From: Bacteroidota bacterium
GTDB taxonomy: Bacteria > Bacteroidota > Bacteroidia > J057 > RFSG01
DNA length: 35,207 bases
Direction of reading: 5' to 3'
Assembly (NCBI GenBank): GCA_947459115.1
Contig: CANHCC010000006.1
Location: 1-35,207, forward strand
The position numbers and the translations under genes were made by a program. The notes beneath the pieces were generated by a model, which searched no databases, was not told where the DNA came from, and saw only the letters and a list, made by a program, of their open reading frames with translations. This document shows, piece after piece, positions 1 through 35,207 of the stretch. Each line of letters starts with the position of its first letter. The stretch's first letter is position 1.

Positions 1-364
1 CATACTTGGCAATGTGAGACATGACAAATGCTGCTTCTTGCATTTGCACCTGAGCATCTGTGCGGAGTGTAATTACATTATTGGTCTCATTGTCATCCGT
101 GAGCACTTGCTGGATTAAAGCCGGAATTTGAGCTTTTTGAATTACTTCATTGTTCCAGGAAAATCTCAGGTCTTTGGTAATGGTTACGGTATTCTTTCCT
201 TCAGTCTGAAGTTGAGTAGAAGATTGCGGAAGTTCTACTTTAAGCCCCAGTTGTTGATTGACGGATAAGGTTAGGATGAAGAAAATCAGCAATAGGAACA
301 CCATGTCAGACATGGAGGCCAGGCTGAAGTCGATGCTAGGTTTGGAGCGCTGTTGAATACTCAT
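1..364 (-). CDS. exbD: ExbD/TolR-family biopolymer transport protein, partial at window edge
   Basis: About 121 N-terminal codons are visible; the gene runs off the left end of the window. It starts at an ATG (364-362) whose last bases overlap the exbB stop as ATGA, so the two genes are translationally coupled. The protein begins with a short cytoplasmic tail (MSIQQRSKPSIDF), then one hydrophobic helix at about residues 18-38 (MVFLLLIFFILTLSV) containing the SMSDMVFLLL stretch typical of ExbD, then a soluble periplasmic domain. By family knowledge ExbD works with ExbB as the proton-driven motor that energises TonB-dependent outer-membrane uptake. The aspartate in the helix (SDM) matches the proton-carrying residue of the family. 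The assignment is secure; the substrate system served cannot be told. Confidence 0.9.
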   Translation of the reverse strand, partial: MSIQQRSKPSIDFSLASMSDMVFLLLIFFILTLSVNQQLGLKVELPQSSTQLQTEGKNTVTITKDLRFSWNNEVIQKAQIPALIQQVLTDDNETNNVITLRTDAQVQMQEAAFVMSHIAKY

Positions 365-1044
365 TTTACAGGTTCTTGAAGTAAATCAATAAAATGGGTA
401 GTAGTAACTTCCATTCGATAAATAACATTGGAGATCATTCCGACCAGAAGGTTATATCCCATATAGGCAGGAATCCCAACGATCAATCCTGCAGCTGTTG
501 TTACCATGGCTTCATAAATACCTGAGGCAAGGTCAGCGGGTTTAAGACTTTCGGTAAGGGTCGAAATCGTCATAAAAGCTTGAATCATTCCGGTTACAGT
601 ACCAAGAAAGCCAAGCATAGGGGCCGCACCTGCTACCATGGCCAGGAGGAAAAGACTTTTTTCCAGCCGATAGACTTCGAGTTTACCCACATTTTCAATG
701 GAGGCAGAAATATCTTCCAGGGAGGAGCCTAAGCGACTTATGCCTTTGGATATCATACGAGAAAAGGGGGTATTGGTCGCATGACAAAATGCCTGAGCTT
801 TTTCAATCTCACCTTTTTTGACATATTCTTTAATTTGTTCCAAAAAATGATCCGGACTTTTATTTGCTTTCTTTATGGTAAGATAGCGTTCAATGGTAAT
901 ATACACTGCCAGAACAAGTAGCCCGAAGATGGGAATCATAAAAATACCCCCGCTAAAAAATAACTTCCAAAGGGACATACCCGAGGAGGCGGCATTGACC
1001 GCAACGGAGTCTGCTTGAAGTAAAATGGCTTGTAATAGGTACAT
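361..1044 (-). CDS. exbB: ExbB/TolQ/MotA-family proton channel protein
   Basis: A 227-residue inner-membrane protein with three hydrophobic segments at about residues 30-52, 130-155 and 172-200, the usual ExbB layout. The conserved motor core is visible as GAAPMLGFLGTVTGMIQAF in the second helix and the region from DLASGIYEAMVTTAAGL in the third. The N-terminus before the first helix (QADSVAVNAASSG) is short. With the overlapping exbD it would form the pentamer-plus-dimer motor that couples proton flow to TonB or to a TolA-like partner. No tonB gene is in view. It is transcribed divergently from the symporter at 1213 and has a recognisable promoter 22 nt upstream. Confidence 0.93.
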   Translation of the reverse strand: MYLLQAILLQADSVAVNAASSGMSLWKLFFSGGIFMIPIFGLLVLAVYITIERYLTIKKANKSPDHFLEQIKEYVKKGEIEKAQAFCHATNTPFSRMISKGISRLGSSLEDISASIENVGKLEVYRLEKSLFLLAMVAGAAPMLGFLGTVTGMIQAFMTISTLTESLKPADLASGIYEAMVTTAAGLIVGIPAYMGYNLLVGMISNVIYRMEVTTTHFIDLLQEPVK

Positions 1045-1065
1045 AAAATTAGAATTTATCGTTTA

Positions 1066-1092
1066 CAAAAATAAGCTTCCGGATGTCTTCAA
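1066..1092 (-). promoter_or_regulatory. Bacteroidota-type promoter of exbB-exbD
   Basis: On the minus strand the -7 box TATTTTTG lies at 1073-1066 and a TTG at 1092-1090 is 16 nt upstream, close to the TTG-N17-23-TAnnTTTG consensus. The leader to the exbB ATG would be roughly 15 nt. Confidence 0.5.
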
Positions 1093-1212
1093 CAGAGGCC
1101 TTCTTCCACAAGCTATTTCTGATGGATGTACTAATAACGATACAAGTTGATTTGGAATTGTGCCTAAAAGCACATACTTTCAAAGTGAATTTTCATTTTT
1201 TATCATCAGACC

Positions 1213-3048
1213 TTGACACAGACCAAAGAAGCCTGGGGTAGCCGGGTAGGATTAATTTTAGCGATGGCAGGAAATGCTGTTGGGTTGGGGAATTTTCTCC
1301 GCTTTCCGGTTCAGGCCATTCAAAATGGCGGTGGCGCCTTCATTATTCCCTATCTAATCAGTTTCGTTTTGTTGGGTATGCCCCTACTTTGGATAGAATG
1401 GAGCATGGGCCGCTTTGGTGGCACCAAACGCAACCACTCCACCCCGTTTATTTTGGACAGCATGACCCATAGACCCTTTTGGAAATATTTCGGGGTATTT
1501 GGGATATTCACCAATATAGCCGTCGCTGCCTATTATTGTTATATCGAGTCATGGACCATGTCCTATGTTTATCATTCGGTAATCCAGACTTTTTCAGGGA
1601 TGGATCAAAATCAGGTTGCTGCTTTTTTTGGCAATTATGTAGACATTTATTCTTCCACAAGTGGTATCCCATTCGAAGCTGTCTTTTTTTATATTCTTTG
1701 TCTATTACTTAATACCTGGATTTTATCCAAAGGCCTGAGTGGAGGCGTAGAGAAGACCGCTAAAATAGGAATGCCCCTTTTGATATTATTTGGAATTTTC
1801 CTGGCAGTGAGGGGAATTACCCTGGGCGATTCTTCAGCCCCTGCCGGATGCACGGATTGTGATGCCAGTCTGGGATTGAATTTCCTTTGGGAACCTCAGT
1901 ATAGTGCATTAACAGATCCTAAGGTTTGGCTAGCCGCTGCAGGTCAAATATTTTTCACTTTATCTTTAGGAATGGGCACCATTCAATGCTATGCCTCATA
2001 TGTGAAGCGAAAAGACGATATCGCTTTGAATGCCATGTCTGCAGGTTGGATGAATGAGTTTGTTGAAGTGGTATTAGGCGCCTCTATTGTAATTCCGATT
2101 GCAGTGGGGTACCTTGGCCTGGATTGGGTAAAAAACAATGCAGGGTTCGCTATGGCCTTCCAAACCATGCCTTTTCTTTTTGGGCAATGGGGCGCATTTA
2201 TGGGAACATTGAGCAGTGTCGCATGGTTTGGATTATTGTTTTTTGCAGGGATAACCTCTTCTTTGGCCATGGGAACTCCATGGATGGGTTTTATGGAGGA
2301 TGAATTCAAATGGTCCAGAAATAAATCTGCGTGGTCCTTTGGCTTAATTACATTGGTAATGGGGCTTCCTACCGTGATATTTTTTGAGAATGGGGTGTTT
2401 GATGAATATGATTATTGGGCAGGGACAGTTTCCCTCGTGGTTTTTGCCCTGGCGGAGACCATTATATTCTCCTGGATTTATGGTATTGACAAAGGATGGG
2501 AAGAATTACATTATGGAGCAGATATTCGGGTACCCGGCTTTTTTAAACCAGTTATAAAATATGTTACCCCATTGCTTTTGTTATTCGTTTTTACCGGTGC
2601 ACTTTTTACACCGAAAAATAATGATTGGAAAACAGCCTTACAGGGTAATTGGGAATTAGACCCTTCCAGCATCGTTGGTAAAATTACGCATAAAGGGATA
2701 AAATGGAATCGTTCCTGGTTTTCCGATGGCTTTGAATCTGAGGCATCCGGTACCGTGTTGAAGGTTCAGAATTCAACCGACACTAAATGGACCGAAATTC
2801 AAATTGGTAAACCTGGAATTGAGAATGAAGAAGCCGTTGTTTTAAAAACTTTCCGTTTGAAAAATGTACAGGAAGTATTGGTAAAGGCAGGGGATGTGGT
2901 TCTTGAAGGCCAGATATTAGCGCACGGAGATTTTATTAATCCCCGATTTTATCTGGATGGCGCCCGAATCCTGCTTTCCCTGTTGTTTATAGGTCTGGCC
3001 GTGTTGGTTTATTCCGCCACCGTTAGAAGAACCAAACTTTCAAATTAA
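1213..3048 (+). CDS. Sodium:neurotransmitter symporter (NSS/SNF) family transporter, probably amino-acid importer
   Basis: A 611-residue inner-membrane transporter. The signature of the family's first helix is clear near the N-terminus (GNAVGLGNFLRFPVQAIQNG), followed by further helices through about residue 465. By family knowledge these proteins use sodium to import amino acids. The start is TTG: an in-frame TGA lies at 1186-1188 and no ATG or GTG falls between it and the conserved N-terminal residues. Unusually, residues about 468-580 form a hydrophilic stretch before a last helix at about 586-605; it includes VKAGDVVLEGQILAHG, which looks like a lipoyl/biotinyl-type beta-hairpin. The next gene encodes a one-helix protein like the small subunit MetS, which suggests a MetPS-like methionine/alanine importer. 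That substrate is inferred. Confidence 0.9.
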   Translation: MTQTKEAWGSRVGLILAMAGNAVGLGNFLRFPVQAIQNGGGAFIIPYLISFVLLGMPLLWIEWSMGRFGGTKRNHSTPFILDSMTHRPFWKYFGVFGIFTNIAVAAYYCYIESWTMSYVYHSVIQTFSGMDQNQVAAFFGNYVDIYSSTSGIPFEAVFFYILCLLLNTWILSKGLSGGVEKTAKIGMPLLILFGIFLAVRGITLGDSSAPAGCTDCDASLGLNFLWEPQYSALTDPKVWLAAAGQIFFTLSLGMGTIQCYASYVKRKDDIALNAMSAGWMNEFVEVVLGASIVIPIAVGYLGLDWVKNNAGFAMAFQTMPFLFGQWGAFMGTLSSVAWFGLLFFAGITSSLAMGTPWMGFMEDEFKWSRNKSAWSFGLITLVMGLPTVIFFENGVFDEYDYWAGTVSLVVFALAETIIFSWIYGIDKGWEELHYGADIRVPGFFKPVIKYVTPLLLLFVFTGALFTPKNNDWKTALQGNWELDPSSIVGKITHKGIKWNRSWFSDGFESEASGTVLKVQNSTDTKWTEIQIGKPGIENEEAVVLKTFRLKNVQEVLVKAGDVVLEGQILAHGDFINPRFYLDGARILLSLLFIGLAVLVYSATVRRTKLSN

Positions 3049-3053
3049 ACTTT

Positions 3054-3185
3054 ATGTCAGTTACAGCATTTATATTAATGGTTTTAGTTCAAGGAACCGT
3101 AACCATTCTCACAGGCTACTTCTTCTGGCGCGTATTAAGAACCCCGCCTAAGGCCGAACCGGATTCTTATGAAAATGAGTTATGA
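3054..3185 (+). CDS. MetS-like small subunit of the NSS transporter
   Basis: A 43-codon gene beginning 5 nt after the transporter stop. The product MSVTAFILMVLVQGTVTILT... has one hydrophobic helix at about residues 4-24, then aromatic and basic residues (YFFWRVLRTPP) and a short acidic tail. This size, topology and position match the family of one-helix small subunits (MetS, methionine and alanine importer) that are encoded directly after NSS transporters and are needed for their activity in Corynebacterium. The last residues and stop codon overlap an ATGAGTT heptamer repeat, so the tail may have been changed by that repeat. Identification rests on context and topology rather than on a diagnostic motif. 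Confidence 0.75.
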   Translation: MSVTAFILMVLVQGTVTILTGYFFWRVLRTPPKAEPDSYENEL

Positions 3186-3398
3186 GTTATGAGTTATGAA
3201 TTATGGGGAATGAATGATAATGAAAAATGTTAATGACGCATGATTAATGACCAATGATGAATGAAGAGTATGAATAATCCATGAAATATGATGAATGGGT
3301 AAATCTATAATTATATAATTGTATAATTGTACAATCTATATTAAATAATCCTATTTTAGTCCTAACCCATAACTCATAATTTATAACTCATAACTCAT
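3175..3398. repeat. Inverted arrays of ATGAGTT heptamers flanking an A+T-rich spacer
   Basis: Three perfect tandem copies of ATGAGTT at 3175-3195 plus a variant ATGAATT at 3196-3202 face the reverse complement AACTCAT at 3371-3377, 3385-3391 and 3392-3398, with a variant AATTTAT at 3378-3384. The two arms could pair over some 25 bp around a 165-bp spacer rich in ATGA words and in ATAATTGTA words. The left arm covers the end of the small-subunit gene. No coding potential was seen in the spacer. Confidence 0.7.
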
Positions 3399-3431
3399 AA
3401 TTTTAATTCGGTCTTTTAAACAAACCTCGAA

Positions 3432-4022
3432 ATGAAAATAATTTACACACTGCTTTTGATTTTTAGCTTGAGTATTCTTAATGTAAATGCTCAGAGCGAT
3501 TCGACCTTGTCGAATTCAGGGATTAACGCTAATCGTGTTCAATTGAAGCATGAATTAGGAATTGGCGCCGGATTCTCTACCGGTTTTGGTCCTGCCTATC
3601 GCTTGTGGGCCAATCGCCTTGGTGGACAACTGTGCTTTACTCCCATTAATACGGGTATGACAGAATTGTATAGTGCAGGATTTACTTTTTTGTTTTCCAT
3701 CTCAAAGACCCAATCGAGTAATTTCTTTTTTTACCAGGGAAATCACTTTTTAAGTATTACCAATTATACCGCCGGAACTTACGAGTATCAGAGCCTCAAT
3801 ATTCCCGGAGGAGGCGTGAATAATACTACGGTGTATGTTCCTGCCACAACTGATAAAGATAAATACATGAATAATGGATTAGGTATTGGGATAGAGTTAT
3901 TTCATAAGGACCGTAATGTTTCCCCGTTTGGGTTTAATATTATGTGCGGGTTATCGGCTTACCGAAATTTTACCAGGTCAAATTTCACCGGAGAAATGGC
4001 CCTGATGTATAAATTTAAATAA
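3432..4022 (+). CDS. Exported protein, possible outer-membrane beta-barrel
   Basis: A 196-residue protein with a clear signal peptide (MKIIYTLLLIFSLSILNVNA, cleavage after NA, mature start QSDSTLSNSG). The mature part alternates polar and aromatic residues in strand-like stretches with glycine turns, for example HELGIGAGFSTGFGPAYRLW and FGFNIMCGLSAYRNF, and ends with MALMYKFK-type strand (EMALMYKFK), which resembles a small outer-membrane barrel closing on a C-terminal aromatic strand. No family is recognised. The gene stands alone between the heptamer repeat and a convergent terminator; no promoter match was found upstream. Confidence 0.7.
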   Translation: MKIIYTLLLIFSLSILNVNAQSDSTLSNSGINANRVQLKHELGIGAGFSTGFGPAYRLWANRLGGQLCFTPINTGMTELYSAGFTFLFSISKTQSSNFFFYQGNHFLSITNYTAGTYEYQSLNIPGGGVNNTTVYVPATTDKDKYMNNGLGIGIELFHKDRNVSPFGFNIMCGLSAYRNFTRSNFTGEMALMYKFK

Positions 4023-4030
4023 GGCAATAA

Positions 4031-4061
4031 GGTGGTAACTAACCGAGGGTTAATTACCACC
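4031..4061. terminator. Bidirectional hairpin between convergent genes
   Basis: GGTGGTAA at 4031-4038 pairs with TTACCACC at 4054-4061, and inside it TAACC (4040-4044) pairs with GGTTA (4048-4052) around a 3-nt loop. It lies between the convergent ends of the exported-protein gene (4022) and the reductase gene (4070). A long T-run is lacking, so the terminator role is inferred from structure and position. Confidence 0.6.
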
Positions 4062-4069
4062 TCCTAAAC

Positions 4070-4987
4070 TTAAACGCCTTTTAATTGTTTATCCAATACT
4101 TCAAGCCCCGCTTTCAAGGTGTGTGGCTTATATCCTAATTCTGTCTGTGCGCGTAAGATAATAAATCCCGTTACCGGTGGCCGCTTTGCCGGTTGGGCAA
4201 TGACATCTGAAGTTGTCTCTTCAATGAGAGACTCGTCCAGATTCCAGTGTTTCGCGACAGTTCGGGCAATATCAATAATCTTCATCTGCTCTGAACCGGA
4301 TATGTGGTATGTGCCTTCTCGCTTACGCATTAGAACAGCAATAATACCATCTGCAAGATCTTCAGCCAGGGTAGGACTTCTTTCCTGGTCGTTTACGACT
4401 TTAATTTTATTTCCATCTTCAAGAGATTTCTTGACCCAAAGCACAATATTGGTTCTGCCTAACCCTGGCACAAAACCATATAGGAGTACGGTACGGACAA
4501 TGGCCCAGGGGGTTGTCATACTTTGAACTATTTTTTCTGCATCCCATTTGGCATGACCATAAACCGATAAAGGATTCGGTTGGTCTTCCTCTTTGTAGGG
4601 ACCGGCAGTTCCATCGAAAATAAAATCCGTAGAGACAAAAATTAAAAAAGCACCAAAATCCGAACATAGCCGAGCCAGAGTTTCGGTCGCTTCAACATTT
4701 ACCTTGTGACATGCCTCAGGATTGAGTTCGCATTGATCCACATGGGTCATAGCGGCTGCATGAATTACTGCATCCGGTTTTATTCTTTTGAAGGTATTTT
4801 CCAGACGAGTAGTCTGGGTCAGATCTAAATCTATATACTCATAATCTTCTATGGAGGGATTCAGGTTGTCCCCGAGGTCCGTAGCGATTATTTGCATGCC
4901 GGTTCGTGCACTTAATTTGGATATAAGCTTTTGACCTAGCAGTCCGTTACTACCGGTAACCAGTACTTTTTTAATTTGTCCTTCCAT
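4070..4987 (-). CDS. RmlD-like NAD(P)-dependent sugar-nucleotide reductase (SDR extended family)
   Basis: A 305-residue extended short-chain dehydrogenase/reductase. The Rossmann glycine motif TGSNGLLGQK is at residues 11-20, the catalytic Ser/Thr region FVSTDFIFDGT at about 117-127 and the Tyr-Lys pair in YGHAK at 143-147. The D-F-I-F-D-G motif and the overall order fit the RmlD (dTDP-4-dehydrorhamnose reductase) subfamily. No other rhamnose genes (rmlA, B or C) lie nearby, so the substrate is open; related proteins also include the MAT2B-like group. It sits 24 nt downstream of the DUF3467 gene and is probably co-transcribed with it. Confidence 0.8.
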   Translation of the reverse strand: MEGQIKKVLVTGSNGLLGQKLISKLSARTGMQIIATDLGDNLNPSIEDYEYIDLDLTQTTRLENTFKRIKPDAVIHAAAMTHVDQCELNPEACHKVNVEATETLARLCSDFGAFLIFVSTDFIFDGTAGPYKEEDQPNPLSVYGHAKWDAEKIVQSMTTPWAIVRTVLLYGFVPGLGRTNIVLWVKKSLEDGNKIKVVNDQERSPTLAEDLADGIIAVLMRKREGTYHISGSEQMKIIDIARTVAKHWNLDESLIEETTSDVIAQPAKRPPVTGFIILRAQTELGYKPHTLKAGLEVLDKQLKGV

Positions 4988-5011
4988 TATTTAAACTATG
5001 ATTTTTTTTAT

Positions 5012-5323
5012 TCAGGCCATTGCTGTGGGGCCGCCGAAGTTAAACGGCATACCAGACGGACTATCATCAATGGGGATAGGGCCAAAATGCGCTTCATATT
5101 TGGACACATTGTCATTGAGGGCCATCAAAAGACGCTTAACATGATGAGGGGTCATCACAATTCGGGATTTTACCTTGGCCTTAGGGACGCCCGGTAAAAT
5201 TCGAACGAAGTCCAAAACAAATTCTGCGTTGGAATGCGAAATGATTGCCAGATTGGTGTACACGCCTTCAGCTACATCCTCTGTTAATTCAATGTTTAAT
5301 TGGTTGTTGTTATTTTCTTCCAT
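5012..5323 (-). CDS. DUF3467 domain protein
   Basis: A 103-residue protein whose whole length matches the DUF3467 pattern: an acidic start (LNIELTEDVAEGVYTNLAII), then SHSNAEFVLDFVRILPG, KSRIVMTPHHVKRLLMAL and NVSKYEAHFGPI. Members are small, soluble and widespread in Bacteroidota and beyond; their function is not established, although the fold is thought to form an oligomer. It precedes the RmlD-like gene on the same strand. Its promoter -7 box ends only 4 nt before the ATG, so the transcript may be leaderless. Confidence 0.85.
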   Translation of the reverse strand: MEENNNNQLNIELTEDVAEGVYTNLAIISHSNAEFVLDFVRILPGVPKAKVKSRIVMTPHHVKRLLMALNDNVSKYEAHFGPIPIDDSPSGMPFNFGGPTAMA

Positions 5324-5327
5324 AATT

Positions 5328-5356
5328 CAAAAGTAAAGGAAAACAAGGTTTAACAA
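5328..5356 (-). promoter_or_regulatory. Promoter of the DUF3467 gene, nearly abutting the start codon
   Basis: On the minus strand TTG (5356-5354) is followed after 18 nt by TACTTTTG (5335-5328), then AATT and the ATG at 5323. This is a full consensus match; transcription starting a few nt after the box would begin at or next to the ATG. Confidence 0.65.
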
Positions 5357-5428
5357 AATAGCATCTTAAAATTTAAATGCGGTTGACAAACATCCTTCTC
5401 CTGATAAAATTTAATGTATGCGCTGTTT

Positions 5429-8400
5429 TTAGTATGCCAAATTTTGACCAAGCCATCTCTCCACTTCATCGACTGACATGCCTTTTCTGACAGCGTAATC
5501 TTCTACCTGATCTTTTGTGATTTTGCCCAGCCCGAAGTATTTGGAATCCGGGTGAGAGAAATACCAGCCGGAAACTGCTGCAGCAGGCCACATCGCCATA
5601 CTCTCCGTGAGGGTAATACCGGTGTTTTTTTCTGCATCCAACAAATTGAATAAGGTAATTTTTTCAGTGTGATCCGGGCAGGCAGGATATCCCGGCGCAG
5701 GTCGAATTCCCTGATATTTTTCCCGAATCAAATCTTCATTCTCCAGTGTTTCTGTGGCGGCATAGCCCCAGAATTCTCTTCTGACGCGTTCATGCATTCT
5801 CTCTGCCAGAGCTTCCGCAAGACGGTCAGCAATTGCTTTTGCCATGATGCTGTTGTAGTCATCGTGATCTGCTTCAAACTGCTGCACCAGTTTATCCAGT
5901 CCAATACCCGCTGTGACTGCAAAAGCCCCTATGTAGTCGTTTACACTCGTTGATTTAGGTGCGATGAAATCGCCGAGAGAAAGATTTACTACCCCACCCC
6001 CTTTTTGGCCTTGTTGTCTTAAATTATGTAGAGTGGCCAATGGTTTTTCCCGATGTTCTTCTCCTTTTTCATTGAATGCATACAGCGTAATGTCATCTTC
6101 ATGCTCCCGGTTGGCAGGATAAAATCCTATAACCGCTCTGGCTTCCACTAATTTTTCCTGTATAAAACGATTGAGCATGGCTTTCGCATCCTCAAATAGT
6201 TTTGAGGCTTCTTTTCCAACGATTGGGTCTTCCAGAATTTTCGGAAAACGACCCGCAAGTTCCCACGTCTGGAAAAATGGCGTCCAATCAATATAGTTCA
6301 CCAATTCCTCAAGCGGATATTGGTGGAAAGCTTTAACTCCCAGGAAGGTTGGCTTTTGTACCTTGGTGGCCTCCCAATTGATTTTCATTGGATTGTTTCT
6401 GGCATCCTGTATCGAGACATATTCTTTGTCACGACTTCGCCTTGCATGGTCCTGACGAAGTTGCTCATATTCGGCTTGTATGGCTTTAAAGAACTCGTCT
6501 TTTTGTTCAATGCTAATTAAACTTCCGGCTACAGGTACGCTTCTGGAGGCATCCAATACATGAACAACCGGTCCTGAATAATGGGGCGCAATTTTTACTG
6601 CCGTGTGAATCCTGGATGTGGTAGCGCCACCAATGAGCAAGGGGATTTTAAAACCCTGCCTTTCCATTTCCTTGGCCACAAATACCATTTCATCCAAAGA
6701 AGGGGTAATCAATCCACTCAGTCCGATGATATCTGCATTTATTTCTTTGGCACGATCCAGGATTTTTTGACAATGTACCATCACCCCCATGTCATCTACT
6801 TCATAATTATTGCATCCCAGAACCACACCCACAATGTTCTTCCCAATATCATGAACATCCCCCTTTACGGTTGCCATCAGGATTTTACCTGCAGAAGAAG
6901 AAGAAGCCGTGCCACTTGCTTTCTCTGCTTCCATAAAGGGCATCAGGTAGGCAACTGCTTTTTTCATCACCCTTGCACTTTTTACAACCTGAGGCAAAAA
7001 CATCTTTCCTTCTCCAAATAAATCTCCCACAATGTTCATCCCATCCATTAGGGGGCCTTCAATTACATGCAGAGGCTTAGGATATTGTTGTCTGGCTTCC
7101 TCGGTATCCTGGTCTATATATTCTACAATGCCTTTTACAAGGGCATGGGTTAGACGCTCTTTTACCGGCAGGGTTCTCCAGGTTTCATCCCTTTCCATTT
7201 CCTTGCCTTTGGATTTTACCGTCTCTGCATATTCTACCAGAATCTCAGTCGCATCCGGTCTTCTATTCAATAAAACATCTTCGACCTTCACCAGTAAATC
7301 GGCAGGGATATTCTCGTATACCTCTATCATACCGGCATTGACAATCCCCATATCCAAGCCTGCTTTGATGGCATGATACAGGAAGGCAGCGTGCATGGCC
7401 TCCCGTACGACATTGTTTCCCCTAAAGGAAAAGGAAATGTTACTGACGCCCCCGCTAACCAATGCGCCCGGTAAATTTTTCTTAATCCATCGGGTGGCCT
7501 CAATAAAATCTACTGCGTAATTGTTGTGCTCTTCTATTCCGGTTGCAACGGTTAGAATATTAGGGTCAAAAATGATGTCCTGAGGTTTAAAGCCAATTTC
7601 TTTTGTGAGGATGTTGTAAGCTCTTTCACATATGGCAATTCTTCTCTCATAGGTATCAGCTTGGCCTTGTTCATCAAAGGCCATTACGATAACGGCAAAT
7701 CCATACCGCCTGACCTTCCTGGCCTGCTCCTTAAATTTTTCCTCTCCTTCTTTGAGCGAGATGGAGTTCACAACGCCCTTGCCCTGAACACATTTCATAC
7801 CCGCTTCTATGACCTCCCATTTGGAAGAGTCAATCATGATAGGCAGTTTGGCGATATCGGGTTCGGAAGCTATCAGATTCAAGAAGGTATGCATGGCGTT
7901 AACAGAGTCCAGCATTCCTTCATCCATATTGACATCTATCATTTGGGCACCGCCTTCCACCTGGTTCAACGCAACGGAGAGTGCATCCTCGTATTTGTTT
8001 TCCAAAATCAATCTTGCAAAGGCTTTGGAACCTGTAACATTGGTGCGCTCCCCCACATTAACAAAATTGGCGCCTTTGAAAATGGTCAGAGGCTCCATTC
8101 CTGCAAACCGTGGCAAAGGTTCTGGTATAGATGGTATTCTGGGGGGATACTTGGATGCGAGCTTGGCCATCTCCCGAATGTGATCCGGCGTAGTTCCACA
8201 ACACCCCCCAATGATATTGATAAAGCCTTCTTTCAGAAAATCTTCGATCTCAGTGCCCATGGATTCAGGGCTCTCATCATAGCCTCCGAATGCATTCGGC
8301 AATCCCGCATTGGGATAAATACAGACAAAAAATTCGGAGATACGGGAAATCTCCTGAACATAAGGCCGAAGTTCTTTGGCGCCAAGGGCACAATTCAAGC

Positions 8401-9121
8401 CAACACTTAACAGAGGAATGTGAGAGATAGAATTATAAAATGCCTCTGTTGTCTGACCTGAAAGGGTTCGTCCCGAAGCATCCGTAATTGTACCGGATAC
8501 CATGATGGGCAAACGCTTCCCAATTTGTTCAAAGTAAGCATCTGCGGCATATAGAGCAGCCTTGCAATTGAGGGTGTCAAAAACCGTCTCAATGAGCAGG
8601 AGGTCTACGCCTCCATCCATTAATCCGCGAATTTGCTCTGTGTAGGCTTCAACCAGTTGATCAAAATAGATACCCCTAAAACCAGGGTTGTTGACATCCG
8701 GAGAAATAGAGGCGGTGCGATTGGTTGGACCTATAGAGCCGGCAACATACCTGGGTTTATCCGGATTAAGCAAAGTAAATTCCTGGGCGGCTTGTTTGGC
8801 AAGCTTGGCAGATTCAATATTTAATTCATATACCAGGTCTTCCATGTGGTAATCCGCCATGGCAATACTGGTGCAGGAAAATGTATTGGTTTCAATAATA
8901 TCCGCACCGGCATCTAAATATTCTTTGTGAATGGCATAGATTATGTCCGGACGCGTGAGTGATAATAAATCATTATTCCCTTTCAAATCGGCTGGGAAAG
9001 ATTTAAATCGTTCTCCCCGATAATCCTCATCCGTCAGATTGTAACGCTGAATCATGGTTCCCATAGCGCCGTCCAGTACCAGAATTCTTTTGCGCAGTTC
9101 CTGTTCTATTGTGTGATTCAT
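5429..9121 (-). CDS. metH: Cobalamin-dependent methionine synthase
   Basis: A 1230-residue full-length MetH, which moves a methyl group from methyltetrahydrofolate via cobalamin to homocysteine. All four modules are present: homocysteine-binding barrel (about 1-330, zinc cysteines in [15 protein letters not shown] at 307-308 and an earlier one in GLNCALGA), pterin-binding barrel ([16 protein letters not shown]), cobalamin cap and B12 domain with GDVHDIGKN (axial His about 757), and the reactivation domain with [12 protein letters not shown] near the C-terminus. I chose the ATG at 9121 ([21 protein letters not shown]) because it matches the usual family N-terminus; an open frame extends 31 codons further up, but that stretch lies inside the putative structured leader. 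Regulation through the leader is suggested by the sequence. Confidence 0.97.
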
Positions 9122-9149
9122 TAGAAATGGTATAAAGTAAGGATCTCTG

Positions 9150-9227
9150 TTTAACAAGTTATACTGGTATGGAGCCTGAAACAGGATTTGACTTCCTTCA
9201 GGGACAATACCCAATTACCTTGTTAAA
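9150..9227 (-). promoter_or_regulatory. Candidate structured 5' leader RNA of metH
   Basis: In the minus-strand RNA three helices are strictly nested: UUUAACAAG (9227-9219) with CUUGUUAAA (9158-9150), 9 bp; GGUAU (9211-9207) with AUACC (9170-9166), 5 bp; CCUGAA (9202-9197) with UUCAGG (9180-9175), 6 bp, continued by GGA/UCC around a 7-nt loop. The internal loops are symmetric, 7/7 and 4/4 nt. The element lies between the likely promoter (9255-9248) and the ATG (9121), in a leader of about 120 nt. It does not carry the conserved cores I know for SAM-I, SAM-II or cobalamin riboswitches. A regulatory role is inferred. Confidence 0.5.
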
Positions 9228-9247
9228 TACAGATAAATCTAAGACAA

Positions 9248-9273
9248 CAAAATTACGAATAAGGATAGACCAA
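9248..9273 (-). promoter_or_regulatory. Likely promoter of metH
   Basis: TAATTTTG at 9255-9248 on the minus strand matches the -7 box, with TTG at 9273-9271 after a slightly short 15-nt spacer. Transcription would start near 9242 and give a leader of about 120 nt, far longer than the other leaders suggested in this window. Confidence 0.5.
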
Positions 9274-9293
9274 TGAACGGTTTATCTTAAATT

Positions 9294-9318
9294 ATCCTAT
9301 GATATTTGGCATAGGGAT
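9294..9318 (-). terminator. Weak hairpin just after thiO
   Basis: On the minus strand ATCCCTATG (9318-9310) faces CATAGGAT (9301-9294), giving 8 bp with one bulge and an 8-nt loop directly after the thiO stop. There is no strong U-tract, so this may be a terminator or only a transcript end-stabilising hairpin. Confidence 0.35.
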
Positions 9319-9321
9319 ACT

Positions 9322-10401
9322 TTAGCCGGAACAAGGCGTTTCCATTAAATCATTTTGTATCAATTGAGCCATTTCTCTTCCTGCCCAGGGACCCAGTAAA
9401 ATGCCATGCCTATAAAGACCATTGATGGCATATTTCCGACCATTTCCAATTTTTTGAATGACCGGTAAATGATTGGGGGCAGCAGGTCGGAATCCTGCAT
9501 ATACCTCCTGAATGGCTAAATCATATAATCCCGGCAATACTTGCCAGGCACGCCTCAAAATATCCATTACCCCACCAAAACTATTTCTCTGATCCATACC
9601 CATGTGCTCTGAGGTCGCCCCTACCAGAATGCTGTGCTGTTTTGGTACAACATATCCATTCCCCAACCGCCGGTTGCGAATCCGAATAATATGCCGGAGC
9701 GGAAACCCTTCATGTTTTTCTAAGGCAATCATCTCCCCTTTTACCGGCAAAATATCGGGCGCCTCAGCGATAGATACCGGTCGCACACCGGTAGCCAATA
9801 CCAGTGCAGCGGCTGGAATTGTCTTCTCCTCTCCCTCTAAATTCACCACTTTGGCTATTGACCTGGATTCGTCCCAGTCCACAAGGGTCGTATGTTCATC
9901 GAGGGTAATACCCTTTCCCAATAAGTCCAATTTTAGGGTTTTCAATAATGGCCGATTTTCAATTTGAATATCTCCCGGGGCAAAGATGCCACAAGGAATA
10001 TTAGGGCTTATCAAGGGCTCCTTCTCCTGGAGGGCCTGGCTCTCGAGCCAATAAACTTCTAATCCTTGTCGTTTCTGAAAATCATATTGTCTTTGCAGAT
10101 ATGGAATGTCTTCGGCGGCAGAGGCGATCTCCAAAGTGCCTGTGCGATCGATAATAAGACCCTTTATTTCGCTTTCCCACTGCTTATAAATTTGAAGGCT
10201 TTCGAGACCGGCTTTTAAAATCTGGGTTTCAGTAAATTCCAATTCATGCACTGGGGCCAACATCCCTGCTGCCACCCGACTACTACCCTGCCCTATAATC
10301 TGACAATCAATAAGATGAATAGAAAAACCTTGTTTCTCGAGAAATTGGGCGGTACAGAGTCCTGCAATTCCTCCCCCAACGATCAGGATGGGATGTTTCA
10401 C
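9322..10401 (-). CDS. thiO: Glycine oxidase ThiO-like FAD-dependent oxidoreductase
   Basis: A 359-residue member of the D-amino-acid-oxidase/DadA fold. The FAD-binding GGGIAGL motif is at residues 9-15 and the second dinucleotide region includes AAALVLATGVRPVS; the C-terminal part has YAGFRPAAPNHLPVI and GLYRHGILLGPWAGR, both typical of ThiO. The family oxidises glycine to the imine used to build the thiazole ring of thiamine. The start is GTG, overlapping the upstream stop as TAGTG, which points to coupling with the arginase-like gene. A ThiS sulfur carrier is encoded about 2.3 kb away on the other strand, which supports a thiamine role, though other thi genes are not in the window. Confidence 0.82.
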   Translation of the reverse strand: MKHPILIVGGGIAGLCTAQFLEKQGFSIHLIDCQIIGQGSSRVAAGMLAPVHELEFTETQILKAGLESLQIYKQWESEIKGLIIDRTGTLEIASAAEDIPYLQRQYDFQKRQGLEVYWLESQALQEKEPLISPNIPCGIFAPGDIQIENRPLLKTLKLDLLGKGITLDEHTTLVDWDESRSIAKVVNLEGEEKTIPAAALVLATGVRPVSIAEAPDILPVKGEMIALEKHEGFPLRHIIRIRNRRLGNGYVVPKQHSILVGATSEHMGMDQRNSFGGVMDILRRAWQVLPGLYDLAIQEVYAGFRPAAPNHLPVIQKIGNGRKYAINGLYRHGILLGPWAGREMAQLIQNDLMETPCSG

Positions 10402-11570
10402 TATTTAAGTTTGTAAAAAGTAAGCCACCATCTTTCAGGAATTTCATCCTCCGCTGCCAAATGAAAATCCCGCTCAGAACACGCCACAATCTGACGCTTA
10501 TGCACATTAGCTTCACTGGTGTGAGGATAGGGAACTTCCATCCACCACCTTTCTGAGGTGTTCGAAGAATAAAAGACAATTTCCGAGATGCTGCCTTTTA
10601 ATGGAACCCGATGCCGGGTTACATTACTGTAATCGTCATTCGGAAAGTCTTGCTTCCTATTGTAGTATCCTTCTAAAAAGTACCAAATCATCATGGCCGT
10701 CAAATGACTGGTTTGTTCGTTTAGATCTTTTATTGGATTTACTTCCGTAAAGGAGACGGAGGATACCTTATTGGATATGCCGGCATATCTTGCAATTCGA
10801 CAAGCCTCCTCCGCAAAAAATCCGGGAGGTGAGGGCATGTTGGTTCCTGGCGCATCGGAATGCCTGACACAACTGACATCAAAAGAAACCAGATCGGCAT
10901 CCCGAAGTATAGGCTCGGCATGGGTGATGTCTTCCTTTAACTCTCCCAGCCTGACGGCCTCGAAATGCAAGGACCTAAGCGTTCTTCTATCACTTTCCGG
11001 AACAAAATAGGTCTGATAACCTAAGTTCGCAAAATGATAAAGGTAGTTTGGGCTGTGCAGAAATATCTTGTGGTTATGAGTTGTGTTGTTAGTCCCAAAA
11101 TCCGAATTGTCCATATCCAGACGAGAATCCACGGAGACATAGGATACATCCCTTTTCATTTTCTCATAACCCATATATTGCCCCAGCGCAATGTCATTAC
11201 TGCCTCCAATAATAATGACGGTTTTGCCGGCTTCCACCAGAATACCTGTAACATGGGCCAAGGCCTCATAATAATCAAAAAGCTTATCTTTCTTTTTGAG
11301 GTTTCCCAAATCTGCTATTTTGACTTGTCCGGATGGAATTACAAGCTTATACAAATAGCGTCTTATGGAGGCTGGGGCCAAAGCTGTGCCTTTCATGCCT
11401 GTACTTCCCCTATCCTCATCACATCCAAGAATAACTAAATCACAATGTTCCCAGTCAGGAAAAAGGCCACCATTAATCTGAGTCAGATTGCCTAAGCAGC
11501 CCGGCTTAAAATCCCGAATCATCTGAAGATGTTCATCGGTCAGGGGATTAAAAAAATAGGATATGTCCAT
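10401..11570 (-). CDS. Arginase/formimidoylglutamase-superfamily protein with altered metal site
   Basis: A 389-residue protein of the ureohydrolase superfamily, in the form widespread in Bacteroidota. I use the ATG at 11570 (MDISYFFNPLTDEHL), 16 codons inside the longest frame, because it is the usual N-terminus. The superfamily landmarks are present but changed: IGGSNDIALG (122-130) where GGDH is expected, SVDSRLDMD (146-154) for DAHxD, and SFDVSCVRHSDAPG (229-242) for SFDxDxxDP. So Asp148, Asp152 and Asp231 remain, while positions for two His ligands and one Asp are Asn125, Arg150 and Ser233. Catalysis as an arginase is therefore doubtful. It is often annotated as formimidoylglutamase. It is first in a pair with thiO. 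Confidence 0.78.
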   Translation of the reverse strand: MDISYFFNPLTDEHLQMIRDFKPGCLGNLTQINGGLFPDWEHCDLVILGCDEDRGSTGMKGTALAPASIRRYLYKLVIPSGQVKIADLGNLKKKDKLFDYYEALAHVTGILVEAGKTVIIIGGSNDIALGQYMGYEKMKRDVSYVSVDSRLDMDNSDFGTNNTTHNHKIFLHSPNYLYHFANLGYQTYFVPESDRRTLRSLHFEAVRLGELKEDITHAEPILRDADLVSFDVSCVRHSDAPGTNMPSPPGFFAEEACRIARYAGISNKVSSVSFTEVNPIKDLNEQTSHLTAMMIWYFLEGYYNRKQDFPNDDYSNVTRHRVPLKGSISEIVFYSSNTSERWWMEVPYPHTSEANVHKRQIVACSERDFHLAAEDEIPERWWLTFYKLK

Positions 11571-11680
11571 AAATATATGTCCTGTTTGAAGATTCCTTTC
11601 GGGTACCCTTGACAACAATATTTCATTTTCCGCTGAAAATGAGATATCTAGCTTTTCCCTCAGGATTGGGAACCCTTTTG

Positions 11681-11688
11681 TACTTTTG
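11681..11688 (+). promoter_or_regulatory. -7 box of the epimerase-thiS-EEP run
   Basis: TACTTTTG matches TAnnTTTG and ends 19 nt before the ATG at 11708. No well-spaced TTG was found upstream. Confidence 0.45.
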
Positions 11689-11707
11689 CAAAGTTAAGAG
11701 AAACAGA

Positions 11708-12703
11708 ATGATCCTATTAACAGGTGCGACAGGCTTTGTGGGAAGAGAAACGCTAAAACAACTTCGGGATAAGGGGTATGCCGTTCGGGCATTAATTCGA
11801 AATCCGGAAGTGGTTTCCCATCATCCTGATTTTCAGGGAGTAGAAATAATTGAAGGAGATATCCTGGATGTTTTGAGCCTGGAGAAGGCTTGTGAAGGTG
11901 TTACGGAAATTATTCATTGTGCAGCTACCGTGAGTTTTCGCAAAGTGGACAGGGCACTAATGAAAAAAACCAATGTAACAGGAACGGCCAATGTGGTTAA
12001 TGCAGGGATAAATGCAGGCGTCCGAAAACTCATACATGTATCTTCTATTGCCGCTTTGGGGAGATCTAGGGAACATGAAGCCATCACGGAAGAAACAAGG
12101 TGGAAATCGGATGGCAAGAATTCCTACTATGCTCAGACTAAATATGCCGCTGAAAAAGAAGTCTATCGGGGATTGGCAGAGGGACTTCCCTGTGTGATTG
12201 CCTGTCCGGGTGTCATCCTGGGTTATGGAGATGGCAAATCCGGATCAGCCGGCATATTTAAATTTGCAGCTAAGGGACTCCCCTTCTACCCTGTCGGAAG
12301 CAATGGTTTTATTGGGGTGAAGGATGTGGCAAAAGCCCTGATTGTTCTTCTGGAAGGCAATCACAATTCCGGCGAAAAATATATCCTGGTAAGCCAGAGT
12401 GTTACCTATCAATTGCTTTTGTCCCTGATTGCAAAAGTCCTGCAAAAGAAGCCTCCGGTTTGGATGATTCCACCTTTTGGCGCCAAATTGTTGGGCAGAA
12501 TCATGGAGACATTATCTTTTATAACACGGACTAATCCTGTATTCACAACTGAAACCATGAGAACCGCTTCCCACCGGTATATATATGATGGTTCCTTGTT
12601 TTCTATTACCTTTGATTTTTCATATGAACCGATTGAGAGGGTCGTTCAGGACACGGCTCAGTCATTTTTAAATACCTATGCAAATCCTGGTGAACGGAGA
12701 TAA
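11708..12703 (+). CDS. NAD-dependent epimerase/dehydratase family protein (extended SDR)
   Basis: A 331-residue extended SDR. The Rossmann motif TGATGFVG lies at residues 5-12, an HVSSIAALG active-site segment at 110-118 and the Tyr-Lys pair in YAQTK at 141-145. The pattern IIHCAATVSF and the C-terminal region resemble NAD-dependent epimerases and the 3-beta-HSD/dihydroflavonol reductase-like branch, so the substrate could be a nucleotide sugar, a sterol-like or another carbonyl compound. I take the ATG at 11708; the longer frame has a 33-codon extension that would overlap the promoter box. Its 3' end overlaps thiS by 26 nt. Confidence 0.82.
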   Translation: MILLTGATGFVGRETLKQLRDKGYAVRALIRNPEVVSHHPDFQGVEIIEGDILDVLSLEKACEGVTEIIHCAATVSFRKVDRALMKKTNVTGTANVVNAGINAGVRKLIHVSSIAALGRSREHEAITEETRWKSDGKNSYYAQTKYAAEKEVYRGLAEGLPCVIACPGVILGYGDGKSGSAGIFKFAAKGLPFYPVGSNGFIGVKDVAKALIVLLEGNHNSGEKYILVSQSVTYQLLLSLIAKVLQKKPPVWMIPPFGAKLLGRIMETLSFITRTNPVFTTETMRTASHRYIYDGSLFSITFDFSYEPIERVVQDTAQSFLNTYANPGERR

Positions 12704-12887
12704 ACCCATTGAGCTATCCGAGAATTCGGTATTGTCAGAAATATTTCCTCGATTGGGAATCGAATTAAATTCTCCCGGCATTGCCATTGCCGTCAATGGT
12801 CGAATCATTTCGAAAAGCCTATGGCAGACGCATACACTTCAAGCGGGAGACAAAGTTGAGGTGGTTAGAGCTTTTCAGGGAGGTTAA
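12678..12887 (+). CDS. thiS: Sulfur carrier protein ThiS
   Basis: A 69-residue ubiquitin-like protein ending in the diagnostic Gly-Gly (VVRAFQGG). Internal landmarks are MQILVNGD, GIAIAVNGRII and LQAGDKVEVVRA, the standard ThiS pattern. Once its C-terminus is adenylated and thiocarboxylated it donates sulfur to the thiamine thiazole ring. The gene begins inside the end of the epimerase gene and is followed after 10 nt by an exported-protein gene, so it seems to be carried along in an unrelated run. ThiF, ThiG and ThiH are not encoded in the window; thiO is close by on the opposite strand. Confidence 0.9.
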   Translation: MQILVNGDKPIELSENSVLSEIFPRLGIELNSPGIAIAVNGRIISKSLWQTHTLQAGDKVEVVRAFQGG

Positions 12888-12897
12888 AAATAATAGG

Positions 12898-13722
12898 ATG
12901 AAACTTTACAAATTTACAAGACATGTATGCGTTCTTTTTGGGACGCTATTTTTTCTTAGCCTATCTGCTCAAGATTCTCTCCGCATTTTGACATGGAACA
13001 TCCAAAATTTCGGAAAATCTAAAGACGCGGATGAAATTGCCTTTATTGCGCGTCAAGTAAGGCATTTTGATATTGTCGCAGTTCAGGAAGTATCCGTTGG
13101 GGAGGCAGGAGCCAAAGCAGTGGCCTGGCTGGCGGATGAGTTGAATCGTACCGGTGCCTCCTGGGATTATCGAATCAGCGACCCAACTACAGGAGAAGGA
13201 TCTGAACGCTATGCCTGGCTCTGGAAAAAAAGCAAAGTGCGAAATTTAGGTAGATGCGGACTAGAACAAGGGTTGGCAGACTCCATAAACCGGGAGCCAT
13301 TTTTCTGTCGATTCGTTTTTCATAGCGATACCCTGATGTTAGGCACCTTTCATGCCGTCCCTACCTCCAAAGGGCCTGCCAGAGAAATTGCTTTTTTACA
13401 CCAGATTCACAAATGGCATCCTCAGGAAAACATCTTCATTATGGGGGATTTTAACCTGAGCGAAAAAAATCCTGCGTTTTTGTCCTTAAAGAATCTCGGA
13501 TATCAACCAGCTGTTAAAGGAAGCAAAACCTCACTGCGTATGGAAGTGAAGGACGGTTCAGTATTGGCGAATGAATATGATAACATCTTCTTCAATGAAC
13601 GCAAAGTCGTGAAAGTGTCCGCCGGTACCATTAATTTCACCCCTAATTTTCCCACCTTGAAAGAGGCAAGGGAAATTTCAGACCACATACCGGTCTGGCT
13701 AACAATTAAGGTACGACAGTAA
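12898..13722 (+). CDS. Exported endonuclease/exonuclease/phosphatase-family protein
   Basis: A 274-residue protein with an N-terminal signal region (MKLYKFTRHVCVLFGTLFFL, predicted cleavage near LSAQ) and a DNase I-like fold. Motifs in order are ILTWNIQNFG, DIVAVQEV with the metal-binding Glu, GTFHAVP, IMGDFNLSEKNP with the Asp-Asn pair, YDNIFF and the final SDHIPVWL with the catalytic His. The catalytic set is complete, so a metal-dependent nuclease or phosphodiesterase acting outside the cytoplasm is likely; nucleic-acid versus other phosphodiester substrate cannot be told. The ATG at 12898 is preferred over a frame starting within thiS. Confidence 0.85.
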   Translation: MKLYKFTRHVCVLFGTLFFLSLSAQDSLRILTWNIQNFGKSKDADEIAFIARQVRHFDIVAVQEVSVGEAGAKAVAWLADELNRTGASWDYRISDPTTGEGSERYAWLWKKSKVRNLGRCGLEQGLADSINREPFFCRFVFHSDTLMLGTFHAVPTSKGPAREIAFLHQIHKWHPQENIFIMGDFNLSEKNPAFLSLKNLGYQPAVKGSKTSLRMEVKDGSVLANEYDNIFFNERKVVKVSAGTINFTPNFPTLKEAREISDHIPVWLTIKVRQ

Positions 13723-13769
13723 GCCTTATTGATTTATCATTTCTCTTAAGGTCCTCTTTCTGAACTTTT

Positions 13770-14885
13770 ATGAATCAGGAAGAAAAAATAGCTTTGTTGG
13801 CATTACGCCTCACCCCGGGAATCGGCCCGGTGATTGCGCAAAATCTTATTGCCTATTGTGGAAGTCCACTCAGCGTGCACAAATTACCCTCATGGAAATT
13901 AGAACGCATTCCTGAAGTTGGACCGCGTACAATCTCAGCCCTCAAGAACAAGGAGGCAATAGTTGTTGCAGAGAAAGAGTTTCGTTGGTGTGAAAAAGAA
14001 GGTATTCGGGTGCTGGATTACACCGAACCTGACTATCCCTCCCTGTTGAAGCAAATACCGGATTTGCCCTTGATATTATTTGTAAAAGGGGATGCCGCGA
14101 TGAATACCTGGCCTTGGGTTGCCGTCGTAGGAACAAGAACACCGGATGAATACGGCAGAACTACCACCAATAAAATATGTGAGCAACTCAGCGAGGCGGG
14201 CGCAGGAATTTTGAGCGGGCTGGCGTATGGCATAGATGCAGAAGCCCACCGGGCCAGCCTGCATGCGAATGGCATTACCGCAGCCGTTTTGGGTCATGGA
14301 ATAGATAGAGTTTATCCGCATCAGCATCGAGCGCTAGCTGATAAAATAGTCGAAGGCGGCGGCCTGCTAATATCCGAATACATAAGTGGCACCAAACCGG
14401 ATGCGATGAATTTCCCAAACCGTAATCGGATTGTGGCTGGTATGTGTCGCGCCATTCTTGTCGTTCAGGCGGCCAAAAGTGGTGGCGCTCTGATTACTGC
14501 TAAAATGGGGTTTGATTATGATCGGGAAATATTTGCAGTGCCAGCCGACATCACCCGAAAATACTCTGAAGGGTGTCATGATCTGATTAAAGATCAAATC
14601 GCAAGAGTTTTTACAGGCACGGCCGACATATTGGATTTATTGAAAATTCAGGAGGAAAAGGGTATGCCTGCTAAGGCCACTGCTCAATTTCAGGAAGTCG
14701 GGATTTTGCTGAGCGTGGAGGAAAAACGCATTATACATGCCCTTCAATCCGGCATAGATACTGTGGATGACTTGTTAACGAATGGAGATTGGCCTATCGC
14801 AAGATTACAAGCCTTGCTTATGGCGATGGAGGTGAAAGGGATGATAAAAACGATGCCGGGAAAGAAAATTAAAACGATGATTTAA
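13770..14885 (+). CDS. dprA: DNA-processing protein DprA (Smf)
   Basis: A 371-residue protein of typical DprA length. It has an N-terminal helix-hairpin-helix-like part (LTPGIGPVIAQNLI and IPEVGPRTISAL), the Rossmann-like core with VAVVGTRTPDEYGR, GILSGLAYGIDAEAH, VLGHGIDRVYPH, MNFPNRNRIVAGM and SGGALITAKMGFDYDREIFA, and a C-terminal winged-helix-like DprA domain. DprA loads RecA onto incoming single-stranded DNA in natural transformation. It stands 47 nt after the exported nuclease gene on the same strand; whether they share a transcript is unclear. Confidence 0.96.
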   Translation: MNQEEKIALLALRLTPGIGPVIAQNLIAYCGSPLSVHKLPSWKLERIPEVGPRTISALKNKEAIVVAEKEFRWCEKEGIRVLDYTEPDYPSLLKQIPDLPLILFVKGDAAMNTWPWVAVVGTRTPDEYGRTTTNKICEQLSEAGAGILSGLAYGIDAEAHRASLHANGITAAVLGHGIDRVYPHQHRALADKIVEGGGLLISEYISGTKPDAMNFPNRNRIVAGMCRAILVVQAAKSGGALITAKMGFDYDREIFAVPADITRKYSEGCHDLIKDQIARVFTGTADILDLLKIQEEKGMPAKATAQFQEVGILLSVEEKRIIHALQSGIDTVDDLLTNGDWPIARLQALLMAMEVKGMIKTMPGKKIKTMI

Positions 14886-14908
14886 CCCTTGGTAGGTTTT
14901 GAGTTACC

Positions 14909-15550
14909 TTAATAACGGTTATCCCTCGGCTTGATTTTATAATTCTCCGGAATTCTGAATTGTGAAACTTCTAATTTTCTGGGATAAATATTTTCAACTT
15001 TAGTCGTAACGGTAAATGCAGAGGTTTTACGAACGGTTTTCAAGGGTATGCGTCCATCTAATCCTTTTGTAAGAAAATTGACCTGAGCATCCTTCTTGCC
15101 TGCAAATAATTTAGGGTCAATTTTATATAAATCTGAAACATAATAAAACACAAATTCCTTATTGCGTATCAGTTTATATTCTGCACATTTAATATTCATA
15201 ACCATCGCACTATCCCCTGTGGGAATGGCTTTGGGTGGGGTGATCTCCTGGTTTTGCCCGTCTAATTTTCCTCTTCTGTAGGCTACCTCATTTCGCATAT
15301 CCAGAATATACATTTCACTTGAATCTGCTATATAAAGGCGGGTTACCGGAAACTGACCCTCATAAGTGTGAATGATAAAGTTGTTGTCCTTAAAATGCAT
15401 GTCCATTCGGGTACAAGGCTTGTTGGCTAAAAAGGCATTTGCCTCCGGACCTTCCACCTCTATGGAGTATTTTATGGTTCCTTCAAAGTTCTGTGCATAA
15501 CCCCCCAGAAGGGAAACAATAGTAAAGAAGATTATCAATATAGTTTTCAT
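14909..15550 (-). CDS. Exported DUF4412-like protein
   Basis: A 213-residue protein with a signal peptide (MKTILIIFFTIVSLLGGYA, mature start QNFEGTIKYSIEVEG). The beginning FEGTIKYSI, then MDMHFKDNNFIIHTYEG and LYIADSSEMYILDMRN, fit the pattern of Bacteroidota DUF4412-type proteins, beta-rich periplasmic or surface proteins of unknown function. Its ATG follows the deacetylase stop by one base (TGAAATG), so it is the third cistron of an operon. The family match is by pattern and not certain. Confidence 0.65.
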   Translation of the reverse strand: MKTILIIFFTIVSLLGGYAQNFEGTIKYSIEVEGPEANAFLANKPCTRMDMHFKDNNFIIHTYEGQFPVTRLYIADSSEMYILDMRNEVAYRRGKLDGQNQEITPPKAIPTGDSAMVMNIKCAEYKLIRNKEFVFYYVSDLYKIDPKLFAGKKDAQVNFLTKGLDGRIPLKTVRKTSAFTVTTKVENIYPRKLEVSQFRIPENYKIKPRDNRY

Positions 15551-15551
15551 T

Positions 15552-16454
15552 TCAACAAAAATAATACAAAGCTTGTTTTACTGTTTCGGCATGGGCCGAA
15601 ACCAGAATATTCAATTGGGTATGATATCCACCTCCCATCACGGAAACGATTGGAATGGAGGCGGATTTTGCAGTTTGAAACACAAATGCATCTCTATTTT
15701 TACACCCCTCTGGTGTTAAAGATAATTTACCCAATCGGTCTCCGCCTATGACATCCACCCCACTTTGATAAAATATAATATCTGGATCCGTCCGGGTAAT
15801 TAAGCCTGGCAATTCTTGTTTTAACAGATGAAGATAAGTATCGTCGGTGGTATAGGCAGGTAAGTCAATATCCAGATCGGATTGTTCTTTTCTAAGTGGG
15901 TAATTATCTTTACAATGCATGGAAAAAGTAAAAACGGCAGAATCCTTTTGAAATAAAGCGGCAGTACCATTTCCCTGATGCACATCCAAATCCACTATCA
16001 GAGCTTTTCGAATCTTATTTTCTTCCCTCAAACAATTAATGGCAATAGCAATATCATTTAATACACAATAGCCTTCTCCATAATGATAAAAGGCATGATG
16101 CGTGCCTCCGGCAAGATTGATGCCGAGACCATATTCCAATGCATTTCGACCTGCCATAAGGGTGCCGGATGCAGAAGATAATGAACGATCCCGAAGTGCC
16201 TCTGAAGGTGGAAATCCAATCTTTCGAATTTCGGCAGGTTCAAATTGACAGGTTTGAATTTTTTTCCAGTAAGTCTTACAATGTGTGGTGAGCACATCTG
16301 CTTCTTGAAATAATTCAGGATGCTGCAATTGGGATGAAGTTATCACGCCTTCATGCAACAGTTGGGCCTGAACCAAATCGTATTTTTCCATTGGGAAAGC
16401 ATGTCCCTCCGGTAATGGAATCGTATATCTTTCTGATGTACTCAGGTAAATCAC
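15552..16454 (-). CDS. Histone deacetylase/AcuC/AphA-family deacetylase
   Basis: A 300-residue class of zinc-dependent amidohydrolase. Family motifs are PLPEGHAFPMEKY near the start, the tandem His pair in GGTHHAFYHYGEGYC (119-120), the metal site IVDLDVHQGNGTA with Asp157 and His159, and SGVDVIGGDRLGKL with Asp234. All expected zinc ligands and the general-base histidines are present, so it should remove acyl groups from lysine or small acyl amines. The start is GTG overlapping the enoyl-CoA hydratase stop as GTGA. Lying between a fatty-acid-type hydratase and an exported protein, it may act on acylated proteins or on acyl-polyamine-like substrates; this is open. Confidence 0.9.
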   Translation of the reverse strand: MIYLSTSERYTIPLPEGHAFPMEKYDLVQAQLLHEGVITSSQLQHPELFQEADVLTTHCKTYWKKIQTCQFEPAEIRKIGFPPSEALRDRSLSSASGTLMAGRNALEYGLGINLAGGTHHAFYHYGEGYCVLNDIAIAINCLREENKIRKALIVDLDVHQGNGTAALFQKDSAVFTFSMHCKDNYPLRKEQSDLDIDLPAYTTDDTYLHLLKQELPGLITRTDPDIIFYQSGVDVIGGDRLGKLSLTPEGCKNRDAFVFQTAKSASIPIVSVMGGGYHTQLNILVSAHAETVKQALYYFC

Positions 16455-17239
16455 CAGGATTGGGGAATTTTATTCAGAAAGTTGCTTATACCGGTTTTAC
16501 ACTCGTCGGTCCCTCTGGAATGTGCATTCATGCGCGCAGCGAACTGTAAGCCCTCATCCAGCGTCATATTCTGGACATCCGCAATCATTTTCTTAGTAAC
16601 CTCCATGGAGGTGTAAGAATTCTCATTGCACAATCTTAAGGCAAAGTTCCGAACCTCTGAGGCAATACTATCTGCGGGAAGGACATCATTAATCAGCCCG
16701 ATGCTATGCGCTTTGTGAGCTGAAATTAAATCCCCCGTCAGCAATAATTCTTTTGCCTTGCCTTCTCCGATTTTTCTTAACAAGAACACCATCACAATGG
16801 CCGGAAGAAATCCAATTTTAACTTCGGTATAACCAAACTTTGCTTCCGGTACGGAGAAGGAAAAATCAGCTAAAGTTGCAAGGCCACATCCCCCGGCAAG
16901 TGCATGCCCTTCGATCTGGGCAATAACCACTTTGCTCAGGCGATAAATCTGCTTGAATAATTCCATTAAATGGGCAGAGTCCATCAGGTTTTCATTATAA
17001 GAATACGCCTGTAGTTTTGCCATGTAATCTAAATCAGCGCCTGCACAAAACGCTTTCCCATTTCCCTTCAAAATAATCACCTTGACCTCCTGGCTCTGTT
17101 CCATGCGTGCGAAGGCATCTTTCAATTCTTTAATGACAACAAAATTTAATGCGTTCCTTTTGTCAGGACGATTCAGGGTGATATATCCAATCCGATCTGC
17201 TACTTCGGTTACAATGTACTTGTATTCGGGTGACTCCAT
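16451..17239 (-). CDS. Enoyl-CoA hydratase/isomerase family protein
   Basis: A 262-residue crotonase-fold protein. The start at 17239 gives MESPEYKYIVTEVADRIGYI; an 18-codon extension above it would overlap the terminator-proximal region and looks non-conserved. The oxyanion-hole segments are GKAFCAGADL and GHALAGGCGLA, followed by EVKIGFLPAIV, where the second acidic residue of the hydratase subfamily is replaced by a branched residue. LDEGLQFAARMNAHSRGTDE is a typical C-terminal helix. Substrate is unknown; methylglutaconyl-CoA hydratase-like and PaaG-like relatives are possible. It is the first gene of a three-gene overlapping operon. Confidence 0.88.
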   Translation of the reverse strand: MESPEYKYIVTEVADRIGYITLNRPDKRNALNFVVIKELKDAFARMEQSQEVKVIILKGNGKAFCAGADLDYMAKLQAYSYNENLMDSAHLMELFKQIYRLSKVVIAQIEGHALAGGCGLATLADFSFSVPEAKFGYTEVKIGFLPAIVMVFLLRKIGEGKAKELLLTGDLISAHKAHSIGLINDVLPADSIASEVRNFALRLCNENSYTSMEVTKKMIADVQNMTLDEGLQFAARMNAHSRGTDECKTGISNFLNKIPQSW

Positions 17240-17270
17240 ACGATACGATTTGATTAAAAGTAAAAATACA

Positions 17271-17305
17271 AAAAAAGGCAGGTGAAACTTCAACCTGCCT
17301 TTTTT
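17271..17305 (-). terminator. Strong rho-independent terminator (usable in both directions)
   Basis: AAAAAAGGCAGGT (17271-17283) pairs perfectly with ACCTGCCTTTTTT (17293-17305) around a 9-nt loop. Read on the minus strand it ends the lipoprotein transcript 18 nt after its stop, with the A/T arms giving a U-tract. Confidence 0.88.
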
Positions 17306-17322
17306 CCTAAGTCAAATTAAAA

Positions 17323-18144
17323 TTACTTCAAATTGATTTGATAAGTACGGTTATTGTAAGTCAGGATGGCTTTATTGTCGCAAGTACCGTCTCCGTAATC
17401 CAATTTCCGCTCTTTTTCATCACTCTTTAATGTCAACTTACCCGATACCAACCAACGGCATCCAATATTCTTTTTCAGCCCTTCATCAATTGTAATGGTA
17501 TAATCATCCCCTTGACGATTCTTCCCACTGGCGGAGCCGGTAATTATATAAGTGTCATCAGAAGGGGAAAGTGTGGAATACCCCTGAGTCCATTCTCTGG
17601 TTCTGGTGGAGTTCCAGGTGATAGTACCTTCGGGCGTTTCATAGGAACAATTCTCGGCTTTTACTGTAAAGGTTACATTTCCATTATTGCCGACGCCATT
17701 ATTTGTAGCGGTATGATTCCAAACGAGTTTGTTGTCATCAACAAAATAATTTTCAGATCGATGCGTGATAACGGTACCCGCATCCCGATATCTACCGGTC
17801 CAGGTAGCTATGAGTTTCCCACGACGATTTTTTCCATCCCAATTTGAGCACAAGCAATTGGTTGAGCCAAAATCAATGGTAAGTGTTCTAGGGGAAACAG
17901 TGGTGTCTAAAGTTGCCGTAGCACAGGAAGGCAGCCAGGCGCCGAGGCTATCGGTTTTTTGCCCACCCTGACGAGCCGTGGCATTCAAAGCATCTACGAT
18001 TACGGAAGATTCTAATTCTGCTGCTGCATTGTCTTCTGTACTGGTGCGGAAAGATTCGCGGATACTTTTTCGGTTACCACAGGACATCCATAACAGGGAG
18101 CCAAGGGCAACAAAGAAGATTGGTAAAAAATGATTTTTTTTCAT
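17323..18144 (-). CDS. Lipoprotein of unknown function
   Basis: A 273-residue protein with a lipoprotein signal: basic start MKKNHFLPIFFVALGSLL and lipobox LWMSC, so Cys22 would be lipidated. The mature part is beta-rich and repetitive, with several GxxRxG-like turns (GKNRRGKLIATWTGRYRDAG, SGKNRQGDDYTITIDEGL) and paired cysteines (SCATATL, CLCSNWD, NIGCRWLVSG). No family is recognised; it may be a surface-anchored protein. It is transcribed alone, with its own consensus promoter and a strong terminator. Confidence 0.7.
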   Translation of the reverse strand: MKKNHFLPIFFVALGSLLWMSCGNRKSIRESFRTSTEDNAAAELESSVIVDALNATARQGGQKTDSLGAWLPSCATATLDTTVSPRTLTIDFGSTNCLCSNWDGKNRRGKLIATWTGRYRDAGTVITHRSENYFVDDNKLVWNHTATNNGVGNNGNVTFTVKAENCSYETPEGTITWNSTRTREWTQGYSTLSPSDDTYIITGSASGKNRQGDDYTITIDEGLKKNIGCRWLVSGKLTLKSDEKERKLDYGDGTCDNKAILTYNNRTYQINLK

Positions 18145-18166
18145 AATTAAATGGGGTTTGATTACT

Positions 18167-18194
18167 CAAAGATAATATGAAATAATCATGCCAA
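18167..18194 (-). promoter_or_regulatory. Consensus promoter of the lipoprotein gene
   Basis: On the minus strand TTG (18194-18192), 17 nt, then TATCTTTG (18174-18167), 22 nt before the ATG at 18144. This is a full match to TTG-N17-23-TAnnTTTG. Confidence 0.7.
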
Positions 18195-18220
18195 AGCTTA
18201 ACCTGTCCATTTTTTTTTCT

Positions 18221-18303
18221 GGCAAATTACTTAACTCCAGTAAGTTACTTATGCTTGTTACTCTCGGTAAGTTACTTACCCCCACTCCGGTAAGTTACTT
18301 ACC
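18221..18303. repeat. Cluster of four 15-bp palindromes GGTAAGTTACTTACC
   Basis: Two perfect copies (18266-18280 and 18289-18303) and two diverged copies (18239-18253 and 18221-18235) lie in tandem directly behind the SNF2 stop codon. The spacers share CTCC before each copy, so the unit is about 23 bp. Each copy is a dyad of 7-bp arms with a single central base, suited to a dimeric DNA-binding protein rather than to an RNA hairpin. Confidence 0.8.
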
Positions 18304-18305
18304 CC

Positions 18306-21185
18306 CTACTCCAACAACTGTCGAACATCCTCCTCTGTTAGGGATTTAAAGAATTCTTCCTCAACTTGGATAATATCTGCAGCAATCTTCGCTTTCTTCT
18401 CCTGCAACTTTAATATTTTTTCTTCTATCGTATTCAAAGTAATAAAGCGATAAATAAAAACCGTCTTATTCTGTCCAATACGATGCGCACGATCTGTGGC
18501 TTGACGCTCCGCCGCAGGATTCCACCACGGATCTAAAATAAATACATACTCTGCCGCTGTTAGGGTCAGTCCTGTTCCGCCTGCTTTTAAACTTATAAGA
18601 AATACCTGAATGTCTTCCTGCTTCTGAAATTTCTCTACTTCTGACATCCGATCTTTTACTGAGCCGTCTATGTAGGCATATTTTATTCCCCGCCCATCAA
18701 ATTCTTTCCTTAAGACATCTAACATCTTCACGAATTGAGAAAAAATCAGCACTTTACTGCCTTTCTCTACAATTTCCGAGGTCATGCGGTTGATCTCCTC
18801 AAGTTTTCCGGATGGCACATCTGGGTGACCGGTAATCCCGGGATGCAATGCGACCTGCCTGAGTTTTTGAAGGCCAGCCAATAGATTGAATTTACTCTTC
18901 GCTTCACCCAACTCCGTCAAGTCCTTCAAATACACATTGCGATATTTACTTTTTTCTTCTTCATAACAAGAGGCTTGTTCCTCCGACATTTCGCAATAAT
19001 GTACCTGTTCAATCTTCGGGGGTAATTCGGTGGCCACTTGCTCTTTTGTCCTCCTCAAGATAAACGGCTTAATAAGAGTTTTGAGTTTTTCTGCTTTTTG
19101 GATATCCCGCTCTTTATCGATTGGGTGTGCGTAATAATTTCTAAAGAAAGTCTCCCCGCCCAGTAAGCCTGGATTTAAGAAATTCATTTGAGACCACAAG
19201 TCCATTGTGGAATTCTCGATAGGGGTTCCGGTAAGAGAAATGCGCTTGCGTACACTGAAATTTCGCAAAGCCTGAGCAGTTTTGGATTGACTATTTTTGA
19301 TTATCTGACTTTCATCCAAAATCATAGTCGAAAAAGGAAAATGTTTCAGCCAGGCTTCATCGTTTCTTGCTACCCCATAGGAGGTAATTATCACATCATA
19401 CTTTGAAAAATTCTCAATTTCTTTCTCTCGTTGCAATCCACGATATACGAGTATTCGAAGTTTTGGGGCAAATTTGACGGCCTCCTGATACCAATTATAC
19501 AACAAAGAAGTTGGCATCACGACCAAGAGAGGATTTTCCTGCCCTCTTTCAACGAGATGTTGTATAAAACACAATGCCTGCAAGGTTTTGCCCAAGCCCA
19601 TATCGTCGGCCAAAATCCCCCCACAACCATAATCGTGTAAAAAACATAACCATTCGAATCCGGACTGTTGATAAGGCCTCAAATCTGCTGTAAGGCCTTG
19701 AGGTTTCAATACTGCTCGAATGGTATCAAAATCTGCCAGTTTATGAAGATGATCTTTATTATAGTTAGGTAAGTGTGCCAACAACCCCGCCTGATACTTC
19801 GGTATCCTGAGACGATCGTCCTCTTTCTCAGCGACCTCCAATAGATGCCGGTAATCTGTGAACCATTCTCCGGGTAACAAAACCTGAGTCCCATCCGGTA
19901 GTTTATAATGCCGAATGTTTTGCATGATGTTACGCCTGAATTTGATAAACGGAATCTCGAATTTCCCAATTCGAACAATGGCTTGTATGTCAAAATAATC
20001 TCCGGACGATTGGGTTTCTAATAATAACTGGGGCTTGTCAAAGTTGATTTGTTCTCCGCTACCATCCTGCACGATATTAAACCCCTTTTCTCTGAGCGCT
20101 TCGGAATACTCCATCAACCAGTCAAAAGCCTTGTCGCGCGTAAAACTAAACTCGGCATTAAAACTGTTCATCCCATATAATGTGCCCAGATATTGCCGCA
20201 TATGTTCTTCAGATTGTAAATCCCTGGCAATTCTAAGATAAGAAATGAGTCCTTCAGGATTCTTCTTCTTCACGACATGATAGGGATTTTGGGCCGCAAC
20301 AAAACCGTATCGAAATTCACCATATTGAACTTCGGGCTTTATGGTCATGATACTATTTGGGTCCTCCCGAATACACAATAAAAATTCAGGAGAGGCGTAT
20401 AAGGTCTCTATGTCAAATCCGGAAGACTTTATTTGAAAATCATTTTTCAACAAAGGCTCAATAAATCGAGTATGAAACTCTGATTCTATCGTCAATGGAA
20501 TAGAGATAAATTTACGACTCAGAAAGGGGTCTAATTTTTTACCATCTACATCTCCATTTAATTGAAAGACATCTTTTTCCAGCAATATCCAGGCAGGTTC
20601 GGTACAAAGAATTTTTGTCTCTTTAGCCTGAGCCGATAAAGGATCAGGCGGGAAGTCTAATTGCTTGCCCTTAAAGGATAAAGTTGGATAATAATTGATG
20701 TCATCCCGATTTCTATTAAAATGAAAGGTTACCTCTGCCTTTTCCTGATGTAACTGAATTTTGGAGCCCGCAGGATTTCCATTTCCGGTCATGATATATA
20801 AATCCTTACCTGCGCTACTAAGGATTTTTAAGGCTTCATTTAACCTTTTCTGAATGCTTTCAATTGCTAAATCTTTGAATGCCCCCTTGAATTTATTTCG
20901 GAAAAAATCGGAAGCCTTTATGGTTTCTCCCCTGGAATTCTTTTTTACGATTACCTGGGGCGTGATCTCATAAAGCAACTGAACCAGCTTTTGATCGATC
21001 TCATCCAGCCCGGAATTAAACTCAGCGGCATTATCGGGTAATAACCTTTGATGGGTGAGCGTAAAAGCCCCTTTAGCATTCAACGCCACTATATGTGCAG
21101 AAATCAGGTGACCCAGATATTCATGATGGTAAACTGAATAAACGGGCTTGAAAGGATTTTTATGATCAACAAGCAGGGCAGCCAT
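18306..21185 (-). CDS. SNF2/Rad54-family helicase-like ATPase
   Basis: A 959-residue protein. The N-terminal half (1-about 490) holds poorly conserved regions as in bacterial SNF2 proteins with an extra N-terminal domain. The ATPase follows: GGILADDMGLGKTLQALC with Walker A at 529-534, box II MILDESQIIKN (D624-E625-S626-Q627, a DESQ variant of DEAQ/DEAH), LTGTPIENSTMDLWSQMNFL, then the second RecA lobe with VLIFSQFVKMLDVL, LISLKAGGTGLTLT and DPWWNPAAERQATDRAHRIG. The fold moves along DNA or remodels protein-DNA contacts; the client is unknown. I use the ATG at 21185 rather than a 16-codon longer frame that overlaps the promoter. It is a single-gene unit. Confidence 0.93.
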   Translation of the reverse strand: MAALLVDHKNPFKPVYSVYHHEYLGHLISAHIVALNAKGAFTLTHQRLLPDNAAEFNSGLDEIDQKLVQLLYEITPQVIVKKNSRGETIKASDFFRNKFKGAFKDLAIESIQKRLNEALKILSSAGKDLYIMTGNGNPAGSKIQLHQEKAEVTFHFNRNRDDINYYPTLSFKGKQLDFPPDPLSAQAKETKILCTEPAWILLEKDVFQLNGDVDGKKLDPFLSRKFISIPLTIESEFHTRFIEPLLKNDFQIKSSGFDIETLYASPEFLLCIREDPNSIMTIKPEVQYGEFRYGFVAAQNPYHVVKKKNPEGLISYLRIARDLQSEEHMRQYLGTLYGMNSFNAEFSFTRDKAFDWLMEYSEALREKGFNIVQDGSGEQINFDKPQLLLETQSSGDYFDIQAIVRIGKFEIPFIKFRRNIMQNIRHYKLPDGTQVLLPGEWFTDYRHLLEVAEKEDDRLRIPKYQAGLLAHLPNYNKDHLHKLADFDTIRAVLKPQGLTADLRPYQQSGFEWLCFLHDYGCGGILADDMGLGKTLQALCFIQHLVERGQENPLLVVMPTSLLYNWYQEAVKFAPKLRILVYRGLQREKEIENFSKYDVIITSYGVARNDEAWLKHFPFSTMILDESQIIKNSQSKTAQALRNFSVRKRISLTGTPIENSTMDLWSQMNFLNPGLLGGETFFRNYYAHPIDKERDIQKAEKLKTLIKPFILRRTKEQVATELPPKIEQVHYCEMSEEQASCYEEEKSKYRNVYLKDLTELGEAKSKFNLLAGLQKLRQVALHPGITGHPDVPSGKLEEINRMTSEIVEKGSKVLIFSQFVKMLDVLRKEFDGRGIKYAYIDGSVKDRMSEVEKFQKQEDIQVFLISLKAGGTGLTLTAAEYVFILDPWWNPAAERQATDRAHRIGQNKTVFIYRFITLNTIEEKILKLQEKKAKIAADIIQVEEEFFKSLTEEDVRQLLE

Positions 21186-21200
21186 GATAAAATGCGTCGG

Positions 21201-21227
21201 CAAAATTACCGAATAAACATGGACAAA
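21201..21227 (-). promoter_or_regulatory. Probable promoter of the SNF2 gene
   Basis: TAATTTTG at 21208-21201 on the minus strand, 15 nt before the ATG, with TTTG at 21227-21224. The spacer is 15 nt, a little short. Confidence 0.45.
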
Positions 21228-21329
21228 CCACACCTGTAGCCCTCATCCGCTGATTTGAAATTATGCGATTGAGTATCAATAGAATGTATTTATTCTTAAG
21301 TGTTGTAACAAAAGTGACCAAGGTTACTG

Positions 21330-21357
21330 TTGTAAGAAGGGTTAACTTGTACTTTTG
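21330..21357 (+). promoter_or_regulatory. Consensus promoter of the thioredoxin-fold gene
   Basis: TTG (21330-21332), 17 nt, TACTTTTG (21350-21357), then 23 nt to the ATG at 21381. Confidence 0.65.
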
Positions 21358-21380
21358 AATTCATATATTTTCTTAATTCC

Positions 21381-21986
21381 ATGAACGAACTTAAATTCCC
21401 TCTTGAAACTTATCTTGCCAAAGCCATATCTTACGAAGATTATATGGAATTGGGTGAACAATTGCTGGCTGAAAATAAAACCAGTGGAATCGACCATAGC
21501 CCTGAAATGATTGAGTACACCCGAATGAATGTGCATCGGGCTCATCGAATTTTGAAAAAAGGCCAGGTTCATCCGGAGACCAAAATATTTTTAGATAATT
21601 TTTCAAAAAATGTAACGCTCCTGATTTTATCTGAGTATTGGTGTGGTGATGCCGCGCAAAATCTCCCTTGGTTGCATTTAATGTTTCACGATAGGCCTAA
21701 TCTTCAACTAAAAGTCCTTTTCCGGGATGAACATCCTGAACTGATGGATGCTTTTTTAACCAATGGCGCCAGAGCTATTCCTAAAGTCATCGTCCTCAAT
21801 GAAAACCTGGAGATTTGTGCCACCTGGGGCCCCCGCCCAGCCTCTGCTCAAGAAATTATACTGGAAAATAAGCGAACGGGGGCTCTCCCCAAAGAAGAAG
21901 TTTACAAAAAACTTCACTTGTGGTATGCTCAAAATGAAGGGAAGGAAATCCAGTCCGAATTTTGCAACCTGTTGAATGCCTGTTAA
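21381..21986 (+). CDS. Thioredoxin-family protein with a single active-site cysteine
   Basis: A 201-residue soluble protein. The region LLILSEYWCGDAAQNLPWL (81-99) sits where thioredoxins carry CxxC, but here the motif is C88-G-D-A91, so only the first cysteine is kept. A cis-Pro segment (GARAIPKVIVL) and the strand LEICATWGPRPASAQ follow as in the thioredoxin fold. The 70 residues before it are helical and charged. Proteins of this kind are common in Bacteroidota and Bacillota and are annotated as thioredoxin family; their substrate is unknown. One cysteine suggests a monothiol role, for instance with bacillithiol, which BshC in this window indicates is made. Confidence 0.85.
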   Translation: MNELKFPLETYLAKAISYEDYMELGEQLLAENKTSGIDHSPEMIEYTRMNVHRAHRILKKGQVHPETKIFLDNFSKNVTLLILSEYWCGDAAQNLPWLHLMFHDRPNLQLKVLFRDEHPELMDAFLTNGARAIPKVIVLNENLEICATWGPRPASAQEIILENKRTGALPKEEVYKKLHLWYAQNEGKEIQSEFCNLLNAC

Positions 21987-21988
21987 GG

Positions 21989-22016
21989 TTGGTAACCAAC
22001 TAATTCTGTATCTTTG
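21989..22016 (+). promoter_or_regulatory. Consensus promoter of the M1 peptidase gene
   Basis: TTG (21989-21991), 17 nt, TATCTTTG (22009-22016), then 18 nt to the ATG at 22035. The TTG lies just beyond the stop of the thioredoxin-fold gene (21986). Confidence 0.68.
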
Positions 22017-22034
22017 ATAATATTTTTGGTTTTT

Positions 22035-24014
22035 ATGAATCTGTACAAACTGTTTACTTCCCTCTTCCTTTTTTCTCTTCTGATTATGCCCATCCTTGCA
22101 CAACATCCTTGTGCAGACCACCGCATCGCTTCTAAATCTAAAAAGCCGGTGGTATCCGCTAAAGTGGCTGCGGCCATGACGGATTATGATGTGAGTTATT
22201 ATTTTTTGGATCTCAATATGGAAAGGACCAATACTGCTGTGTCTGGGTCGGTTACCCATAAATCCAGAGTAACGGCCTCCTCCCTGAACAATTATATTTT
22301 TGAGCTCCATCCAAATTTTACCATTGACAGTATCCTGGTCAATCAAATCAATACCCCTTTTAGTCGTAATGGAAATGCCGTTACCGCACTGCTTGGGGCA
22401 ACGGCAAATCAGGGGGATTGGTTAACCGTGCAGATTTGGTACAATGGCACGGCGCCAAACTCAGGGTCGGCAGCAATCGGGAATGGCCTCTCCAGTGGTA
22501 ACTCCCAAAGTTGGGGCAATCGGGTAACCTGGTCCTTAAGTCAGCCTTACGCGGCTTATGAATGGTGGCCCTGCAAACAAAATCTCACCGATAAGGCAGA
22601 TTCCAGCAGATTCCATATAACCACTGACTCCACTAATATGGCAGGCTCGAATGGCTTACTTCAACAAGTTGTTACAGTGCCCGGTGGAAAAAAACGCTAT
22701 GAATGGAAATCCAATTATCCCATAGATTACTATCTGATTTCTGTTTCCATTGCAAAATATATTGAATATTCCTTCTATGCCAATCCGGTTGGTTCTGCCA
22801 GTCCTGTTCTCATTCAAAACTTCATTTATGATAACCCTCAAACCCTGCCCAATTTTCAGGCAGATATAGATGAAACAAAAGACATGATGGAACTGTTTGC
22901 CAATCTATTTGGCCCTTATCCTTTTGATCAGGAAAAATATGGTCATTGCATGGCGCCTTTTTCAGGTGGTATGGAACACCAAACGATGACCACTCAGGGA
23001 TTTTTTAACTTTGAGCTTACCGCACATGAACTCGGCCATCAATGGTTTGGAGACTATGTGACTTGTGCCACCTGGAGTGATATTTGGGTGAACGAAGGCT
23101 TTGCTTCTTACTCTGAATATCTCGGTCTGGAAGGGCTTCACCCCACAGATGCTGCTCCTCACATGCTGGATGTTCATAATAATATAATGTCTCAAACCGG
23201 AGGCGCAGTCTGGTTTACAGATACCACTCAGGTCAATCGCATTTTCAGTTCCCGCCTTACCTATAATAAGGGTTCGGCTGTCCTTCACATGATTCGATTT
23301 GAACTTAATGATGATTCGGTTTTCTTCCGCGTTTTAAAAAAATATCTCCAGCAATATGCCTATGGCAATGCGACAGCGCTTGACTTCAAACAAGTCCTGG
23401 AGACAGAAAGTGGCATGAACTTTACCACCTTCTTCAACCAATGGTTCTACGGCGAAGGGTATCCTACCCTCTCTGCTAAATGGTTTCAAAAAGATGGGAT
23501 ATTTTATCTCCAGGCCAATCAGACTGCCTCCGCGCCATCTATCACCCCTTTATTTCAAACCCCCATTGAATACCGTCTCCTCCGTGGGGGTGGTCAGGAT
23601 ACCATCATACGCCTCAACTTAAACCAGGCTTCCCAATTTTATGCTTTACCCGTTGGTAGCAATGTAGTATCCGTAATTATTGATCCCGCCAATTGGATAT
23701 TAAACCAGACCGGGTCTGTTACAAAAGACTCTTCCATCCTGCAACTGGCTTCCGCCGAATTTTCCGGAACTACAGAGGACTGGGTGGATTTTGGAATGAA
23801 CCCATTCTCGGATCATATTTCTTTGAAAGTAATTGCCGGAGAAGGCAAGGGTACTTTCACCCTCTTTGATACTGAGGGGCGCAAACTTCAGACCCTCCCC
23901 ATCTCCAATGGACAAGGTAGCTTTTCTACTTCAGAACTTTCCTCCGGAATATATCTGGTAGAATTTGAAACCGAAACCGGCAGACGCTTTTCGAAAAAAA
24001 TGCTGAAACAATAA
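22035..24014 (+). CDS. Secreted M1-family aminopeptidase with type IX sorting domain
   Basis: A 659-residue protein. The start at 22035 gives a good signal peptide (MNLYKLFTSLFLFSLLIMPI, cleavage near LAQ); an upstream in-frame ATG overlaps the promoter region. The peptidase part has the exopeptidase motif as GGMEHQ instead of GAMEN, and the zinc site HELGHQWFGDY (His331, His335) with Glu354 in WVNEGFASYSEYLG, the exact HExxH-x18-E spacing. After a linker, about residues 575-659 form a type A C-terminal sorting domain (FGMNPFSDHISLKV, FTLFDTEGRKLQT, ELSSGIYLVEF, KKMLKQ), which targets the protein to the type IX secretion system and cell surface. It likely releases N-terminal residues from peptides for uptake. 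Confidence 0.94.
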   Translation: MNLYKLFTSLFLFSLLIMPILAQHPCADHRIASKSKKPVVSAKVAAAMTDYDVSYYFLDLNMERTNTAVSGSVTHKSRVTASSLNNYIFELHPNFTIDSILVNQINTPFSRNGNAVTALLGATANQGDWLTVQIWYNGTAPNSGSAAIGNGLSSGNSQSWGNRVTWSLSQPYAAYEWWPCKQNLTDKADSSRFHITTDSTNMAGSNGLLQQVVTVPGGKKRYEWKSNYPIDYYLISVSIAKYIEYSFYANPVGSASPVLIQNFIYDNPQTLPNFQADIDETKDMMELFANLFGPYPFDQEKYGHCMAPFSGGMEHQTMTTQGFFNFELTAHELGHQWFGDYVTCATWSDIWVNEGFASYSEYLGLEGLHPTDAAPHMLDVHNNIMSQTGGAVWFTDTTQVNRIFSSRLTYNKGSAVLHMIRFELNDDSVFFRVLKKYLQQYAYGNATALDFKQVLETESGMNFTTFFNQWFYGEGYPTLSAKWFQKDGIFYLQANQTASAPSITPLFQTPIEYRLLRGGGQDTIIRLNLNQASQFYALPVGSNVVSVIIDPANWILNQTGSVTKDSSILQLASAEFSGTTEDWVDFGMNPFSDHISLKVIAGEGKGTFTLFDTEGRKLQTLPISNGQGSFSTSELSSGIYLVEFETETGRRFSKKMLKQ

Positions 24015-24027
24015 CTTGGATAATTGG

Positions 24028-24070
24028 TAGGCTGTTAGCTGTTGGCATTGGGCTAGCAGCTAACAGCTAC
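24028..24070. terminator. Hairpin between convergent M1 peptidase and Sua5 genes
   Basis: GCTGTTAGCTG (24031-24041) is the exact inverse of CAGCTAACAGC (24057-24067); with one bulged G the arms extend to GTAG/CTAC. The right arm overlaps the stop codon of the minus-strand gene. A weak T-run means the terminator role is inferred. Confidence 0.55.
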
Positions 24071-25017
24071 CGGCTAATGAAAGCCGCCTTCCTCAACTTA
24101 TCATTCACCGCAACCCCCAACCCTTCTTCCGGCACTAATTCTGCAATAATTCTATCAAAACGCTCGTCCTGATCTAATTCCCGCATGAGCGCAAATAAAT
24201 TCTGAGCTGCTGTTCTCAGTTGCCCACTTTCTGCCAAAAGAAACTGCTGTTCTTTGGACACCCCTTCTTTATAGGTGGAAAACCTTAACCAGGCTGTTCT
24301 TTCGGAACTTGAAGATTCAGTCGTTTCAAGTAAAAATGCCTTTCTTGGTGCATAATGCGATTCCAACATGCCGGGTGCAGTCGGGTGTTCACTGCCGGAT
24401 TTATATTTTACCGGCAAGCCACCAACCTTTTCCAATTCCTCCCCTGTAATGGCTCCGGCTCGGTAAATTTCAATGCATCCCTCTCCTGCTCCAATCACTG
24501 TAGATTCAATACCCACAGCACAATTCCCACCATCCAGAATCCCATCAATGCGTGTACCCAGTTGATCTAAAACATGTGACACCCGTGTCGGACTGATGTA
24601 TCCAAAGGGATTAGCACTTGGTGCAGCTAAAGGAAAGTCTAATTGTCTCAATAAGGCCAGAGTTAAGGTATGATCCGGCACTCGAAACCCCGCAAATGGG
24701 CTCCCACTGCACACAATATCTGGCACCTTGTCTGTTTTGGGCAACAGCACCGTCAATGGACCTGGCCAAAAGACCTGCATTAATTTCTCCAATACTTCAG
24801 GAATTTCCCCAACCAATCCTTCCAGTGCAGCTCTACCGGAAATATGCAAAATCAAAGGATCAAAATGCGGACGGTTTTTGATTTCAAAAATTCGGCTAAT
24901 CACCTCAGGTTTCAACCCATTTCCCGCCAACCCATAGACGGTCTCTGTTGGAATGGCACAAACCTTATCCTGCCTCAATAAAACCGCAATTTCCTCAGGC
25001 ACTGAACTCTTGATCAT
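24067..25017 (-). CDS. L-threonylcarbamoyladenylate synthase, Sua5 type
   Basis: A 316-residue protein that makes threonylcarbamoyl-AMP from threonine, bicarbonate and ATP, the first step of the t6A modification at position 37 of ANN-decoding tRNAs. The YrdC/TsaC core shows PTETVYGLAGNG, IKNRPHFDPLILHI, FWPGPLTVLLPK and APSANPFGYISPTRVSHV. The length and the second domain starting at TAPGMLESHYAPRKAFLL make it the two-domain Sua5 type rather than the short TsaC. Start: first ATG, preceded after 4 nt by a -7 box, so the transcript may have almost no leader. It is a lone gene, divergent from ftsY. Confidence 0.95.
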   Translation of the reverse strand: MIKSSVPEEIAVLLRQDKVCAIPTETVYGLAGNGLKPEVISRIFEIKNRPHFDPLILHISGRAALEGLVGEIPEVLEKLMQVFWPGPLTVLLPKTDKVPDIVCSGSPFAGFRVPDHTLTLALLRQLDFPLAAPSANPFGYISPTRVSHVLDQLGTRIDGILDGGNCAVGIESTVIGAGEGCIEIYRAGAITGEELEKVGGLPVKYKSGSEHPTAPGMLESHYAPRKAFLLETTESSSSERTAWLRFSTYKEGVSKEQQFLLAESGQLRTAAQNLFALMRELDQDERFDRIIAELVPEEGLGVAVNDKLRKAAFISR

Positions 25018-25021
25018 ACTG

Positions 25022-25029
25022 CAAAATTA
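25022..25029 (-). promoter_or_regulatory. -7 box abutting the Sua5 start codon
   Basis: TAATTTTG on the minus strand is followed by CAGT and the ATG at 25017. A TTG with good spacing is not seen. Confidence 0.45.
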
Positions 25030-25105
25030 ACACGACATAAGGAGAAGTGAATCATGCGAATTCATTTTTGACTTGCATACTCTAAAGCCCATGAACCTTT
25101 CTCTC

Positions 25106-25132
25106 TTTGTAATTCTATTTTATGTAAATTTG
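25106..25132 (+). promoter_or_regulatory. Probable promoter of the ftsY-rimO-GWxTD-bshC operon
   Basis: TTTG (25106-25109) and TAAATTTG (25125-25132) with a 15-nt spacer, 10 nt before the ATG at 25143. Confidence 0.5.
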
Positions 25133-25142
25133 CATTTTAATC

Positions 25143-26117
25143 ATGGGATTCTTCGATTTTTTTACCAAAAAGGAAAACAAAGAAAAACTGGATCAAGGCC
25201 TCGAAAAGACCAAGACCGGCTTCTTCTCCCGACTCAATAAACTCATCCTCGGAAAGAGTACCATTGATGAGGATGTATTGGATGAACTCGAAGAAATTCT
25301 CATTGCCGCAGATGTGGGCGTCAATACAACCCTCAAAATCATTGACCGAATCCGGGAAAGAGTTTCCAAAGACAAATACACTTCTACCTCTGAGCTCGAT
25401 TCTCTCTTAAGAGATGAAATCGCTACTCTCCTGGCAGAAAACAATTCCGCCGACCTTAAAGGCTTTAGTCTTCCAGGGAATGGCAGCGGGAAAACTCAAA
25501 AGCCTTATGTCATTATGGTCGTAGGGGTAAATGGCGTAGGTAAAACGACGACCATTGGCAAATTAGCCTGGCAGTATAAACAGGCCGGATATTCCGTCCT
25601 TCTCGGTGCAGCCGATACTTTCCGTGCAGCGGCTGTCGATCAACTCAAACTTTGGAGCCAGCGTGTTCAGGTACCGATTGTCGAAAAAGGCATGAATGTG
25701 GACCCGGCATCTGTTGTTTTCGAAACGGTTAAACAAGGTCTTGAATCTGGTGCGGATATAATCATTATCGACACGGCAGGACGATTGCACAATAAAGTCA
25801 ACCTCATGAACGAGTTGACAAAAATTAAACAGACCGCTGGTAAAGTCCTGGATGGCTCCCCCCATGAAATTCTCCTGGTACTCGATGCCTCTACCGGTCA
25901 AAATGCCATCCAACAAGCTACAGAATTCACCAAAGCTACCCAAGTCAGCGCGCTCGCACTTACCAAACTCGATGGTACTGCTAAAGGCGGTGTCGTCATT
26001 GGCATCTCCGAACAATTCAAAATTCCTGTCAAATACATCGGGGTCGGTGAACAAATGGACGACCTTCAGATATTTAATCGGAAAGAGTTCGTTGACTCCC
26101 TCTTCAAAAAGAATTAA
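25143..26117 (+). CDS. ftsY: Signal recognition particle receptor FtsY
   Basis: A 324-residue SRP-family GTPase. The N-terminal helical N domain (about 1-110, including FFSRLNKLILGKSTIDEDVLD) leads into the G domain with G1 GVNGVGKTTTIGKLA (lysine at 134), the insertion-box segment AADTFRAAAVDQL, DTAGRLHNKVNLMNEL, and TKLDGTAKGGVV. The acidic A domain of some bacteria is absent, as is normal in Bacteroidota. FtsY docks ribosome-SRP complexes at the inner membrane. It is first in a compact operon, 12 nt ahead of rimO. Confidence 0.97.
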   Translation: MGFFDFFTKKENKEKLDQGLEKTKTGFFSRLNKLILGKSTIDEDVLDELEEILIAADVGVNTTLKIIDRIRERVSKDKYTSTSELDSLLRDEIATLLAENNSADLKGFSLPGNGSGKTQKPYVIMVVGVNGVGKTTTIGKLAWQYKQAGYSVLLGAADTFRAAAVDQLKLWSQRVQVPIVEKGMNVDPASVVFETVKQGLESGADIIIIDTAGRLHNKVNLMNELTKIKQTAGKVLDGSPHEILLVLDASTGQNAIQQATEFTKATQVSALALTKLDGTAKGGVVIGISEQFKIPVKYIGVGEQMDDLQIFNRKEFVDSLFKKN

Positions 26118-26129
26118 TTCCCTTTTCCC

Positions 26130-27443
26130 TTGAAAACCAAATCTCATCGCAAACCCAAGGTAAATGTGATTACCCTGGGATGCTCCAAAAATATTGTGGA
26201 CTCCGAGGTGTTGTTAGCTCAACTCAAAGGCAACGACATTCCTGCTTTGCATGAAGCAGAGGAAGATGCCTCGGTCATTGTCATCAATACCTGTGGCTTC
26301 ATTGACCGAGCCAAGGAAGAATCTATCAACACCATCCTCGAATACGCCGAGAAAAAAGAGCAGGGCGAAATCGAACAACTCTTTGTTACCGGCTGCTTAT
26401 CCGAACGCTACCGGGAGGATCTTGAAAAAGAAATCCCCATCGTGGATGCCTGGTTCGGAACCATGGAGCTCCCCGGTCTCCTTCACAAATTGGGTGCTGA
26501 TTATAAACACGAACTTCTAGGGGAACGAACCCTCACGACCCAAAGTCATTATGCCTTCCTTAAAATTTCTGAGGGATGCGATCGACCTTGTTCTTTTTGT
26601 GCGATTCCCCTCATGCGGGGGAAAAATCAATCCCGCTCTATCGAGTTCCTGACTCAGGAAGCTACCTTTCTTGTCTCCAAAGGTGTAAAAGAAATTATCC
26701 TCATCGCACAGGACCTCACCGCCTACGGGATGGATTTGTACGGGAGCAGAAGACTCAATGACCTTCTCATTTCCCTGGCAGGGGTGCCTGGTCTCGAGTG
26801 GATTCGTTTACAATATGCCTACCCTTCCCAATTCCCGGAAGAAATTCTCGATACCATGCGGGAATATCCCAATATCTGTAAATATCTGGACATGCCCCTC
26901 CAACACATCAGCGATCGCATGTTAAAATCCATGCGCCGGGGCATTACCAAAAGAAGAACCATAGAATTATTAGAGACCATCCGGGCTAAGGTGCCCGGTA
27001 TTACCCTTCGCACCACCCTGATTGCCGGATATCCGGGTGAGACAGAAGAAGACTTCCAGGAGTTACTGGATTTCGTTGAGGAACAAAAATTTGACCGCCT
27101 CGGAGTATTCCCTTATTCCCACGAAGAAAATACCCATGCCTACACACTCGAAGACGATGTGCCGGATGAAATCAAACAGGAAAGAGTTTCTGAAATTATG
27201 GAAATCCAGCAGGATATCTCCGAGCGTATCAACGAGGCCAAAGTCGGCAAGGTTTTTAAAGTAATTATAGATCGAAAAGAGGGTAAGTTCTTGATAGGCA
27301 GAACAGAGTCTGATTCTCCTGAAGTTGACAACGAAGTCATCATCCGGGGCAATCTCCACAACGCCCAACCGGGAGACTTTGTACAGGTTCTCATAAAAGA
27401 AGCTGAAGCCTTTGACCTCATCGGAGAAATTACCCCTGCATGA
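26130..27443 (+). CDS. rimO: Ribosomal protein S12 methylthiotransferase
   Basis: A 437-residue radical-SAM enzyme that adds a methylthio group to an aspartate of ribosomal protein S12. Two Fe-S sites are visible: Cys18 (ITLGCSKN), Cys55 (NTCGFI) and Cys89 (TGCLSERY) for the auxiliary cluster, and Cys150, Cys154, Cys157 in EGCDRPCSFCAIPLMRG for the radical-SAM cluster. The C-terminal TRAM domain follows HEENTHAY. The start must be TTG at 26130: the frame is closed by the TAA that ends ftsY and no other start lies before the conserved N-terminus. It overlaps the next gene by ATGA. Confidence 0.96.
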   Translation: MKTKSHRKPKVNVITLGCSKNIVDSEVLLAQLKGNDIPALHEAEEDASVIVINTCGFIDRAKEESINTILEYAEKKEQGEIEQLFVTGCLSERYREDLEKEIPIVDAWFGTMELPGLLHKLGADYKHELLGERTLTTQSHYAFLKISEGCDRPCSFCAIPLMRGKNQSRSIEFLTQEATFLVSKGVKEIILIAQDLTAYGMDLYGSRRLNDLLISLAGVPGLEWIRLQYAYPSQFPEEILDTMREYPNICKYLDMPLQHISDRMLKSMRRGITKRRTIELLETIRAKVPGITLRTTLIAGYPGETEEDFQELLDFVEEQKFDRLGVFPYSHEENTHAYTLEDDVPDEIKQERVSEIMEIQQDISERINEAKVGKVFKVIIDRKEGKFLIGRTESDSPEVDNEVIIRGNLHNAQPGDFVQVLIKEAEAFDLIGEITPA

Positions 27444-28615
27444 AAACCCTGAAGGCATGGATTCTGATTGGGGTTTTGGGTTGGTTACCAACCCTGGCCT
27501 TGGGAAAAGCCCTGCCCCTCTCTCTGGAATTCGCTTGTTTCCGGAAACTCAAACCCGGCACCGAATTCAATACCCTCCTTCAGATAGACATCCTCCCGGA
27601 AAACGCCAAACCGTCCAACAACCAACTCGTCATCGAGTTTCGCCAAAATCAGAAGGTAGTCTATCAGTTAAGTCGACAGGTAAACCTCGGCGCAGATAGC
27701 CGCTTTCTTGAATATTGGATTACCCTCCCGGATGGGCATTATGAGGTCTCCTTGGAATTTCATTCCCCTCAATATCCGGTGCCCCTACTTTATTTTCGAT
27801 CCTTCTATGCCAGATCATTAAATCAGACCTGGGCGGTGTCGGATATACAAATGATGAACCCCGAAACCGGCAAACATCTTCTTCAAAAAGACCTTGCCGG
27901 CATCAATGGGAAAATCCCCTTTACTTGTGACCTCTATCTCTCTGCCTCCGGTTTGTTTACAGCCAGAGCCATTCTTTACCGTCAGGATGAAAACCCTTAT
28001 TCCGATGCAGCCGGAAAATACACTTCCCTTGGACAAGTGTCCGTTTTAATCCCTCAAATACGGGGACCACAGTTTACCTTCTCCGGATTATTGCCTTCCG
28101 AGGGCCTTGAGTCCGGCTCTTATCTCGTTGAGGTTTTCATTTACCAGGAAGACCGGATTGTGGCAGAAGCCGGCTATGCCTTTAATATTGTCTGGCAGAG
28201 AATCCCGGAAATATTGGCCAATCCCGAACAATACGCTCCGTTCATGAAATGGAAATTTGCAGATCAGACCCTTCCCGAAGCCCTGTTTACTTCTTCCGGC
28301 TTTCTGGAATATTGGATCCAGCAAAATGAATTTCAGGGAGGCTATCCCTATGAAGCCATGGAACAGTATTTTCAGAGGGCGTTAGCCTCTGATTCCCTAT
28401 TTCTTCAAGCCCATGCATGGAATTCTCCCAGAGGTCAATATTTCCTCCTCTTGGGCGAACCAGATTCCATTACCTCTTTGTTATACCACAATGACAGCAT
28501 TTTAATTTGGCGCTATACGGCCCCTCCCTTGTGCAAATACTTCATTAAACCTGAAGGCGAAACCACCTGGCAGGAGCTTAGTCTAAGTCATAAAATGCGA
28601 TTGATGCTCATTTGA
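27440..28615 (+). CDS. Exported GWxTD domain protein
   Basis: A 391-residue protein with an N-terminal signal segment (MKTLKAWILIGVLGWLPTLA, cleavage near GKA). The middle is beta-rich (IDILPENAKPSNNQLVIEF, GSYLVEVFIYQEDRIVAEAG). The C-terminal part (about residues 270-391), with FMKWKFADQTL, GYPYEAMEQYFQRA, PRGQYFLLLGEPDSI and LIWRYTAP, follows the GWxTD domain, in which a partly processed helical region precedes an RG-xxY-xxxGEPD core. The GW-TD residues themselves are changed to AWNSPRG. Proteins of this family are common in Bacteroidota and their function is unknown. It starts inside the rimO stop. Confidence 0.78.
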   Translation: MKTLKAWILIGVLGWLPTLALGKALPLSLEFACFRKLKPGTEFNTLLQIDILPENAKPSNNQLVIEFRQNQKVVYQLSRQVNLGADSRFLEYWITLPDGHYEVSLEFHSPQYPVPLLYFRSFYARSLNQTWAVSDIQMMNPETGKHLLQKDLAGINGKIPFTCDLYLSASGLFTARAILYRQDENPYSDAAGKYTSLGQVSVLIPQIRGPQFTFSGLLPSEGLESGSYLVEVFIYQEDRIVAEAGYAFNIVWQRIPEILANPEQYAPFMKWKFADQTLPEALFTSSGFLEYWIQQNEFQGGYPYEAMEQYFQRALASDSLFLQAHAWNSPRGQYFLLLGEPDSITSLLYHNDSILIWRYTAPPLCKYFIKPEGETTWQELSLSHKMRLMLI

Positions 28616-28618
28616 TAC

Positions 28619-30100
28619 ATGCGGAATTTTAAGAGTGATTTTTTAGAGGCGGCCCCGGAGCTGAGTAGTTTTTATCCCTATCTGTCCGGACTTCCCCCCT
28701 TGCCCAATCTCATTGCGCGCAAGCAGGAGACCTATCGGAATCGGGAGACTCTGCTTGCTGCTTTCCAAAGACAATACCAAAACGTACCCCAAATGGAAGC
28801 CGTCTCCCGATCCCTGGAACAGCTCGCACACCCAACCACTTTTACTATCACAACAGGCCATCAAATTTGTTTTGGAACAGGGCCTTTGTATGTCATACAG
28901 AAAACACTAACGATTATCCGTCAGGCTGAAGAATGGACCCGACAAAATCCCGACTACAAAGTCGTGCCTGTCTTCTGGATGGCCTCCGAAGACCACGATT
29001 TTGCCGAAGCCAATCACCTCTTTCTCCGCCACGACGAAAAAATACTCTACCCGGGCGAGTGGAAAGGGCCTGTGGGTCGCAAGCCTATAGGGCCTGAGAT
29101 TCATGCCGTTCTTGAACAGCCTGCATTGCAATGGCTTAAACCCTTTTATCAGGAAGGCCATACCTGGGCTCAGGCCTTTCGTCTCATGATGCATCATCTC
29201 TTTGGGAAATACGGACTCCTCCTCTTAGATGGAGACGATCCGGAACTCAAAGAAGCCTTTCGCCCCGTATTCGAAGATGAACTCAAGCAGCATAAGGTTG
29301 CCAAACTCCTGCAAGCCAATTCCACCCGATACGGAGAACAATATCCCGTTCAGGCTTTTGTGCGTGAAGCCAATCTATTCCTGCTGGAAGGCAATCACCG
29401 TACCCCTGTCAAACCTCAGGCAGACGGCACTTTCCTCACTCCCGATCAAAGAGTCCTTACTCTCCCCGGAGATTATCCCGCACAGCAGTTTTCTCCATCA
29501 GCCTTGCTACGACCCTTATACCAGGAATGGGTTTTACCAAATCTCGCATACTCGGGTGGATGGGCAGAACTTGCCTATTGGATGCAATGCGGCGATCTCT
29601 TTAAACACTATCAAGTGCCAAGCCCGGCCTTGATTCCCCGATACACTGCCACGCTTATTCCGGAGGAAGTGGCGAATGCCGTACCTGACTACCGCCACGA
29701 CCCCGATGATCTTGAGAAAACCCTGCTCGAATCCATTTGGCCCACCGGCCCATGGAAAGACCAGACCGCCCTTCTCCTTGAAAATCTTCAGAATCTCGAA
29801 GAAATGATCCAACAAGTGGACCATTCCCTCATCCGCACACTTGAAGGCGAAAAACACAAACTCCAATCCTTTCTCCTCGAACAATTCCCAAAAAAAATCC
29901 GCAAGCAGCTCAAAAACCGCCACGCAGATAAATTCAAACCCATCGAAACCCTGCGCAATTGGCAAAGCCCCGGGGGCGAGCTCCAGGAAAGAGTCCTGAA
30001 TATTTCCGCTTTTCCCCTTCCCCCGGCAGAATTGATAGATTTTCTTTATCGCTATCAGGGACTCTATCCCGGTAAACCGGTGATGATATTATTGAAGTAA
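28619..30100 (+). CDS. bshC: Bacillithiol biosynthesis cysteine-adding enzyme BshC
   Basis: A 493-residue BshC, which joins cysteine to glucosaminyl-malate in the last step of bacillithiol synthesis. Clear family stretches are ITTGHQICFGTGPLYVIQKT (about 79-98), VPVFWMASEDHDFAEANHLF (about 117-136), a Rossmann-like GKYGLLLLDGDDPELK, and the region WAELAYWMQCGDLFKHY. A long helical, coiled-coil-like C-terminal part (EKTLLESIW through FPKKIRKQLKNR) precedes the end. It is slightly shorter than the usual 510-540 residues. It follows the GWxTD gene after 3 nt and ends the operon; bshA and bshB must lie elsewhere. Confidence 0.95.
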   Translation: MRNFKSDFLEAAPELSSFYPYLSGLPPLPNLIARKQETYRNRETLLAAFQRQYQNVPQMEAVSRSLEQLAHPTTFTITTGHQICFGTGPLYVIQKTLTIIRQAEEWTRQNPDYKVVPVFWMASEDHDFAEANHLFLRHDEKILYPGEWKGPVGRKPIGPEIHAVLEQPALQWLKPFYQEGHTWAQAFRLMMHHLFGKYGLLLLDGDDPELKEAFRPVFEDELKQHKVAKLLQANSTRYGEQYPVQAFVREANLFLLEGNHRTPVKPQADGTFLTPDQRVLTLPGDYPAQQFSPSALLRPLYQEWVLPNLAYSGGWAELAYWMQCGDLFKHYQVPSPALIPRYTATLIPEEVANAVPDYRHDPDDLEKTLLESIWPTGPWKDQTALLLENLQNLEEMIQQVDHSLIRTLEGEKHKLQSFLLEQFPKKIRKQLKNRHADKFKPIETLRNWQSPGGELQERVLNISAFPLPPAELIDFLYRYQGLYPGKPVMILLK

Positions 30101-30210
30101 CTATTTCCATTAAAATCCATCATTTCAGGTATGCTTTAGGGTGATACATTAAAGGCCATTCGTTTCCCTGGAAAATCCCTAAACGAAAATTAAATTTGCT
30201 CCATACCCCT

Positions 30211-30299
30211 TGCCCTGAAAGGGCATCTCCCTTTCCCGATGACTTCAGTCATCGGGGACACATTACCAGCTAATCCAAAAGTCCCTGAGACTTTTTGGA
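30211..30299. repeat. Three consecutive short-loop hairpins (REP-like)
   Basis: TGCCC-TGAAA-GGGCA at 30211-30225; CCCGATGAC-TTCA-GTCATCGGG at 30235-30256 (9 perfect pairs); and TCCAAAAGTC (30274-30283) with GACTTTTTGGA (30289-30299), one bulge, around CCTGA. The loops are 4-5 nt and similar in sequence. This resembles intergenic REP units mobilised by RAYT-type transposases, but no such gene is in the window. They mark the border between the ftsY operon and the accessory region. Confidence 0.6.
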
Positions 30300-30325
30300 A
30301 TGAAACCTTCGTATGTATATATTTG
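30295..30325 (+). promoter_or_regulatory. Consensus promoter before a 49-codon ORF
   Basis: TTG (30295-30297), 20 nt, TATATTTG (30318-30325), then 4 nt to an ATG at 30330. The TTG falls in the right arm of the third hairpin. Confidence 0.45.
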
Positions 30326-30329
30326 TCAT

Positions 30330-30479
30330 ATGAAGGGACTCAACACTCCATCACTTACTGATTTATTGCAATATAGACCTCCCTCGGATGAATTGGAAAT
30401 TTGCGCAATAGGGGTGAGGGTAGCGGAATTAGGAGTTACCGGCAATGCTAAAAGGAAGAAGAACATTCCAATACAATGA
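30330..30479 (+). CDS. Possible small protein, 49 residues
   Basis: MKGLNTPSLTDLLQYRPPSD... ends in a basic tail (NAKRKKNIPIQ). No family is recognised and there is no signal or membrane segment. In its favour are a promoter matching both boxes and a start 4 nt after the -7 box, the same layout as other genes here; against it are short length and position in a region with signs of decay. It could be the N-terminal remnant of a longer, broken gene. Confidence 0.3.
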   Translation: MKGLNTPSLTDLLQYRPPSDELEICAIGVRVAELGVTGNAKRKKNIPIQ

Positions 30480-30689
30480 CTAAATATGGAACGAACATAG
30501 AAACCATTTTAACTACTTTGACTGCCAATTTTCCTGACCTTGCTTAGCTATTTGGCCAGATAACAGATAAGAAAGAAAAAGCCTACTCTTCTCATTTTTT
30601 AAAATTTATTTTAGCCAGCCGTACAAACAGCGCTTTAGCAGTTCAATATTAAAAACTTTTTTTATTAACCTTTTTCGTTAAGAAATATT

Positions 30690-30697
30690 TATCTTTG
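30690..30697 (+). promoter_or_regulatory. -7 box of higBA, almost touching the start
   Basis: TATCTTTG is followed by TA and the GTG at 30700. If this is the functional box the toxin mRNA begins at or within the first codon. Confidence 0.45.
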
Positions 30698-30699
30698 TA

Positions 30700-31032
30700 G
30701 TGGAAATAAGTTACAAAAACCGAAAACTCGAAAAGCAACTAAACGACCCAAAAGAGATGGTAAAATCTTTTGGACAGTTGGCTCGCAAAGTGAATCAAAG
30801 GTTGAAGGATTTAACCGATGCAGACAATTTAGCGATAATGAGAACCATGCCGGCAGCAAGATGCCACGAACTGACAGGCGACCGAAAAGGCGAATTAGCG
30901 GTTGATGTTTCAGGCAACTACCGCATGATTTTTGAGCCGCTCCACAACCCGATACCTAAAAAAGATGATGGCGGTTTGAATTGGGAACAAGTCACCAAAA
31001 TTCAGATTAACGAAATCGAAGACTACCATTAA
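30700..31032 (+). CDS. higB: HigB-type toxin (RelE superfamily mRNA interferase)
   Basis: A 110-residue protein starting with GTG. The sequence ISYKNRKLEKQLNDP, then FGQLARKVNQRLKDL, CHELTGDRKGELAVDV and YRMIFEPL, follows the HigB/RelE fold: two N-terminal helices and a sheet ending with the basic/aromatic YRMIF strand used in mRNA cleavage. It precedes the antitoxin by 22 nt, the reverse order typical of higBA. The GTG is 2 nt from a -7 box, so the true start or promoter deserves attention; no later methionine before residue 19 would keep the conserved N-terminus. Confidence 0.85.
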   Translation: MEISYKNRKLEKQLNDPKEMVKSFGQLARKVNQRLKDLTDADNLAIMRTMPAARCHELTGDRKGELAVDVSGNYRMIFEPLHNPIPKKDDGGLNWEQVTKIQINEIEDYH

Positions 31033-31054
31033 CAAACAGAATTAAACAAACAAT

Positions 31055-32149
31055 ATGGCAACGACACTTGAAATAGCAAAATCTCTACTCTCCCCTCCTG
31101 GCGATACTATTCAAGAACACATAGATTTTATCGGCATGAGCCAAGCGGAACTTGCCGAAAGAATGGGAAGACCCAAAGAAAAAATTAACGACATCATTAA
31201 AGGTAGAGAGCCAATCACAACGGCAACTGCTTTTCAATTAGAAAAAGTGTTGGGCATTTCCGCAAGCTTTTGGCTGAACAGAGAAAAGACATTCCGAAAA
31301 GAATTATATGAATTGCAACAACAGGAAGATTTTGAAAAAAAGAAAGACTGGTTAAGTGAATTTCCTGTAAATGAAATGCGGAAATTCGGTTGGCTTCCCG
31401 ATACAAAAGAAAAACATGTTTTGGTGGACAGTCTGCTGAAATTCTTTTGTGTAGCAAGCACCGATGAATGGCAACGCATTTACCTTGACGAAGAAGTTTC
31501 GGTTGCTTTTAGAGTTTCTTTAGCTCATACGAAAAGTCCACACGCCATTTCTGCATGGTTACGCAAAGGCGAAATTCAATCCAAAGAAATTGAAATTTCG
31601 GAATTTGATAAAAAGAGATTCAAAGATGCATTAGCAGAAATTAAAGAACTGGCTTTTTTGATGCCTGATGATTTCACGCAACAATTACAAAGCATTTGTG
31701 CCAAATGTGGTGTAGCAGTAGTGTTTACCCCAAATTTGCCAAAAGCACCCATAAGCGGAGCAACCAGATGGTTTCACAACAAACCGATCATTCAACTTTC
31801 AGGAAGATTTAGAGCCAACGACCATTTTTGGTTTACCTTTTTTCACGAAGCAGCTCACATCATTTTGCATGGAAAAAAAGACGTTTTCTTGGAAAATTTA
31901 GAAGGCACCGAAATGAACCAAGCGAAAGAAGATGAAGCCAATGCTTTTGCAGCTAAGGTATTGATTGAAGATAAAGACTGGAAGGAAATCACGAGTAATT
32001 TACCCTTAATGCCCATGCAAATTGAACGATATGCAAAAAAACTCAGAGTTACTCCCGGAATCATTGTTGGGCGTTTGCAACACGAAGACTTGGTTTCAAA
32101 AGCTTTTGGAAATGAACTAAAAACCCAAATCGAACACTACCATTTATAA
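31055..32149 (+). CDS. higA: HigA-type antitoxin with XRE domain fused to ImmA/IrrE-type metallopeptidase domain
   Basis: A 364-residue protein. Residues about 15-75 form a HigA-like helix-turn-helix (GMSQAELAERMGRPKEKIND, then TATAFQLEKVLGISASFW). After a linker region, the C-terminal half is an ImmA/IrrE (DUF955) domain with the zinc motif FFHEAAHIILHGK, HExxH at 264-268, preceded by the ISGATRW and PIIQLSGR strands, and followed by EDEANAFAAKVLI. It should bind the operon DNA and neutralise HigB; the peptidase domain may allow self-cleavage or repressor cleavage on a signal. This long form is common next to HigB in Bacteroidota and Pseudomonadota. Confidence 0.87.
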   Translation: MATTLEIAKSLLSPPGDTIQEHIDFIGMSQAELAERMGRPKEKINDIIKGREPITTATAFQLEKVLGISASFWLNREKTFRKELYELQQQEDFEKKKDWLSEFPVNEMRKFGWLPDTKEKHVLVDSLLKFFCVASTDEWQRIYLDEEVSVAFRVSLAHTKSPHAISAWLRKGEIQSKEIEISEFDKKRFKDALAEIKELAFLMPDDFTQQLQSICAKCGVAVVFTPNLPKAPISGATRWFHNKPIIQLSGRFRANDHFWFTFFHEAAHIILHGKKDVFLENLEGTEMNQAKEDEANAFAAKVLIEDKDWKEITSNLPLMPMQIERYAKKLRVTPGIIVGRLQHEDLVSKAFGNELKTQIEHYHL

Positions 32150-32179
32150 CTAATATTTCATTACTCATTATTGAAATAG

Positions 32180-32365
32180 ATGCCAACATTACACTGGATA
32201 GGAAAAGATAAAATTATCAATCATCACATGGATATGCCGTTTAATGTTTTGGAACACGCCTATGGCTTTGACAACGGAACGCAAACAGACCAAGAAACCA
32301 ACAGCGGAAACAAAATAATACATGGCGACAACCTTGAAGTGCTGAAATCCTTTTTGCTCGAATAC
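32180..32365 (+). pseudogene. 5' fragment of a site-specific DNA methyltransferase (type III Mod-like)
   Basis: 62 codons match the N-terminus of adenine-specific methyltransferases of the type III Mod kind: MPTLHWIGKDKIINHHMDMP at the start, then GNKIIHGDNLEVLKSFLLEY, the segment just before the catalytic NPPY/DPPY motif. The match stops at the Tyr codon ending at 32365, where the terminal sequence of an insertion element begins (TGTATAATC). No remaining part of the methyltransferase was found downstream, so the catalytic core is lost. It starts 31 nt after the antitoxin gene and was probably part of a defence cluster. Confidence 0.8.
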
Positions 32366-32768
32366 TGTATAATCTGGATCCAACTGCCCCCCATTCCGGC
32401 CTGAACTGACCGCTCTGATTTTGGTGTTAAATCTACCTGTGAAAAGAACCAGGGCAATGTTATTTGTTTTTTCATAATGATTTTCCTTTGAGCTCGATTC
32501 GGTGAGCTGAACCGAGGATTCTGTCGAGTATGGCATCAGCAGTGATTGGTTTGTCAATAATGTCATAACAGGCATTAACGGGGAGCTGGGAGCAAATGAT
32601 TGCGGATTTTTGACCGTGTCGGTCTTCGAATAGTTCCTTTAAATCCAGACGATTAAATTCTTTGGTCTTTTGTAACTTAAAGTCCTTGAGTATCTATATG
32701 TCGTAAGAATCCATCCAGCTGCGTCTTATACTTTCCATAAACTCCCTTCTCTTATTACTTAAAATTTC
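32366..32768 (-). mobile_element. Remnant of an IS21-family insertion sequence
   Basis: The left boundary at 32366 starts with TGT, as IS21 ends do, followed by end-type repeats with CAACTGCCCC (32380s) and a diverged TGAACTGACC about 20 nt further on, as in the multiple terminal repeats of this family. Behind it lies the C-terminal part of istB on the minus strand. istA and the other end are not visible, so the element is deleted at one side as well as mutated. Confidence 0.75.
32472..32768 (-). pseudogene. istB: istB fragment (IS21 transposition helper ATPase), with internal stop
   Basis: Translated on the minus strand, the frame from 32768 reads EILSNKRREFMESIRRSWMD, then SYDI, a TAG at 32696-32694, and continues ILKDFKLQKTKEFNRL, LDLKELFEDRHGQKSA, IICSQLPVNACYDII, DKPITADAILDRIL and GSAHRIELKGKSL, ending with TGA at 32474-32472. 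The last 60 residues match the IstB C-terminus almost point for point (EDRHG-KS-II-SQLPV...ADAILDR...AHRIELKG). The DDF-like Walker B region reads KDF, and the N-terminal ATPase part with Walker A is missing. Confidence 0.85.
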
Positions 32769-33170
32769 TTATTAGAGGTTATGCACGCTTATTTATAAGG
32801 TAATCGTGGATTTTGTCGAAAGTGTTTTTACTTTATAATCAGGCAATGTCCTAACTACTCTATTTCGAACAAATTGCTGCCTCGACCAATCATTGAATTT
32901 TGTTGCTCGGTATAGGTCGGACTTTTAAACTGCGATCTGTAACGAGAATACTGGAGTGGTCCTTTGTGGATTCAAATTATTGTCTTAAACATAGGCATCT
33001 GAATATTTTAACATTTTTGGGTCACTGCACATTCGTGTAACCATGAAATTTTATTAATTTAGTGAAGTTAAATGAGATGGTTTGGGGAAGGATACACTGA
33101 AAAAATTCACTCTTGTATTATAAGCCATACATTTGAGCATACGAGCAATTAAAGACAATATCAGTTAAAT
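32769..33170. other. Intergenic region without recognised gene
   Basis: About 400 nt, A+T-rich, with stops in all frames at short intervals. The only signal seen is a -7 box TACATTTG at 33128-33135, 35 nt before the ATG at 33171, without a well-placed TTG. Confidence 0.5.
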
Positions 33171-33713
33171 ATGGAGAAACTAAAATTTTGGCTAAAAAGA
33201 ATTTATCTTTTATCACTTAGCGCTAAAAAGCAGGAGGAATTCGTCTGGAAAGAATTAAAAAAAACACTTGATGAATCTAAGTTGAGATATGGAGTTTATG
33301 AGCGTGAAAAATATATTTCAGGCAATTATGAATTAAGTGATGGAAATGTTGGTCATTTCTACTATTTTGTTAATGATAATACCTTCGTATGTTCTGTTCA
33401 CATGCATGGGGACTACCCTACTGCGTTAACAACCGATTTATTTATTCTTGCTGCGCATTTCAATAATATATTAAACAATGGAGTTGTCATTGTAAATGTA
33501 CAGGATCATCATGTAGAATATCGTCTCACCAGGGATTTATTAATACCACTTTTATATTCCGGCGAAATATATTTTCAATTGATACGGCATATTCATACCT
33601 CGAAAGATGTCTTCTTGGCATTTCGAAGACTTATAGTTGAACAAGAAGCACCAGCTATCATTATTGCAGATATGTTAAGCGAAAAAAAATCTGAGCCTGA
33701 TAATTCAAATTAA
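33171..33713 (+). CDS. Uncharacterised protein, possibly YbjN-like fold
   Basis: A 180-residue soluble protein with no signal peptide or membrane helix. It starts with a basic amphipathic stretch (MEKLKFWLKRIYLLSLSAKK), then a helix-rich middle and alternating strands: GHFYYFVNDNTFVCSVHM, VVIVNVQDHHVEYRLTRDLL and a C-terminal helical region (DVFLAFRRLIVEQEAPAIII). The order of a strand pair, a long helix with an F-x-x-H-F-N-N pattern (LAAHFNNIL), then two strands and a helix, is reminiscent of YbjN/type III secretion chaperone-like domains. This is a weak resemblance, and function is unknown. Codon use is A+T-rich like its neighbours, unlike the ftsY operon. Confidence 0.6.
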   Translation: MEKLKFWLKRIYLLSLSAKKQEEFVWKELKKTLDESKLRYGVYEREKYISGNYELSDGNVGHFYYFVNDNTFVCSVHMHGDYPTALTTDLFILAAHFNNILNNGVVIVNVQDHHVEYRLTRDLLIPLLYSGEIYFQLIRHIHTSKDVFLAFRRLIVEQEAPAIIIADMLSEKKSEPDNSN

Positions 33714-34297
33714 TATTGTCTATAACAGCAGTTATACCCGATGCATTACAAGTAAAATGCCGCTATCAAATAATAATAGGCACCTTTTATTAAAATGCAC
33801 TTAATGTAATTTTGGCTAGACTTGCAGGATTCATTTTGTGATTATAGGATATCCTTAGAATCATTCTGCATACAAGAGCACCTTCGTGCATACTTGAATA
33901 ATAGCATTCTGCAAAGAATATCATGTAGTATGATTCTGCCAGTACTTTGGCTTATCGTCGATAAAAAGACAGACTTATCAATACAACAGAAGCCTCAAGC
34001 TAGAGGAGATTCATTTAGGTTATGGTCTTTGGTCAATCCGTATGATAAATCCTTATGCACACCCTGTTTCGTATTATACGGTCCATAACAGAACCTACAT
34101 GAATAATCCCTGCTCATATTTGAGCAACTACTTCAACAGCCAAGCACCATTTTAAGTAGCACATCAATACGGAAATATATTAATTTCGAGGAATGATTGG
34201 CCTGTCCCCTACCCTAAACAGCTCTTTAACTTGATTTGTTGGTGATAAATAGGGTCAAATCATTCACTCACATAATCTTTTACTCAAACATACACAA
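33714..34297. other. Intergenic region without convincing gene
   Basis: 584 nt. An 88-codon open frame at 33822-34088 has no family resemblance and an irregular composition, and is taken as noise. Several direct words recur (CATTCTGCA, GCATAC), and no hairpin of note or promoter before the channel gene was found. Confidence 0.5.
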
Positions 34298-34819
34298 ATG
34301 GAACACCTCAAGCTTCAAATCATAGAAACCGCTGTTGCCATAGGCATTTACATCCTGATAAAAATCCTTCTGTATAAATATATCAACACCCTTGTTGGGA
34401 ATAGCATATCTTCCAGGAAGCGAAGCAAGATTGTGAAAAAAGGAATTAACCTAACCACCATTACCCTTTTCTTGATTATCCTTCTTTCCATCTGGGGCGT
34501 AAATCAATCCGAACTTGCCGTATTTATAGGATCCGTTTTAACCGTCATTGGTATCGCCTTGTTTGCACAATGGTCTATTTTGTCGAATGTAACCTCCGGC
34601 ATCATCCTATTCTTCAGTCACTCTGCCCAACTGGATGATTGGATTACCATCATGGATAAAGAATATGATATCGAAGGTAGAATCAGTGACATCGGCCTGT
34701 TCTTTGTTACCCTGAAATCAAAAGAAAACGACAGCATTGAAATACCGAATAGCGTATTCTTGTATAAAATGATTAAAAAGAAAAAAGTCATTCCAGAAGA
34801 ATCATCTAGTCCAGAGTAG
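34298..34819 (+). CDS. Short MscS-family mechanosensitive channel protein
   Basis: A 173-residue membrane protein with three hydrophobic helices at about residues 8-28, 50-70 and 74-105. The third resembles the pore helix and its continuation in MscS (GSVLTVIGIALFAQWSILSN), followed by a beta-domain segment (DDWITIMDKEYDIEGRISDI) and the typical IEIPNSVFL. The protein stops about ten residues later (KKKVIPEE), so it lacks the alpha/beta C-terminal domain of E. coli MscS; such short forms are found widely in Bacteroidota. It may release solutes on membrane stretch. No promoter match was seen upstream. Confidence 0.85.
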   Translation: MEHLKLQIIETAVAIGIYILIKILLYKYINTLVGNSISSRKRSKIVKKGINLTTITLFLIILLSIWGVNQSELAVFIGSVLTVIGIALFAQWSILSNVTSGIILFFSHSAQLDDWITIMDKEYDIEGRISDIGLFFVTLKSKENDSIEIPNSVFLYKMIKKKKVIPEESSSPE

Positions 34820-34880
34820 ATTTATGCTTGAAATTTCATAAACCTACCTAATAATAAATAATTACCATACGTATGAATGT

Positions 34881-35207
34881 TTGAATGTAGAGACGCAATA
34901 TTTTGCGTCTCGGGAGATGCATGCATGTTTGGTTGTAGAGACGCAATATTTTGCGTCTCGGAAGGACGCATGCATGTTTGAATGTATAGACGCAATATTT
35001 TGCGTCTCTACAGAAGGCACATGCATGTTTGAATGTATAGACGCAATATTTTGCATCTCGGAAGGACGCATGCATGTTTGAATGTAGAGACGCAATATTT
35101 TGCGTCTCTACGGAAGACGCATGCATGTTTGGTTGTAGAGACGCAATATTTTGCGTCTCGGAAGACGCATGCATGTTTGAATGTAGAGACGCAATATTTT
35201 GCGTCTC
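34881..35207. repeat. Minisatellite of at least seven palindrome-bearing units, cut by window edge
   Basis: A 22-bp dyad (arms GAGACGCAA and TTGCGTCTC around TATT) is present at 34890-34911, 34938-34959, 34987-35008, 35038-35059, 35087-35108, 35138-35159 and 35186-35207. Periods are 48, 49, 51, 49, 51 and 48 bp. The spacers are near-identical (GACGCATGCATGTTTGAATG-type, with a TGCATGCA palindrome), so this is not CRISPR. Copies 3 and 4 have a T at the first position and copy 4 has GCATCTC. Two of the spacers begin with TAC, completing a GTAGAGACG/CGTCTCTAC dyad. The array continues beyond the window. Confidence 0.93.

Follow-up and report, generated by a model that had tools for sequence, protein, structure and literature searches.

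The metH leader and its predicted hairpin

The window, i.e. the whole stretch of 35,207 nucleotides from a Bacteroidota genome analysed here, encodes on its minus strand the cobalamin-dependent methionine synthase metH (5429-9121), the open reading frame of which starts with an ATG at 9121, a position fitting the N-termini of related MetH proteins. We rejected an N-terminal extension of MetH to an in-frame TTG at 9214: the frame is open that far, but MetH homology begins close to the ATG. thiO and metH are separated by 200 nt, a gap that contains the palindrome described below and a single full match to TAnnTTTG, the Bacteroidota-type -7 box TAATTTTG (9248-9255, minus strand), representing the putative metH promoter. 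As an earlier sequence-only reading had proposed, the fold discussed here has a consensus -7 box on one side and metH on the other.

The distance from the -7 box to the metH ATG is 126 nt, making a leader of about 120 nt starting from this box plausible as judged from the sequence. The same reading had regarded such a leader as standing out among short ones. That other leaders are mostly short holds as a tendency, -7 boxes being enriched at no more than 60 nt from start codons in this genome. For the long metH leader itself, the consensus box is present, but boxes at such a distance are no more common than background: their rate at 110-129 nt is 0.16-0.20 per 100 nt compared to 0.20-0.32 on the opposite strand, showing no excess, and 126 nt falls within the background range of box distances. 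A TTG is present 15 nt upstream of the -7 box, and no TTG spacing before -7 boxes is clearly enriched in the genome; in Flavobacterium johnsoniae leaders average 33 nt in length, with a weak -33 element (PMC6847099). Closer to metH, at 10-11 nt from the ATG, a weak box-like sequence, TACTTTAT, scores -0.5 versus 13.5 for the distal box, and a scan of the leader for sigma-70-type promoters returned none.

On the minus strand, positions 9150-9227 are predicted to form a core hairpin in which helices of 9, 5 and 5-6 plus 3-4 bp lie one inside the other, with symmetric 7/7 and 4/4 loops. The outer 9-bp helix (UUUAACAAG/CUUGUUAAA) pairs 9219-9227 with 9150-9158, the middle 5-bp helix (GGUAU/AUACC) pairs 9207-9211 with 9166-9170, and the inner helix consists of 5 bp (CCUGA/UCAGG, 9198-9202 with 9175-9179) and 4 bp (AGGA/UCCU, 9194-9197 with 9183-9186) separated by a 3-nt bulge, equivalent to the 6 + 3 bp described earlier. 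The 7/7 loop lies between the 9-bp and the 5-bp helix and the 4/4 loop inside the 5-bp helix, containing one extra G-C pair. Folding and a pair-by-pair check thus reproduced the three helices, nested as described, and the two symmetric loops at the positions originally assigned to them, and added the outer helices UCUGU/ACAGA and GAUU/GAUC, which had been missed and which extend the predicted leader hairpin to 9142-9239 (minus strand). The putative leader (9122-9242) has a minimum free energy of -30.6 kcal/mol and a z-score of -3.40 with none of 200 shuffles reaching this stability; repeat runs with 100-150 shuffles gave -3.1 and -2.8, and the stretch first singled out, taken alone, reaches -2.5 against shuffles.

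In the minimum-energy fold, the first half of the region between hairpin and ATG (9122-9141, minus strand) is predicted to be unpaired while its last bases pair with the coding start, and the hairpin leaves the start codon unmasked. A terminator scan identified neither a terminator nor a terminator-like tail after the hairpin, so that the two features that could serve as an expression platform, a terminator or a masked start, are both missing from this fold.

A single-copy imperfect palindrome in a repeat-rich genome

At the DNA level, the region forms a 92-bp inverted repeat, imperfect but ungapped (9143-9234, both strands), with 38-nt arms at 9143-9180 and 9197-9234. The arms show 28 Watson-Crick matches over 38 positions plus one G-U, meaning that only one of the ten mismatched arm positions is a G-U in the transcript. 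The opposite strand folds about equally well (-31.3 kcal/mol, z -2.90), and therefore nothing marks the fold as selected at the RNA level. Neither sequence nor covariance-model searches found a second copy of the palindrome in the genome, its paired arms occurring once.

Scoring inverted repeats as matches minus mismatches, the metH palindrome reaches 18, a value found at two places in 8.3 Mb of shuffled sequence. This corresponds to about 0.7 inverted repeats of this strength expected by chance per 2.86-Mb genome and about 0.01 per 35-kb window, making the strength of the palindrome unusual for one window. A nested-symmetric descriptor, chosen post hoc and fitted after the case had been seen, matched twice in 829 kb of the genome, i.e. 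at metH and in one palindromic repeat array, and not at all in 4.1 Mb of Markov shuffles. By folding z-score the metH leader ranks 14th among the 207 leaders of at least 121 nt in the 829-kb sample; by inspection, several of those ranked above it resemble terminators of upstream genes or palindromic repeat arrays. Elsewhere in the genome, in what is likely the rimP-nusA leader as judged from the sequence (L226:4540-4605, G000 contig C32), a -7 box precedes a strong hairpin that has GGGGAGUGAUAAACUCCCC at its tip (z -4.6).

The genome is crowded with palindromic intergenic repeats. The 15-bp palindrome GGTAAGTWACTTACC, e.g. at 18266-18303, is present at 231 sites in the window's genome (G000), often arrayed at a spacing of about 22-26 bp, and has no occurrence in 21 other genomes of the order. 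The palindrome GCTTGGTGCAAGC, also arrayed, occurs 97 times in 20 of the 41 stretches forming the 829-kb sample (L196-L235 and the window). At 34889-35158, long palindromic repeats built around GAGACGCAATATTTTGCGTCTC form an array; this sequence has five exact matches in the window and is absent elsewhere in the 829-kb sample. Long near-perfect palindromes at L202:9411-9462 and L218:11503-11564 share the core CCCTGCTGCAAGGTA but differ in their outer arms, which are themselves inverted repeats. The metH feature is palindromic as are the GGTAAGTWACTTACC and GCTTGGTGCAAGC repeats, which by inspection are mostly intergenic; these repeats, however, are short, perfect, multi-copy and arrayed, whereas the metH palindrome is long, imperfect and single-copy. 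None of the genome's repeat families matches its sequence, lending no support to an origin by decay from one of them.

Relatives of the leader and SAM-I riboswitches at metH

No sequence match to the leader was detected in 79 other class-level genomes, members of the order included; matches in the 22 genomes of the order were short and at chance level (E of 0.016 or worse), and viral contigs yielded no relatives or chance-level ones. A covariance model built from the single sequence recovered only the leader itself and its own reverse strand and nothing in 394 other genomes of the class, the genomes compared being no closer than order, a distance at which an RNA conserved within genus or family would be invisible. 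The nearest MetH among named genomes is 78% identical, too distant for leader alignment. By folding prediction, metH leaders across the order show no class-wide structure (mean z -1.0 compared to -0.6 for leaders of the window's genome), and no leader sequence shared at metH was seen in the order beyond three species of one genus. In these three (L239, L240 and L241 from G020, G011 and G019), an invariant 20-nt GAAAACCCGTAAGTTTTCAA hairpin is located just before metH, occurring once per genome in a leader that has otherwise diverged. This hairpin has no Rfam match, and we consider it a better candidate regulator than the 9150-9227 fold.

Searching the leader against Rfam gave no match at the gathering score and none at E values up to 10, in agreement with the earlier statement that no SAM-I, SAM-II or cobalamin core is seen in it; no known riboswitch thus matches. 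A degenerate SAM-I riboswitch in the leader was rejected on the same basis, no match being found at E up to 10. SAM-I (RF00162) is absent from the window and from the whole genome; a cobalamin riboswitch (RF00174) was not found in the window, and the only match of the genome lies on another contig, C255.

The situation differs in other Bacteroidia. A scan of 20 metH loci, almost all of them belonging to other orders of the class, found SAM-I at 17, and within about 310 nt of the metH start codon at 16; the SAM-I of L026 lies about 1.1 kb from the metH start, and L062, labelled Saprospiraceae, carries SAM-I at metH. Within the order of the window's genome, SAM-I precedes metH at none of 20 loci, and 10 of 22 genomes contain SAM-I somewhere. 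With SAM-I missing at these 20 loci and throughout the genome, a gap is left in the metabolic control of metH. The SAM-I (S-box) riboswitches of other Bacteroidia and the feature described here share the gene, metH, and a leader that is structured ahead of the start codon; SAM-I, however, forms a multi-helix junction whose core is conserved, whereas the metH palindrome is one long hairpin without an Rfam match.

Origin and possible role of the palindrome

Our data are best explained by a single-copy, diverged 92-bp imperfect palindrome private to this genome, forming a leader hairpin with a passive effect at most, a reading to which we assign a probability of about 0.62. It would probably be an ordinary, lineage-specific leader palindrome that most likely arose by inverted duplication or as a chance palindrome, followed by point substitutions; substitutions of this kind in a palindrome give rise to symmetric loops, which would explain the symmetry of the internal ones. 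Transcription from the box at 9248-9255 would result in a metH transcript carrying the hairpin, the effect of which may be limited to e.g. shielding the 5' end from nucleases. The gapless arms, the equal folding of both strands, the single G-U and the lack of relatives support this reading, as do the fold rank of 14 of 207, the palindromic repeat-rich genome and the expectation of about 0.7 such repeats by chance. Counting against it are the strength of the palindrome, unusual for one 35-kb window, the perfect -7 box just before it and the identity of the gene, which has a riboswitch leader in many relatives.

An alternative is that a lineage-specific cis-regulatory RNA, binding either a metabolite or a protein, took over from SAM-I at metH. 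In its favour, SAM-I precedes metH in 16 of 20 relatives, nearly all from other orders, versus none of 20 loci of the order and is found nowhere in the genome, which leaves a regulatory gap; the leader fold (z -3.4) also speaks for it, as does the invariant hairpin that a different genus of the order carries before metH. We nevertheless regard it as unlikely: the covariance model found no structural relative and hence no covariation can be counted, the fold is symmetric on both strands, a terminator is missing and the start codon stays free of the hairpin, and the metH leaders of the order are unstructured as a class. Still more doubtful is the specific version in which an RNA private to the family replaced a lost SAM-I and senses methionine, SAM, SAH, cobalamin or a protein via the 7/7 and 4/4 loops. 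The suggestion of the sequence-only reading that the fold is an undescribed cis-regulator is not supported by these results, no relative with the fold being found in the genomes searched, both strands folding equally, the start being unmasked and a terminator being absent.

Alternatively, the palindrome might act as a DNA operator bound by a dimeric regulator, with the metH promoter overlapping the proximal arm or lying downstream of it. An ungapped palindrome folding independently of the strand is consistent with this, as is the weak proximal box 10-11 nt before the ATG in a genome where most boxes are found at 0-60 nt from start codons. However, the proximal box scores far below the distal one, 60 nt separate the 9-bp arms, a long distance for one dimer, and the paired arms have no second copy in the genome, making an operator improbable.

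Integron attC sites end in the consensus RYYYAAC/GTTRRRY. The metH palindrome resembles them as an imperfect hairpin with R-box-like ends, its outer arms ATTTAAC...GTTAAAC fitting this consensus, and a central spacer unpaired in the fold, but a remnant of such a mobile or recombination element is very improbable, as the genome contains no integron integrase above the TIGR02249 cut-off, the feature is single-copy without array or cassettes, its neighbours are housekeeping genes and no target duplication is visible by eye. An intact integron system was rejected with the integrase search and the paired arms occurring once, and a transposon origin with the missing second copy and target duplication.

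On its own, the palindrome matters little, being one more lineage-specific leader palindrome. It is chiefly the gap in metH control within the order that keeps the RNA reading alive, and the main value of the metH palindrome is as a pointer to the absence of SAM-I, usual before metH in other Bacteroidia, from those metH leaders of the order that were examined.
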